This document shows positions 1 through 41,940 of a DNA stretch of 41,940 nucleotides, piece by piece. Each line of letters begins with the position of its first letter. Positions within the stretch are counted from its first letter, which is position 1. Source of the DNA: a virus; the IMG/VR virus record IMGVR_UViG_3300019758_000012, positions 1 through 41,940 of that record. One strand, written 5' to 3'. Made by a program: the position numbers and the translations under genes. The notes under the pieces are model-generated. The model had not been told where the DNA came from and did not search any database. It saw only the letters and a program-made list of their open reading frames with translations.

Positions 1-204
1 AGTTGGTTTCAATTATTCTTTTTTCATTTGATAGTATGGCAAATATTAAACGGTTTGGCTTATGGTTATGAAAAGTTAAACGGATTGCCAACTGTTATAA
101 TGTGGTATGATTTAATAATATATATATTAATGCTTATTCATTTTGGATATATGAGTTATAAGTTACCATATTTTAAGCAAACGTTTAATAAGGACAACAA
201 ATGA
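1..204 (+). CDS. Small membrane protein, 5' truncated by window edge
   Basis: The frame is open from base 1 to a TGA at 202-204 (67 residues visible), so the start lies outside the window. Two hydrophobic stretches rich in Phe, Leu, Ile and Trp suggest membrane segments, and the tail is short and basic. The stop overlaps the ATG of the next gene (ATGA), as in a translationally coupled operon. Function not recognised. Confidence 0.55.
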   Translation, partial: SWFQLFFFHLIVWQILNGLAYGYEKLNGLPTVIMWYDLIIYILMLIHFGYMSYKLPYFKQTFNKDNK

Positions 205-311
205 CACTACTAATTAGTTGGCTATTAATATCAGGTTTTGATTTTCATTGGAGCTTATATATTATAAGCTTTTTTGTTTGGATAATACATTTAATTAAGG
301 ACGCAAAATAA
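201..311 (+). CDS. 36-residue membrane peptide
   Basis: ATG overlaps the previous stop and is preceded by AAGGACAACAA. The product is mostly hydrophobic (Leu, Ile, Phe, Trp) with a basic tail, consistent with one or two membrane passes. Function unknown; recognised from start coupling and the good ribosome-binding site. Confidence 0.5.
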   Translation: MTLLISWLLISGFDFHWSLYIISFFVWIIHLIKDAK

Positions 312-346
312 AAAATTTTAAAGGTAGACGAAGATTAATAAAAGGT

Positions 347-568
347 ATGTTTTTTATAGGAAGCACTTGCTATGTTGGATTTATAAAAAATATGTTGCAA
401 AGTGGAGTTATATATAAAGATAGTAACAAACTTGGAAGAAGAAAGAGAGAGCTAATCAAAGCCCTTTATAATAAAAAAATAAATGACAGATTTAATTCTA
501 TAAAAGATGGAGATTTTTTATCTTTTGACGAAATAAACAAATTAATCAAGACTAGGGACAGCAAATGA
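347..568 (+). CDS. Hypothetical basic protein, 73 aa (possible longer form from 308)
   Basis: The ATG at 347 has a badly placed ribosome-binding site (AAAGG only a few bases away). The frame is open upstream to an ATA codon at 308 that sits seven bases after AAGGACGC and overlaps the preceding TAA, just where an ATG would be expected from the neighbouring genes. An AUA start would add 13 residues, giving 86-87 aa with an Arg-rich N-terminus. There is a short hydrophobic segment near the ATG start followed by a charged Lys/Arg/Asp-rich body. No family recognised. Stop overlaps the next ATG. Confidence 0.55.
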   Translation: MFFIGSTCYVGFIKNMLQSGVIYKDSNKLGRRKRELIKALYNKKINDRFNSIKDGDFLSFDEINKLIKTRDSK

Positions 569-717
569 AACTAACTAAAAAAAAGTTTTGGGACATGATT
601 GACAGTAAGCAAATGGATTTAAGAAGTGGTGATACTTGTTTATATAATGGTGCTATATATAGCATAAAGTGTGATGATGTAAATAATAGTGTAAAGTTGG
701 ATGAAACAGATGGCTAA
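565..717 (+). CDS. Hypothetical protein, 50 aa
   Basis: ATG at 565 overlaps the previous TGA. The soluble product begins with a Lys-rich helix and continues as a probable beta-rich segment with two Cys. No family recognised. The next gene starts inside its last codons. Confidence 0.5.
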   Translation: MKLTKKKFWDMIDSKQMDLRSGDTCLYNGAIYSIKCDDVNNSVKLDETDG

Positions 718-811
718 AATGAGTTTAGTTGCAGCAATTGCAATACATGGGAATATTAAAGTTAACAGTTTAAATATAACTGGAACAAAAGCATATAAGT
801 TTAAAGGATAA
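710..811 (+). CDS. Hypothetical peptide, 33 aa
   Basis: Starts with ATG inside the end of the previous gene and stops just before the TM gene at 815. It has a short Ala-rich helix and a Lys-rich end. Supported only by gene packing and coupling. Confidence 0.35.
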   Translation: MAKMSLVAAIAIHGNIKVNSLNITGTKAYKFKG

Positions 812-814
812 AAA

Positions 815-1000
815 ATGAAAAATACTTTTATATTAATTGTATCAGTAGCTTTACTGATAACATCAGGAATAACATTGTCAGAACTTTCAAACTATGATAC
901 TTTTGAAGTAATTAAATCTAGTAAAAATATTATGGTAGCTTCAATTGTTATAGATTTTGCACTTGGCATAATTGGATTATTTTTAATTAAGAATAAATAA
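815..1000 (+). CDS. Small protein with two TM segments, 61 aa
   Basis: AAAGGATAAAAA precedes the ATG. Two hydrophobic segments (about residues 4-22 and 40-58) are separated by a polar loop with Ser, Asn, Asp and Lys, and a Lys-rich C-terminus follows. This looks like a small inner-membrane protein. Function unknown. The stop overlaps the ATG of the next peptide. Confidence 0.6.
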   Translation: MKNTFILIVSVALLITSGITLSELSNYDTFEVIKSSKNIMVASIVIDFALGIIGLFLIKNK

Positions 1001-1068
1001 TGGCTGACTTTTTAACTAGATTATTTATAGGCTTAACAATATTAGTTTTAATATCTGATTATATATAA
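1000..1068 (+). CDS. 22-residue TM peptide
   Basis: ATG overlaps the preceding TAA. A single hydrophobic helix makes up most of the peptide. Similar to the peptide at 1510-1587 in its start (Met-Ala-Asp) and single membrane span. Low-information call. Confidence 0.35.
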   Translation: MADFLTRLFIGLTILVLISDYI

Positions 1069-1086
1069 TTTAGTTACAATAGTATT

Positions 1087-1302
1087 ATGATAATAACTAA
1101 GCACGCATATAAAAGAGCCAGACAAAGACTAGGATTAAATCGTAAAGCTTTTAAAAGGGCAATAGATAACAACCTATTGCCTGATTATGCAAGATTAGAA
1201 ACGAGAGATAATCACATAGTCACGGTTAAGAATATGCTAGTTGAAGAGCGAACAACAAAAAACAAAATTAATAAGGTAAAACGCAATAAATTAATATGTT
1301 AG
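1087..1302 (+). CDS. Small basic phage protein with HAxxR motif, 71 aa
   Basis: The N-terminus carries a KHAYKRARQR motif followed by a second basic helix and a short strand (NHIVTVKN). This resembles small phage proteins and DUF4258-like domains that begin with HAxxR, but I cannot assign a function. No ribosome-binding site precedes the ATG. A TACAAT at 1076-1081 lies only a few bases upstream, so a leaderless mRNA is possible. Confidence 0.55.
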   Translation: MIITKHAYKRARQRLGLNRKAFKRAIDNNLLPDYARLETRDNHIVTVKNMLVEERTTKNKINKVKRNKLIC

Positions 1303-1317
1303 TATGTTGGATTGTGG

Positions 1318-1323
1318 TATAAT
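1318..1323 (+). promoter_or_regulatory. Possible -10 element upstream of 1346
   Basis: TATAAT lies 22 bases before the AAAAGGGAAAAAGT ribosome-binding region of the 54-aa gene. No good -35 is visible at 17 bp. Confidence 0.4.
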
Positions 1324-1345
1324 AGGCAATTAAAAGGGAAAAAGT

Positions 1346-1510
1346 ATGAATATCAAAATAGAAGGCAACAAAAACTATATCATTACTTATGATAATAAAG
1401 TGCCTATTATTTTAAAGGGTTTACAGCTGATGGGCGATAGGGATATTAAGTCGATTAAGTTGTTTGGCAAATACTGGGATATTAAAAAAGTGAGGTTGGA
1501 GTTAAAGTAA
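1346..1510 (+). CDS. Hypothetical protein, 54 aa
   Basis: Good ribosome-binding site (AAAAGGGAAAAAGT) before the ATG. The product is predicted to be mostly beta strands with alternating charged and hydrophobic residues. No family recognised. TAA overlaps the ATG of the next gene. Confidence 0.55.
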   Translation: MNIKIEGNKNYIITYDNKVPIILKGLQLMGDRDIKSIKLFGKYWDIKKVRLELK

Positions 1511-1587
1511 TGGCTGATTATATTGCATGGCTTTTTATTCCTATTGCAATAGTGGTTTTAATTTTGGATATTGTGGAGAGGGTTTAG
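1510..1587 (+). CDS. 25-residue TM peptide
   Basis: One hydrophobic helix flanked by acidic residues. Start is coupled to the preceding stop (TAATG). Function unknown. Confidence 0.4.
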   Translation: MADYIAWLFIPIAIVVLILDIVERV

Positions 1588-1588
1588 A

Positions 1589-1744
1589 ATGGAAAAGAAA
1601 TACAGAGTAACTTACACAAATGGGGTTAACCCATTTAGTAGAGAGTTCACAAAGCAACAAATTAAAGACAATATACATTTAGATGAGATATGCGATACTC
1701 CAACTTTAAAAGATTATAGAATAGAAAGTATTGAAAAGGCTTAG
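1589..1744 (+). CDS. Hypothetical protein, 51 aa
   Basis: GAGAGGGTTTAGA precedes the ATG and provides the ribosome-binding site. The product is small, soluble and charged. It ends two bases before the small terminase gene, so it is probably cotranscribed with the packaging genes. No family recognised. Confidence 0.5.
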   Translation: MEKKYRVTYTNGVNPFSREFTKQQIKDNIHLDEICDTPTLKDYRIESIEKA

Positions 1745-1746
1745 CA

Positions 1747-2328
1747 ATGGCATATACTAAAGAGCAATGGGAAAAGGCTAAGGCATATTATGAAGCTGGA
1801 TTATCTCTTTCTAAGATAAAAGATAAGACTGGAATAGCAAGAAATACAATATCTCAAAGAGCAAAAAGGGAACAATGGGAACAGGGTAAGAATTCCGATT
1901 ATATCGAAACTAAAGTAAAATTAATGGAACAGAAAGGAACAGTTTTGGAACAGTCTGGAACAGTTGCTTTGACTATTGCTGATGATATTGCAGATGAAAA
2001 AATAAGAAGAAGAAACTTAGTGTTAGGTAATGCTGAATTATTAGCAAGTAAAGTACCTAGTATTGTAGAATCTTACACGGTAGAACAAGAAGATAAAGAG
2101 ACGGGCAAAGTCAAAAAGATTTTCACTATGCCAGCTAAGGAATTAAAAGAACTTGCAGAGGCTAATGACAAGATAGGGGTTACTTTAGAAGTAGCACCAA
2201 GACACGCCAATAGTCAAATTAATATACAGAATACAAACGCACAACAAACTAACGCTAACCTCAACATAGAAGATATGACACAAAAAGAAATATCAGATAC
2301 TTACCTGGATATGATTAAAAAGAAATGA
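1747..2328 (+). CDS. terS: Terminase small subunit
   Basis: 193 aa. This is the DNA-recognition subunit of the packaging motor. The N-terminal 45 residues form a helix-turn-helix of the kind found in phage small terminases (YxxGLSLxxIxxxTGIxxxTIxxxA). A long helical central region for oligomerisation follows, then a Gln/Asn-rich linker and a C-terminal helix likely to contact TerL. The last codons overlap the ATG of the large subunit (ATGA at 2325), a typical coupled pair. The gene contains helically phased GGAACAG repeats (see findings) that may be the pac site. Function follows from the HTH and position; the family is diverse. Confidence 0.85.
   Translation: MAYTKEQWEKAKAYYEAGLSLSKIKDKTGIARNTISQRAKREQWEQGKNSDYIETKVKLMEQKGTVLEQSGTVALTIADDIADEKIRRRNLVLGNAELLASKVPSIVESYTVEQEDKETGKVKKIFTMPAKELKELAEANDKIGVTLEVAPRHANSQINIQNTNAQQTNANLNIEDMTQKEISDTYLDMIKKK
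1878..1963 (+). repeat. GGAACAG direct repeats inside terS (candidate pac site)
   Basis: GGAACAG occurs at 1878, 1926, 1936, 1947 and 1957, and a variant GGAACAA begins at 1869. The last four are spaced 10, 11 and 10 bp apart, so all face the same side of the helix. They encode a repeated EQ..GTV peptide. pac sites commonly lie in small terminase genes; the assignment here is inference. Confidence 0.5.
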
Positions 2329-3764
2329 CATTTAAAGAAAGATTTGAAGCTCTACAAGAGATAAATAAATCAGAACATAATAGGCAAGTAGCTAAAGCAT
2401 ATTACAAAGATAAGCCTATTGACTTTATTAACGATTGGGTTGTAACTTTTGACCCAAGACTAAAAGAGAATAAATTTGTACCGTTTATACTATTTCCTAG
2501 ACAAGAAGAATTTATACAGTTTATAGAAGATAGATACACTAATAATGAAAATGGTATTTGTGAAAAATCAAGGGATAGTGGTATGTCATGGTTAGCTATG
2601 GCGTGGAGTATTCATAAATGGCTATATGAAGATGGTTTTAGTGCAGGCTTTGGTTCAAGGAAAGCAGACTTTGTTGATAAGATAGGTAATCCTTCATCTA
2701 TCTTTGAAAAAGGGCGAATGTTGTTGAGGTATTTACCAGACTTCTTTTTGCCTAAAGGTTTTAAAGAGCAAGACCATTTAACCTACATGAGATTTATTAA
2801 CCCTGAAAACGGAGCAACAATCACGGGAGAGAGTGGAGATAATATCGGTAGGGGTGGTAGAACTTCAATATACTTTAAAGATGAATCAGCCTTTTATGAG
2901 AGGCCAGAACTAATTGAAGCTTCACTTGTAGCAAATACAGACGTGCAAATTGATATATCAACTCCTAATGGTAGTGGTAATCCATTCCATCAAAAAATTG
3001 TAGCAGGTAATGTGCCTAAATTTACTTTTCATTGGACTGATGATCCTAGAAAAAATGAAGATTGGAAACAGAAGAAAATTAAAGAAGTTGGAGACATCAT
3101 CTTTGCACAAGAGTACGACATTGATTATGATGCTTCACTTCCTAATATTTGTATTCCTGCTAAGTATATAAGAAAATGTGTTAATACTGATATTGAAGAT
3201 GACGGAATGATTATTGCAGGACTTGATGTTGCAGATGATGGGAACGATAAAAACGCACTAGCAATTAGAAAAGGAAATAAGCTATTTTATATAGATGAGT
3301 GGAGTGGCTTAGATGTAGGCCAAACAACTATGAAAGCACTTGAAATATGCAAAGAGCATAATGTAGAGATACTTAATTATGATAGTATCGGAGTTGGTGC
3401 AGGGGTTAAATCAACTCTTAATATGGTTGGTACTGATGGGATAGAATGCAACGCTGTATCAGTTGCAGAGAGTCCAACAAATGGAAACTATGGAGAGAAA
3501 ACTAACAAAGACACATTTATTAATCTACGGGCTGAACTATGGTGGAAAATGCGAGATAGATTCAAGAATGAAAACATATCTATATTAAGTGATAATGGAC
3601 TCATATCAGAATTATCTCAACCTTTATACTTCTTTAATGAAAAAGGAAAGATACAGATTGAGAGTAAAAAAGATATGAGAAAAAGAGGGATTAAATCGCC
3701 AAATAAAGCTGATGCTGTATTATTAGCTTTCCACGAAGTGGAGTATAACTCATTCTTTGCATAG
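2325..3764 (+). CDS. terL: Terminase large subunit (ATPase and nuclease)
   Basis: 479 aa, normal length for the family. An atypical Walker A (EKSRDSGMSW, about residues 80-89) is followed by a Walker B (SIYFKDES, 181-188) with the catalytic Glu/Ser edge and an ISTPNG coupling motif (211-216). The C-terminal RNase H-like nuclease begins at GLDVADDG (about 299-306, Asp301 a metal ligand) and ends with a KADAVLLAF motif near residue 465. It translocates DNA into the prohead and cuts it. Coupled to terS by a 4-base overlap. Confidence 0.95.
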   Translation: MTFKERFEALQEINKSEHNRQVAKAYYKDKPIDFINDWVVTFDPRLKENKFVPFILFPRQEEFIQFIEDRYTNNENGICEKSRDSGMSWLAMAWSIHKWLYEDGFSAGFGSRKADFVDKIGNPSSIFEKGRMLLRYLPDFFLPKGFKEQDHLTYMRFINPENGATITGESGDNIGRGGRTSIYFKDESAFYERPELIEASLVANTDVQIDISTPNGSGNPFHQKIVAGNVPKFTFHWTDDPRKNEDWKQKKIKEVGDIIFAQEYDIDYDASLPNICIPAKYIRKCVNTDIEDDGMIIAGLDVADDGNDKNALAIRKGNKLFYIDEWSGLDVGQTTMKALEICKEHNVEILNYDSIGVGAGVKSTLNMVGTDGIECNAVSVAESPTNGNYGEKTNKDTFINLRAELWWKMRDRFKNENISILSDNGLISELSQPLYFFNEKGKIQIESKKDMRKRGIKSPNKADAVLLAFHEVEYNSFFA

Positions 3765-3786
3765 GGGGGCTAAAGTTTAAGCCCAC
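3764..3786. terminator. Convergent hairpin after terL
   Basis: GGGCT (3767-3771) pairs with AGCCC (3780-3784) around an A/T loop. It overlaps the stop codons of terL and the convergent minus-strand gene. There is no clear T tract, so efficiency is uncertain. Confidence 0.4.
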
Positions 3787-4273
3787 TAGCAGTTGCTTTT
3801 ATATAGCTAATAGTAGATAGATTGTCTCTAACTTCAAAATATAGCTTATCTTTTTCACATACTAAGCCATTAAAGAAAGCTTTATCTACGTCCCAATGAC
3901 CGTTGATAATTGATTGAGTTAAGCCTTCAACTTTTACACTATCAATAGTAGCGTCTGTTAGAAATAGCATTAAATCTCCATTAGTTTGTAGATTTCTACT
4001 TCCATCTACATTAAATAATAAACCGTTAGTAAGTCTAGTCAAGTTACCAAATTGATTAATGTCCACTATGTCGCCCACGCTTATTAAAAAATCAATTCTA
4101 GTTAGAATAAACTTGTCTGCGTCTGTTAAGTTTTCAAGTGTATATTTAACTGGTGTAATGCTCCCATCTACTGCTAGACTTTCCTCACCTGCATTCGTAA
4201 AGTGTCTATAAAATATATTTTCATTGCCTATGACTTCTATGTCTGTTCGTGCTTGTCTTATGTTGACTGCCAT
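3770..4273 (-). CDS. Probable virion-associated beta-rich protein
   Basis: 167 aa. The alternating hydrophobic pattern, an LTNGLLF..DGS..LQTNGDLMLFL segment and an ending of the type L.FEV.DNLS.IS.IKA...G match a phage structural protein type found near packaging and head genes in several myoviruses (accessory virion or decoration protein; the exact role is not known to me). It lies opposite to the late genes but, unlike the other minus-strand genes, has no upstream GTAAC box at the standard distance. Its -35 instead overlaps the box of the divergent 4409 operon. That fits a late virion gene. The start follows AAAGGTTAAATT. Confidence 0.55.
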   Translation of the reverse strand: MAVNIRQARTDIEVIGNENIFYRHFTNAGEESLAVDGSITPVKYTLENLTDADKFILTRIDFLISVGDIVDINQFGNLTRLTNGLLFNVDGSRNLQTNGDLMLFLTDATIDSVKVEGLTQSIINGHWDVDKAFFNGLVCEKDKLYFEVRDNLSTISYIKATASGLKL

Positions 4274-4295
4274 AATTTAACCTTTCGTTTATTTT

Positions 4296-4325
4296 ATTAT
4301 ACCATTTTGTAACTATATGTAACAA
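4296..4325 (-). promoter_or_regulatory. Promoter of 3770-4273 gene
   Basis: Minus strand: TTGTTA (4320-4325), 18 bp, TATAAT (4296-4301). The -35 overlaps the GTAAC box at 4309-4323. Confidence 0.65.
4309..4323 (+). promoter_or_regulatory. GTAAC box for 4409 promoter
   Basis: GTAACTATATGTAAC, identical to the copy at 37425. Its centre (4316) is 45 bp before the start of the -35 position and 68 bp before the -10 of the 4409 promoter. It also covers the -35 of the divergent minus-strand gene. Confidence 0.75.
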
Positions 4326-4360
4326 GTAAATATAAAATTACAAATTTAGTTTAGTATTTA

Positions 4361-4389
4361 TTATTGCATATGATGAGGTGTGCTATAAT
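4361..4389 (+). promoter_or_regulatory. Promoter of 4409 operon
   Basis: TTATTG (weak -35), 17 bp, TATAAT (4384-4389), then the leader TAAATAAAAAAGGA shared with the other box-controlled genes. Confidence 0.7.
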
Positions 4390-4408
4390 TAAATAAAAAA
4401 GGATATAT

Positions 4409-4687
4409 ATGAAATTCAAAATAGAAGATTATGTTTATTTTAGAGATAAATATATTTATAAGATGAAAATAGTAGGTTATAATTGTAATGTAGGGAGTAA
4501 AGTTTATACATTAATTCCAAATGAGGATTTATTCACAATAAGAGTTAAAAAACTTGAAGAAAACCTTTTTAATACTCTTGATGAACTTATAGAAAATGAA
4601 AAAGAAAAGTTAAAAAATGTTTGCAATGATTTTTTAGAAAAAGAAGAAGTTGCAACTCCTCTTGAGTTATCTTGGATAATTAAATAA
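4409..4687 (+). CDS. Hypothetical protein, 92 aa, first gene of box-controlled cassette
   Basis: First of four forward genes (4409-5761) placed between the terminase and portal genes and driven by their own boxed promoter. The N-terminal half is beta-like with aromatic residues; the C-terminal half is a Glu/Lys-rich helix. Soluble. No family recognised. The short AAATAAAAAAGGATATAT leader gives the ribosome-binding site. Probably an accessory gene expressed with the early set. Confidence 0.6.
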   Translation: MKFKIEDYVYFRDKYIYKMKIVGYNCNVGSKVYTLIPNEDLFTIRVKKLEENLFNTLDELIENEKEKLKNVCNDFLEKEEVATPLELSWIIK

Positions 4688-4700
4688 AAAAGGATAAGCA

Positions 4701-4838
4701 GTGTTGTTTCCTAACGCGTGGTTTTCTTTAAAGAAAGCACAACTTAACAAAAGTGAAAAAGCAATTTATTATTTTTTGGTAATATTTATTGTTTGTATGG
4801 TTGCATATTTGGGGTATGCTATTATAGAGTTTATTTAA
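4701..4838 (+). CDS. 45-aa single-TM protein (GTG start)
   Basis: GTG start after AAAAAAGGATAAGCA. A polar, Lys-containing N-terminus of about 20 residues precedes one hydrophobic helix of about 22 residues near the C-terminus, giving a tail-anchored membrane protein. Function unknown. Confidence 0.55.
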   Translation: MLFPNAWFSLKKAQLNKSEKAIYYFLVIFIVCMVAYLGYAIIEFI

Positions 4839-4854
4839 AAAAAAGGAATAGAAA

Positions 4855-5037
4855 ATGAAATTAAAAAATATAAAACTGATTGTTGAGCTTACAAAAGCAA
4901 AAATAGAAATTCTAAAGTTAAAGGCAGATGATTATACTTGGCAATGCCATGTTGATAGCAATACAAAAGATATGTTAGAAAAAACTCTAAAAGATATAGA
5001 TGTTCAAATTGAATCAATGAGGAAAGAAAATGATTAA
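4855..5037 (+). CDS. Hypothetical helical protein, 60 aa
   Basis: AAAAGGAATAGAAA precedes the ATG. The product is Lys/Glu-rich and predicted almost wholly helical, possibly a short coiled coil. The stop overlaps the start of the 243-aa gene at 5030, implying coupling. Confidence 0.55.
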   Translation: MKLKNIKLIVELTKAKIEILKLKADDYTWQCHVDSNTKDMLEKTLKDIDVQIESMRKEND

Positions 5038-5761
5038 AACTAATATTAAAATGAGAGTTACGCCAGAACAAAGTAAAAAGGTGCAAAAGATTTGTTTTGA
5101 GAATGGTGCTACATGGAGAGACGGGTCTCAAAAGCTATATTCTGGAGCTAACTTTATGTATCTTCATGGTGGAGATATATTATACCATGGGGCAAGCAAT
5201 CGTATTTTCGAGAATGGTGATGAACAAGAAATAGACGCTGATTTATTTATTAGAACAAATGGAACTTGTGAAGAAGAACTAGAGGGTAGCGAACGGGAAG
5301 AAGTATCTAAATCGGATGTTACATATCAAAATAATAGCGGAGAAAGATTAGAGATAACTAAGGAGTATAAAAATAACTTTGAAGAGTTTGGGGTAGAAAT
5401 TCCAGATAATATAGATATGTACTCATATGAGCTAAAATCAAAAGATAAAGAAGGAAATATAATTGGTTTTGTTGATGGCTTTGCTACTGTATGGAATAAA
5501 GATGGAATATGTAAAAACACTTTTGCAGGCATAGGAAGTTATCATTTAACTGTAATTGCAAAAGGGTGGTACGAAGATGCTAACAATATAGGAAAAATGT
5601 TAATCAAAGAAAACTCTAGCTTATTGCTTTCTTTTCTACGGATTGAAGATAAAAAACTAGTTGCTTTAGATTTAAGAAATGGCAGAGAAATAGTTTTTGT
5701 TGATAAGTATAGTGTTAGACCTGCAACAAGAGAAGAAATAGAAAAACTAATCATTGAATAG
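5030..5761 (+). CDS. Hypothetical phage protein, 243 aa
   Basis: The N-terminal about 70 residues have the form TPEQS.KVQ......GATWR.G, a small alpha/beta module seen at the N-terminus of various phage accessory proteins. The remainder has acidic segments and a C-terminal region ending in RPATREEIEKLI, reminiscent of short tails in phage proteins with repeated modules. It is the last gene of the boxed cassette that begins at 4409. Function not known. Confidence 0.65.
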   Translation: MIKTNIKMRVTPEQSKKVQKICFENGATWRDGSQKLYSGANFMYLHGGDILYHGASNRIFENGDEQEIDADLFIRTNGTCEEELEGSEREEVSKSDVTYQNNSGERLEITKEYKNNFEEFGVEIPDNIDMYSYELKSKDKEGNIIGFVDGFATVWNKDGICKNTFAGIGSYHLTVIAKGWYEDANNIGKMLIKENSSLLLSFLRIEDKKLVALDLRNGREIVFVDKYSVRPATREEIEKLIIE

Positions 5762-5768
5762 CTACTAT

Positions 5769-5797
5769 TTTACACACTTTATTAATTATGGTATAAT
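5769..5797 (+). promoter_or_regulatory. Late promoter before portal gene
   Basis: TTTACA (5769-5774), 17 bp, TATAAT (5792-5797), followed by AAGGTGTGTA before the portal ATG. No GTAAC box lies 45 bp upstream, which separates it from the boxed class. Confidence 0.8.
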
Positions 5798-5820
5798 AAA
5801 TCAAAAAAATAAGGTGTGTA

Positions 5821-7722
5821 ATGTTTTCCTTCTTTAAAAAACAACAACCACAAGAGCAGCCTAAAGAGTCAGAAAGTTTTTTTAATGCTGACATTAAAGG
5901 CGTAACCCAACAATCAAAAACAGAAATATATCAAAATGCTTACGCTTCAAGTGTACAAGTAAAACCTAGTATAAGTAAAAGTGGCATGGATAGTGCTATA
6001 TACAACAACGCTTTCGTGCAAAGATTTGAATATGGTATTAATCCACTAATCTATAAATGGTATGCAAGTAATGCGTTTATTGGTTTTCAAACAATGGGAA
6101 TTATGGCACAACATGGAATGATAAGTAAAGCTTGCTCAATTCCTGCTAAAGACGCTATAAGGAAAGGTTGGCAAGTCACATCACAAGATGGAGAAGACTT
6201 AGACCCTAAGATTACTGATAAAATAGCTGAACTAGATAAGAAGTTTAGAATTAAAGAAAAATTAGTTAATCAATCTTATTTCACTAAAGTATATGGAATT
6301 AGAATAGCTGTATTTGATATTGAGCATGAGAACCCAGAAGAGTTCTATAAAAACCCTTTTAACATTGACGGTGTGAAGAAAAACAGCTACAAAGGGATTA
6401 AACAAATTGATCCATATTGGATTACTCCCGATTTAACAGGTGCTAACTTATCAGACCCAACTAGCTTAGACTTTTATGAGCCTACTTATTGGATTAGTAA
6501 TGGTAGAAAGTATCATAAATCACATTTAATCATCACAAGAGGGGAGGAGGTAGCCGACATACTTAAACCTTCTTATCAATACGCAGGATTATCTCTTACA
6601 CAAAAAGTATATCAAAGACTTTACGCAGCAGAAAGAATAGCGGACGAAGTTCCAAACCTAGCATTAAGCAAAAGATTAAATATCTTTAAAATGTCAGGCA
6701 TGAGTAAGATTATGTCAAATTTTACTAAGTTTAAAGAGAGAATGAATGATTGGTTAGCATACAGAGATAACTACGGTATCAAATTTGCAGATAAAGAAGA
6801 TGAAATATCACAGATAGACACATCATTAGCAGACTTAGACGTAAACATTATGACTCAATTTCAGTTATTCTGTGCCTTAGTTAATATACCATCTTATAAA
6901 ATGCTTAATGCTCCAATGAAAGGTTTTTCAAGTGGAGAAACAGAAGAAAGCTCATATCACGAAGAATTAGAAAACATTCAAGATTACACACTTACGCCTT
7001 TATTGGATAGACATTATGAAATATTAATTAAATCAGAGGGTATCGAAAAATTTAACCCGACTATCATTTGGAATGAATTAGACAGCGTAACAGAAAGAGA
7101 AAGAGCAGAGATAAACAACTTTAAGGCAACTGAATTAGCAACATTATCAAATGCAGGGCTAATTTCACAAGAAGACGCGAGCAAAACTTTAATTCAAGAC
7201 CCTACAAGTAGCTTTTATAATATGGAAATGTCAGAGCCTGAGGAATACGACTTAAGCGAATATGATAATACACAAGACGGAATGGACTACATAGAAAAAG
7301 AAAATGACTTATATTATGTGTATAGTGAAAATGGAGAAAAACTAAGCAAAGGCTATAAAAGTAAAATCGAAGCTAAGAAAAGATTAAGAGAGATTGAATA
7401 TTTTGCTAATGATATTTTAGAAGAGATAACAGAAGAGACTCAAGATGCTAAATATCAAGGGAAAGAAGTAGAACTTAATAAACCATTTAGAACACCTAAC
7501 GAGAGTAAAAAGTTTGGTGTATATGTTCAAAACGATAAAGGAAATGTTATCCTTGTGAGATTTGGAGATAGCAATATGGAAATTAAAAGAGACGACAAAG
7601 AGTCAAGAGAAAACTTTAGAGCTAGACACAACTGCGAAGAAAAAACGGATAAGACAAAAGCTGGTTATTGGAGTTGTAAGTTTTGGAGTTCAAAATCTGT
7701 AAGCGAATTATTAAAGGATTAG
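5821..7722 (+). CDS. Portal protein, DUF1073 family, with extra C-terminal module
   Basis: 633 aa. Residues about 50-480 match phage portals of the DUF1073 type (PF06381), which form the ring at the head vertex through which DNA passes. About the last 110 residues are a separate small module (FGVYV.NDKGN, GDSNMEIKRDD, RHNC, YWSCKFW) that I have seen fused to various phage head proteins; its role is unknown to me. Although the family is also named Acb1-like N-terminal, I see no paired H-x-T/S motifs of the anti-CBASS phosphodiesterase, so no such activity is claimed. Own promoter at 5769. Confidence 0.85.
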   Translation: MFSFFKKQQPQEQPKESESFFNADIKGVTQQSKTEIYQNAYASSVQVKPSISKSGMDSAIYNNAFVQRFEYGINPLIYKWYASNAFIGFQTMGIMAQHGMISKACSIPAKDAIRKGWQVTSQDGEDLDPKITDKIAELDKKFRIKEKLVNQSYFTKVYGIRIAVFDIEHENPEEFYKNPFNIDGVKKNSYKGIKQIDPYWITPDLTGANLSDPTSLDFYEPTYWISNGRKYHKSHLIITRGEEVADILKPSYQYAGLSLTQKVYQRLYAAERIADEVPNLALSKRLNIFKMSGMSKIMSNFTKFKERMNDWLAYRDNYGIKFADKEDEISQIDTSLADLDVNIMTQFQLFCALVNIPSYKMLNAPMKGFSSGETEESSYHEELENIQDYTLTPLLDRHYEILIKSEGIEKFNPTIIWNELDSVTERERAEINNFKATELATLSNAGLISQEDASKTLIQDPTSSFYNMEMSEPEEYDLSEYDNTQDGMDYIEKENDLYYVYSENGEKLSKGYKSKIEAKKRLREIEYFANDILEEITEETQDAKYQGKEVELNKPFRTPNESKKFGVYVQNDKGNVILVRFGDSNMEIKRDDKESRENFRARHNCEEKTDKTKAGYWSCKFWSSKSVSELLKD

Positions 7723-7723
7723 C

Positions 7724-7993
7724 ATGAAAATTAAAGAAACGACATTATTTAGTAATGACAAGTATAAAGTTATATTTAGACAAGCAGATGATAAAGAAGC
7801 TTTAGACATAGGATACAAGCCACATACAATTTTATTAATCCAAGAAGGAGAAAATAAAGTTTGGTTTAATATTAAGTATAATGACAATGATTTTACTATT
7901 GAAAAAGCAGATTGGTTAAAATGGTATCTTCCTAAGTATTTAATAGACGAGTTAAAAGATAGTATTGAGATTTATCATGGGGCTTTAGAGTAG
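7724..7993 (+). CDS. Hypothetical protein, 89 aa, downstream of portal
   Basis: Starts right after the portal stop (ATTAGCATG) and ends inside the hairpin at 7986-8009. Soluble, with Trp/Tyr-rich C-terminal half and alternating strands. No family recognised. Its place between portal and gpF-like protein suggests a late gene, although a passenger is also possible. Confidence 0.6.
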   Translation: MKIKETTLFSNDKYKVIFRQADDKEALDIGYKPHTILLIQEGENKVWFNIKYNDNDFTIEKADWLKWYLPKYLIDELKDSIEIYHGALE

Positions 7994-8009
7994 AAATTAA
8001 TCTACTCTA
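7986..8009. terminator. Bidirectional terminator, GAGTAGA type
   Basis: Nine-base-pair stem with GAGTAGA (7988-7994) and TCTACTC (8001-8007), loop AATTAA. One of four near-identical copies at convergent gene ends. Confidence 0.7.
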
Positions 8010-8016
8010 CCATTTC

Positions 8017-8478
8017 CTAACCTTGAAAACTAAATTGTAGATATTTATTATCAGGAAGTGGAATATAAACCTCTCCATAATAATCATCACCACAACATCC
8101 ACAACTCTGATCTATATAAATATGTTTTATAAAACTATAATTTTCAGTTTGCTTATCCCCACGTGGTAAATCAACAATTTCAAAATCATAACCACCTTCA
8201 CAGTCCGTAATGCAATCTTTTATATCTTTAACAAATTCTTCGCATACCATACCCGCTAACTCACTAAAAATTTCTTTTACATTTTTAGATTGTCTTTCCG
8301 CTTCTTCTATATAATAATCATTCATAGCACACATTGCATCATTAAATTGTTTTTGTTCACATAATTTACAAGTTTTAGTTTCATAAAAAGTATTATCTTT
8401 ATCAAAAAGATTTATATGTCTTACTTTTTTGCAACAATCACATTTTTTAAATAATTTAAAATTTGTTTTATTTTCCAT
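8017..8478 (-). CDS. Cys-rich hypothetical protein, 153 aa (inverted cassette)
   Basis: The N-terminus carries a zinc-ribbon pattern (CDCC about residues 13-16 and CKLC about 37-40) spaced as in HNH-associated ribbons. The middle is an acidic helix, and a CGCCGDD motif lies near the C-terminus, so two metal sites are possible. The gene lies between portal and gpF-like gene in the opposite direction, with its own boxed promoter and a TAAGTAAAAAGGA leader. I infer an early accessory gene. Function unknown. Confidence 0.65.
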   Translation of the reverse strand: MENKTNFKLFKKCDCCKKVRHINLFDKDNTFYETKTCKLCEQKQFNDAMCAMNDYYIEEAERQSKNVKEIFSELAGMVCEEFVKDIKDCITDCEGGYDFEIVDLPRGDKQTENYSFIKHIYIDQSCGCCGDDYYGEVYIPLPDNKYLQFSFQG

Positions 8479-8497
8479 TTCTAATCCTTTTTACTTA

Positions 8498-8526
8498 ATT
8501 ATATCTCAACCCTTAACAACAATCAA
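8498..8526 (-). promoter_or_regulatory. Boxed promoter of 8017-8478 gene
   Basis: Minus strand: TTGATT (8521-8526), 17 bp, TATAAT (8498-8503). Confidence 0.8.
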
Positions 8527-8541
8527 TAAAAATGATATAAT
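8513..8541 (+). promoter_or_regulatory. Late promoter before gpF-like gene
   Basis: TTAACA (8513-8518), 17 bp, TATAAT (8536-8541). It is interleaved with the divergent minus promoter: each -35 lies in the other's spacer. Confidence 0.75.
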
Positions 8542-8563
8542 ATAAAAATAAAATTAACTAACT

Positions 8564-8578
8564 GCTACAAAAGGTAAC
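8564..8578 (-). promoter_or_regulatory. GTAAC box of cassette 8017
   Basis: Plus strand GCTACAAAAGGTAAC; centre 8571 is 45 bp from the outer edge of the minus -35 (8526). It begins 28 bp after the start of the forward -10 and contains the AAGG ribosome-binding site of the 8581 gene. Confidence 0.75.
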
Positions 8579-8580
8579 TA

Positions 8581-9393
8581 ATGGCTAAATTTAAACCAAC
8601 AATGATAGAGGGTAAGCCTCTTAAGCCTAATATAAGAATAGAACAATCATATAAAAAAAAGATTGAATCCCTTACAAATGCTATGACTAAAGAAGTTGAA
8701 AGAGAACTTAAAAAGTTATTTAAAAAAGAAAGCCCTGCATTTTTTGCAGAGGACGCCAGTATCACATCACAAAGTAGAATATTGTTATCAAAGTTGTTTA
8801 AAAAGTATTCTAGGATATTTGATATAGAAGGGAAGAAGATAACCAACAAAATGGTTAGTCAAGCCAATAGACACAGCAAAGCAAGTGTTAAAGCTAGTTT
8901 AGAGTCTATGAAGCAAGGATTAACAATCAATGTCAAAGACTTATCAGCAGAAACAAAAGAAATGATTAAAGCTAGTGCTAATCAATCAGCTAGTTATATT
9001 AAGTCGATACAATCTCAATATTTAGATAAAGTAGAGGGCTATGTGTATAGAAGTATTACGGACGGAAACGGACTTCAAGATTTAGTACCTAATTTGCAGA
9101 AGTTATCAGGGCAAACGTTAAGGCGTAGTAGAATGATAGCACAAGACCAATATCGAAAAACATCAGCTAGTTTGGATAAGGCTAGAATGAAACAAAATGG
9201 TATTAGTAAGGCTGTGTGGAGACATGCGAGTGGTGGTATGCTTGACCCCAGAAAATCACATCAACAAATGGACGGGAAAGTTTTTAACTTAGATGAGGGA
9301 TTATATGACCCAGAAGTTGGGAGAAAAATACAACCCTCAGAATTGGTGAACTGTAAGTGTTACTATTACCCTATACTAGAGTTTGACGAGTAG
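8581..9393 (+). CDS. Head morphogenesis protein, Mu gpF / SPP1 gp7-like
   Basis: 270 aa, usual length. A long helical N-terminal region is followed by the minor head domain with the conserved end WRH.......R.SH..MDGKVF, a Pro-Ser-Glu turn, and NCKCYYYP with paired Cys. Such proteins occur in few copies in the head and are needed for head assembly or DNA ejection. Position after the portal is as expected. Initiation at 8581 uses the AAGG within the upstream box. Confidence 0.9.
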   Translation: MAKFKPTMIEGKPLKPNIRIEQSYKKKIESLTNAMTKEVERELKKLFKKESPAFFAEDASITSQSRILLSKLFKKYSRIFDIEGKKITNKMVSQANRHSKASVKASLESMKQGLTINVKDLSAETKEMIKASANQSASYIKSIQSQYLDKVEGYVYRSITDGNGLQDLVPNLQKLSGQTLRRSRMIAQDQYRKTSASLDKARMKQNGISKAVWRHASGGMLDPRKSHQQMDGKVFNLDEGLYDPEVGRKIQPSELVNCKCYYYPILEFDE

Positions 9394-9407
9394 AATTTAA
9401 TCTACTC
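9388..9407. terminator. Bidirectional terminator, GAGTAGA type
   Basis: GAGTAGA (9388-9394) pairs with TCTACTC (9401-9407), loop ATTTAA. Stop codons of both convergent genes lie in the stem. Confidence 0.7.
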
Positions 9408-9734
9408 TTTATTTCTCATAATAGACTCATGTAAGACATGAGGTGGCTTTCCATTTTCTTTTAAAGCGTTGTTCCAACCATTACAATATCCATTGTATGT
9501 AATCATATCCAATTCATAATCTGTTTTAAGATTTACTTCTGATAACTTCTTCCAGTTTTTACCATCTAATGATATTTCTAATGTTGATGGGTCGATTGGG
9601 TGGGCTTTGTCATAATTAACAATGCTAGGTATGCCATCATCAATGGTATAATAACATGGGCTAAAGTACCCTTCAAAATACCCATCACTATAAATCATTT
9701 TAGCTCTACAAATAGGTATATTTAAATCAATCAT
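9402..9734 (-). CDS. Hypothetical protein, 110 aa (inverted cassette)
   Basis: Soluble, aromatic-rich (many Tyr, Trp), with strands in the first half and an ISLDGKNWKKLSEV segment, then NGYCNGWNNAL. No family recognised. Transcribed against the head genes from its own boxed promoter with an AAATAAAAAAAGGA leader. Confidence 0.65.
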   Translation of the reverse strand: MIDLNIPICRAKMIYSDGYFEGYFSPCYYTIDDGIPSIVNYDKAHPIDPSTLEISLDGKNWKKLSEVNLKTDYELDMITYNGYCNGWNNALKENGKPPHVLHESIMRNKE

Positions 9735-9753
9735 TATTTATCCTTTTTTATTT

Positions 9754-9782
9754 ATTCTATAATCATATACAATCAATGTCAA
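9754..9782 (-). promoter_or_regulatory. Boxed promoter of 9402-9734 gene
   Basis: Minus strand: TTGACA (9777-9782, perfect consensus), 17 bp, TAGAAT (9754-9759). Confidence 0.8.
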
Positions 9783-9819
9783 TGAAATTTACTATTATTT
9801 GTGATATTTATTTAATAAT

Positions 9820-9834
9820 GTTACAAGTAGTTAC
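9820..9834 (-). promoter_or_regulatory. GTAAC box of cassette 9402
   Basis: Plus strand GTTACAAGTAGTTAC (minus GTAACTACTTGTAAC); centre 9827 is 45 bp from the outer edge of the minus -35 at 9782. Confidence 0.75.
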
Positions 9835-9904
9835 AAAAAGAGGGGAAAGGAAAACCCCTCTTAGAAGATTAGAAAAGAAAATGAAAGAGTATCCCCTAAG
9901 GGAC
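9834..9904 (-). ncRNA. Candidate small RNA, about 70 nt
   Basis: Minus strand. A strong promoter (9911-9939) is followed by about 70 nt ending in an intrinsic terminator: stem AAGAGGGG/CCCCTCTT (9839-9846 with 9855-9862, 8 bp) followed by a T run. The 5' end has a small CCC/GGG hairpin, and the middle is an unpaired pyrimidine stretch complementary to AAGAAAATG-type translation starts. There is no reading frame of note. Base-pairing target and function are inference. Confidence 0.6.
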
Positions 9905-9910
9905 AAAAAT

Positions 9911-9939
9911 ATTATACTTAAACATTAATTAAAATGCAA
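9911..9939 (-). promoter_or_regulatory. Promoter of candidate sRNA
   Basis: Minus strand: TTGCAT (9934-9939), 17 bp, TATAAT (9911-9916). A half-conserved box (GTAAC at 9976-9980) lies at about the standard distance upstream. Confidence 0.65.
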
Positions 9940-9965
9940 CAAAAATATATAAAATTGCAAATACC

Positions 9966-9995
9966 TTTACTTTTAGTAACACTTTTAGCTATAAT
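9966..9995 (+). promoter_or_regulatory. Late promoter before protease/scaffold gene
   Basis: TTTACT (9966-9971), 18 bp, TATAAT (9990-9995). Start codon at 10026 after ACAAAGGTTTTTA. Confidence 0.65.
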
Positions 9996-10025
9996 TGCTA
10001 TGTAAAAATTTTACAAAGGTTTTTA

Positions 10026-11144
10026 ATGCTAAATGTACTTGCAGATGATAACGGTTTCATTCCTGTTGAAGATAGACCTATAAGTAAAGTAGGAGTATTT
10101 CCTTACTTAGGTAGTTCAATTGGAGCTAGTGAGCCTAATCGTATATATATGGTTTATAGACCAGCTTCGGAACTTTCAAACAAAGAGACAATCAATTCTT
10201 TTAAACTTGTACCATTAATAGATGAACACGAAATGTTAGGAACTGACGCAACACCTGCTGAAAAGAAAGGTGTTCAAGGAACAACAGGAGAGAATATCTA
10301 TTTTAAAGATGGTGTACTTTATGGAAACATGAAAGTATATAGTGAAAGAATGAAAAATCTTATCGAGGGAGGAAAGAAGGAATTATCTTTAGGCTATAAA
10401 TGTAAGTATGTTTTTGAGAGTGGTAACTTTGAGGGTAAACAGTATGACGCAATTCAAACTAACCTTAGAGGAAATCATATCGCACTTGTAGAAGAGGGGC
10501 GAATGGGTAAAGAGGTGTCTGTTGTTGATGGTGCATTGAAAACCGTTGTAACAATGGATAGAAACGATATTAAACTTAAGGAGCAAGAAGTGGCTATTAC
10601 AAAAGAAGAAATGCAAGCTGTTCTAGATGAAGCTTTAAAGCCTATTGAAGATAGAGTTAATGCTTTAGATGAAGCAGTAAAGAAAAAAGCAGAAGATGTA
10701 GAAATCGAAATCAAAAAAGAAGAAGAAAAAAAAGATGAAGGTCAAGACGCAAAATCATACGATGAAATGAAAAAAGAATATGACGCTATGTGCAAAGACA
10801 TGGAAGAAATGAAAAAACAAATGGACGAAATGAAAAAAGATTCAAAAGGTCAAGATGAATCTATCAAAAAAACTGTTATGCAAGAATTAGCACAAAGAGA
10901 TAGACTAGCTTTAAAATTGACTCCATTAGTTGGAAGTTTCGACCATTTAGACATGGACTTAAACGGAGTAGTATCTTATGGAGTAGACAAATTAAAACTT
11001 GATGTTGTTGAAGGTCAAGAGTTAGCGACATTAAACGGATATTTAGCTGCTGCAAAAGTAGATACTAAATCGCAAGGTATGGACTCTAAAAAAGAGTTTA
11101 AAACAAATAAAATTTCTACATCATTAGATGTATTCAATTCGTAA
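10026..11144 (+). CDS. Prohead protease (DUF2213) fused to scaffold
   Basis: 372 aa. Residues 1-170 form a DUF2213-type maturation protease with the likely catalytic Ser121 in KELSLGY and His151 in RGNHIALVEEGR. Residues about 185-300 are Lys/Glu-rich coiled coil typical of scaffolds, and the last about 70 residues probably bind capsid protein. In other phages such proteins guide shell assembly and then cleave themselves and other head proteins. An in-frame GTG at 10590 with a perfect AAGGAG six bases ahead could produce a scaffold-only form of 184 aa. Head of the capsid operon. Confidence 0.85.
   Translation: MLNVLADDNGFIPVEDRPISKVGVFPYLGSSIGASEPNRIYMVYRPASELSNKETINSFKLVPLIDEHEMLGTDATPAEKKGVQGTTGENIYFKDGVLYGNMKVYSERMKNLIEGGKKELSLGYKCKYVFESGNFEGKQYDAIQTNLRGNHIALVEEGRMGKEVSVVDGALKTVVTMDRNDIKLKEQEVAITKEEMQAVLDEALKPIEDRVNALDEAVKKKAEDVEIEIKKEEEKKDEGQDAKSYDEMKKEYDAMCKDMEEMKKQMDEMKKDSKGQDESIKKTVMQELAQRDRLALKLTPLVGSFDHLDMDLNGVVSYGVDKLKLDVVEGQELATLNGYLAAAKVDTKSQGMDSKKEFKTNKISTSLDVFNS
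10590..11144 (+). CDS. Nested scaffold protein, internal in-frame start (predicted)
   Basis: AAGGAG at 10578-10583, spacer CAAGAA, GTG at 10590, in the frame of the 372-aa protein at residue 189, just where the protease domain ends and the coiled coil begins. The product would be a 184-aa free scaffold as in lambda C/Nu3. AAGGAG inside a coding region could also be chance, but the spacing and domain boundary argue against that. Confidence 0.55.
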   Translation: MAITKEEMQAVLDEALKPIEDRVNALDEAVKKKAEDVEIEIKKEEEKKDEGQDAKSYDEMKKEYDAMCKDMEEMKKQMDEMKKDSKGQDESIKKTVMQELAQRDRLALKLTPLVGSFDHLDMDLNGVVSYGVDKLKLDVVEGQELATLNGYLAAAKVDTKSQGMDSKKEFKTNKISTSLDVFNS

Positions 11145-11154
11145 GGAGTAATAA

Positions 11155-11613
11155 ATGGCTTTACAATCAGAAGTAAAAACAAAATTAGCAGATGGTGTTG
11201 TTGGAGAATTATACGATGATTCTTTAAGTATCATTGATTCATATGTGCTTGACAATAGTGGTGTTGGTACTGTTGGTGGTGCTGTAACGACGACAGACGG
11301 AGAAACAGTTGCTATGGGTGGTACAGATACTTTTGCAGGTATCTTAGGTTTACCAAAACAATATCCAAACTACAATATTTCTTTAGGTGCTACAAATGAT
11401 GTTGCAGATGGTACGCAAGTATCAGTTATCAAAGAGGGTAGAGTATTTGTTGATTTAGGCGGTGTAGCTGCTTATGACGCTGATGTTTATTTCGTAAATG
11501 CTACAGGTGCATTAGGTGCGGGAACTGCTGGGGCAGGACAAACGCAAATTTCAAACTGTAAAGTAATCGTTCCAGCAGAAGCTAACGGTTTAGCAGTAAT
11601 TGAATTAAGATAA
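11155..11613 (+). CDS. Structural cement protein, Gp24-like
   Basis: 152 aa, Gly/Ala/Val-rich and predicted all-beta, with the layout of phage cement proteins found beside DUF2184 capsids (SYVLDNSGVG near the N-terminus, then repeated strands and a final VIELR). Such proteins trimerise on the capsid surface and stiffen it. It lies between the protease/scaffold and the major capsid genes, with TAAGGAGTAATAA as a strong ribosome-binding site. Confidence 0.8.
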   Translation: MALQSEVKTKLADGVVGELYDDSLSIIDSYVLDNSGVGTVGGAVTTTDGETVAMGGTDTFAGILGLPKQYPNYNISLGATNDVADGTQVSVIKEGRVFVDLGGVAAYDADVYFVNATGALGAGTAGAGQTQISNCKVIVPAEANGLAVIELR

Positions 11614-11623
11614 AGGGGAATAG

Positions 11624-12709
11624 ATGTCTTTAGTTAAAGGTAATTTTAAAGCAAGAGATTTAAAACAAATTAATACTTTTGATAGTAACAATCCAGACCA
11701 TATGGCAATGTTACCGTCTTTAGGTATTTCTTACGGTGCAAATGGTGTAGAGTCTTTTGGTATGGACGCACAAGAAAGTTTTATTGCTGGTGGTGTATCA
11801 GCTAATATTTCTAACTTAAGAGAGTTTTTACCGGGAACAGTTAAGCAATTAACAAGAGTCAGAAAAATTGACGAATTGTTAGGAATGGTAACAGTTGGCG
11901 ACTGGTATATGCAAGAAATCACACAAAGAGTTGAAGAACAAACTGCTACTGTTAAGCCTTATGCTGATGGTGTAGATATTCCTTTCACTTCATACAATGC
12001 AGACTATGAGTCAAGAGACATCGTTAGATTTGTAATTGGTATGCAATCAGAAATGCTAGGTGATGGTAGAGCTAGAAAAATGGGTGAAAATCCAGACGAG
12101 ATTAAAAGAAGTGCTGCGGCAACTGCTTTAGAAATCGCTAGAAATGAAGTAGGTTTCTATGGTTATAATACTGGTATTAATAAAACTTATGGTTTCCTTA
12201 ATGACCCTAACTTATCAGCTTATGTAACTTTACCAAATGGTGCAGGTGGTAATCCAGAGTGGAATACAAAAACATTCGTTGAAAGACAAACAGACTTTAC
12301 AAGTGCAGTTTCTTCTTTAAGAAAAACATCGGGTGGAAACTTTGACCCTACGCTACACTCATTCACATGGGCTATTCCATTAGAAAGAGCTGATACTTTA
12401 ACAGAAGTAAATGAATTTGGTATCTCAATTCAAAAATGGATTAACGAAACTTATCCAAAATGTAGAATCATCTACGTACCTGAATTAGACGGTGCAAACG
12501 GTGGTGCAAATGTATTCTATATGTATGCAGACGACCATATGAACGATTCAACAGATGGTGGAGGAGTATTTGACCAATTAGTACCAGAGAAATTTATGTC
12601 TATTGGTAGAGGTCAAGAAGTAGGTGGCTACAAAGAAGGGTTTACAAATGCCTTAGCTGGTGTTCTTATGAAAAGACCTTACTTAGTATATAGAGCAACG
12701 GGAATGTAA
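11624..12709 (+). CDS. Major capsid protein, DUF2184 family
   Basis: 361 aa. An HK97-fold capsid subunit of the DUF2184 type by order and by features such as the N-terminal arm, the RVEEQTATVKPYADG..IPFTSY segment, and a C-terminal RGQEVGGYKEGFTNALAGVLMKRP stretch. The upstream protease suggests that the N-terminal arm may be trimmed. Preceded by AAAGGGGAATAG. Confidence 0.9.
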   Translation: MSLVKGNFKARDLKQINTFDSNNPDHMAMLPSLGISYGANGVESFGMDAQESFIAGGVSANISNLREFLPGTVKQLTRVRKIDELLGMVTVGDWYMQEITQRVEEQTATVKPYADGVDIPFTSYNADYESRDIVRFVIGMQSEMLGDGRARKMGENPDEIKRSAAATALEIARNEVGFYGYNTGINKTYGFLNDPNLSAYVTLPNGAGGNPEWNTKTFVERQTDFTSAVSSLRKTSGGNFDPTLHSFTWAIPLERADTLTEVNEFGISIQKWINETYPKCRIIYVPELDGANGGANVFYMYADDHMNDSTDGGGVFDQLVPEKFMSIGRGQEVGGYKEGFTNALAGVLMKRPYLVYRATGM

Positions 12710-12752
12710 TCCCCTTGCTTTAATAAAAATAAAATAAAAAGGAAAAAGAAAA

Positions 12753-13124
12753 ATGAAATATATTTATTCAACAATGTCGGCAGACAATAAAGTAGCAACT
12801 TACGCAAAAAATGCAGAAGGTAAGCCAGTTGTAACGGGTGCAATTACTATTAATGGTAAAGCAAATGTTATTAACAAGAGAACTTTAATCACTCCTAAAG
12901 GTGCTTTAACTACTTTAGATGATAAAGAGTACGATTTAATTAAAGATGACAATCACTTCAAAAAATGGATTGAAAAAGGGTTTATCAAAGTTGAGTCTAA
13001 AAAAGCCGAAGCAGATGAAGTAGCTTCTAAAGATATGACTAAAAAAGATAAATCGGCACAGAAAAAAGAAGAAGATTACAAAGGCTTAAAAGCCGAAGTA
13101 GTTGAAAAAGATACTAAAAAGTAA
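12753..13124 (+). CDS. Phage head-region protein, 123 aa
   Basis: The N-terminal about 85 residues have the pattern YIYSTMSADNK.....G......I.I.GKANV..K..ITPKG..T.......YDLIKDD..F..WIEKGFIKV, found as a small protein after the capsid gene in related myoviruses; role not established. The C-terminal 40 residues are a charged Lys/Glu tail. Long A-rich leader with AAAAAGGAAAAAGAAAA before the ATG. Confidence 0.7.
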   Translation: MKYIYSTMSADNKVATYAKNAEGKPVVTGAITINGKANVINKRTLITPKGALTTLDDKEYDLIKDDNHFKKWIEKGFIKVESKKAEADEVASKDMTKKDKSAQKKEEDYKGLKAEVVEKDTKK

Positions 13125-13133
13125 GGTTGAAGT

Positions 13134-13565
13134 ATGGCAAGTGTGACATTAGATATAACAGAGTTTAGAGAAATTTATCCTGCATTTAGCGACAATACAA
13201 AATATCCTGATAGTGTAATTACTATTGCTTTTAATAAAGCTACGATATTTTTTAAAAATGAAACTAATTGCGTATTAGATGAAGGGCAACTTAAAACTAT
13301 TGAATATCTAATGACTGCACACTTGTTGCAAATTCAAACTAATACTAATAGTGGAAATACTGCGGGAGTAATTACTTCTGCAAGTATTGATAAAATTTCT
13401 GTAACTATTGCAGATCCTAGCAGCAAAGATGATTTTGATTACTTTTTAAATCAAACTATTTATGGTCAAGAACTTTTAGCTTTATTATCTCTTTTGGTTG
13501 TTGGTGGTTTCTATATCGGTGGAAGTCCTGAGACTATGGCTATTAAAAGACAAGGTAACTTTTAA
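13134..13565 (+). CDS. Head-tail connector, DUF4054-like
   Basis: 143 aa. The N-terminus FREIYPAFSDNTKYPDSVITIAFN and the C-terminal hydrophobic GLU/LEU helix followed by FYIGGSPE are characteristic of DUF4054 proteins, the adaptor stacked under the portal in DUF3383 myoviruses. The stop overlaps the start of the next gene (TAATG). Confidence 0.8.
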   Translation: MASVTLDITEFREIYPAFSDNTKYPDSVITIAFNKATIFFKNETNCVLDEGQLKTIEYLMTAHLLQIQTNTNSGNTAGVITSASIDKISVTIADPSSKDDFDYFLNQTIYGQELLALLSLLVVGGFYIGGSPETMAIKRQGNF

Positions 13566-14035
13566 TGAAAGTAACTAGAAAAACTAACATTAATATTTCT
13601 AAAGCTGTAAAAAGTGTAGATAGTATTAAAGCAAAAGTTGGTTTTTTCTCTAGTGCTAAATATGAAGACGGTACTCCAGTCGCACAAATAGCAATACAAA
13701 ATGAATATGGAATACCACAAAAAAAGATACCTCCAAGACCTTTCATGCGTCCAACTTTAGACAATCAGGGAAAATGGAAAACTATTTTTAGAAGTGGCTT
13801 AAAAGGTGCTTTTAAATCTGGAAATTTTGTTAAGCCTTTTGAACTAGTTGCAATAACTGCAAGGGCTGATGTTAAAGACAGTATTACGAAAGTTACTAAG
13901 CCTGCATTAAGTGAAGCAACTATCAAAGCAAGACAAAACCGTAGAGGCAAGAAGAAGCAAACTAAAACTGGGAACAAACCACTTCAAGATACTAACACTA
14001 TGTTTGAAGCTGTTCAATATGAGGTGTCAAAATGA
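13565..14035 (+). CDS. Neck/tail-completion protein, HK97 gp10-like
   Basis: 156 aa. The motif KVGFFSSAKYEDGTPVAQIA with NEYG and IPPRPFMRPT is diagnostic of HK97 gp10/Mu gpG-like head closure or tail completion proteins. The C-terminus is strongly basic (RRGKKKQTKTGN). Overlaps the next gene by four bases. Confidence 0.85.
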   Translation: MKVTRKTNINISKAVKSVDSIKAKVGFFSSAKYEDGTPVAQIAIQNEYGIPQKKIPPRPFMRPTLDNQGKWKTIFRSGLKGAFKSGNFVKPFELVAITARADVKDSITKVTKPALSEATIKARQNRRGKKKQTKTGNKPLQDTNTMFEAVQYEVSK

Positions 14036-14385
14036 TTGGTAATTTATACAATATGGCTAGAAGTGTAATCCCTAGTGATAATGTTCAACTTGAAAAGTTT
14101 TTAGGGAACACTACTAATGATGTAGGACAAAAAGTGCCTAGTTGCGATACGCCTATTTCTATTGATGGAAGTTTTCAAACGATAGACTCTAGTTTATACG
14201 AAAAGTTAGGACTAGATTTTAACAAGCATTATAGAGTACTTTATACAAATGAAAATTTAACTGAAATAGATAGAGACACTTCAAGCGATAGAATACTCTA
14301 TCAAGGCGAAAAATATCAACTGTTAGACAAATCAGATTGGTTTAATTATAACGGTTGGATAGGAGTTCTTTGTGTTAGATTATGA
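14032..14385 (+). CDS. Head-tail joining protein, 117 aa
   Basis: Small beta-rich protein with a conserved end of the type ILYQGEKYQLLDKSDWFNYNGWIGVLCVRL, seen in phage collar or head-closure proteins adjacent to gp10-like and neck genes. ATG overlaps the previous TGA. The last codons overlap the GTG of the neck terminator gene. Confidence 0.75.
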   Translation: MIGNLYNMARSVIPSDNVQLEKFLGNTTNDVGQKVPSCDTPISIDGSFQTIDSSLYEKLGLDFNKHYRVLYTNENLTEIDRDTSSDRILYQGEKYQLLDKSDWFNYNGWIGVLCVRL

Positions 14386-14905
14386 TATTGTAAGAGTTTT
14401 CAGACCTCTAATCGTTGATGGCTTAGCTGATTTAGGTATTACTGATGTTGATGTGCTTATGAATTATCAACCTACCAAACAAGGAGCAGACACTAAAGCT
14501 GTTTACTTCTTCAATGTGGGTGATAAAAATGTAGGTGCAGTATCAAGAGACAACATTATTGATAACGATACCCAGATTTTAGAAAGCGTAGAGACCCAAG
14601 TAAAAGAAACTACTTTTCAAGTTAATACACTTTTTAAGCAAGACCCTAGCAATTTAACTATAACTGCTAAGGACCTATGTAGTTATGTATATATGATATT
14701 ACAGAGGAGAAAAAGCCTTGACACTTTAAAGAGTAATGGCTTAGGTATTCTTTGGGTATCAGAAATAAGAAATGTGCCTTTTATGGATAGTGATGATAAC
14801 TATATTTTTAATCCTAGTTTTGATTTTACTATTACTCATAAGCAGGTGCTTAAAGGTGAGTTGCATAAAATTGACAACTTTAACGCTACTATTAAAAGAG
14901 TATAG
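14372..14905 (+). CDS. Neck/tail terminator protein (LIC_12616-like)
   Basis: 177 aa, GTG start chosen because AGGAG (14361-14365) lies six bases upstream; it overlaps the previous gene by 14 bases. The pattern YQPTKQGADTKAVYFFNVGDKNVG and the ETQVKETTFQVNTLFKQDP segment match phage neck terminator proteins of DUF3383 myoviruses, which cap the tail tube. Lies directly before the sheath gene. Confidence 0.8.
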   Translation: MLDYDIVRVFRPLIVDGLADLGITDVDVLMNYQPTKQGADTKAVYFFNVGDKNVGAVSRDNIIDNDTQILESVETQVKETTFQVNTLFKQDPSNLTITAKDLCSYVYMILQRRKSLDTLKSNGLGILWVSEIRNVPFMDSDDNYIFNPSFDFTITHKQVLKGELHKIDNFNATIKRV

Positions 14906-14914
14906 GAGTTTAAT

Positions 14915-16426
14915 ATGGCAATTAATTTTACAAAATATGTAGACATAACATCGGGTGTAATTGGTGGTGTTGGAGTAAAAAGAAAAGATTTAATTCCAAG
15001 AATTTTTACTACAAACGAATTAGTACCACCTGATACAGTATTAGAATTTTCAAATAGTGATTTATCTGTTATTGGTGCTTTATTCGGAACAACAAGCGAA
15101 GAATACAAAAGAGCTTCATTTTATTTTGGGTTTGTGTCTAAGACAACCAAAAAGCCTAAAAAGATATCTTACTATAGATATGTAGATACAGATTTAACAC
15201 CTAAGATTTTTGGTGGAACAGACCAAAAGGCTTATACTGATTTTGCATCTATTACTGATGGTGCTTTTGATTTAGAAATTGGCGGAGTAACAAATACTAT
15301 TATCACTGACCTTTCAACCGCTACAACTTTAGTAGATGTAGCTAGTTTAATTCAAGCACAAGTACAAGCAGAAACAGAGGCACAGTTTGCAACTGCAACA
15401 GTTACATATGACGCTGTTAGAAGTTCGTTTAACTTTGAGGGTGGTGTAGCAGAAAATGCAACTATTAGCGTATCAAGTTCATCAACTGGAACTGATATTA
15501 CAGACCTTCTACAATGGAATGCTTTTGCAATTTTCTCAAAGGGTAAATTAACTGAAACTCCAACAACTAATTTAGACAACAGTATTAATCTATCAACCAA
15601 CTTTGCTACTTTTCTTTATACTTATGAGATTGAGCTTACATTAGATGAAAAAGAAGAAATCGCACAATGGGCTAAACTACAAAATGTTAGATATTTATAT
15701 TTAACTACTACTAGCTACAATGACGCACAAGACCACTACGACACGCTTAATATTTATGGCGGTGTAGATGTAATTCTTAAATCTAGTGAAGTTGGAGAAT
15801 ATCACGAAATGTGTCCAGCGTGTATTGCTGGTGCAACTGCATATGAGAATCCGAATAGTGTTCAAAACTATATGTACTATCAATTTAGTCTTACTCCGAC
15901 GGTTACGGATAATGTGCAATCTAATTATTTAGATGGATTGAGAGTAAATTACTACGGTCAAACGCAAAATGCAGGACAACTCATTTCATTTTATCAAAAA
16001 TCATCACTTATGGGACAAGGAACGGACCCACTATATGAGAACATATTTATTAATGAAATATGGTTTAAAGAAGAGTGTGGTGCTATAATCATGGAATTGC
16101 TATTAAATAAGCAACAAGTGGCATGGAATGGTCAAGGGCGGGCAGACATTTTAAATGTATTGCAAGACCCAATAGACAAAGCTTTAAATAGTGGAGTAAT
16201 TAGTGTAGATAAACCATTGAATACAATTCAAAAGGCTATAATTACTGACATAACAGATGATGAAAACGCATGGCAAACAGTCCAAAACGCAGGATATTGG
16301 ATAGATTGCTTCCTTAGAAGTGAAACTCTAACAAGCGGAATAACTCAATATAGTGCTGACTACACCATAATTTATGCAAAATCTGATAGTATTAGCAAAG
16401 TAACTGGGACCCATTCTCTAGTTTAA
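14915..16426 (+). CDS. Tail sheath protein, DUF3383 family
   Basis: 503 aa, normal for the DUF3383 sheath. Conserved segments include FGTTSEEYKRASFYFGF, LYLTTTSYNDAQDHYDT and a C-terminal ISKVTGTHSLV end. It forms the contractile outer layer of the tail, so the phage is a myovirus. Followed by a strong hairpin terminator, so tube and later genes need new promoters, which are present. Confidence 0.95.
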   Translation: MAINFTKYVDITSGVIGGVGVKRKDLIPRIFTTNELVPPDTVLEFSNSDLSVIGALFGTTSEEYKRASFYFGFVSKTTKKPKKISYYRYVDTDLTPKIFGGTDQKAYTDFASITDGAFDLEIGGVTNTIITDLSTATTLVDVASLIQAQVQAETEAQFATATVTYDAVRSSFNFEGGVAENATISVSSSSTGTDITDLLQWNAFAIFSKGKLTETPTTNLDNSINLSTNFATFLYTYEIELTLDEKEEIAQWAKLQNVRYLYLTTTSYNDAQDHYDTLNIYGGVDVILKSSEVGEYHEMCPACIAGATAYENPNSVQNYMYYQFSLTPTVTDNVQSNYLDGLRVNYYGQTQNAGQLISFYQKSSLMGQGTDPLYENIFINEIWFKEECGAIIMELLLNKQQVAWNGQGRADILNVLQDPIDKALNSGVISVDKPLNTIQKAIITDITDDENAWQTVQNAGYWIDCFLRSETLTSGITQYSADYTIIYAKSDSISKVTGTHSLV

Positions 16427-16436
16427 ATAAATAAAA

Positions 16437-16475
16437 TCAAAAAAGGGGCATACTTATTTAGTATGTCCTTTTTTA
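16437..16475. terminator. Bidirectional terminator after sheath gene
   Basis: An A run, then a GGGGCATACT / AGTATGTCC stem with loop TATTT, then a T run. Looks functional on both strands. Confidence 0.8.
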
Positions 16476-17107
16476 TTGTCTAGTAAATATTTTTCTCTGG
16501 CAATATGAGCTTCCTTTGGGCAATCAAATAGCCCTAGACTAATTCTTTTATTATTTCGCTGCACTCTTGCTCGGAATTTATCCCCTGCTTTTGTCACTCC
16601 TTTATAGTTAGTAGTATTATTCTTATATATTCTTTTATTTGAAGCATTTATAAATGAAGTGGTCCATCTACAATTAGAAGGCTCGTAGTTTCCGTCATTA
16701 TTTATTCTGTCTATTTCCAATCTTTCTCTATATCCATTAGACATAGCCCAATTATAAAATGCCATAAAGTCACTTTCCCAATCATCACAGATTGTTATCC
16801 CTCTTGCACCGTAATTTATATATGATTTATCATTTGGGTTTAGACATCGTTGTTTTATTGAGCACCAAACTCCATATATTTTAGTTTTAGACAGATTATG
16901 CTTTGAGCATCCGCAACTAGTTTTTTCTTTATTTTTTACGGTCCATATTTTAGATTCAAATATTTTCCCACAAAAACATTTGAATAGTGCAAATCTTTCT
17001 TTATATTTTGAATCTGTATTTTTGAATTTCATACCTAAATCTTTAATTATATCAAAGTCGTAATCATCTTGATTTAGTGGTTTTAGTTTTCTTTTAGTAG
17101 TTTCCAT
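16454..17107 (-). CDS. HNH homing endonuclease with AP2 DNA-binding domain
   Basis: 217 aa from the ATG at 17107, chosen because AAGGAT lies just upstream; a longer form from a GTG at 17170 would read through a hairpin. Order: Cys pairs (CFC, CGC) of a zinc site at about residues 40-70, an HNH core with YGARGITIC..W, EIDRINNDGNYEPSNCRW and N..NKR, then an AP2-like domain (NYKGVTKAGDKFRARV...ISLGLF). Free-standing homing endonucleases of this type cut phage genomes lacking them and spread by repair. It is inserted in reverse between sheath and tube genes and lacks the GTAAC box, so it differs from the accessory cassettes. Confidence 0.85.
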   Translation of the reverse strand: METTKRKLKPLNQDDYDFDIIKDLGMKFKNTDSKYKERFALFKCFCGKIFESKIWTVKNKEKTSCGCSKHNLSKTKIYGVWCSIKQRCLNPNDKSYINYGARGITICDDWESDFMAFYNWAMSNGYRERLEIDRINNDGNYEPSNCRWTTSFINASNKRIYKNNTTNYKGVTKAGDKFRARVQRNNKRISLGLFDCPKEAHIAREKYLLDNKKGHTK

Positions 17108-17130
17108 ATAGTTATCCTTGTGTTCATTTT

Positions 17131-17170
17131 GTGTTCTTATGGAATGGGGGTTAATTACTCCCCCGAACAC
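17131..17170 (-). promoter_or_regulatory. 5'-terminal stem-loop of the homing endonuclease mRNA
   Basis: GTGTTC (17165-17170, minus) pairs with GAACAC (17131-17136) and inside it GGGGG pairs with CCCCC (17160-17164 with 17146-17150). With the -10 at 17177-17182 the transcript would begin with this stem. Confidence 0.55.
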
Positions 17171-17176
17171 AATATT

Positions 17177-17182
17177 ATTATA
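17177..17182 (-). promoter_or_regulatory. -10 element of the homing endonuclease gene
   Basis: Minus-strand TATAAT; no good -35 at 17 bp and no GTAAC box at the usual distance. Confidence 0.5.
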
Positions 17183-17214
17183 TCACAAAACTTTTAAATA
17201 TCATATAATTTTGA

Positions 17215-17220
17215 TATAAT
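17215..17220 (+). promoter_or_regulatory. -10 element of the tail tube gene
   Basis: TATAAT with TTTTAA 17 bp upstream; transcript would start about 26 bases before the ATG at 17253. Confidence 0.6.
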
Positions 17221-17252
17221 AAAAACTATAAATTAAAAATAAGGACAAAATA

Positions 17253-17690
17253 ATGACAAATATTTCAGTAAATGGCTTAGAGATAAGCTTAAAAGCAAGT
17301 ATAACATTTCCACAAGGTACGCCAATTACAGCTTTTGCAGATGATAGTGACCCTTTTGACATTCCAGAATTACAAATCGCTGATACTGGTATGGGTGCAA
17401 ATGGAGATTTAGTAGTATTCAGTACGCCTAATCCGATTGAAGTTTCAGTATCAGTTATCCCAAATTCTGATGATGATAAAAACTTAGCGTTTCTATATGA
17501 GCAAAATAGAGCAGGTAAAAACAAAAAGAGTGTTAAAGATGTAATTACTATGACTGGTATTTATCCAGATGATAGCAAAATCACTTTAACTAATGGTGCT
17601 TTGGTTTCAGGTATGCCAGGCAATGCTGCAAGTTCAGCAGGTAGACTAAAATCTAAAACTTACACTTTTAGGTTTGAGAACCGTAGCTAG
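17253..17690 (+). CDS. Tail tube protein, DUF3277 family
   Basis: 145 aa. Position after the DUF3383 sheath and features such as the N-terminal ISVNGLEISLKAS, the DPF....I.DTGMGANGDLV segment and the LTNG....MP....SAGR.K..TYTFRF end identify the DUF3277 tube subunit. Hexamers stack to form the inner tail tube. AAGGACAAAATA precedes the ATG. The gene is followed by a hairpin with a T run. Confidence 0.9.
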   Translation: MTNISVNGLEISLKASITFPQGTPITAFADDSDPFDIPELQIADTGMGANGDLVVFSTPNPIEVSVSVIPNSDDDKNLAFLYEQNRAGKNKKSVKDVITMTGIYPDDSKITLTNGALVSGMPGNAASSAGRLKSKTYTFRFENRS

Positions 17691-17692
17691 TC

Positions 17693-17722
17693 AATAGGGG
17701 AGTTTCTACTTCTCTATTTTTA
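17693..17722 (+). terminator. Terminator after tail tube gene
   Basis: AATAGGGGAG pairs with CTTCTCTATT (some G-U pairs), then TTTTT. The hairpin also overlaps the convergent YopX gene end. Confidence 0.65.
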
Positions 17723-18125
17723 ACAGCTCTGGGTTTTCGTAAATGTTTCCTATTACTTCCAAACTATTTGGTATCCATAGCATTTGCCTATCATTAGGAA
17801 TGGCATCATTTTTTATATGAAAATAACCACTATCAAACACAACCTCCGATTTTAATTCTTGAACATTTTTTCCAAATCTAGTGTCTAATTCAATAAAATA
17901 GCCGTTTTCTCTTACATCTCCAAAGTATTTAACAATATCCCCTTCATAAATTTCAACACGATTTTTATCCTTAAGACCTGTGTATTGTCTCCTAGCAACA
18001 ACAGTATATAGACCTAAATTCAAAGGCATTACATTTTCTTCAATTCCTAGTATGTCAGTAGCTTGTCTATATATTCTGCCGTCACTTATCATCTTTATGA
18101 TGTATTCAAACTTGATTTCTCTCAC
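17706..18125 (-). CDS. YopX family protein (inverted cassette)
   Basis: 139 aa from the second GTG (18125), which aligns with the ATG of the paralogue at 31282 (both leaders read AAAGGATAAGTG-RTGAGAGAAAT). The YopX signature RQYTGLKDKNRVEIYEGDIV is at about residues 48-67, and the family-typical end LEVIGNIYENPELL is present. The role of YopX proteins in phages is unknown. It sits reversed between tube and chaperone genes with a boxed promoter, consistent with an early accessory gene. Confidence 0.85.
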   Translation of the reverse strand: MREIKFEYIIKMISDGRIYRQATDILGIEENVMPLNLGLYTVVARRQYTGLKDKNRVEIYEGDIVKYFGDVRENGYFIELDTRFGKNVQELKSEVVFDSGYFHIKNDAIPNDRQMLWIPNSLEVIGNIYENPELLKIEK

Positions 18126-18147
18126 CACTTATCCTTTTTTTTATTTA

Positions 18148-18176
18148 ACTATAGCACACTCACAACAAAACATCAA
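18148..18176 (-). promoter_or_regulatory. Boxed promoter of YopX cassette
   Basis: Minus strand: TTGATG (18171-18176), 17 bp, TATAGT (18148-18153), leader TAAATAAAAAAAAGGA. Confidence 0.8.
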
Positions 18177-18192
18177 TAAAACTCAAAACAAA

Positions 18193-18221
18193 TTTACAAA
18201 ATTTTAATAATATGCTACAAT
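18193..18221 (+). promoter_or_regulatory. Late promoter of tail chaperone gene
   Basis: TTTACA (18193-18198), 17 bp, TACAAT (18216-18221). Its -10 lies inside the degenerate box. Confidence 0.65.
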
Positions 18222-18228
18222 ACTACAC
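18214..18228 (-). promoter_or_regulatory. Half-degenerate GTAAC box
   Basis: Plus strand GCTACAATACTACAC; the first half-site matches GCTAC of other boxes, the second is lost. Centre 18221 is 45 bp from the minus -35 edge (18176). Confidence 0.5.
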
Positions 18229-18246
18229 AAAAATAAAAGGAAAACT

Positions 18247-18672
18247 ATGGATTTAATTAAACCTAAAGAAATTGAATTAACAGACATTGACGGAGAAACG
18301 CACAAGTTTAACATTTCAAGATTTAACGCTTTAGATGGATATGAACTTGTTTCAAACTTTCCAAAGACTATGTTTAACAAGGGTGAAAGTTTTGCACAAC
18401 ATAGGGAGGTAATCGTTAAGATATTAGCACATTGTGAAAAGATAGATAAAGAAGGAAACAAGATTAGATTAAAAACGGAAGGACTAATTAACAATCATAT
18501 TCCAGATTTTGAATTATTGCTAAAACTGCTTAAAGAAATGGGGGAGTACAATACAAATTTTTTGCAACTTTTCAAGAAGTCAAACTTTATCGACCAACTG
18601 AAAGCAAAACTCCCAAGTATAGCACAAAAAATATTAACTCAATCGTTAAATGCGTCATTGAAGAAAAGTTAG
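18247..18672 (+). CDS. Tail assembly chaperone, short form
   Basis: 141 aa. Lies between the tube and tape measure genes, where phages encode a chaperone that coats the tape measure during tail assembly. N-terminal beta region with DGETHKFNISRFNALDGYEL, then helices. No Pfam-level identity is claimed; the assignment rests on position and on the overlapping extension frame. A heptamer A AAT TTT at 18555-18561 would allow -1 slippage into that frame. AAAAGGAAAACT precedes the ATG. Confidence 0.75.
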   Translation: MDLIKPKEIELTDIDGETHKFNISRFNALDGYELVSNFPKTMFNKGESFAQHREVIVKILAHCEKIDKEGNKIRLKTEGLINNHIPDFELLLKLLKEMGEYNTNFLQLFKKSNFIDQLKAKLPSIAQKILTQSLNASLKKS

Positions 18673-18803
18673 CAACATTACATGAATTGAGGACTATGTA
18701 TGATTTAGAAGACGCGCTAATGCTTCAAGAGATAGTATTAGTCAATCGTAGTAATGAAGCCTACGAAATGGATAAAATCAAAAAGCAACAAAAGGGGAGG
18801 TAA
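18247..18803 (+). CDS. Tail assembly chaperone, long form by -1 frameshift (predicted)
   Basis: Reading 18247-18561, then shifting back one base at A AAT TTT (18555-18561) and continuing in the -1 frame to the TAA at 18801-18803 gives about 185 aa. The -1 frame stays open through the overlap and ends with EEKLATLHELRTMYDLEDAL, a pattern typical of chaperone extensions, and has no start of its own. This parallels lambda gpG/gpGT. The slip site is inferred. Confidence 0.65.
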
Positions 18804-18816
18804 TTTATCTCCCTAT
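18793..18816. terminator. Convergent hairpin after chaperone
   Basis: GGGAGGT pairs with ATCTCCC across loop AATTT, overlapping both stop codons. Confidence 0.55.
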
Positions 18817-19152
18817 AAAATCAGTACATGCAGGCGTATTTTTGTTTCCATATTTATTTTCTAGATAACTTACTGTGCAACCATCTTTAAAAAATTTACA
18901 ATCATTACATACTTTTATATTTTCATTTGGTTTAGGTTCGGTCAAGTACAGTTGCTTAAAGTCATCATAATTTGGATTTTCATTTGAATAATTTATTTTA
19001 TACCCTACACTAATCTCTTTGCCCGAAAACAAATCATTATTATCATTTACGCAAATATTTCCAATTATAACATTATCCTTTTCGTTGACCTTTGTCACAA
19101 TCCCAATCTTTTTGTCTTTGTAGTACAATGGTGTATTTTCTTTTATTTCCAT
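18805..19152 (-). CDS. Hypothetical protein with C-terminal four-Cys motif, 115 aa
   Basis: The N-terminal half is beta-like (YKDKKIGIVTKVNEKDNVIIGNI). The last 35 residues carry CNDCKFFKDGC followed by an aromatic spacer and TPACTDF, a four-Cys arrangement seen in many small phage proteins and likely to bind a metal. Third gene of the minus-strand cassette 18805-19497; starts three bases after the 47-aa gene. Function unknown. Confidence 0.65.
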   Translation of the reverse strand: MEIKENTPLYYKDKKIGIVTKVNEKDNVIIGNICVNDNNDLFSGKEISVGYKINYSNENPNYDDFKQLYLTEPKPNENIKVCNDCKFFKDGCTVSYLENKYGNKNTPACTDFIGR

Positions 19153-19153
19153 T

Positions 19154-19297
19154 TTATCTCCCTATAATCTTATTCATAAAACGCCCTACCACTTTACCGA
19201 TAGCCCGCCTTAAAATTCTTTTACCTAGCTTTCCATTTTTCAAAGCCTTCATATCGTTAAAATATTTAAGTACTTTGTATATGTCATTTTGTTTCAT
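19154..19297 (-). CDS. Small basic protein, 47 aa
   Basis: ATG at 19297 follows AAAAGGCTAAGTT. Mostly Lys/Arg, with KALKNGKLGKRI.RRAIGKVVGR, predicted helical and amphipathic. Similar small basic proteins occur in other phages without known function. Middle gene of the minus-strand cassette. Confidence 0.6.
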   Translation of the reverse strand: MKQNDIYKVLKYFNDMKALKNGKLGKRILRRAIGKVVGRFMNKIIGR

Positions 19298-19308
19298 AAC
19301 TTAGCCTT

Positions 19309-19497
19309 TTAATTAAATATTGCACCGATTAGCAATATTACCAAGTTAATACATAAAATCTTAATAATACTTAAATTATATTTATTAGATTGCTGTATGC
19401 TTATTTTATCGCCAAGAAATAAACAAGCAATTACGCCTATGCCTAAAATAGAATTAAAAAAAACAATTAACACTATCATCTCTAATAAGTCATTCAC
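19309..19497 (-). CDS. Two-TM membrane protein, 62 aa (inverted cassette)
   Basis: Two hydrophobic segments (about residues 4-28 and 42-61) separated by a polar loop with Lys and Gln. First gene of the three-gene minus cassette, directly behind a boxed promoter and leader TAAATAAAAAAAGGGA. Candidate membrane effector such as superinfection exclusion, but this is inference from topology and context only. Confidence 0.65.
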   Translation of the reverse strand: MNDLLEMIVLIVFFNSILGIGVIACLFLGDKISIQQSNKYNLSIIKILCINLVILLIGAIFN

Positions 19498-19519
19498 AGA
19501 TAATCCCTTTTTTTATTTA

Positions 19520-19548
19520 ACTATAACACACAACTTTTATAAAATCAA
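19520..19548 (-). promoter_or_regulatory. Boxed promoter of 19497-18805 cassette
   Basis: Minus strand: TTGATT (19543-19548), 17 bp, TATAGT (19520-19525). Confidence 0.8.
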
Positions 19549-19563
19549 TATTTTTGCTATAAT
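19535..19563 (+). promoter_or_regulatory. Late promoter before tape measure gene
   Basis: TTTTAT, 17 bp, TATAAT (19558-19563) preceded by TTTTTGC as in epsilonproteobacterial promoters. Interleaved with the divergent promoter. Confidence 0.6.
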
Positions 19564-19585
19564 ATGAAAATAAATTAACCAAGTA

Positions 19586-19600
19586 GTAACTAAAGGTAAC
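19586..19600 (-). promoter_or_regulatory. GTAAC box of cassette 18805-19497
   Basis: GTAACTAAAGGTAAC; centre 19593 is 45 bp from the minus -35 edge (19548). Starts 28 bp after the forward -10 and contains the AAAGG ribosome-binding site of the tape measure gene. Confidence 0.8.
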
Positions 19601-19603
19601 ACA

Positions 19604-21211
19604 ATGATAGCAGAAGTATTTCAATTTGTCTTTGAGGGAGAAACAGAAAGTTTAGTCAAAGGCGAAAAAGAAGCCGAAAAACAAAACGAAAAACTCCAAA
19701 AAGGCTTAAAGAAAACCGACCAAATGGCTAACGACTTAGGAAGTGGCTTTTCTGATTTTATCGCAACTGCTGGAGGTGCTTTAGTAAGTATCTTGTCTCT
19801 TAGTGCATTAACGCAAGGTATCGCAGAAACTTCTGAATATGTAGATAACTTAGGCAAAACTGCTAGAATGTATGGAGAAAATGCGACACAACTTGCAGCC
19901 TATCAAGAACAAGTAGTAAAAGCAGGTGGAGACATTGGAAGCTTTCAAGGAGTAATTAAAAAACTCAATGGAGACTTTAACGAATTTGTAACTACTGGTA
20001 CAACTGGAATTTTACCTTTTATGCAACGTCTAGGAATTGATATGGTAGACGCACAAGGAAAAGCTAGAAAAGTAACCGATATATTTCCAGAACTTGCAAG
20101 ACAATTTGAGACTATGTCAAAGGCAGAGAGTGCAGGTATCGGGGAAAAGCTAGGGCTAGACGAAGGTACTATCACATTACTACAACAAGGAGAAGAAGGA
20201 CTTAATAAGTTAATCGAAAAACAAAAAAGCCTATTTTCTATTACAGATGAACAAGTAAAAGTATTTGAAGATTTTAACGATAGTGTATCTGACACTAAAA
20301 CAGCGTTTAGAGGAATGTTTGTACAACTAGGTAGTGATATACTTCCTATACTCCAATACTTTATGGAAAAATTACAAGGTGGAATAAGTTTTTTAACTAC
20401 ACACAAAGAGCTAGTAACTGGAATGTTTATAGCTTTAGGCACATCAATAACAGCTTATGCATTACCTGCGATTATTAAATTTGGAATTGCTACTGTTACA
20501 GCATTCGCACCATTTTATCTAATAGGTGGAATTATTGCAGGTATAGCAGTAGCAGTTGGATTACTATATGAGGATATAATGATATTCTTAGAGGGTGGAA
20601 ATAGTGGCTTTGAGAAACTTTTAAAATGGCTTAGTTTTACAGATAAGGAAGTGCAGCAAGTAAGAGAAACATTTAGTAAGCTAGGCGAAGTAATTAGTGA
20701 TGTCTTTAATTTTGCTATTGACTTACTAGGTGGATTCTTTAATTTAATAGGCACTATAGGAAAAGGTATTTTTAAAGCTTTTGAGCCTTTACTTTGGGTA
20801 CTAGGAAAAGGTATAGTATTAGCTGTTGAAGGAGCAATTAAAGCAGTTAGTGGACTAGTAGATATTGCAAAAGGCATTGGTAAGTTTTTCGGCTTTGGTG
20901 GAGACGAAGAGAAAACAATAAATTTAAATGAAAATAAAAATATAACTACATCAAACTTAAATAGTGGAAGTCTAGAAGCAGAAACTAACGCACTAAAGGC
21001 AATGGCTTCAAGCCCTCTAAATAATATGACACCTAATATGATAACTAATCAAGGCTCTACTAGAAGTACTAACAATAGCGTTAAAGTAGACAAAATAGAA
21101 GTAGTAACACAAGCAACGGACGCAGATGGAATAGCCCTAGCAGTTGATAACTCACTTGCTAAACAAATGAAAAAAACTACTGCAACTTTTGAAGATGGAA
21201 TACAAGGATAG
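19604..21211 (+). CDS. Tape measure protein
   Basis: 535 aa. Helical N-terminal region rich in Lys, Glu and Gln, a central hydrophobic block at about residues 275-330 (transmembrane-like), then Gly-rich amphipathic repeats (IGTIGKGIFKAF, GKGIVLAVEGAIKAV) and a Ser/Asn-rich end. It sets tail length and is ejected through the tube. By the usual rule of about 1.5 angstroms per residue the tail would be about 80 nm, short for a myovirus. Start at 19604 uses the AAAGG in the upstream box. Confidence 0.85.
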   Translation: MIAEVFQFVFEGETESLVKGEKEAEKQNEKLQKGLKKTDQMANDLGSGFSDFIATAGGALVSILSLSALTQGIAETSEYVDNLGKTARMYGENATQLAAYQEQVVKAGGDIGSFQGVIKKLNGDFNEFVTTGTTGILPFMQRLGIDMVDAQGKARKVTDIFPELARQFETMSKAESAGIGEKLGLDEGTITLLQQGEEGLNKLIEKQKSLFSITDEQVKVFEDFNDSVSDTKTAFRGMFVQLGSDILPILQYFMEKLQGGISFLTTHKELVTGMFIALGTSITAYALPAIIKFGIATVTAFAPFYLIGGIIAGIAVAVGLLYEDIMIFLEGGNSGFEKLLKWLSFTDKEVQQVRETFSKLGEVISDVFNFAIDLLGGFFNLIGTIGKGIFKAFEPLLWVLGKGIVLAVEGAIKAVSGLVDIAKGIGKFFGFGGDEEKTINLNENKNITTSNLNSGSLEAETNALKAMASSPLNNMTPNMITNQGSTRSTNNSVKVDKIEVVTQATDADGIALAVDNSLAKQMKKTTATFEDGIQG

Positions 21212-21214
21212 CAC

Positions 21215-21715
21215 ATGGCACGAAGTGAAGAATTAATAGGGATATTCAATAATGATAACTTTGAACAGTTGTTTAATAATGCAAGTATTATGAGTGTAAG
21301 CGTAGAAGATAGCAGTCAAGTAATGTCACACCCTTTAGAAGATGGAAGCAAAACAAGCGACCATCAAGTTTTTGACCTTATTAGAATACAGATACCTATC
21401 ATTTTAAGTAGTACCGATTTTGTATCAGTTTATCAAAGCATAGACAAAGGTTATAAAAACTCAACTTTATACACAATTCAAACCAAAGTATCTGTTTACA
21501 AAAATATGATTATTGACTCTAAGCCACACCAAGAAACAGTAGAAAGTGGTATAAGATTAGCTTTAAGTTTTACGCAATTTGACACTAAAAAAGCTAATGT
21601 ATCAATTAACCCTAAGTATGCAAGTGATAGCAATACTTCAAACAGAGGTGTACAAAATGGTACGAGTGTAAGTGATGAAAAGAGAACATCAATTCTAGGG
21701 GGGTTAGTTTCGTGA
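21215..21715 (+). CDS. Baseplate/tail adaptor, Dit-like N-terminal domain protein
   Basis: 166 aa. Motif VMSHPLEDGSKTSDHQVFD near residue 40 followed by IRIQIPIIL and a central helix is typical of the small protein after the tape measure in Pam3-like myoviruses, which links the tube to the baseplate. The C-terminus is Ser/Asn-rich and disordered. Last four bases overlap the next GTG start. Confidence 0.7.
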   Translation: MARSEELIGIFNNDNFEQLFNNASIMSVSVEDSSQVMSHPLEDGSKTSDHQVFDLIRIQIPIILSSTDFVSVYQSIDKGYKNSTLYTIQTKVSVYKNMIIDSKPHQETVESGIRLALSFTQFDTKKANVSINPKYASDSNTSNRGVQNGTSVSDEKRTSILGGLVS

Positions 21716-22011
21716 TACAAATACCTTTACAAGCAATACCAAATCAAAATTTAAAATATCAAGCAGAAGATGAGCTTTACGATATAACAATTAGAACTAC
21801 TAAATACGCTACGCATATATCAATAAGTCGTGATGATGAAGCAATAATATCAAATCAAATACTTATTCCAAATAGTTTAGTTATGAGATATAACTATGAT
21901 GTTACAAATGGTAATTTTATATTTGAATCTATGCAAGACAATTTGCCTGATTACAATAAGTTTGGTGTAACACAATTTTTATATTATGTAGATAATAGTG
22001 AGTTAGAGTAG
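21712..22011 (+). CDS. Baseplate plug protein, Pam3 gp18-like
   Basis: 99 aa, GTG start overlapping the previous TGA. The pattern IPLQAIPNQNL......YDITIRT..YATHISISRD with a final YNKFGVTQFLYYV matches small baseplate plug proteins of DUF3383/DUF3277 myoviruses. In the Pam3 structure this protein blocks the tail lumen before ejection. Ends inside a GAGTAGA terminator. Confidence 0.75.
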   Translation: MIQIPLQAIPNQNLKYQAEDELYDITIRTTKYATHISISRDDEAIISNQILIPNSLVMRYNYDVTNGNFIFESMQDNLPDYNKFGVTQFLYYVDNSELE

Positions 22012-22026
22012 AAATTAATCTACTCT
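22005..22026. terminator. Bidirectional terminator, GAGTAGA type
   Basis: GAGTAGA (22006-22012) pairs with TCTACTC (22019-22025), loop AATTAA. Lies at convergent gene ends. Confidence 0.7.
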
Positions 22027-22400
22027 TAGTTAAATAGCCAATAAATACCCACACCGATACCACATATACAAATAGTTAAAAAGGGTAATCCAAAAAAGCC
22101 TATAGTGCCAAATAAAGTATAATCAATAAAATCACTTAATGGTTTTTTATATGCTTTATACAAACCAATTATTAAGCCAATTAAAGCTATTACAAACAAC
22201 AATTTAAAAAGCATTATATCAAAGTCACTATATTTCGGATATAAAGTGTTTATGCAACTAGCATATTCTTGTTTTTGTTCTGTTGTTGCTTTTGTATTAT
22301 TAAAATTATTAACTAATGTCTGGCATTCTTGATTTTTAATTCTTGCTTGATTACTTGCTGTTATTGCTAAACTTGCTGATGCTATTGCTGCTGCTCCCAT
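22026..22400 (-). CDS. Membrane protein, 124 aa (inverted cassette)
   Basis: ATG at 22400 chosen because AAAAAGGACAAATA lies just upstream; the frame extends further but without a ribosome-binding site. An Ala/Ser-rich hydrophobic N-terminus (possible signal or first TM), a polar segment of about 50 residues with two Cys, then two strong TM segments (about 68-90 and 97-122). The extracytoplasmic part could form a disulphide. Candidate envelope-acting accessory protein, for example superinfection exclusion; inference only. Confidence 0.65.
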   Translation of the reverse strand: MGAAAIASASLAITASNQARIKNQECQTLVNNFNNTKATTEQKQEYASCINTLYPKYSDFDIMLFKLLFVIALIGLIIGLYKAYKKPLSDFIDYTLFGTIGFFGLPFLTICICGIGVGIYWLFN

Positions 22401-22419
22401 TATTTGTCCTTTTTGTTTA

Positions 22420-22448
22420 ATCATAACACACAACTTTTACAAAATCAA
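22420..22448 (-). promoter_or_regulatory. Boxed promoter of 22026-22400 gene
   Basis: Minus strand: TTGATT (22443-22448), 17 bp, TATGAT (22420-22425). Confidence 0.8.
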
Positions 22449-22463
22449 TAAAAATGATATAAT
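22435..22463 (+). promoter_or_regulatory. Late promoter before baseplate hub gene
   Basis: TTTTAC, 17 bp (or TTTACA, 16 bp), TATAAT (22458-22463). Interleaved with the divergent promoter. Confidence 0.65.
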
Positions 22464-22485
22464 ATCATTAACAAATTTTAAATAT

Positions 22486-22500
22486 GTTTCAAAGAGTAAC
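22486..22500 (-). promoter_or_regulatory. GTAAC box of cassette 22026
   Basis: GTTTCAAAGAGTAAC; centre 22493 is 45 bp from the minus -35 edge (22448) and starts 28 bp after the forward -10. Confidence 0.75.
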
Positions 22501-22503
22501 AAT

Positions 22504-23343
22504 ATGATTGATAAAAGACTTTTAAAAGTTGAGATTGAAGTAGGCAACACACTTAGAACTTATACCGATTTAGACATATCTGCAAGTGGTAGCAAAGTAT
22601 CTAATGAGATACCAAACGAATTTACAATACAAATAAGCAATTTATCTAAAAGCGTAAGAGATAAAATACTAACAGAAACAAATATTTTAGATAGAAATTT
22701 AAATAATAAAAAAGTAGCAGTATATGCAGGGCGTGAAAGCACGGGATATTCTTTAGTTTACAAAGGCGACATAAGACAAGCAACAATCACACAACCACCT
22801 GACATTAAACTTACATTGATTACATACACAGGAGATACTGCTAAATTTGAAACAGTTTCAAGAAGTGGTGGAGAATTAATTAAGTTATCTACACTAAGTA
22901 AACAAGTAGCAAATAGCTTAGGACTACAATTATTATTTCAAGCAACGGACAAGCAAATTGGTAGCTACAATTATACTGGAAGCAAAACCAAAGAGGTTGA
23001 AAATTTAAATAAAGTTGGTGGAGTAAATGCTTATATTGATGATGATACTTTAGTAGTTAGAAATAGAAACACACCTTTAATAGGTAGCACAATTACAGTT
23101 AATAAGAACAATGGACGAATAGGAATACCAACTGTAACAGAGCGTGGAGTTTCTTTTAAAATACTGTATGATAGTAGAATTAAGATAGGTAGTCAAGTAA
23201 ACTTAACAAGTGAATTAAATGTTATTGCTACGGGGCAATGGGTAGTGTATAAATTAAGTTATGATCTACAAAATAGAAACACTAATTTTTATATCACAGT
23301 TGAAGCAACTAATTTAAAACTAAAGGGGGTGAGTAGAAATTAA
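22504..23343 (+). CDS. Baseplate hub protein
   Basis: 279 aa. N-terminal beta-barrel region with repeated strands, a KV.VYAG.E......VYKGDI segment, and a C-terminal barrel ending in TGQWVVYKLSYDLQNRNTNFYITVEAT, as in T4 gp27/Mu gp44-type hubs in compact myoviruses. Lies between the plug and gp138-like spike genes. The product connects the tube end to the spike. Ends in a GAGTAGA hairpin. Confidence 0.75.
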   Translation: MIDKRLLKVEIEVGNTLRTYTDLDISASGSKVSNEIPNEFTIQISNLSKSVRDKILTETNILDRNLNNKKVAVYAGRESTGYSLVYKGDIRQATITQPPDIKLTLITYTGDTAKFETVSRSGGELIKLSTLSKQVANSLGLQLLFQATDKQIGSYNYTGSKTKEVENLNKVGGVNAYIDDDTLVVRNRNTPLIGSTITVNKNNGRIGIPTVTERGVSFKILYDSRIKIGSQVNLTSELNVIATGQWVVYKLSYDLQNRNTNFYITVEATNLKLKGVSRN

Positions 23344-23350
23344 TCTACTC
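23331..23350. terminator. Bidirectional terminator, GAGTAGA type
   Basis: GAGTAGA (23331-23337) pairs with TCTACTC (23344-23350), loop AATTAA. Confidence 0.7.
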
Positions 23351-23352
23351 TA

Positions 23353-23607
23353 TTACTTTAGATGTATTATCCCGTGTTGCTTTTCATATAATTCTACATA
23401 CTCTTTTTTCGCCATATTTACATCTAAATATGTTCCATAGTTTTTATCATTATAGTCCATTATTTTAAATTTTCCACTTTTCATTTTGCATAGCCTTAAA
23501 TTAAATTTTTGTTTAACAATTTTATATTTTTTATCAATTATTGAATTTGCTGCTTTTTCATAGTCTCCACCCATGCCTCTTAAAACTTCATTTAGATAAT
23601 CTCTCAT
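23353..23607 (-). CDS. Hypothetical protein, 84 aa (inverted cassette)
   Basis: Lys/Tyr-rich soluble protein with a helical N-terminus and the segment LCKMKSGKFKIMDYNDKNYGTYLD, likely a small beta hairpin unit. No family recognised. It is transcribed against the baseplate genes from a boxed promoter with leader AAAATAAAAAAGGA. Confidence 0.6.
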   Translation of the reverse strand: MRDYLNEVLRGMGGDYEKAANSIIDKKYKIVKQKFNLRLCKMKSGKFKIMDYNDKNYGTYLDVNMAKKEYVELYEKQHGIIHLK

Positions 23608-23626
23608 AATAATCCTTTTTTATTTT

Positions 23627-23655
23627 ACTATACAATACAACTTTAATAAAATCAA
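23627..23655 (-). promoter_or_regulatory. Boxed promoter of 23353-23607 gene
   Basis: Minus strand: TTGATT (23650-23655), 17 bp, TATAGT (23627-23632). Confidence 0.8.
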
Positions 23656-23670
23656 TAAAAATGATATAAT
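23642..23670 (+). promoter_or_regulatory. Late promoter before spike gene
   Basis: TTTAAT, 17 bp, TATAAT (23665-23670). Interleaved with the divergent promoter. Confidence 0.65.
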
Positions 23671-23692
23671 ATGTTCAATAAATTTTAAATAT

Positions 23693-23707
23693 GCTACAAA
23701 AGGTAAC
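23693..23707 (-). promoter_or_regulatory. GTAAC box of cassette 23353
   Basis: GCTACAAAAGGTAAC, identical to the box at 8564; centre 23700 is 45 bp from the minus -35 edge (23655). Overlaps the AAAGG ribosome-binding site of the spike gene. Confidence 0.8.
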
Positions 23708-23710
23708 TAA

Positions 23711-24370
23711 ATGAGTGATTTTACAAGCACAGAAGAAAGCAACGAAGATAGTCTTCCTGGAATTATCAAAACAGCACTTGTTAAATTTCAACAAAACTTA
23801 CAGATTAAATTACCTTGTGTTGTCACCAAAGTAGATAGAAATAAAAACCGTGTAAATGTTGTTCCTCTTATTAGGATAATAAAAACAGACGGTACAACAA
23901 TAAAAAGAGCAGAGGTTCCTAGCATACCTATCAAAAATTTATCTACAAGAAATTACATTATTAACCTACCAATAGAAGTTGGTGACTATGGTTGGATAGA
24001 AACAAGCGATAGAGATATTTCTTTATTTTTGCAAACTTATCAAGAGAGCAAACCAAACACTTTAAGAAAAAACGACTTTGCAGACGCTACCTTTTTTCCT
24101 GATACAATTAATCATAATAATTGGGATATTGCATCAGAGGACGCTAATAATTTAGTTATACAATATAAAGGCAACTCCACTAAAATAAGCATAGGCGAAA
24201 ACAAAATCATACTACAAGCTGAAACGATTGAGCAAAGAGCAACTAATCACATATTTACTAATGGAACAATTAAACATGATGGAGCAAGTATAGACAAAAC
24301 TCATGTACATTTACAAAATGATGGTAACGACGCAGGTGGTGGAGTTAATACCACAGCACCAACAAATTAA
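23711..24370 (+). CDS. Baseplate spike, Gp138-like N-terminal domain
   Basis: 219 aa. N-terminal OB-like domain with LPCVVTKVDRNKNRVNVVPLI and PIEVGDYGWIETSDRDI, then a short repeat region of beta turns and a C-terminal HVHLQNDGNDAGGGV end with His residues that may bind metal at the spike tip. This is the membrane-piercing spike of small myoviruses. Translated from AAAGGTAACTAA within the box. Confidence 0.85.
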   Translation: MSDFTSTEESNEDSLPGIIKTALVKFQQNLQIKLPCVVTKVDRNKNRVNVVPLIRIIKTDGTTIKRAEVPSIPIKNLSTRNYIINLPIEVGDYGWIETSDRDISLFLQTYQESKPNTLRKNDFADATFFPDTINHNNWDIASEDANNLVIQYKGNSTKISIGENKIILQAETIEQRATNHIFTNGTIKHDGASIDKTHVHLQNDGNDAGGGVNTTAPTN

Positions 24371-24379
24371 GGATACAAA

Positions 24380-24733
24380 ATGTTAACATTAGCAAAAAAC
24401 GAAAACAAAGATTTATATTTAGACAAAACGGGCAATATTGCATTAAGTGAAGATTTACAAGCGTGCATTGAAGCGTGCGAATGTGCAGTATCAACTATGT
24501 TAAAAGAACAAATATACCAACAAGATGAAGGTGTGCCTAATTTTGATTTAATTTGGAGTGGAGTACCCAATTATGCACAAGCAGAAATAGCTATTAGGAA
24601 CATATTAGAAACAGTTGAAAATGTAGAAGAAGTATTAAATTTTTCTTATAGTGTTGAAAATGGTAACACTTTTAGCTATAATGCTATTATTAAAACTACT
24701 TTTGGAATTGGAGAGGTGTATAGTGGCTTATGA
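24380..24733 (+). CDS. Sheath initiator / baseplate wedge, gp25 or DUF2634-like
   Basis: 117 aa. The pattern LYLDKTGNIALSEDLQACIEACECAVSTMLKEQIYQ.DEG, then AEIAIRNILETVENVEEVLNF is typical of gp25-like wedge proteins that start sheath polymerisation. AAGGATACAAA precedes the ATG. Overlaps the baseplate J gene by 11 bases. Confidence 0.8.
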   Translation: MLTLAKNENKDLYLDKTGNIALSEDLQACIEACECAVSTMLKEQIYQQDEGVPNFDLIWSGVPNYAQAEIAIRNILETVENVEEVLNFSYSVENGNTFSYNAIIKTTFGIGEVYSGL

Positions 24734-25925
24734 TTACATTGATGAGACTGGTATTATAATTGCTGATACATCAGAAATAAAAGAAGAAGTAGCACAAGAA
24801 TACAAAGACACTTTTGGAGATGACTTAGTAACAGATAATGGAAGTCCTGCAAGTGTCTTAATTACTGCTGAAACTACCTCAAGAAAAAACCTACAAGAAA
24901 CAGCAGCACTATTTGCTAACCAAATTAACCCTGATTTAGCAGGTGGCATTTTCTTAGACGCTATAGGCTCACTTACTAATTTCCAAAGAAGACAAGCAAC
25001 TAGCACAACAGTAACTGCAACTATTACGGGTGTAGTGGGTACAGTTATTCCGGAAGGTAGCGTAGCAACAACAACTAATGAAGATAGATTTATTAGTACG
25101 CAAGAAGTTACAATACCTGCAGGCAACACAATTGATGTTCCTTTCCAAAGTGAAGAAAAGGGAAATATCCCTTGCCTTAGTGGAACACTAATTAATATTG
25201 CAGATGGTGGAGTATTAGGTTGGGAAACTATTACTAACAATGATAATGGAGTAGTAGGATTAGTAACTCAAAATGACCCCGAAGCTAGAGTCGATAGAAA
25301 GCTTACTTTGGCTAACGGTGCTAAGGCTTTACCTTTTGCTATTACAAGTGGCCTATATTTGCTAGATGATGTAAAGTCATTAAAGTTTAGAGAAAATTTT
25401 GAAGATATAACAAAGGTTATTGACGGTGTAACAATGGTTAGAAATTCTATTTATGTGTGCGTTGATGGTGGAACTAATACAGAAATAGCAAATGCTCTCT
25501 ATGCTTATAAAACTTTAGGAGCTAGTTATAATAATGGTGCAAGTGCAGACCCACAAGAAGTTACAATAATTACACCTGATACGGAACAAGACTACACAGT
25601 TAAGTTTGACAGACCAGATATAATTAATATTAAAATAAAAATCACAGTAAAAGCCGAAGCGAGTGCAACAGACCAAACACAAAACATTAAAGATTCCATT
25701 CTAGCTTATGCAAATTCAAATATAAGAACAGAAGGCTTTAAAGTTGGAAATGATGTATCACCTACTGAAATTGCTTCAAATGTAGCTTACTCTACTTCTT
25801 ATTTTGTTTCAGATTGTCAAGTTACGAAACAAAGTATTGATGTCTTTCAAAGAGAAACAATTGATATTGAATTATGGGAAAAAGCACAAACTTCATTAAG
25901 TTTAATAGAGGTTGTTCTAGTATGA
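24723..25925 (+). CDS. Baseplate J-like wedge protein
   Basis: 400 aa from a GTG at 24723, preceded by GAGAGG; the longer open frame upstream lies within the previous gene and has no ribosome-binding site. Features of the P2 gpJ family: N-terminal YIDETGIIIADTSEIKEEV, then ANQINPDLAGGIFLDAIGSL, a repeated-strand middle domain and a C-terminal IDIELWEKAQTSL. It builds the baseplate wedges together with the gp25-like and DUF2612 proteins. Confidence 0.85.
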   Translation: MAYDYIDETGIIIADTSEIKEEVAQEYKDTFGDDLVTDNGSPASVLITAETTSRKNLQETAALFANQINPDLAGGIFLDAIGSLTNFQRRQATSTTVTATITGVVGTVIPEGSVATTTNEDRFISTQEVTIPAGNTIDVPFQSEEKGNIPCLSGTLINIADGGVLGWETITNNDNGVVGLVTQNDPEARVDRKLTLANGAKALPFAITSGLYLLDDVKSLKFRENFEDITKVIDGVTMVRNSIYVCVDGGTNTEIANALYAYKTLGASYNNGASADPQEVTIITPDTEQDYTVKFDRPDIINIKIKITVKAEASATDQTQNIKDSILAYANSNIRTEGFKVGNDVSPTEIASNVAYSTSYFVSDCQVTKQSIDVFQRETIDIELWEKAQTSLSLIEVVLV

Positions 25926-26581
25926 GTAAAATACAAGATTTTGACTTATCAGTAAATATTTTAGAAGCTATTTTATGGCAATACAATGAAGCTGAAAATT
26001 TAGTAAATCTTATACAGAAAAAAAATAATTGGTATGATGAAAACATAATACAGTTTTTAGAACAATGGTATTATGATGTTTTTAATGTAGATACCGCAAC
26101 AGATTTTGGCTTAAGCGTTTGGGCTAAAATTTTAAATGTAAACTTTTCCAAACAAATTCCAGAAAGAGCAGATAATAAACTTTTTGGATTCGGAGAGTTT
26201 AGACAAAACTTTTCTAATGGTAATTTTAAGCCACCTAAAGACGAAACATATCAATTAAGTTTAGACCAAAAAAGATTAATAATTAAACTTACATATCAAA
26301 AGTATCATATATTGCCTAGTGTACCTGAAATAAACAAAGTAATAAGAGCTTTAATAAATAAAGATAGCTATATAGTTGATGGCTTAGATATGACACAAAA
26401 TTTAATTATATTTAAAGAACAAATTCCACGAAGCGTTGATTTTATTTTAAATAACTTTGATGTACTGCCTAGACCAGCAGGAGTCGGGATAAAAACACAA
26501 GTTATAACGGGTCGTGAATTTGGTTTTGGCGAGTTTAGAAACAACTTTAATTCAAGTGCCTTTTTTGGCAAAAATATATAA
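25922..26581 (+). CDS. Baseplate wedge protein, DUF2612 family
   Basis: 219 aa. ATG at 25922 overlaps the previous stop; the frame extends upstream but only within gene J. Contains the DUF2612 pattern LEQWYYDVFNVDTATDFGLSVWAKIL and a duplicated FGFGEFR.NF motif (about residues 93-103 and 201-212), which suggests an internal repeat. Completes the wedge of Pam3-type baseplates, as gpI does in P2. Confidence 0.8.
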   Translation: MSKIQDFDLSVNILEAILWQYNEAENLVNLIQKKNNWYDENIIQFLEQWYYDVFNVDTATDFGLSVWAKILNVNFSKQIPERADNKLFGFGEFRQNFSNGNFKPPKDETYQLSLDQKRLIIKLTYQKYHILPSVPEINKVIRALINKDSYIVDGLDMTQNLIIFKEQIPRSVDFILNNFDVLPRPAGVGIKTQVITGREFGFGEFRNNFNSSAFFGKNI

Positions 26582-26591
26582 GGAGTAATAT

Positions 26592-27473
26592 ATGGCAGGT
26601 TATTTTGAAAAACCTTTTGCAGAAACTGGGCTAAAGACTGCAATACCAGTTGATACAACAGTAGACGGAAGCGTATCTTATGAGCAAGGGTATGGAACAG
26701 ATTACGAAATAGACCCCGTAGCAGATCCAGTAAATGCTAAATATCCGGGGCTTAGAGATTTTAATCAACTTTTCTTTAAAATTTCAAGCAATATAAAAGA
26801 ATGGCAAGAGCAAACATTTCCAGCATGGATATCAGACAAGGGAGACGGTAGCCCTTTTTCTTATTCAAAAGACGCTATTGTAACTTATACAGATGGTAGA
26901 GCGTATGTTTCTTTAGTTGATTTAAACACAGGAGAGCCTACGGTAGATACTTCAAACTGGAAATTATTTGAAGATTTTGGAAGTATAAATATTAATAGTT
27001 TAGACCCAAAAACAACGCCAGTTGATGCTGACGAATTAGTTTTATCTGATAGCGAAGATAGCAATCTTTTAAAGAAATTAACTTTTGCTAATTTAAAGGC
27101 AACACTAGATAGCACATGGGTTGCAAACGATGAAAGAGCAAAAACAGCACTAAATGCAAGTGGTTCAGCCCCTATATATGCTTGTAGGGCTTGGGTGAAC
27201 TTTAACGGTACTGGAATAGTTGCTATTAGGGAAAGTGGGAATGTTAGTAGTATTACAGATAACGGTACCGGAACGTATGCAATAAATTTAATTGAAAGCA
27301 TGGAAGATACTAATTATACAATTACAGGATCTTCTGATATATCTGCTACTACTCAAAGTCTGTTTTCTCCAGATGTTTCAAGTAACAATACTGTTTCCAC
27401 TTGTAACATTGTAACAGGTTCAGCGGGTGGGCTAGTAGACGCTGAATATGTATGTGTCAATATAATTAGATAA
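26592..27473 (+). CDS. Tail fibre / receptor-binding protein
   Basis: 293 aa. The N-terminal about 100 residues (baseplate-attachment) contain PFAETG, YPGLRDFNQLFFKI and WISDKGDGSPFSYSKDAIV. A middle helical neck follows, and the C-terminal about 105 residues form a beta-rich head beginning APIYACRAWVNFNGTG with AIRESGNVSSITDNGTG, a module widely shared between tail fibres. It is the likely host-range determinant. AAGGAGTAATAT gives a strong ribosome-binding site. Confidence 0.8.
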   Translation: MAGYFEKPFAETGLKTAIPVDTTVDGSVSYEQGYGTDYEIDPVADPVNAKYPGLRDFNQLFFKISSNIKEWQEQTFPAWISDKGDGSPFSYSKDAIVTYTDGRAYVSLVDLNTGEPTVDTSNWKLFEDFGSININSLDPKTTPVDADELVLSDSEDSNLLKKLTFANLKATLDSTWVANDERAKTALNASGSAPIYACRAWVNFNGTGIVAIRESGNVSSITDNGTGTYAINLIESMEDTNYTITGSSDISATTQSLFSPDVSSNNTVSTCNIVTGSAGGLVDAEYVCVNIIR

Positions 27474-27485
27474 AAGGATAATATT

Positions 27486-27770
27486 GTGAGAATAATATAT
27501 AAAAATAAAGACAATTCAATAGGTGTATTGATACCAACACAAGAGGCTCTAAGTTTTGCAACCATAGAACAAATAGCTGAGAAAGATGTACCATTTCAGT
27601 TGCCTTACAAAATAGTATCAGATAATGATATTCCAACTGATAGAACTTATCGTGATGCTTGGGAATGGGATAACTCAATTGCGCCAGATGGTTTTGGTGG
27701 AGAGTCAAACGAGTTTGATTCAGAGTTATTAGCTAAATATTATAAAACAAAGGAAATATCTGATGATTAA
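27486..27770 (+). CDS. Tail-associated protein, 94 aa (GTG start)
   Basis: GTG start with AAAAGGATAATATT upstream. The pattern MRIIYKNKDNSIGVLIPT...IEQIAEKDVPFQLPYKIVSDNDIPTDRTYRDAWEW is a small protein commonly found next to tail fibre genes; it may be a fibre chaperone or attachment factor, but I know of no proof. The last eight bases overlap the next gene. Confidence 0.7.
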   Translation: MRIIYKNKDNSIGVLIPTQEALSFATIEQIAEKDVPFQLPYKIVSDNDIPTDRTYRDAWEWDNSIAPDGFGGESNEFDSELLAKYYKTKEISDD

Positions 27771-28044
27771 AATTGACAAGAATAAACAACAAGAAATAGA
27801 TAAAAAACATGAGAAAGAATATGGGGTTATATACACTCTTAATGGTATAGATTATCAAATACCTTTTATGAAAGATGATGCAGATGGCGTTGCTTTTGTT
27901 TCAACTGCTTTTGAAAAGAGTTTTTATACTAAAACAATTTTAAAATTTTCTAATAATACTGAAATGTCTATTTCATCTGATGAGTTTACAGCATTTGAAG
28001 AATGGTTTTACAACAAAAGAAACTCATTTTTTGTAATCGAATAA
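27763..28044 (+). CDS. Hypothetical phage protein, 93 aa
   Basis: Soluble, with an N-terminal Lys-rich helix and a beta-rich body (GIDYQIPFMKDDADGVAFV) and a C-terminal helix EWFYNKRNSFF. It resembles DUF4376-type or phage tail-associated small proteins only loosely, so I leave function open. Its start overlaps the previous gene. Confidence 0.55.
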   Translation: MIKIDKNKQQEIDKKHEKEYGVIYTLNGIDYQIPFMKDDADGVAFVSTAFEKSFYTKTILKFSNNTEMSISSDEFTAFEEWFYNKRNSFFVIE

Positions 28045-28104
28045 TAATGACAGAATCACAGCAATTAAAAGATGAAAGAAAAAATTTAGTGTAAGGTAAG
28101 TATA

Positions 28105-28458
28105 GTGGCTAATGAAGAAGAAATAATAAAACTGCTTAAAGGAATAAGGGAAGATACGAAGATAATCCCTATCCTTGAAAATGAAGTAAAAAGACTTAAA
28201 AAACTTGAAGAAGATTTTGAGTCTAAAACTATTCATACAGTAGAAAACAATAACTCATTAGCCGAATACTTTAAAAAGCTAAGCAAAGAAGTAACAATAA
28301 CTTATCTAACAAGTGATGATGCTAGACAATCTCTGATAACTACCATTAAAGAGATATTTGTCAGAGAACTAAATCTTAGGCTAGTAAAAATATTAGCATG
28401 GCAGGCAAGTATATTTACAGCTTTATTTATTGCATACGCTAAATTATGGATAGAGTGA
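28105..28458 (+). CDS. Coiled-coil protein with C-terminal TM anchor, 117 aa
   Basis: GTG start following AAGGTAAGTATA. The first 85 residues are charged helices with heptad-like Leu/Ile/Glu/Lys spacing; residues about 95-115 are a hydrophobic segment, so the protein should be tail-anchored with a cytoplasmic coiled coil. The TGA overlaps the ATG of the response regulator gene (TGATG), indicating coupled synthesis in matched amounts. This suggests that they act together. Function unknown. Confidence 0.65.
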   Translation: MANEEEIIKLLKGIREDTKIIPILENEVKRLKKLEEDFESKTIHTVENNNSLAEYFKKLSKEVTITYLTSDDARQSLITTIKEIFVRELNLRLVKILAWQASIFTALFIAYAKLWIE

Positions 28459-28931
28459 TGAAAGATTTAAATATACTAATTGTTGAAGATGAAGCTATAA
28501 TAAATCTATATTTATCAAAAACTTTAAAGTTGTTTTACACAAATGTCTATATTTCAACAAATGGATATGAAGCTAGAGATATTATTGAAAACAATACTAT
28601 CGATGTAGTAATCACAGATATCAATATGCCTAAAATAGATGGCTTTGGTACGGGTGCAGATTTAATAGAATATATTATATCTGTTAAGCACATTAAAGTT
28701 ATACCTATTGTCATAGTGAGTGCATATAATAATATATGTTGCAAATATAAAGAAGTGGACTGCGTTGAAGTTATAAATAAGCCAATAAATAGTATATACA
28801 GAGTAATTGAAGCTATTGAAAAAGTTTATAATGATAAGAAAAAAAACTTATGTGTAGATGAAGCTTTTTGCAAACTGAAAGAAGTTAATAAAAAAATAAA
28901 TGATATACTAGATAAAATTAACGAGGCTTAA
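28458..28931 (+). CDS. CheY-like response regulator receiver protein
   Basis: 157 aa from ATG 28458. Full receiver domain: acidic pair E10-D11-E12, phosphoacceptor Asp54 in ITDINMP, Ser88 in IVIVSAYN, and Lys108 in INKPI, so phosphorylation and switching residues are all present. There is no output domain; residues about 124-157 form a short Lys/Glu-rich helix, possibly a coiled coil. The gene lies between tail and lysis genes and is coupled to the membrane coiled-coil gene upstream. Could modulate host chemotaxis or motility, or titrate a host kinase; both are inference. A standalone receiver is very unusual in a phage. Confidence 0.9.
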   Translation: MKDLNILIVEDEAIINLYLSKTLKLFYTNVYISTNGYEARDIIENNTIDVVITDINMPKIDGFGTGADLIEYIISVKHIKVIPIVIVSAYNNICCKYKEVDCVEVINKPINSIYRVIEAIEKVYNDKKKNLCVDEAFCKLKEVNKKINDILDKINEA

Positions 28932-28932
28932 A

Positions 28933-29094
28933 ATGAAAACATTACATATAAGAACTATTATTATATCAATACTAAATGCTTTGCTGTATGCAATATTGTT
29001 TATTAGCTTTTCAGTATCTACTAATACGGATATGAGAACAAACACAAGACCACCTCAACGACAAACAAGAAGGGAGACAAATATAAATGATTAA
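28933..29094 (+). CDS. Single-TM protein with basic tail, 53 aa
   Basis: One hydrophobic helix at about residues 8-28, then a Thr/Arg/Pro/Gln-rich basic tail (TRPPQRQTRRE). Start lies one base after the regulator stop and the stop overlaps the next ATG. Not a lipoprotein (no lipobox Cys). Could be part of a lysis set, but nothing else supports this. Confidence 0.55.
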   Translation: MKTLHIRTIIISILNALLYAILFISFSVSTNTDMRTNTRPPQRQTRRETNIND

Positions 29095-29812
29095 ATATTT
29101 AAGATACATACTTATTATAGGCTGGATACTACCTAGAAAGATAATAGGGTTAGTCTTATTCTTTTTTGCATTGCCTTTTGGAAGATGGGCTAACAATACA
29201 GTTTTTAACTATGTATTAGAAAACGATATTTACTTACCTAGATTATTGGAAAGACCAATTAGTAAACTGCATAGATTTACTTTCAAAGGCAAAGATATTT
29301 ACGGATACAGAATTGATCTATACCATCACACAAAAGATGGAGGATATATTAAATACAAGAAAGTATCTAAATTGCAATACTACATAGCTGTTTTTATTTG
29401 GGGTTGGTTGGATAATGACTCAAACTATTACACTACTGATTTGGGCTTTATGGAAAAAGTTGTAATAGGTAGGCATTTTAGTTGGCTGCCTAAAATTGCT
29501 AAAAATCAAGTTCAAAAAGAAGTAGATAGATTAAAAGTTAAGGGGCAATACGGAAACTCTTTTGATTTAGGGGATTACAGAAAATTTGAGTTTTATTGGC
29601 TATCATCTACTTTATGGCTAATTAGAAATACTGCTTATAACTGGAAATACTTACTACATGAAGTGAGAGAAGATAGCAAATATAGTTTTTATAAACAGAT
29701 TAATATTTTTGGTTTTATTACGCATTGGGGATTTATTCCTTATAGTAATACAAAGAGAAAAGGTCGGCTAGTTTATGGAACTAAGTATTTTAAATACATA
29801 GATAAGGAGTAA
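29087..29812 (+). CDS. Membrane-associated phage protein, 241 aa, DUF7338-like
   Basis: Two closely spaced N-terminal hydrophobic segments (about residues 5-32), another near 100-110, and a WL.RNTAYNWKYL motif with INIFGFITHWGFIPY and a GRLVYGTKYFKY end. The pattern matches a phage protein of unknown function often found before holin genes. It is tightly linked to the lysis genes. Rich in Tyr, Trp and Phe. Confidence 0.65.
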   Translation: MIKYLRYILIIGWILPRKIIGLVLFFFALPFGRWANNTVFNYVLENDIYLPRLLERPISKLHRFTFKGKDIYGYRIDLYHHTKDGGYIKYKKVSKLQYYIAVFIWGWLDNDSNYYTTDLGFMEKVVIGRHFSWLPKIAKNQVQKEVDRLKVKGQYGNSFDLGDYRKFEFYWLSSTLWLIRNTAYNWKYLLHEVREDSKYSFYKQINIFGFITHWGFIPYSNTKRKGRLVYGTKYFKYIDKE

Positions 29813-29815
29813 AGT

Positions 29816-30193
29816 ATGTGGGGAGCAATTAAAAGCATATTTGGAATAGTAGCTAATCCGATAACAGAAATTACTAAAGAATTAATAGACACGCCCTTAG
29901 AAAAAGCACAAGCACAAGTTTTAAAGGTTAAAGCCCTTGACCCTAACGGACAAATGAGAAGGGATATAAGCAGAACAGTAACTCATTTATATAAGCTATA
30001 TATTTATACTGCAATGATTTTATTTTTAGTTCAATCGTTTGATTTAGGAAATCAAGAACAAATAGCACAAGCAATAAATAAAATGGTAGAACTTTTTTTA
30101 CCTATAACAGGAATGTTCACAGCAATAGTTAGTGCATCGTTTGGAACAAATATTTCCAACAACTGGAAAGAAACAAAAATAAAGGATAGCTAA
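29816..30193 (+). CDS. Holin, three-TM family
   Basis: 125 aa. N-terminal amphipathic region with PITEITKELIDTPLEKAQAQVLKVKALDPNGQMRRDISR, then TM segments at about 60-75 and 90-112. Matches the 3-TM holin superfamily (PF11351 type) found with amidase endolysins. Forms the membrane lesion that lets endolysin out. The stop overlaps the ATG of the amidase. Confidence 0.85.
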   Translation: MWGAIKSIFGIVANPITEITKELIDTPLEKAQAQVLKVKALDPNGQMRRDISRTVTHLYKLYIYTAMILFLVQSFDLGNQEQIAQAINKMVELFLPITGMFTAIVSASFGTNISNNWKETKIKDS

Positions 30194-30594
30194 TGCAATC
30201 AAGAAAAATAGACTCTATTATTATTCATTGTTCGGACTCTCCACAAGGTAGAGGAGATGATGTCAATACAATTAGACAATGGCACTTAGAAAGAGGTTGG
30301 AATGATATAGGCTATCACTATGTTATCCTAGAAGATGGCACAATTCAAGTAGGCAGAGATTTAAATAAAAGTGGCGCCCATGCAAAAGGTCATAATTCAA
30401 ATTCAATAGGTATATGTCTTATAGGCAAAGATACATTTACTGAAAAACAATTTGATTCACTATCATATTTAACTAAAGGCTTGAAGTATCAATTTAGTAT
30501 ATATAGTAAAAACATAGTAGGTCACTATAAAGTATCTTCTAAGACTTGTCCTAATTTTGATGTAGACAAATACAAAGAAGAATACTCAATTTAA
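30193..30594 (+). CDS. Endolysin, N-acetylmuramoyl-L-alanine amidase (Amidase_2)
   Basis: 133 aa, single catalytic domain. Zinc ligands His12, His111 and Cys119, with Lys117 two residues before Cys119 as in T7 lysozyme, and motifs IIIHCSDSP, RGWNDIGYHYVI, GAHAKGHN and GHYKVSSKTCPNFD. It cuts the amide bond between muramic acid and the stem peptide. No signal peptide, so it depends on the holin. A convergent terminator follows. Confidence 0.95.
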   Translation: MQSRKIDSIIIHCSDSPQGRGDDVNTIRQWHLERGWNDIGYHYVILEDGTIQVGRDLNKSGAHAKGHNSNSIGICLIGKDTFTEKQFDSLSYLTKGLKYQFSIYSKNIVGHYKVSSKTCPNFDVDKYKEEYSI

Positions 30595-30671
30595 TAAGGG
30601 TAGTCTAGTACTACCCCATAAGCTAAAAGCCCTAAAAATAAAAGTGCTGCAATTATCATCTTTTCAAACAT
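30591..30671 (-). CDS. 26-residue membrane peptide (inverted cassette)
   Basis: ATG at 30671 follows TAAATAAAAAAGGATTAAT. One hydrophobic helix with a short N-terminal polar part. It carries the full boxed promoter of the inverted cassettes, which is the main reason to believe in so small a gene. Its stop interlocks with the amidase stop (TTAATAA). Function unknown. Confidence 0.6.
   Translation of the reverse strand: MFEKMIIAALLFLGLLAYGVVLDYPY
30598..30616. terminator. Convergent terminator after endolysin
   Basis: GGGTAGT (30598-30604) pairs with ACTACCC (30610-30616), loop CTAGT. Lies inside the end of the 26-aa gene. Confidence 0.65.
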
Positions 30672-30690
30672 ATTAATCCTTTTTTATTTA

Positions 30691-30719
30691 ATTCTAACCT
30701 ACACGCTAATAAAAGTCAA
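30691..30719 (-). promoter_or_regulatory. Boxed promoter of 30591-30671 gene
   Basis: Minus strand: TTGACT (30714-30719), 17 bp, TAGAAT (30691-30696). Confidence 0.8.
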
Positions 30720-30755
30720 TATTGTTTTTAATTTTATCAATTTATTTTTAAATGT

Positions 30756-30770
30756 GTTTCAAAAAGTATC
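30756..30770. promoter_or_regulatory. GTAAC-type box shared by two divergent promoters
   Basis: GTTTCAAAAAGTATC. Centre 30763 is 45 bp before the forward -35 (30808) and 44 bp from the minus -35 edge (30719), so one site lies symmetrically between both promoters. Confidence 0.65.
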
Positions 30771-30807
30771 ATTTCTTAAACTTTTTATAAAATTTATTTA
30801 AAATATA

Positions 30808-30836
30808 TTTACATTATTTGATTTTATTGTTATAGT
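30808..30836 (+). promoter_or_regulatory. Boxed early promoter before 30856
   Basis: TTTACA (30808-30813), 17 bp, TATAGT (30831-30836), leader AAAATAAAAAAGAGA. Confidence 0.85.
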
Positions 30837-30855
30837 AAAATAAAAAAGAGATAAC

Positions 30856-31113
30856 ATGAACTATAAGAAAACAATAGCAATAAGTGATTATTTTGAAAAG
30901 GCTTATCAAGATAAAGACTTAATAGCAATCGCAAACAATATTATTCTAGCTAAATCAATTATGCGTGATGATTGGTATTTAATTAACTATATATCACATG
31001 AGAAGCACAAATTGAGCAAAGATGAAGCTAACATGATATTCAGAGACTATTTAAATCAAATAGTTTATTGCGTGGATAATCCACAATTAAATTTAGGATT
31101 AAAGGATAAGTGA
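30856..31113 (+). CDS. Hypothetical early protein, 85 aa
   Basis: First gene of the early region. Predicted wholly helical, charged, with a central HEKHKLSKDEANMIFRDYLNQI stretch. No family recognised. As first gene behind one of the strongest boxed promoters it may be an early regulator or host takeover factor; this is inference. TGA overlaps the ATG of the next gene. Confidence 0.65.
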   Translation: MNYKKTIAISDYFEKAYQDKDLIAIANNIILAKSIMRDDWYLINYISHEKHKLSKDEANMIFRDYLNQIVYCVDNPQLNLGLKDK

Positions 31114-31271
31114 TGGAATGGCAAGACGTAACAGCAAAGAGAGACAAAAAAGTGACTTATAGCAATACATCAGGTTTAAGATTTATAATGATTACTACGA
31201 AAGAGTTAAAAGGTAAAGTTAACGGTAAAAAATTTACTAGAAAATCAATTTTAAAAGTACAAAAATTTTAA
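31113..31271 (+). CDS. Small basic protein, 52 aa
   Basis: Starts on the TGATG after AAGGATAAG. Lys-rich, probably beta-strand, with TYSNTSGLRFIMITTKELKG. Function unknown. Lies between the first early gene and the YopX paralogue. Confidence 0.55.
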   Translation: MEWQDVTAKRDKKVTYSNTSGLRFIMITTKELKGKVNGKKFTRKSILKVQKF

Positions 31272-31281
31272 AGGATAAGTG

Positions 31282-31632
31282 ATGAGAGAAATTAAGTTTA
31301 AATATTTATTTGAGGATATAAAAGAAGATGGAAGAAATATTATTAAGCAAATATATACTCTAAAACAAATAGAACAAAATGAGATTATTTATGATAAAGA
31401 TATTCTTATAGCAAAAACACAATACACAGGTTTAAAAGACAAAAACAATGTTGAGATTTATGAGGGTGATATTGTTACTCACGAAGATTTTAAAGAACTT
31501 AGTGAAGTAACTTTTGAAAGAGGTTGTTTTAGAATACATAATTTTACTATTGCTAATTTTGAAGCAATACACCATATGGGAAAAATTGAAGTTATTGGAA
31601 ACATTCACGAAAACCAAGAATTGCTAGAATAA
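31282..31632 (+). CDS. YopX family protein (early paralogue)
   Basis: 116 aa from ATG 31282; a GTG three bases earlier is less likely. Contains the YopX signature TQYTGLKDKNNVEIYEGDIV and the end KIEVIGNIHENQELL. The ribosome-binding site and first codons are nearly base-for-base those of the inverted YopX gene at 17706-18125, so the two derive from a duplication or shared ancestor. Role unknown. Confidence 0.85.
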   Translation: MREIKFKYLFEDIKEDGRNIIKQIYTLKQIEQNEIIYDKDILIAKTQYTGLKDKNNVEIYEGDIVTHEDFKELSEVTFERGCFRIHNFTIANFEAIHHMGKIEVIGNIHENQELLE

Positions 31633-31655
31633 GCTCACTTTAACTTTTCTATTGC

Positions 31656-31661
31656 TATACT
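31656..31661 (+). promoter_or_regulatory. Extended -10 promoter for RNA/homing endonuclease unit
   Basis: TTGCTATACT (TGn-TATACT). No good -35 and no GTAAC box. Transcript would start near 31668. Confidence 0.5.
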
Positions 31662-31667
31662 TTACTT

Positions 31668-31894
31668 TTAAAAACTTAGCAAGGAAAATTTTTAGTAGCA
31701 TTACCCTTTGGCTTAACTAAAGGGATTGAGCTTTTTATAGATACACTTATTAGCAGTTTTCTACTTGGCGGTGGCTTTCTCTGTGAAATTTGTATCTATA
31801 AGAGGCTTAAAAGAAGTAAGACCATCGCCAACTAATCTACTTCAACATATTTTAAGAACTCAAATTTAAAAACCGTTGGTAACAAAGGTAAGTT
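31668..31894 (+). ncRNA. Candidate structured RNA with possible pseudoknot
   Basis: No reading frame here, but strong complementarities: TATAGATACA (31736-31745) with TGTATCTATA (31791-31800), and TTGGCGGTGG (31765-31774) with CCATCGCCAA (31822-31831, one G-U). The two interleave, so a pseudoknot is possible. A hairpin CCCTTT/AAAGGG lies at 31704-31724. Could be a leader controlling the homing endonuclease, an independent RNA, or DNA sites of an origin. I do not recognise a known RNA class. Confidence 0.5.
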
Positions 31895-32590
31895 ATGAAT
31901 TTTTTAGTCGGTTCAAGGAATTGTACAAAATGCAAAAAGTTAAAACCTTTATCTGAATTTAAAACAGATAGAAAAGGTAAATATGGTAAGTCAGCAAGAT
32001 GTAAAACTTGTATACAGTCTTATAATAGAAGTGAGTCAAGAGTGATTATGTATATTTACTCTCATCAAAAAGATGCTGCTAAGAAAAAAGGATATCCTTT
32101 GCCAGAATATACTAGGCAAGAACTAAGCGACTGGTTATATAAAAATGGTTTTAAAGAAAAATATGACAACTGGGTAAAAAGCAATTATGACAAAAAACTT
32201 TATCCAAGTGTTGATAGGATAGATAATTACAAGACATATTCTTTAGATAATATAAGATTATTGACCTTTTATGAAAATCATAAAAACTTTAGCGAAGATA
32301 TAAAAAATGCTGTAAATAAGGGTCAAGAAAGATGCAAGACTGTTTACCAGTATGCTAAGGATAATAAACTTGTTGGTGTGTATCATTCAACTATGGAAGC
32401 AAAAAGAAAGACAAATATTTTTCATATTTCCTCTTGTGCAAGAGGAAAAAGAAAATATGCTGGACAGCATAAATGGTCTTATTGGGCTAGTGCGTCAGAC
32501 CTTGAAAGAGCAGGATATATTATTAAAAGAAAAATGATTAAATTTAGTGGTGGATATGTTGCTGAATATAGTTTAGGAGGTATCAAATAA
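31895..32590 (+). CDS. Homing endonuclease with zinc ribbon and NUMOD1 domain
   Basis: 231 aa. N-terminal zinc ribbon (CTKCKKLKPLSEF...CKTC, residues about 10-40), a middle HNH-like part with YPSVDRIDNYKTYSLDNIRLLTFYENHKN, and a C-terminal NUMOD1-type DNA-binding module (VYQYAKDNKLVGVYHSTMEAK...ISSCARGKRKYAG). The first His of HNH is not obvious, so catalytic state is uncertain. It stands between the YopX gene and the replication initiator, preceded by a 230-base structured region; neighbours look intact, so it is free-standing and not in an intron. Confidence 0.75.
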   Translation: MNFLVGSRNCTKCKKLKPLSEFKTDRKGKYGKSARCKTCIQSYNRSESRVIMYIYSHQKDAAKKKGYPLPEYTRQELSDWLYKNGFKEKYDNWVKSNYDKKLYPSVDRIDNYKTYSLDNIRLLTFYENHKNFSEDIKNAVNKGQERCKTVYQYAKDNKLVGVYHSTMEAKRKTNIFHISSCARGKRKYAGQHKWSYWASASDLERAGYIIKRKMIKFSGGYVAEYSLGGIK

Positions 32591-33255
32591 TGAACACTCT
32601 TAGAAATACATTAAAGCAAAGATATAGCCAAATACCTAACGAATTAATAACAGACCTAAACTTATGTAATGGAAGCCTTAGAGTGCTTTTATATTTGTTT
32701 ACTAAGCCAGATGATTGGAATGTGTATAATAAGGATATTTGTAAACAATTAAATATAAGCGAACAGACTTTAACTAAATATTGGAAAACTCTTTTAGCTA
32801 GTGGTTGGCTGAAAAGAGAAAAGTCAAGAAATAAAGATGGAAAGCTAACAGGTGGTTATACTTACCTAATAGGTAACTTTTCCATATCTATAAAAAGTAC
32901 CGAACAGGTAAAAAGTATAGAGCATAGTAATAATAAACCTATTAACAAAAAAGAAACTAATACTAATGGTAAAACCGATTATGATGTTTTCTCTTATATG
33001 TGGAATGAATATGCAAATAAAACGAATAAAAGCAAAGTTCTTAAAATTACATCTAAAAGAAAAGAAAAGATAAGGACTAGATGTAGTGAAGTAAAAGATT
33101 TTAAATCAGTTTTTAAAGTAGCAATAGATAAGGCAAGTAAAAGTTCTTTTTTAAGTAAAGGTAAATTCTTTGATTTTGATTGGCTAATAGCTAATGATAC
33201 AAATATAATTAAAGTTATAGAAGATAAGTACAAAGATAAAGAATATGAATACTAA
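32590..33255 (+). CDS. Replication initiator with winged-helix domain
   Basis: 221 aa. N-terminal winged helix (about residues 10-100) with IPNELITDLNLCNGSLRVLLYLFTKPDDWNVYNKDICKQLNIS..TLTKYWKTL, a Ser/Asn/Lys linker, and a C-terminal domain ending FDFDWLIANDTNIIKVIEDKYKD, typical of phage replication proteins (lambda O/DnaD-like) that bind the origin and load helicase. Start overlaps the previous stop (TAATG). The following gene starts inside its last codons. Confidence 0.85.
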   Translation: MNTLRNTLKQRYSQIPNELITDLNLCNGSLRVLLYLFTKPDDWNVYNKDICKQLNISEQTLTKYWKTLLASGWLKREKSRNKDGKLTGGYTYLIGNFSISIKSTEQVKSIEHSNNKPINKKETNTNGKTDYDVFSYMWNEYANKTNKSKVLKITSKRKEKIRTRCSEVKDFKSVFKVAIDKASKSSFLSKGKFFDFDWLIANDTNIIKVIEDKYKDKEYEY

Positions 33256-33622
33256 TCACACAATACAAAGACATCACATAGAGACTCTTATACTAATAAG
33301 CTTTTTAAATCAAGATAAGAGCAATGAAATAGACCAAATGGAGTTTAGAGAGTATAGACTACCTTTTGAACTATTTAAGGCGAATAAGACATATAAGCTT
33401 GTCGCTAAAGCTATAAGAAACTTACAAGATGAAAACAAACCGATTGATGAGGTAACAGTAATTAGTTACATTACGAAACATATTGAAATAAATCAGCATG
33501 AATACTTAGAGCTTTTATCTCATGTTGGTTGTACTTTTGATACTATGATTTTATATCTTGATTATTTAAGAGAGATAGACGAAGAAGAAAAGAAAAGAGA
33601 ATTGTTAAGGAGTGTGATTTGA
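33245..33622 (+). CDS. DnaB-type helicase N-terminal domain, separate gene
   Basis: 125 aa. Resembles the helical N-terminal domain of DnaB: HIETLILISFLNQDKS, LPFELFKANKTYKLVAKAIRNLQDENKPIDEVTVISYI and EYLELLSHVG. The protein ends after this domain, and the ATPase part is encoded by another gene 1 kb further on (34682-35587), with a methyltransferase between. Coupled to the initiator by an 11-base overlap. Confidence 0.7.
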   Translation: MNTNHTIQRHHIETLILISFLNQDKSNEIDQMEFREYRLPFELFKANKTYKLVAKAIRNLQDENKPIDEVTVISYITKHIEINQHEYLELLSHVGCTFDTMILYLDYLREIDEEEKKRELLRSVI

Positions 33623-34680
33623 ATTTTACCTACAAATGGAATTTAAAAGATTTAGAAAAAGTTAAGCCAAATGGCTATAAAGTGTTTAGTTGTTTTGCAG
33701 GCGGTGGAGGTAGTAGCCAAGGCTACAAAATGGCTGGATATGAAGTTATAGGGTGTAATGAAATTGACCCACGACAAATGGAAATATACAAGCATAATTT
33801 AAAACCTAAATACAGTTATTTAGAAGACATTAGAACATTTAGGCTTAGAGAAGATTTACCTAAAGAATTGTTTGAATTAGATATTTTAGATGCTTCATTT
33901 CCTTGTAGCTTATTTTCAACTGCTAATTTAAAAGCAGATGATAAAAAAGGCAAAGAAGTTAAATTTAGAGAGGGTCAATCAAAACAGACACTTGATGACT
34001 TAGCTTTTGAAACAATAAAGTTAGTTGATAAAATCAAACCTAAAATATGTGTTTTTGAAAATGTAAAGGGATTACTACAAGAAAAAAATAAATGGTATGT
34101 TGAGCAAATATATTCTCAATTTGATAAAATAGGATACAGAATTTGCCATCATTTAATTAATTGTGCAGACTTAGGAGTTCCGCAAAAAAGGCAAAGAGTT
34201 TTTTTCTTTGCTGTTAGAAATGACATTAATGTACCTACTGCGGATATCTTCGGGTGTGAGCCTTATTTAAATTTGGATATTAAAGAGAAACATATTACTT
34301 TAGGCATGATAGATAAAGACAATAAAGGAAAGAAACCGACTCAATTTACATTGGATATGCTAAAGCATTATAAAAAAGGAGATAGCAGCCTTGGAGATAT
34401 TAGACAAAGATTAGAAAATAAATCAACAGGCTTTCAAACTTATATAGTGACTAATAGTGATATATGTAACACATTAAGGGCAGGAAGTAATGATTTTATA
34501 CAAATAGATGAAAACAATAAAAACTTATCAGACTATGAGCTTTTACAGATTGGTAGTTGGTCACAAGATTATGACTTCAAATCTCAAAAAGTTATTTATG
34601 TTTTAGGAATGAGTGTTCCACCTTTAGCAATGTATAGAATATCTAAAGAAATAGAAAAACAATGGTTAAATAGGGCTTAA
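33619..34680 (+). CDS. DNA cytosine-5 methyltransferase
   Basis: 353 aa, TTG start with AAGGAG six bases upstream, overlapping the previous TGA. Motif I FAGGGGSSQG (26-35, AdoMet binding), motif IV with catalytic Cys96 (SFPCS), motif VI ENV (147-149), motif VIII QKRQRVFFF, and motif X VLGMSVPPLAMYRIS are all present. No restriction partner nearby; probably protects phage DNA from host restriction or acts on phage gene control. Target sequence cannot be predicted here. It splits the helicase pair. Confidence 0.95.
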   Translation: MNFTYKWNLKDLEKVKPNGYKVFSCFAGGGGSSQGYKMAGYEVIGCNEIDPRQMEIYKHNLKPKYSYLEDIRTFRLREDLPKELFELDILDASFPCSLFSTANLKADDKKGKEVKFREGQSKQTLDDLAFETIKLVDKIKPKICVFENVKGLLQEKNKWYVEQIYSQFDKIGYRICHHLINCADLGVPQKRQRVFFFAVRNDINVPTADIFGCEPYLNLDIKEKHITLGMIDKDNKGKKPTQFTLDMLKHYKKGDSSLGDIRQRLENKSTGFQTYIVTNSDICNTLRAGSNDFIQIDENNKNLSDYELLQIGSWSQDYDFKSQKVIYVLGMSVPPLAMYRISKEIEKQWLNRA

Positions 34681-34681
34681 A

Positions 34682-35587
34682 ATGATAGAAGATTTACAAA
34701 AAGAAATTAAGCAATTAAAGTTTAATGTAAAAAGAGAACCAAATATAAATAAGCAGATTGAGTTACAAAAGACACTTTATAGAAAAAAACTTGAATTACT
34801 AGACCTAATCCATGAAAAAGACAAGGCAAGAGCAGGGATAACAGCAAGAGAGCTAATAAACAGAGTTGATAATATGCCTAAAGTACCAAAGTATGAAACG
34901 GGCATAGCTAAGATTGATGCTTCTTTTTTAGGTGGATTTGAGACTGGATTATTTATTAACCTTGCTGCTGAAAGTTCTGTGGGCAAAACGACTCTATTAT
35001 GTAATTTATTAGCAAATATCGCAGAGGGCAGAAGAACAGTATTTTTCAACTTTGAAATGGGAGATAGACTATTTGTCAAAAAGCTTAAAGAATTAAACTT
35101 GAATGATACTCAATTAGATAATATGATTATAGATAGCGATACAAATAAGCTAGAAGATTTAATTATGGAAATTGAATTGTACGCAGAGGAAGGCATTAAA
35201 TTTTTTGGGATAGACTCTAAAATGAAGATTTATTCTACAAGTGGAGAAAAAGAGTATCAGCAAATATCTAACATGAGTAAAGAACTTGCAAGACTTGCAG
35301 CTAGAAAAGATATTATTATTATTCTTATTAACCAAATGAACGAAGAAGATATTAAAAACAAGAGACTAGCTTTAAAAGGAAGTGGAGACCAAAAGTATGA
35401 TAGTGATATTTTACTGTTTATGGTAAAAGATGAGCAAGGCAATAGAAAACTGATCTGTACTAAAAATAGAATGAACGACAGGCTATTTAGCATTGATTTG
35501 ACTATTGATGATTACAGAAGTGCTAATAAGCCTATTGAAACAGAATTTGTTAGTGATAGCAATTTATATATGGCTAATATGCTTTGA
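34682..35587 (+). CDS. DnaB-type replicative helicase, ATPase domain
   Basis: 301 aa. Residues 1-60 are helical (linker-like). The RecA-fold ATPase has Walker A AESSVGKTT (96-104), Walker B FFGIDS (174-179), an NQMNEED sensor region near 220, and GSGDQKYDSDILL. It lacks the DnaB N-terminal domain, which is encoded apart at 33245. Unwinds DNA at the fork. ATG follows GGGCTTAAA; only one base separates it from the methyltransferase stop. Confidence 0.85.
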   Translation: MIEDLQKEIKQLKFNVKREPNINKQIELQKTLYRKKLELLDLIHEKDKARAGITARELINRVDNMPKVPKYETGIAKIDASFLGGFETGLFINLAAESSVGKTTLLCNLLANIAEGRRTVFFNFEMGDRLFVKKLKELNLNDTQLDNMIIDSDTNKLEDLIMEIELYAEEGIKFFGIDSKMKIYSTSGEKEYQQISNMSKELARLAARKDIIIILINQMNEEDIKNKRLALKGSGDQKYDSDILLFMVKDEQGNRKLICTKNRMNDRLFSIDLTIDDYRSANKPIETEFVSDSNLYMANML

Positions 35588-35589
35588 TA

Positions 35590-35604
35590 GTTACCTAAAG
35601 TAAC
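35590..35604 (+). promoter_or_regulatory. GTAAC box for 35741 operon
   Basis: GTTACCTAAAGTAAC, a perfect inverted repeat in both half-sites. Centre 35597 is 45 bp before the -35 (35642). Confidence 0.8.
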
Positions 35605-35641
35605 ACAAAATAAAATTAATGAAAGAATTTATCAATATTTA

Positions 35642-35671
35642 TTTACAATGATAGAAATTTGATGTTATAGT
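35642..35671 (+). promoter_or_regulatory. Boxed promoter of 35741 operon
   Basis: TTTACA (35642-35647), 18 bp, TATAGT (35666-35671). Unlike the others it is followed by a 60-base leader with two possible hairpins (GTCG/CGAC and AGAGGG/CCCTTCT). Confidence 0.8.
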
Positions 35672-35740
35672 TCTTTTGTCGAGGTAGTAGACGACTTGAA
35701 AACTAGAGGGAATAGTAACCCTTCTTTTAAAAGGAAAACA

Positions 35741-35959
35741 ATGAAAGAGTGTAGAAGTTGTTTAGATCTTAAAGAAGAAAGCGAATTTTATATAACAAGT
35801 AAATTCGCAGATGGCAAGTATCGTGATAGTGTATGCAAGAAATGTAGAAACATTATGAGGTATCAGAAAAAGCCCACTAAAGAAGAAAAAATTAAAAAGT
35901 GGTGTGAAAGACTTGAAAAAGTTTGGAATATGGGTGAATGGCTAAAAAGTAAAAAATGA
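35741..35959 (+). CDS. Zinc-ribbon protein, 72 aa
   Basis: ATG at 35741 with AAAAGGAAAACA upstream; an upstream in-frame TTG is unlikely. The first 35 residues form a ribbon (CRSCLDLKEESEFY...CKKC) like the N-terminus of the homing endonuclease at 31895. A basic helical tail with two Trp follows. May bind DNA or RNA; no catalytic part. Could be the remains of an HNH gene. Confidence 0.65.
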   Translation: MKECRSCLDLKEESEFYITSKFADGKYRDSVCKKCRNIMRYQKKPTKEEKIKKWCERLEKVWNMGEWLKSKK

Positions 35960-36138
35960 AGAATAAACAAGAAATTAAAGTATTTGATTGCATTAAATGC
36001 AGAAGTTCTGTTAAAATAAACAATAAGCTTTATTGTAGAACAAAATTAAAAGATATGAATATTTTAAGTGACTATGCTTTAGTAAATAAAGTTAATGATT
36101 GCATATGGTACAAGGAGAAAAAATGGAAAATATCTTAA
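35956..36138 (+). CDS. Cys-containing hypothetical protein, 60 aa
   Basis: Four Cys (FDCIKCRS about residues 11-17, YCR, NDCIW) suggest a metal site. The start overlaps the previous stop. Function unknown. AAGGAG near its end serves the next gene. Confidence 0.55.
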   Translation: MKNKQEIKVFDCIKCRSSVKINNKLYCRTKLKDMNILSDYALVNKVNDCIWYKEKKWKIS

Positions 36139-36416
36139 ATATTCCAACAGGGAAAAGAACTAATTTAAGGGCTGCTCTTAGGAGATGGGAAGTGGATTAT
36201 AACTACAAAGAGGTTATAATAAAAAGAATTGATGGAGTAAAAAGAAAATTTGTAGTTGCAGATATTACGGAAGATATTATATGCAAGTGCATAGACAAAA
36301 TAAAAAGCCACAGCAATAAAAGAGCTGATGGAACTTGCAAGTTGATAGAAAATAAAACAACTATTAGATTTTTAAAAGAAATATTAAACACATACTACAA
36401 GGAAAAAAATGAATAA
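36123..36416 (+). CDS. Hypothetical protein, 97 aa
   Basis: ATG at 36123 with AAGGAG upstream; it overlaps the previous gene by 16 bases. Basic, helical, with a VIIKRIDGVKRKFVVADIT strand region and an RFLKEILNTYYKEK tail. No family recognised. Confidence 0.6.
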   Translation: MENILNIPTGKRTNLRAALRRWEVDYNYKEVIIKRIDGVKRKFVVADITEDIICKCIDKIKSHSNKRADGTCKLIENKTTIRFLKEILNTYYKEKNE

Positions 36417-36633
36417 ATACATAGAACAAGTAAATAACGGTAAAGACTCACAAGTCGTTATACTAGAAATGTATGGCGAAATGGAAAGTCTAAGAAAACA
36501 GCTAGTTGATAAAGCTAACGAATGTCAAGTTATTGTTTTTGAGTTAGAGGACAAAATCGATAAACTTCAAAAAGAGAATAAGTTTTTGAAAAGCAGAATT
36601 GACAAAATAAGGGAGGTTGAGAATGATAACTAA
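36409..36633 (+). CDS. Coiled-coil protein, 74 aa
   Basis: Long helix with heptads (LEDKIDKLQKENKFLKSRIDKI at the C-terminus). Start overlaps the previous gene end. Possibly a dimer or assembly partner. Function unknown. Confidence 0.55.
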   Translation: MNKYIEQVNNGKDSQVVILEMYGEMESLRKQLVDKANECQVIVFELEDKIDKLQKENKFLKSRIDKIREVENDN

Positions 36634-36847
36634 AAAAAGAGTAGATGAAATTCTATCACAAGAAAGAACCAATAAAGATTGGAACAAGTTACTGGATAGT
36701 GCTAAAGTTGCAGATTATGAAAGTATGGACTTAAAAGACTACTTTATTAAAGCAATTGGAATAAAATTGCATGGTGCAGATTATAAAAATCAAATGCTAT
36801 TAAGAGAAATTGAAGAATGTAGCGCAGACATAGAGGATATTAATTAA
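36623..36847 (+). CDS. Hypothetical protein, 74 aa
   Basis: ATG at 36623 with GGGAGG upstream, preferred over a TTG six bases before. Acidic helical protein with LKDYFIKAIGIKLHGADYKNQMLLREI. No family recognised. Precedes NinG by one base. Confidence 0.6.
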   Translation: MITKKRVDEILSQERTNKDWNKLLDSAKVADYESMDLKDYFIKAIGIKLHGADYKNQMLLREIEECSADIEDIN

Positions 36848-36848
36848 A

Positions 36849-37424
36849 ATGTTTACAAAAGAGCAACAACTTAGCAAAAAGAAAAAGCCAAGAAAAAAGA
36901 AATGCAAAAACTGTAATGATTGGTTTACACCTGAAAGAGAAATGCAGACAACTTGCGGCATACCTTGCGCTATTGCTTACGCTAATAAAGATAATGTTAA
37001 ACAAAAAGAAATTAACAAGCAAAAGAGAGAGTTTAGACAAAGTGACAAAACTATTTTAAAAGAAAAAGTTCAAAAGTTAGCCAATAAATATGGAAGGCTA
37101 AGAGAATTTTCAAGAGGCAACGTTTTTTGTGTGACTTGCGGTGCTAAAAATGTAAAATTTGATGGGGGGCATTTTCTACCAACATCAACATATCCATCTA
37201 TAAGATATTATACTTTACAAATAAATCCACAATGTGTAAATTGCAATCAATATAATGGGGGAAAGCCTAAAGAGTATAGAGAATATATGATTAAAAGATT
37301 TGGATTAAAAAAAGTTGAAGATTTAGAAGCGCAACACAGAGTAAGTAGAAAATATACTGTTGAATATTACCAAAAATATTTAAGAGTTATGAGCAAGAGA
37401 CTTAAAAAATACAACTCAATATAA
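36849..37424 (+). CDS. NinG/Rap-like recombination endonuclease
   Basis: 191 aa. N-terminal Lys-rich region with Cys pairs (CKNC, CGIPC), then FCVTCGAKNVKFDGGHFLPTSTYPSIRYYTLQINPQCVNCNQYNGGKPKEY, the metal-binding core of lambda NinG/Rap, and a basic helical end. NinG acts on recombination intermediates (Holliday junctions) and helps RecA-independent recombination. Last gene of the operon from 35741. The function fits the annealase encoded just downstream. Confidence 0.9.
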   Translation: MFTKEQQLSKKKKPRKKKCKNCNDWFTPEREMQTTCGIPCAIAYANKDNVKQKEINKQKREFRQSDKTILKEKVQKLANKYGRLREFSRGNVFCVTCGAKNVKFDGGHFLPTSTYPSIRYYTLQINPQCVNCNQYNGGKPKEYREYMIKRFGLKKVEDLEAQHRVSRKYTVEYYQKYLRVMSKRLKKYNSI

Positions 37425-37439
37425 GTAACTATATGTAAC
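37425..37439 (+). promoter_or_regulatory. GTAAC box for 37530 operon
   Basis: GTAACTATATGTAAC, identical to the box at 4309. Centre 37432 is 45 bp before the -35 at 37477. Confidence 0.85.
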
Positions 37440-37476
37440 ACCAAACAAAAATAAATCAAAGCTTTATACTTTTTTA

Positions 37477-37505
37477 TTGACTTTGACTAAATAGTATTCT
37501 ACAAT
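37477..37505 (+). promoter_or_regulatory. Boxed promoter of recombination/SSB operon
   Basis: TTGACT (37477-37482), 17 bp, TACAAT (37500-37505), leader TAAATAAAACAAAAAGGA. Confidence 0.85.
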
Positions 37506-37529
37506 TAAATAAAACAAAAAGGAAAGAAA

Positions 37530-37745
37530 ATGGAACACAACGAATACAGACAAGTACAAGAAGAAAATAAGCAAGAGCAAGACAGACAAGAGTATCAAGA
37601 CTTGCTAGATGAATTTGAGGGTGGTTTACAAGATGTATTAATTCAAGCTAACAAAGATGGAATAGTATTAGATGATATTTTATCTACTATTAAAAAAATG
37701 GTTGAAGATACACAAGATATTAAGATTAAGATTGAAAGGGTTTAA
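37530..37745 (+). CDS. Hypothetical acidic helical protein, 71 aa
   Basis: First gene of the recombination operon. Gln/Glu-rich N-terminus, then amphipathic helices (YQDLLDEFEGGLQDVLIQANKDGIVLDDILSTI). No family recognised; soluble. Confidence 0.6.
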   Translation: MEHNEYRQVQEENKQEQDRQEYQDLLDEFEGGLQDVLIQANKDGIVLDDILSTIKKMVEDTQDIKIKIERV

Positions 37746-37746
37746 G

Positions 37747-37824
37747 ATGAGCAATGAAGAAAAAGAGTATTTTAAAAAGCACGGTCTAGGGTGGTTAATC
37801 TACCCAGATACAAAGGAAAAGTAA
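37747..37824 (+). CDS. Hypothetical peptide, 25 aa
   Basis: Starts with ATG after GGGTTTAAG and ends flush with the next ATG. Contains KKHGLGWLIYPDTK. It fills the gap between two genes of the operon exactly, which supports translation, but it is very short. Confidence 0.4.
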   Translation: MSNEEKEYFKKHGLGWLIYPDTKEK

Positions 37825-38412
37825 ATGAAAACAAGTGAAAAAATAAACGAACTAAGTTCAAGTTTAATACAGTTGCAATCAGAATTAAACAACATAGGTA
37901 AAGACTCTAAGGGTTATGGTTATAACTATACATCACTAGAAAAGCTTTTAGATTATGTAAGACCTTTAATGTCTAAGCATAATTTAGGCGTAATTCAAAC
38001 CCCAACAAATATTGATAATAGAATTGGTGTAACTACTAGATTGATTCATAAGTCAGGGCAATTTATAGAAGATACTCTACTTATGGATAAATCTAATTTA
38101 GCAAAAATGAATGATTATCAAGTAGCAGGAAGTATAATTACATATTTTAGAAGATATGCAGTTAGTTCAATTTTAGGAATAGCAAGTGATGAGGATACAG
38201 ATGTAAACATTCCAAAAGAGCAACCACAAGTGCAACAACCAGTATTAATTAATGAAGGTCAAGTTATGAGCCTTGAAGGTTTAATCCAGAAATCAGGAGC
38301 AGATAGAGAGAAGTTTTTAAACGCTTACAAACTAAACAGATTAGAGGATATGCCTATAAACTTATTTGAGAACGCCCTAAAAGCTTTAAATAAAAAATTA
38401 GAGGGAAAGTAA
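37825..38412 (+). CDS. Single-strand annealing recombinase, ERF family
   Basis: 195 aa. ERF pattern: KINELSSSLIQLQSELNNI.KDSKGYGYNYTSLEKLLDYVRPLMSKHNLGVIQ, then GVTTRLIHKSGQFIED and YQVAGSIITYFRRYAVSSILGIASDEDTD. Such proteins anneal complementary single strands and help concatemer formation and repair. The C-terminus is helical with an oligomerisation-like end. AAAGGAAAAGTAA is upstream. Works with SSB and NinG encoded nearby. Confidence 0.9.
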   Translation: MKTSEKINELSSSLIQLQSELNNIGKDSKGYGYNYTSLEKLLDYVRPLMSKHNLGVIQTPTNIDNRIGVTTRLIHKSGQFIEDTLLMDKSNLAKMNDYQVAGSIITYFRRYAVSSILGIASDEDTDVNIPKEQPQVQQPVLINEGQVMSLEGLIQKSGADREKFLNAYKLNRLEDMPINLFENALKALNKKLEGK

Positions 38413-38415
38413 AGA

Positions 38416-38484
38416 GTGTTTACCTATGCAGTATTTACAAGTGTGTTAAGTATTGTGTGGGTAATAAATTTAAATGCGAAATAA
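38416..38484 (+). CDS. 22-residue hydrophobic peptide (GTG start)
   Basis: GTG after GAGGGAAAGTAAAGA. Mostly Val, Leu, Ile, Ser and Trp, a single membrane-helix-like peptide. It would fill the gap between ERF and Gp157-like genes. Weak support. Confidence 0.35.
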   Translation: MFTYAVFTSVLSIVWVINLNAK

Positions 38485-38499
38485 TGCAAAAGGAAAGAA

Positions 38500-39021
38500 A
38501 TGAAAGTGTTTGAAATAATGCAATTAAAAGCAAGGATTGAAGAGTTAGAAAATGAATTCAATGAAGAGACGGGAGAGTTTATAGACAACTCTAAAAAAAT
38601 TAAAAGTCTAATTGATATTCTAGATGATGAAAAAGAAAACAAATTAAAAGCAATTCAACATATTATCGAACAAAAGAAAAAACATATTGAAATAAATAAA
38701 AATGAAATTAAACAAATTCAGTCATTTAATAAACAAGAACAAAACAATATTATTGCATTAAATGACTTGTTGGGCTTATTATTAGATGGTGAAAAAGTTG
38801 CAACAAATACTGGTAGTTTTTATTATGCTAAAGAGTCTCTGTTTATAAAAGATGAAAACATATTTAAGCAAAACAATCCAGCTTATTTAAAAGAGAAAAC
38901 ATATACAACTAAAGAAATAGATAAGGCAAAGGTAATGGAGGATATAGACAAGTTAAAGGGTGCGACTTTAAGAAAAGGAGTAATTTTTAGAGCAAAAAAA
39001 CAAAATGATAATATCAACTAA
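38500..39021 (+). CDS. Siphovirus Gp157-like protein
   Basis: 173 aa. N-terminal coiled coil (LKARIEELENEFNEETGEFIDNSKKIKSLI), long Lys/Gln/Glu helices, then a beta-rich C-terminal part with TGSFYYAKESLFIKDENIF and PAYLKEKTYTTKEIDKAK. This is the layout of Gp157 proteins (Streptococcus phage Sfi21 type), usually found with SSB and annealase genes. Exact role unresolved. Overlaps the next gene by 17 bases. Confidence 0.8.
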   Translation: MKVFEIMQLKARIEELENEFNEETGEFIDNSKKIKSLIDILDDEKENKLKAIQHIIEQKKKHIEINKNEIKQIQSFNKQEQNNIIALNDLLGLLLDGEKVATNTGSFYYAKESLFIKDENIFKQNNPAYLKEKTYTTKEIDKAKVMEDIDKLKGATLRKGVIFRAKKQNDNIN

Positions 39022-39358
39022 ATTTCAAGGCAATCTATTTGGAAATTTTGTAAAAGATTTATATGATAATAACTCGTTTCTTAAAATTCCATTTTTAACA
39101 TGGGAGGACGGGAGCGAGTTAATTATCACAAAATACAATGAGTACAATGATAGTGATACTCTAAGATGGTATTTAAAAATCTTTGATACTAAATACCCTA
39201 AACACGAAAACGGTGAGCCTTACAGTTTTAAAGATGTGGACAGTAAGACTTTAACAGACCATTTAGAATATTATCGCCTGGTTCTTGCACATAACAGCAA
39301 GAGCTTTAAAAGTGATTTACAAGAGTGGGATAGATTAATAAAACAATATAATAGATAA
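39005..39358 (+). CDS. Hypothetical protein, 117 aa
   Basis: Soluble, Trp/Tyr-rich, with the segment FLTWEDGSELIITKYNEYNDSDTLRWYLKIFDTKYPKHENG and a C-terminal helix. It is encoded between Gp157-like and SSB genes, so a DNA metabolism role is plausible, but I see no recognised motif. Confidence 0.6.
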   Translation: MIISTKFQGNLFGNFVKDLYDNNSFLKIPFLTWEDGSELIITKYNEYNDSDTLRWYLKIFDTKYPKHENGEPYSFKDVDSKTLTDHLEYYRLVLAHNSKSFKSDLQEWDRLIKQYNR

Positions 39359-39368
39359 GGATAAGAAA

Positions 39369-39605
39369 ATGGACTTAGTAAATATAGCAGAAATAAACAG
39401 ATGGGTACTTTTAATCCTAATGGCAGTAACTATTTTTTGGGTTTTTAGAATGAATAATTTAAATGACAAAAGAATAGATATTGCTAAAATAGAATTAGAA
39501 AATAAAAAAATGGAAGCCACTCTAAAAAGAAAACAGATAAAAGAACAAGATTTAGTAAATGATATAAGAAGAAAACAATTAAAACAACTAGAAGAAGGAA
39601 ATTAA
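39369..39605 (+). CDS. TM-anchored coiled-coil protein, 78 aa
   Basis: One N-terminal TM helix (about residues 10-27), then a long Lys/Glu/Asn helix (ENKKMEATLKRKQIKEQDLVNDIRRKQLKQLEEG). It resembles spanin-like or scaffold-like topologies but lies among DNA metabolism genes, so a lysis role is not claimed. Confidence 0.6.
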   Translation: MDLVNIAEINRWVLLILMAVTIFWVFRMNNLNDKRIDIAKIELENKKMEATLKRKQIKEQDLVNDIRRKQLKQLEEGN

Positions 39606-39606
39606 A

Positions 39607-40086
39607 ATGTATAATGAATTAACGGTACTAGGAAATTTAACAAGAGATATTGAGCTGAGATATACGCCTAACGGTTCAGCACTAGCAAAAGGAGCAATTG
39701 CTACAAGTCACAAATACAAAACACAATCAGGCGAACAAAAAGAAGAAGTTTGTTTTTTAGATTTCAGTATTTTTGGAAAAAGTGCAGAAGTTGCTAATCA
39801 GTATTTAAAAAAAGGCTCTAAAGTTTTACTAGTTGGTAGATTAGTATTTGAACAATGGACTACGCAATCAGGAGAAAACAGAAGTAAGCACTCTTTAAGA
39901 GTAGATACTATGAAAATGTTAGACAACAAACAAGATAACCAATCTAACAATTATCAACCACAAGTGCAACAAAGCCAATACACACAGCCAGTACAAAACC
40001 AACAAGGGGCATATCCTGCAATAGATATTGATGATTCAGAAATACCATTTAATAAGATTAATAAAACTTTATCAATGGTGATTTAG
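39607..40086 (+). CDS. ssb: Single-stranded DNA-binding protein
   Basis: 159 aa. OB fold with YNELTVLGNLTRDIELRYTPNGSALAKGAIATSHKYK, CFLDFSIFGKSAEVANQYLKKGSKVLLVGRL, then a Gln/Asn-rich linker. The acidic tip DIDDSEIPF is present but is followed by 11 further residues (NKINKTLSMVI), whereas host SSBs end at IPF. Protects ssDNA during replication and recombination. Stop is followed by the DUF3310 gene. Confidence 0.95.
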   Translation: MYNELTVLGNLTRDIELRYTPNGSALAKGAIATSHKYKTQSGEQKEEVCFLDFSIFGKSAEVANQYLKKGSKVLLVGRLVFEQWTTQSGENRSKHSLRVDTMKMLDNKQDNQSNNYQPQVQQSQYTQPVQNQQGAYPAIDIDDSEIPFNKINKTLSMVI

Positions 40087-40087
40087 C

Positions 40088-40297
40088 ATGAGCAAAGATA
40101 CACAAATCGGGGGAAATCATTACCAAAAGATGAAGATACAACCTATTGATTTTATACTAAAAAATAATATTGGTTTTTGTGAAGCAAATGTTATTAAGTA
40201 TGTATGCAGACATCAAAGCAAAAACGGTATCGAAGATCTAAAAAAGGCTAAACATTACATAGAGCTTTTAATCGAAGAATTAGAAAATGATAACTAA
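40088..40297 (+). CDS. DUF3310 family protein
   Basis: 69 aa. The whole protein fits the family: DTQIGGNHYQKMKIQPIDFILKNNIGFCEANVIKYVCRHQSKNGIEDLKKAKHYIELLIEE. DUF3310 genes are common in phage nucleotide or DNA metabolism blocks; some are linked with nucleotide kinases. Function unknown. Last gene of the 37530 operon. Confidence 0.9.
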   Translation: MSKDTQIGGNHYQKMKIQPIDFILKNNIGFCEANVIKYVCRHQSKNGIEDLKKAKHYIELLIEELENDN

Positions 40298-40309
40298 GTA
40301 TTTAAAAAT

Positions 40310-40324
40310 GTAACTTAAAGTAAC
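40310..40324 (+). promoter_or_regulatory. GTAAC box for 40412 operon
   Basis: GTAACTTAAAGTAAC; centre 40317 is 45 bp before the -35 at 40362. Confidence 0.85.
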
Positions 40325-40361
40325 CAATCGTAAGAAATATTTAAAAAATTAACTATTTTTA

Positions 40362-40390
40362 TTTACTTCCTGGTTGGTTGCTGATAAGAT
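40362..40390 (+). promoter_or_regulatory. Boxed promoter of 40412 operon
   Basis: TTTACT (40362-40367), 17 bp, TAAGAT (40385-40390), leader TAAATAAAAAAAGGA. Confidence 0.8.
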
Positions 40391-40411
40391 TAAATAAAAA
40401 AAGGAAACTAG

Positions 40412-40690
40412 ATGATAATTAAAATAACTACAAAACTAGGAACAAAAGAAATTAGCCTGCAAGGAGTTAAAATCTCTTTAACTGATTTGAAAATAGGAGA
40501 AGATATTTTTTTTAAAGATATATTGGAAATATCTTTTAACGAAAATGATTTTATTATGCAAATGGTAGATGCAATTAAAGACTGTTGTATCTTGACCTAT
40601 CAAGAGTTTGGCAACGAAATAGAATTGTCTACATACAAGTCAAACAACTTACCAGATGATTTTATAGAATCATTTAGAAATATGGTATAA
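40412..40690 (+). CDS. Hypothetical protein, 92 aa
   Basis: First gene of the last boxed operon. N-terminal strands (IIKITTKLGTKEISLQGVKIS) and a helical acidic second half with one CC pair. No family recognised. Confidence 0.6.
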   Translation: MIIKITTKLGTKEISLQGVKISLTDLKIGEDIFFKDILEISFNENDFIMQMVDAIKDCCILTYQEFGNEIELSTYKSNNLPDDFIESFRNMV

Positions 40691-40700
40691 AGGGTAGCAA

Positions 40701-40874
40701 ATGAAAAGATTTTTATTACCATTATTAATCATAGTGTTAGGTTTTGCATTGCCTTATTATTGGGATTCAATTACAGATGAAAAAGTTAAACTTGCAGGCT
40801 ATGTTCTTTGCAATATTGTAGGGTTATCTTCTGGACTAATTATTATTGGATTAGGAGGAAACAAAAATGACTAA
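40701..40874 (+). CDS. Two-TM membrane protein, 57 aa
   Basis: Two hydrophobic segments (residues 3-20 and 33-52) separated by a short polar loop with WDSITDEK; N-terminus basic. AAAGGGTAGCAA upstream. Topology suggests an inner-membrane protein with both ends in the cytoplasm. Function unknown. Confidence 0.6.
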   Translation: MKRFLLPLLIIVLGFALPYYWDSITDEKVKLAGYVLCNIVGLSSGLIIIGLGGNKND

Positions 40875-41163
40875 ATTACAATCACTATCGGAAGAAAATA
40901 AAAGCCTTTATAGATTAATTGAAATTCTTAAAGAGCAAAGAGAAATTGAGATTAACGAAAAGTATGAGCTAAGAGACAAAATTACAATTCTAGAAACCAG
41001 CATAAGACAATTGCAAAATGACTTGAATTGTGCAGTAGAAAAGAATGAAAAGTTAGAGAGTGATATTAGCAATGCAACTGAAAGAATGAAAGGCTTTTTA
41101 GAGTCTGTTAATGTTGATAAAATAAAACAGTATCAAGATGGTACTTTAGATGCTAGAGGGTAG
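40867..41163 (+). CDS. Coiled-coil protein, 98 aa
   Basis: Nearly all helix with heptads (ETSIRQLQNDLNCAVEKNEKLESDISNATERMKGFLESV). Starts inside the end of the membrane protein gene, so made with it. Function unknown. Confidence 0.55.
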   Translation: MTKLQSLSEENKSLYRLIEILKEQREIEINEKYELRDKITILETSIRQLQNDLNCAVEKNEKLESDISNATERMKGFLESVNVDKIKQYQDGTLDARG

Positions 41164-41167
41164 TAAG

Positions 41168-41332
41168 ATGTTAGAAAAAGGATTTTCGTTATGGCTACTT
41201 GTTGGCATAGTTTATTGCTGGATAATATATGGAGTGTCAATTGTAGCAGACATATATCTTACTTTTATGTTTGGGCTAACATTAACGCTTCTATGGTTTG
41301 CACTTATTCCATATTTTGCCAAAATAGATTAA
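41168..41332 (+). CDS. Two-TM membrane protein, 54 aa
   Basis: ATG at 41168 with AGGGTAGTAAG upstream, preferred over an earlier in-frame start inside the preceding gene. Two hydrophobic segments (about 6-24 and 28-50), rich in Trp and Leu. Function unknown. Confidence 0.55.
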   Translation: MLEKGFSLWLLVGIVYCWIIYGVSIVADIYLTFMFGLTLTLLWFALIPYFAKID

Positions 41333-41342
41333 AAGGATAACA

Positions 41343-41471
41343 ATGTTAAATGAAGTATTAAGACTAATAAACGCAAACAAGCGTAAAGAAAAGAAGAACA
41401 AAAAAGAAATGCCTAAAGTGATTAAAGAGTTTAGGTTATACAATTTTAAATATAATGATAAGGATAAGTGA
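41343..41471 (+). CDS. Small basic protein, 42 aa
   Basis: AAAAGGATAACA precedes the ATG. Lys/Arg-rich (ANKRKEKKNKKEMPKVIKEF), likely binding nucleic acid or a partner. TGA overlaps the ATG of the following gene. Confidence 0.5.
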   Translation: MLNEVLRLINANKRKEKKNKKEMPKVIKEFRLYNFKYNDKDK

Positions 41472-41940
41472 TGGAAAAAATTTTAGAAAAATTAGAAAAG
41501 TGGAGAAAAGAAAGAGGTCTTGATAGAACACAAGGTTTTGAGTTTGATTTAAATACTCAAATGAGTTTTTTCTTTGAAGAAATAGGAGTAGAGTTTTTAA
41601 GGGCTAAAACAGAAGAAGAAAAGATAGATGCTTATTGTGATACTATTATTTTTGCAATTAATGGATCTTCTTTGTTGGGTTATATTCCTATATGGCTAGA
41701 AAATGCAAATATGAGTTTTAAATCTATTTTGCTAAAAGCTTATTTAATGTTAGATAGTGAAACAGCAACAGAATTTGATTATTCTCTTATTTTTACTATT
41801 TGTAAAGATAATATTATTGAACTAGGATATGACTTTAATATGTGCATGGACGAAACTTTAAAAGAGATTGAGTCAAGAACTGGGGCTATTAATTCAGAAA
41901 CTGGAAAATGGGAAAAGTTTAAAACAGATGAAGCTAAAGC
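41471..41940 (+). CDS. MazG-like NTP pyrophosphohydrolase, 3' truncated by window edge
   Basis: 156 codons visible, running off the end. All-helical with the metal-site pattern FFEEIGVEFLRA...EEEKIDAYCDTIIFAIN (EExxE ... ExxDxxxD) typical of all-alpha NTP pyrophosphatases, and an end MDETLKEIESRTGAI common to phage members of this group. Such enzymes hydrolyse NTPs or alarmones; the substrate here is unknown. Start on TGATG with AAGGATAAG upstream. Confidence 0.7.
   Translation, partial: MEKILEKLEKWRKERGLDRTQGFEFDLNTQMSFFFEEIGVEFLRAKTEEEKIDAYCDTIIFAINGSSLLGYIPIWLENANMSFKSILLKAYLMLDSETATEFDYSLIFTICKDNIIELGYDFNMCMDETLKEIESRTGAINSETGKWEKFKTDEAK

Follow-up and report, generated by a model that had tools for sequence, protein, structure and literature searches.

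The repeat array in the small terminase gene (terS) of the window, the whole stretch of viral DNA that was analysed (a virus record of 41,940 bases), is probably a pac-type packaging-initiation site embedded in the coding sequence. Comparison with related genes revealed constraint at the DNA level, helical spacing of the copies, and covariation of the repeated word with the recognition helix of TerS. The features referred to below are as follows.

1747–2328, + strand: terS, small terminase gene, 193 aa (open reading frame with an HTH and weak terminase-small-subunit PHROG matches; terL directly downstream)
1840–1872, + strand: codons of the presumed TerS recognition helix, residues 32–42 (AlphaFold2 helix 32–42; the word changes along with R32 and Q37)
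1869–1884, + strand: repeat cluster A, GGAACAA at 1869–1875 and GGAACAG at 1878–1884, 9 bp apart; kept in all GGAAC-class relatives
1903–1911, + strand: central element lying between clusters A and B, conserved as ATCGAA(G/A)CT and defined by synonymous constraint at residues 53–55; the window reads ATC GAA ACT
1926–1963, + strand: repeat cluster B, GGAACAG at 1926, 1936, 1947 and 1957, with spacings of 10, 11 and 10 in two codon phases
2325–3764, + strand: terL, terminase large subunit and predicted TerS partner (phrog_2, E = 7e-29; Sf6 gp2 and the 8dkr large terminase in the PDB)

Six word copies were found in the array, GGAACAG starting at 1878, 1926, 1936, 1947 and 1957 and GGAACAA at 1869, all on the + strand and with spacings of 9, 48, 10, 11 and 10. 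The original prediction had listed the GGAACAG copies, the variant at 1869 and the 10, 11, 10 spacing, and all of its coordinates were exact. The array spans approximately 95 bp, 120–217 nt inside terS, with cluster B mostly under the codons of residues 63–71 (1933–1959). In the 41,940 bp, GGAACAG has 8 exact copies compared with 2.6 expected, and five of the 8 fall within 86 bp. It is the only 7-mer reaching at least 4 copies per 100 bp anywhere in the 42-kb window. The densest 100 bp contained 5 copies, as opposed to at most 1 in 60 simulated sequences having the dinucleotide frequencies of the window. With the protein held fixed, 5 or more copies appeared in 4 of 20,000 synonymous-codon shuffles of the window terS (p = 2e-4).

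The placement of the repeats in a small terminase gene, also part of that prediction, agrees with the reading frame, its HTH, the PHROG matches and the adjoining terL. Portal, head maturation protease, sheath and baseplate genes follow downstream of terS–terL. The AlphaFold2 model of TerS (mean pLDDT 72) yielded HTH helices at residues 5–16, 21–28 and 32–42 and a long helix at 71–109. From this model, helix 32–42 was taken as the recognition helix. Residues 63–71 form a low-confidence linker, which is probably disordered. A Foldseek search with the model gave nothing significant (Sf6 TerS was an insignificant rank-2 match), and no TerS came up when the PDB was searched with a profile of the TerS alignment.

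Homologues of terS were taken from IMG/VR, one Campylobacter MAG, the whole genomes of the MAG's phylum and order, and H. pullorum prophages. In approximately 40 related genes, the repeats occupy the same two places, with cluster A immediately following the codons of the recognition helix and cluster B within the linker; the word differs by subfamily. The words in the window's class are GGAACA, GGAAA, TCAACA, TCACAA, GCAACA and ACAACA; TGAACA is also among the switched words of related terS genes. The words of a second class, whose N-terminal domain is different, are TGAAC, GTGAAT, GTGAAA, GTGGAC, GTTACC, GTAAGC, TGAGC, GACGA and GTTTCC; these words and their register were chosen by eye among the k-mers repeated most often, which makes individual assignments less certain. 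The original prediction had named the absence of the repeats from relatives with similar TerS as an argument against a packaging site. This proved misleading: TerS proteins that are 45–50% identical and lack GGAACAG have another word in these places, one that goes with the different recognition helix of these proteins.

The repeats were compared with control ORF windows. A 6-mer repeated at least 4 times in nt 97–300 was present in 19/44 terS genes and in 5/256 control windows (Fisher p = 7e-14), and one repeated in at least 2 codon phases in 19/44 and 1/256, respectively; the number of 6-mers common to regions A and B averaged 5.2 within a gene, compared with 1.6 (permutation p ≤ 5e-5) on pairing A with region B of a gene whose N-terminus was dissimilar and 1.7 (p = 8e-16) for the corresponding regions of control ORFs, all terS p-values overstating independence because the genes are kin. 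As judged from the sequences, the spacings within clusters follow the DNA helical repeat: 74 of the 86 spacings of up to 26 bp lay within 1.6 bp of n×10.5 (vector strength 0.68), a count made over related genes and without a null. The GACGA copies of one relative (L045), at 214, 225, 236 and 247, are exactly 11 bp apart. The distance between the clusters is variable, mostly 43–67 bp.

The distant members L015, L039 and L086 showed no clear word. The only TerS relatives from cultured phages were the H. pullorum prophages, approximately 29% identical and likewise without a clear word; with three more queries, tblastn returned nothing useful. For TW1, IFTN9, Magia, NF, 611R5 and Pam3, the nearest TerL homologues, the adjoining TerS proteins were of other types and no comparable array was seen. 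The region of Salmonella phage 9NA that was examined carries terL. In a bacterial genome (G101, contig C7, approximately 9849–10302), an apparently frameshifted or broken terS (L115/L124/L135/L151) is related to L113, and GGAAA-like words are visible in it.

The word proved to switch with the recognition helix. Genes with Q or E where the window has Q37 had a word starting with GG (14/14); those with K had TC (12/12) and those with R had GC or AC (2/2), which makes 28/28 genes. The helix of the window reads ARNTISQRAK, and that of L003, a TCAACA gene, GKSAISKMAK. The rules ISQ/ISE with GGAACA, ISK with TCAACA, LSRT with GCAACA and TIVK with TCACAA were written down beforehand; most, not all, of the helix/word rule preceded the retrieval of several test genes. 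Among the loci fetched later, L075, L076 and L081 (GGAAC) and L078, L079 and L083 (TCAACA) fitted the Q/E and K rules. L077, with R, has ACAACA, of which the second base is as in the noted R word and the first is not. L113, with E, has GGAAA in place of GGAAC, and Ile where the others have R or K at position 32. In the second class, GTGAAT is common to L145 and L147 (SPATINKLCK) and to L040 (SPATINKICK). A tree built from C-terminal columns contained 8 label changes; it gave 6 independent helix/word pairs in its best form and 1 on well-supported branches, and as it is weakly resolved, the phylogenetic support is moderate.

Because the word switches with the helix across relatives, terS very probably contains the binding site of its own protein. 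The window site lies within terS, and its recognition by TerS is deduced from this covariation. A recognition code appears reasonably likely, in which R32 and Q37 would specify bases of the hexamer, and the helix and its cognate site would form one exchangeable terS cassette. Read through such a code, the loss of R/K32 in L113 accompanies GGAAA instead of GGAAC. Our searches of open-licence PMC papers retrieved no report of word/helix switching of this kind.

A natural exchange was seen on comparing L030 (4001–4525) with L040 (2933–3448). The 137 nt upstream of the start are 96% identical and the C-terminal parts 95% identical; the first approximately 250 nt, comprising the HTH and the repeats, are unrelated, and the words are GCAACA and GTGAAT. 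L010 and L037 have a C-terminal stretch in common (87%) and differ in the N-terminal segment and in the word. Since each pair differs in helix and word at once, the two move together. If the code is true, packaging specificity would be swappable in a single recombination step and predictable from sequence, because the helix and its cognate site travel as one cassette in terS. The 3′ parts of terS in L010, L037 and L047 were also noted to run to a common ...GVGELYKAINE end, with pairwise DNA identities of 79–87% and different N-terminal HTH classes; these joins may be a further sign of modular exchange.

Among known systems, the nearest architecture is P1 pac, in which direct repeats of the hexamer TGATCA/G form two clusters (HEX4 and HEX3) inside pacA; the pac sequence also contains a cut site and an IHF site, and when the repeats were recoded synonymously, the titre of wild-type P1 dropped approximately 9-fold (PMC10028697). 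In the window and its relatives, the small-subunit gene likewise contains a short direct repeat arranged in two clusters. In contrast to P1, the word varies among subfamilies and changes with the recognition helix; the site also spans approximately 95 bp instead of 161 bp. The array is likened to P1 pac but not classed as P1 pac, as its words contain no GATC and are not Dam sites. The original prediction had drawn on pac sites of the P22 and SPP1 type, and the literature does place the P22 and SPP1/SF6 sites in or at terS, SPP1 pac having direct repeats (PMC9611059, PMC4737164). Unlike the array described here, the pac site of P22 consists of one asymmetric sequence of 22 bp. The SF6 DNA-binding domain shows little sequence specificity, and its binding is uncorrelated with the repeats (PMC9611059, PMC4737164), whereas the helix/word covariation found here predicts specific reading.

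Between the clusters, an island of synonymous constraint at residues 53–55 is common to genes with several different words. Its ATCGAA(G/A)CT sequence uses ATC in 19/22 genes (24% background, p = 1e-9), GAA in 22/22 and GCT in 15/22. This central element of the window is a candidate cut or bend site. In the mechanism that we infer, TerS oligomers would bind the array through the N-terminal HTH, each recognition helix reading one word of approximately 6 bp. Clusters A and B, with copies approximately one helical turn apart, would flank the ATCGAA element, and TerS seated on both would force the DNA in between into a bend or wrap, offering its central part to TerL. TerL would then make the first cut near this element, packaging would proceed, and it would continue by the headful mode, which is likely for the window phage. 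The original prediction took the array as the packaging start of a headful packager; a DNA-level TerS-binding site in terS is strongly supported by the comparison, and the headful part is a likely extrapolation, to be set beside the cohesive-end reading that follows.

According to this second reading, which we consider rather unlikely, the same TerS-binding repeats would act as a cosB-like site in a cohesive-end packager, TerL would nick a fixed cos nearby, and the virion ends would be constant. Strong specific TerS binding is found mainly in cos packagers (PMC9611059). In lambda, 21 and N15, the TerS recognition helices and the R sites of cosB diverge together and set packaging specificity (PMC4669245). 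This is the closest documented co-divergence, and the likeness to our family lies in it, an HTH recognition helix and short repeated sites changing jointly. However, cosB adjoins the nicking site cosN, and the complex cosB comprises an inverted R2, two further R sequences and a likely IHF site, whereas all six copies in the window are direct, lie inside terS and include no inverted R2. The contig ends also speak against a fixed cos. Terminal direct repeats of 112, 114 and 30 bp in the related contigs G414, G407 and G008 (L162–L163, L164–L165 and L156–L158, respectively) lie at three unrelated positions relative to terS, and the five long contigs examined had no fixed end in common near terS. 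The ends of these three contigs fit circular maps broken at random and support permuted genomes weakly, as replicating or ligated cos phages can assemble alike. The window contig has no terminal repeat. Furthermore, the PDB matches of TerL include gp2 of Sf6, a phage listed as headful (PMC9611059).

An HTH protein acting on repeats in its own gene would also yield helix/word covariation if the array were an autoregulatory operator, by which TerS would repress or pace late transcription, and had no packaging role. We hold this to be very unlikely, given that the site is located well inside the gene and that a packaging role of intragenic sites has been reported for P1 and P22.

With the packaging site as the preferred reading, we examined whether the repetition belongs to the DNA or to the protein. 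The original prediction had mentioned a protein-level alternative, in which EQ..GTV would be a structural linker repeat and the DNA repeats its by-product. The linker of the window reads EQKGTVLEQSGTV, and shuffles of single genes were significant in some genes only. They are often non-significant because the amino acids are held fixed; therefore, cross-gene tests were employed. Against this alternative, the relatives carry the same DNA word in other codon phases and over other amino acids. Across genes, GGAAC encodes EQ, GT, GN, RN, EL, ER and EH, since its copies occupy different codon phases. The window copies are in phases 2, 2, 2, 0, 2 and 0; the words of L083 (TCAACA) and L045 (GACGA) occur in all three phases, and those of many other relatives in two or three.

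Synonymous codons are constrained as well. In 14/14 genes, the third base of the codon preceding Glu42 is G (AGG or AAG; P ~1e-11, treating genes as independent), where in the background AGG makes up 9% of Arg codons and AAG makes up 30% of those for Lys. The codon of Gly64 is GGA before ACN in 11/11 cases and GGG before AAN in 3/3 (P ~1e-8, again treating genes as independent). Both choices keep GGAA intact. The conserved residues A2, G18, G29, S36 and D79, which lie outside the array, are encoded by various codons in these genes; their synonymous sites are thus not constrained. The significant shuffle of the window's own terS and the low confidence of the linker, probably a disordered part of the model, also count against a structural repeat. 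The codon phases, the fixed synonymous codons and the word switching contradict the protein repeat and rule it out as the sole cause; we regard this alternative as extremely improbable. Equally hard to credit is a functionless product of chance or of mutational tandem duplication: cluster B of the window consists of two imperfect copies of a 21-bp unit, so local duplication may have made part of it, but both clusters, A and B, reappear at corresponding places in the approximately 40 genes, the word being switched, and are enriched over the 256 control ORF windows.

The recognition of viral DNA by TerS has been described as unresolved after forty years, with TerS of pac phages showing little sequence specificity in vitro (PMC9611059, PMC4737164). 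The present family offers comparative evidence suggesting that TerS HTH domains read a defined, helically phased repeat word, and it supplies natural specificity variants and a natural cassette swap. If the packaging-site reading is true, packaging sites would be predictable for uncultured phages with TerS of this kind.

Other genes of the window were noted as well. A C-5 cytosine DNA methylase (PF00145, E = 2e-46) is encoded at 33619–34680, near a NinG/Rap-like endonuclease (36849–37424), an ERF recombinase (37825–38412) and an SSB (39607–40086). A YopX-domain protein (PF09643) is encoded at 17706–18128 on the − strand, opposite to the structural genes around it. In the tail region, an antisense ORF at 16454–17170 (− strand) had no Pfam match. 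Its counterpart in the related genome G002 is 54% identical and sits approximately +30.7 kb from terS, compared with +14.7 kb in the window; this different location relative to terS suggests a mobile gene.

Follow-up and report, generated by a model that had tools for sequence, protein, structure and literature searches.

The late promoters of phages P2 and P4 that are served by Ogr and Delta are sigma-70 promoters with a palindromic TGT...ACA activator site upstream, the Ogr site taking the form TGT-N12-ACA near -55. In phage phi29, the early-late switch involves proteins p4 and p6 and the promoters A2b/A2c and A3; a dimeric regulator on inverted repeats activates one promoter and represses overlapping neighbours of the other temporal class, such that p4 activates the late promoter and represses the early promoters (PMC3100819). 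Sites of the OmpR/RstA type have the consensus GTTACAnnnnGTTACA (PMC7315122). In the phage DNA analysed here, divergent promoters are interleaved beside a palindromic box, and this geometry would be compatible with one regulator activating one promoter class and repressing the other, as in phi29.

The window, by which we mean the whole stretch analysed, is the record IMGVR_UViG_3300019758_000012 (41,940 bp, 30.6% G+C), in which PHROGs matches identify head morphogenesis, head maturation protease, tape measure, baseplate hub, amidase, replication and NinG genes. Because its SSB is closest to that of Malaciobacter (76% over 110 aa), followed by those of other Campylobacterota, the host is probably Arcobacteraceae-like, as judged from this one gene; no Arcobacter phage with promoters of the present kind was found in the literature.

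An original prediction had placed interleaved divergent promoters, with a box over the late leader, at 8498-8581, 19520-19604, 22420-22504 and 23627-23711. All four sites are present, each -35 lies within the spacer of the opposite promoter in every one of them, and the boxes at 8564, 19586, 22486 and 23693 start exactly 28 bp past the first base of the forward -10. At the first switch, the late restart promoter (8513..8541, plus strand, TTAACA-17-TATAAT, extended -10) precedes a MuF-like head morphogenesis gene (8581..9393, plus strand; PHROG 324, 2.8e-67), and the early-type promoter (8498..8526, minus strand, TTGATT-17-TATAAT) precedes an antisense cargo gene of 153 aa with no assigned function (8017..8478). 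The box (8564..8578, minus-strand reading GTTACCTTTTGTAGC) lies on the late leader, 75 bp from the minus -10, and the hairpin GAGTAGAAATTAATCTACTC (7988..8007, repeat family D4) marks the convergent end of the cassette. The second box (19586..19600, GTAACTAAAGGTAAC) is on the tape measure leader (gene 19604), opposite the minus promoter 19520..19548 (TTGATT-17-TATAGT), which serves cargo 19309-19497 together with the antisense genes that follow; the third (22486..22500, GTTTCAAAGAGTAAC) is on the baseplate hub leader (gene 22504), opposite 22420..22448 (minus, TTGATT-17-TATGAT) of cargo 22026-22433; and the fourth (23693..23707, GCTACAAAAGGTAAC) is on the leader of the late gene 23711, opposite 23627..23655 (minus, TTGATT-17-TATAGT) of cargo 23353-23607. 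TTGATT and the 17-bp spacer are thus common to the four minus promoters, and the forward -10 elements of the switches are of the extended type, TGnTATAAT.

Used as a search pattern, the full interleaved geometry gave three exact site matches as against none in 100 shuffles, with switch 22486 falling outside because its box is degenerate. Matches to the bare sigma-70 consensus were at chance level in one of two scanned stretches and moderately above chance in the other, and the promoter calls rest for that reason on alignment, fixed spacing and conservation. Judged from the geometry, simultaneous occupation of both promoters by RNA polymerase is implausible, as predicted, and the label "early" for the minus promoter is reasonable in that the replication and recombination operons have promoters of its class. 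The prediction that the box also encodes the AAGG ribosome-binding site was borne out at three switches, the fourth (22486) having AAAGAG instead; in two relatives the ribosome-binding site is directly 3' of the box rather than inside it.

The box is a 17-base element with the palindromic consensus TGTWACNNNNNGTWACA (24 pooled sites), in which G1 and C15 are invariant. When all boxes are aligned, the box start is 52 bp from the early -35 and 75 bp from the early -10, the exceptions to the latter being 74 bp at 30671 (minus) and 76 bp at 35696 (plus). If the first base of the -10 is set as -12, the box centre falls near -80 of the early transcript, and at the switches the box covers approximately +17 to +31 of the late transcript. 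Phasing of 74-76 bp was found at 12 of 12 early-type promoters in the window, fed by 11 boxes; eight of these promoters lie beyond the four switches, and they include those of the replication operon and other early operons without a nearby late promoter. A single bidirectional box (30756..30770) feeds both the minus promoter at 30671 and the replication operon at 30856 (plus), at 74 and 75 bp respectively; the gene behind the former (30594-30671, minus strand) is a hydrophobic ORF of 26 aa with its own strong boxed early promoter. Early operons 35696+, 37530+ (recombination, SSB) and 40412+ have boxes at 35590..35604 (GTTACCTAAAGTAAC, 76 bp), 37425..37439 (GTAACTATATGTAAC, 75 bp) and 40310..40324 (GTAACTTAAAGTAAC, 75 bp), the promoter of the first being below the scan threshold. 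Cargo 9402-9734 has its box at 9820..9834 (minus-strand reading GTAACTACTTGTAAC, 75 bp), and cargo 17706-18128 has a degenerate one at 18214..18228 (75 bp to the minus -10), which shares bases with the -10 of the late promoter in front of 18247 (18193-18221, plus strand, TTTACA-17-TACAAT). The early-type promoter of 4409+ has its box at 4309..4323, where it overlaps the -35 region of a minus promoter at 4301. At 9966..9980 a box-like sequence (TTTACTTTTAGTAAC) covers the -35 of the late promoter in front of 10026; it may be a chance match, its score of 12.1 being close to those of several intragenic chance matches.

In a scan for early-type promoters, all strong matches had a box at 74-75 bp, with the exceptions of 4301 (minus), with the box over its -35, and 5792 (plus; portal gene), which has none; the weak boxless matches at 6338, 27738 and 36007 look intragenic or lie near gene ends. 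The sequence between box and -35 is poorly conserved (24-70% for most pairs, 89% for one pair, shuffled mean 40%), and since its length is fixed as its sequence diverges, the phasing is not just copy history. The four switches are therefore part of a genome-wide early-promoter architecture, and by its phasing the box belongs first to the minus (early) promoter. That a putative protein on the box favours the minus gene receives strong indirect support from the 52/75-bp phasing in places without a late neighbour. The idea of a master early/late switch was not supported: a box is missing from the late-type promoters near 5792 (portal gene) and 17215 (tail gene), and any box repression of late genes is consequently at most local. 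The predicted control concerns restart promoters and is not a genome-wide late switch.

The same architecture is found in relatives, which were obtained by DNA-pattern scans of IMG/VR that returned related phages only: G014 (L075, L080-81), G018 (L077), G007 (L068-69, L082), G015 (L076, L083) and G017 (L085-87). By their late genes G014, G007, G018 and G017 form one group, and G015 and the window have terminase, portal and head genes in common at low identity. With matrices trained on the window alone, the best box lay at 74-76 bp for 17 of 18 early-type promoters on five related contigs, several of which are orthologues so that the independent cases number roughly a dozen; the controls gave 3.9% at random positions and 0 of 6 at early-type promoters of other AT-rich phages. 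At 6830 in G018 one box sits amid two early promoters, at 52/75 bp to each, and the exact 28-bp distance from late -10 to box recurs in G014, G015, G017 and G018, giving nine sites across phages. The promoter 20-mer alone as query found one true relative (G007) among other matches, and queries with tail sheath, terminase and methyltransferase found distant phages in which boxed promoters were absent. A DNA cytosine methyltransferase, encoded at 33619-34680, has 64-82% identity to copies in other viral contigs that otherwise have almost nothing in common with this phage.

The reading that we favour, with moderate confidence, is that the box is an activator site for the early and cargo promoters and that its occupancy also hinders the late restart promoter. 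A dimeric regulator would bind the box and, positioned near -80 and always on the same face of the helix, touch RNA polymerase and activate the early-class promoters; a dimeric activator is suggested because the fixed phasing, the palindromy and the bidirectional use fit one. Boxed promoters would in this manner drive the early operons as well as small accessory genes placed antisense inside the late (virion) operon. Proteins bound just downstream of a start site commonly block transcription, and a regulator on the box, shortly past the late start site and on or beside the late ribosome-binding site, would hinder the late restart. When the regulator is absent, the shared DNA would go to the late promoter. 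As a counterpoint, many early promoters are near the sigma-70 consensus and might do without an activator.

The best-surviving alternative, though we consider it unlikely, is that the box is an upstream activator site of the early promoters only, its overlap with the late leader reflecting compact packing and mere competition for RNA polymerase. The box distance is indeed the same where a late promoter is absent, and some late promoters have no box. It is difficult to reconcile such packing with a late -10 exactly 28 bp from the box at all nine sites, or with boxes that overlap late-type promoters in other registers, over the -10 at 18214 and over the -35 at 4309. Activation combined with a local hindrance of late restart remains our preferred reading.

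Domain searches and BLAST gave no regulator gene in either the window or its relatives, nor one common to them. There is no Trans_reg_C domain in the window, HTH_3 gave weak matches only, within small-terminase genes, and neither phi29 gp4 (PF05464) nor Ogr_Delta (PF04606) had a match in six records, which may be incomplete. Two candidates were dropped: as binder of the box, the receiver-domain protein at 28446-28931, since no output domain was found, and as common regulator, the HTH_39 protein of G007 (27201-27389), which had no match in other records. In the former, whose gene belongs to the late region and lies upstream of the amidase gene, a response-regulator receiver domain (PF00072, 3.5e-15) was the only domain recognised. 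The regulator gene may fall outside the records, or the regulator may be host-encoded rather than phage-encoded. A terminase scan of host chromosomes gave no relative, and plasmid pAMYT of Malaciobacter has no box. Among approximately 85,000 species genomes the exact box and promoter pattern had a lone match, in Acinetobacter, which we judged to be due to chance. Given this single match, the box geometry is not a common host regulon, in a search whose strict pattern would miss weaker host sites.

Less probable still is a repressor operator, which would silence early promoters from -80, through a DNA loop or by retaining RNA polymerase, and late promoters through its direct overlap with them. 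In line with this explanation, early promoters close to consensus look active unaided and the box does overlap late promoters. Nevertheless, a site with its centre at -80 seldom suffices for repression, neither an integrase nor a phage repressor was found, and phasing to within 1 bp is what activator contact would produce.

Comparison between relatives shows the minus genes to be accessory cargo that was inserted as cassettes. One slot is empty in G018 (L077), where two late genes overlap stop-to-start. G014 carries at this junction an insert of ~430 bp, comprising one antisense gene, both promoters and the box; in G017 there are two different antisense genes and a switch that matches, and in G007 a sense gene and no box. 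The last of these (L068, 13278-14073), a sense-oriented insert with its own promoter, implies that a slot can take cassettes of more than one type. A further slot, which follows the portal gene, has antisense cargos in all four phages, with no clear mutual similarity among them, between a conserved hairpin directly after the portal stop and a near-identical switch module of ~80 bp; similarity over full length is 82-90% for the switch and 35-48% for the cargo. From these conserved borders and variable cargo it follows that exchangeable cargo either moves together with the switch or is taken up by it. Four convergent ends of the window are marked by the hairpin GAGTAGAAATTAATCTACTC or a close copy. 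A better description of the unit is that of an antisense cargo cassette, inserted, whose promoter pair restarts the interrupted late operon; it would comprise a terminator facing the upstream late gene, the cargo gene or genes, a boxed early promoter and an interleaved forward restart promoter. An antisense HNH endonuclease gene (16454-17170), between sheath-like and tail-tube-like genes and with divergent promoters but no box, is a second type of antisense insert. YopX-like genes occur twice in the window, in antisense orientation within the late region (17706-18128) and in sense orientation within the early region (31279-31632), and relatives have several more, often behind boxed promoters. 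Unrelated cargo amid conserved borders in the post-portal slot could suggest that the module is mainly a recombination border for cargo exchange, conserved by homologous exchange rather than regulation, but this is highly improbable given that the box spacing is kept at non-cassette early operons despite diverged spacer sequence.

Read as an activator site that also hinders late restart, the box makes of an isolated peculiarity a predicted regulon, whose exact geometry is conserved in two phage groups that are largely unrelated. This reading further suggests how a virion operon can take up accessory genes and remain unbroken, by antisense placement, an early promoter and an interleaved late restart. 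We hold more tentatively that one dedicated regulator of an undescribed kind serves all early promoters together with several exchangeable antisense slots in the late operon, in each of which the terminator is fixed, the cargo can be swapped and an early-on/late-off promoter pair is built in. Should this be true, new cargo would be expressed early, the late operon restarted and temporal control kept. The identity of the regulator, and whether phage or host encodes it, becomes a direct experimental question.

In conclusion, the new part is the combination of boxed early-class promoters, exchangeable antisense cassettes and an interleaved late restart promoter. Relative to phi29, the box geometry predicts the reverse direction, with early transcription favoured and late transcription hindered; moreover, the p4 consensus CTTTTT-15 bp-AAAATG differs from the box consensus, and the many box copies per genome are attached to exchangeable cargo, and no p4 homologue was found in the six records. 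Relative to the Ogr/Delta system, the site is TGT-N11-ACA near -80 of early promoters instead of late ones, and no Ogr_Delta homologue was found in the six records. Some boxes (4309 in minus-strand reading, 9820) match the OmpR/RstA consensus letter for letter, whereas an inverted repeat is the better reading of the pooled consensus; the half-site GTWAC is itself palindromic, which makes direct and inverted readings hard to separate, and the flanking T...A favours the inverted one. In contrast to systems of the OmpR/PhoB type, there is no phage-encoded winged-helix response regulator, as judged from Trans_reg_C in the window. The cassettes resemble phage morons in being accessory genes between late genes that have their own promoter and terminator and vary among relatives: the same place is empty in G018 and filled with different genes in G014 and G017, and, by sequence, a boxed promoter and a convergent hairpin would act as promoter and terminator. 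They differ from morons in that the cargo is antisense, under the phage's own boxed early-class promoter, and in that the insert also brings a promoter that restarts the interrupted late operon.
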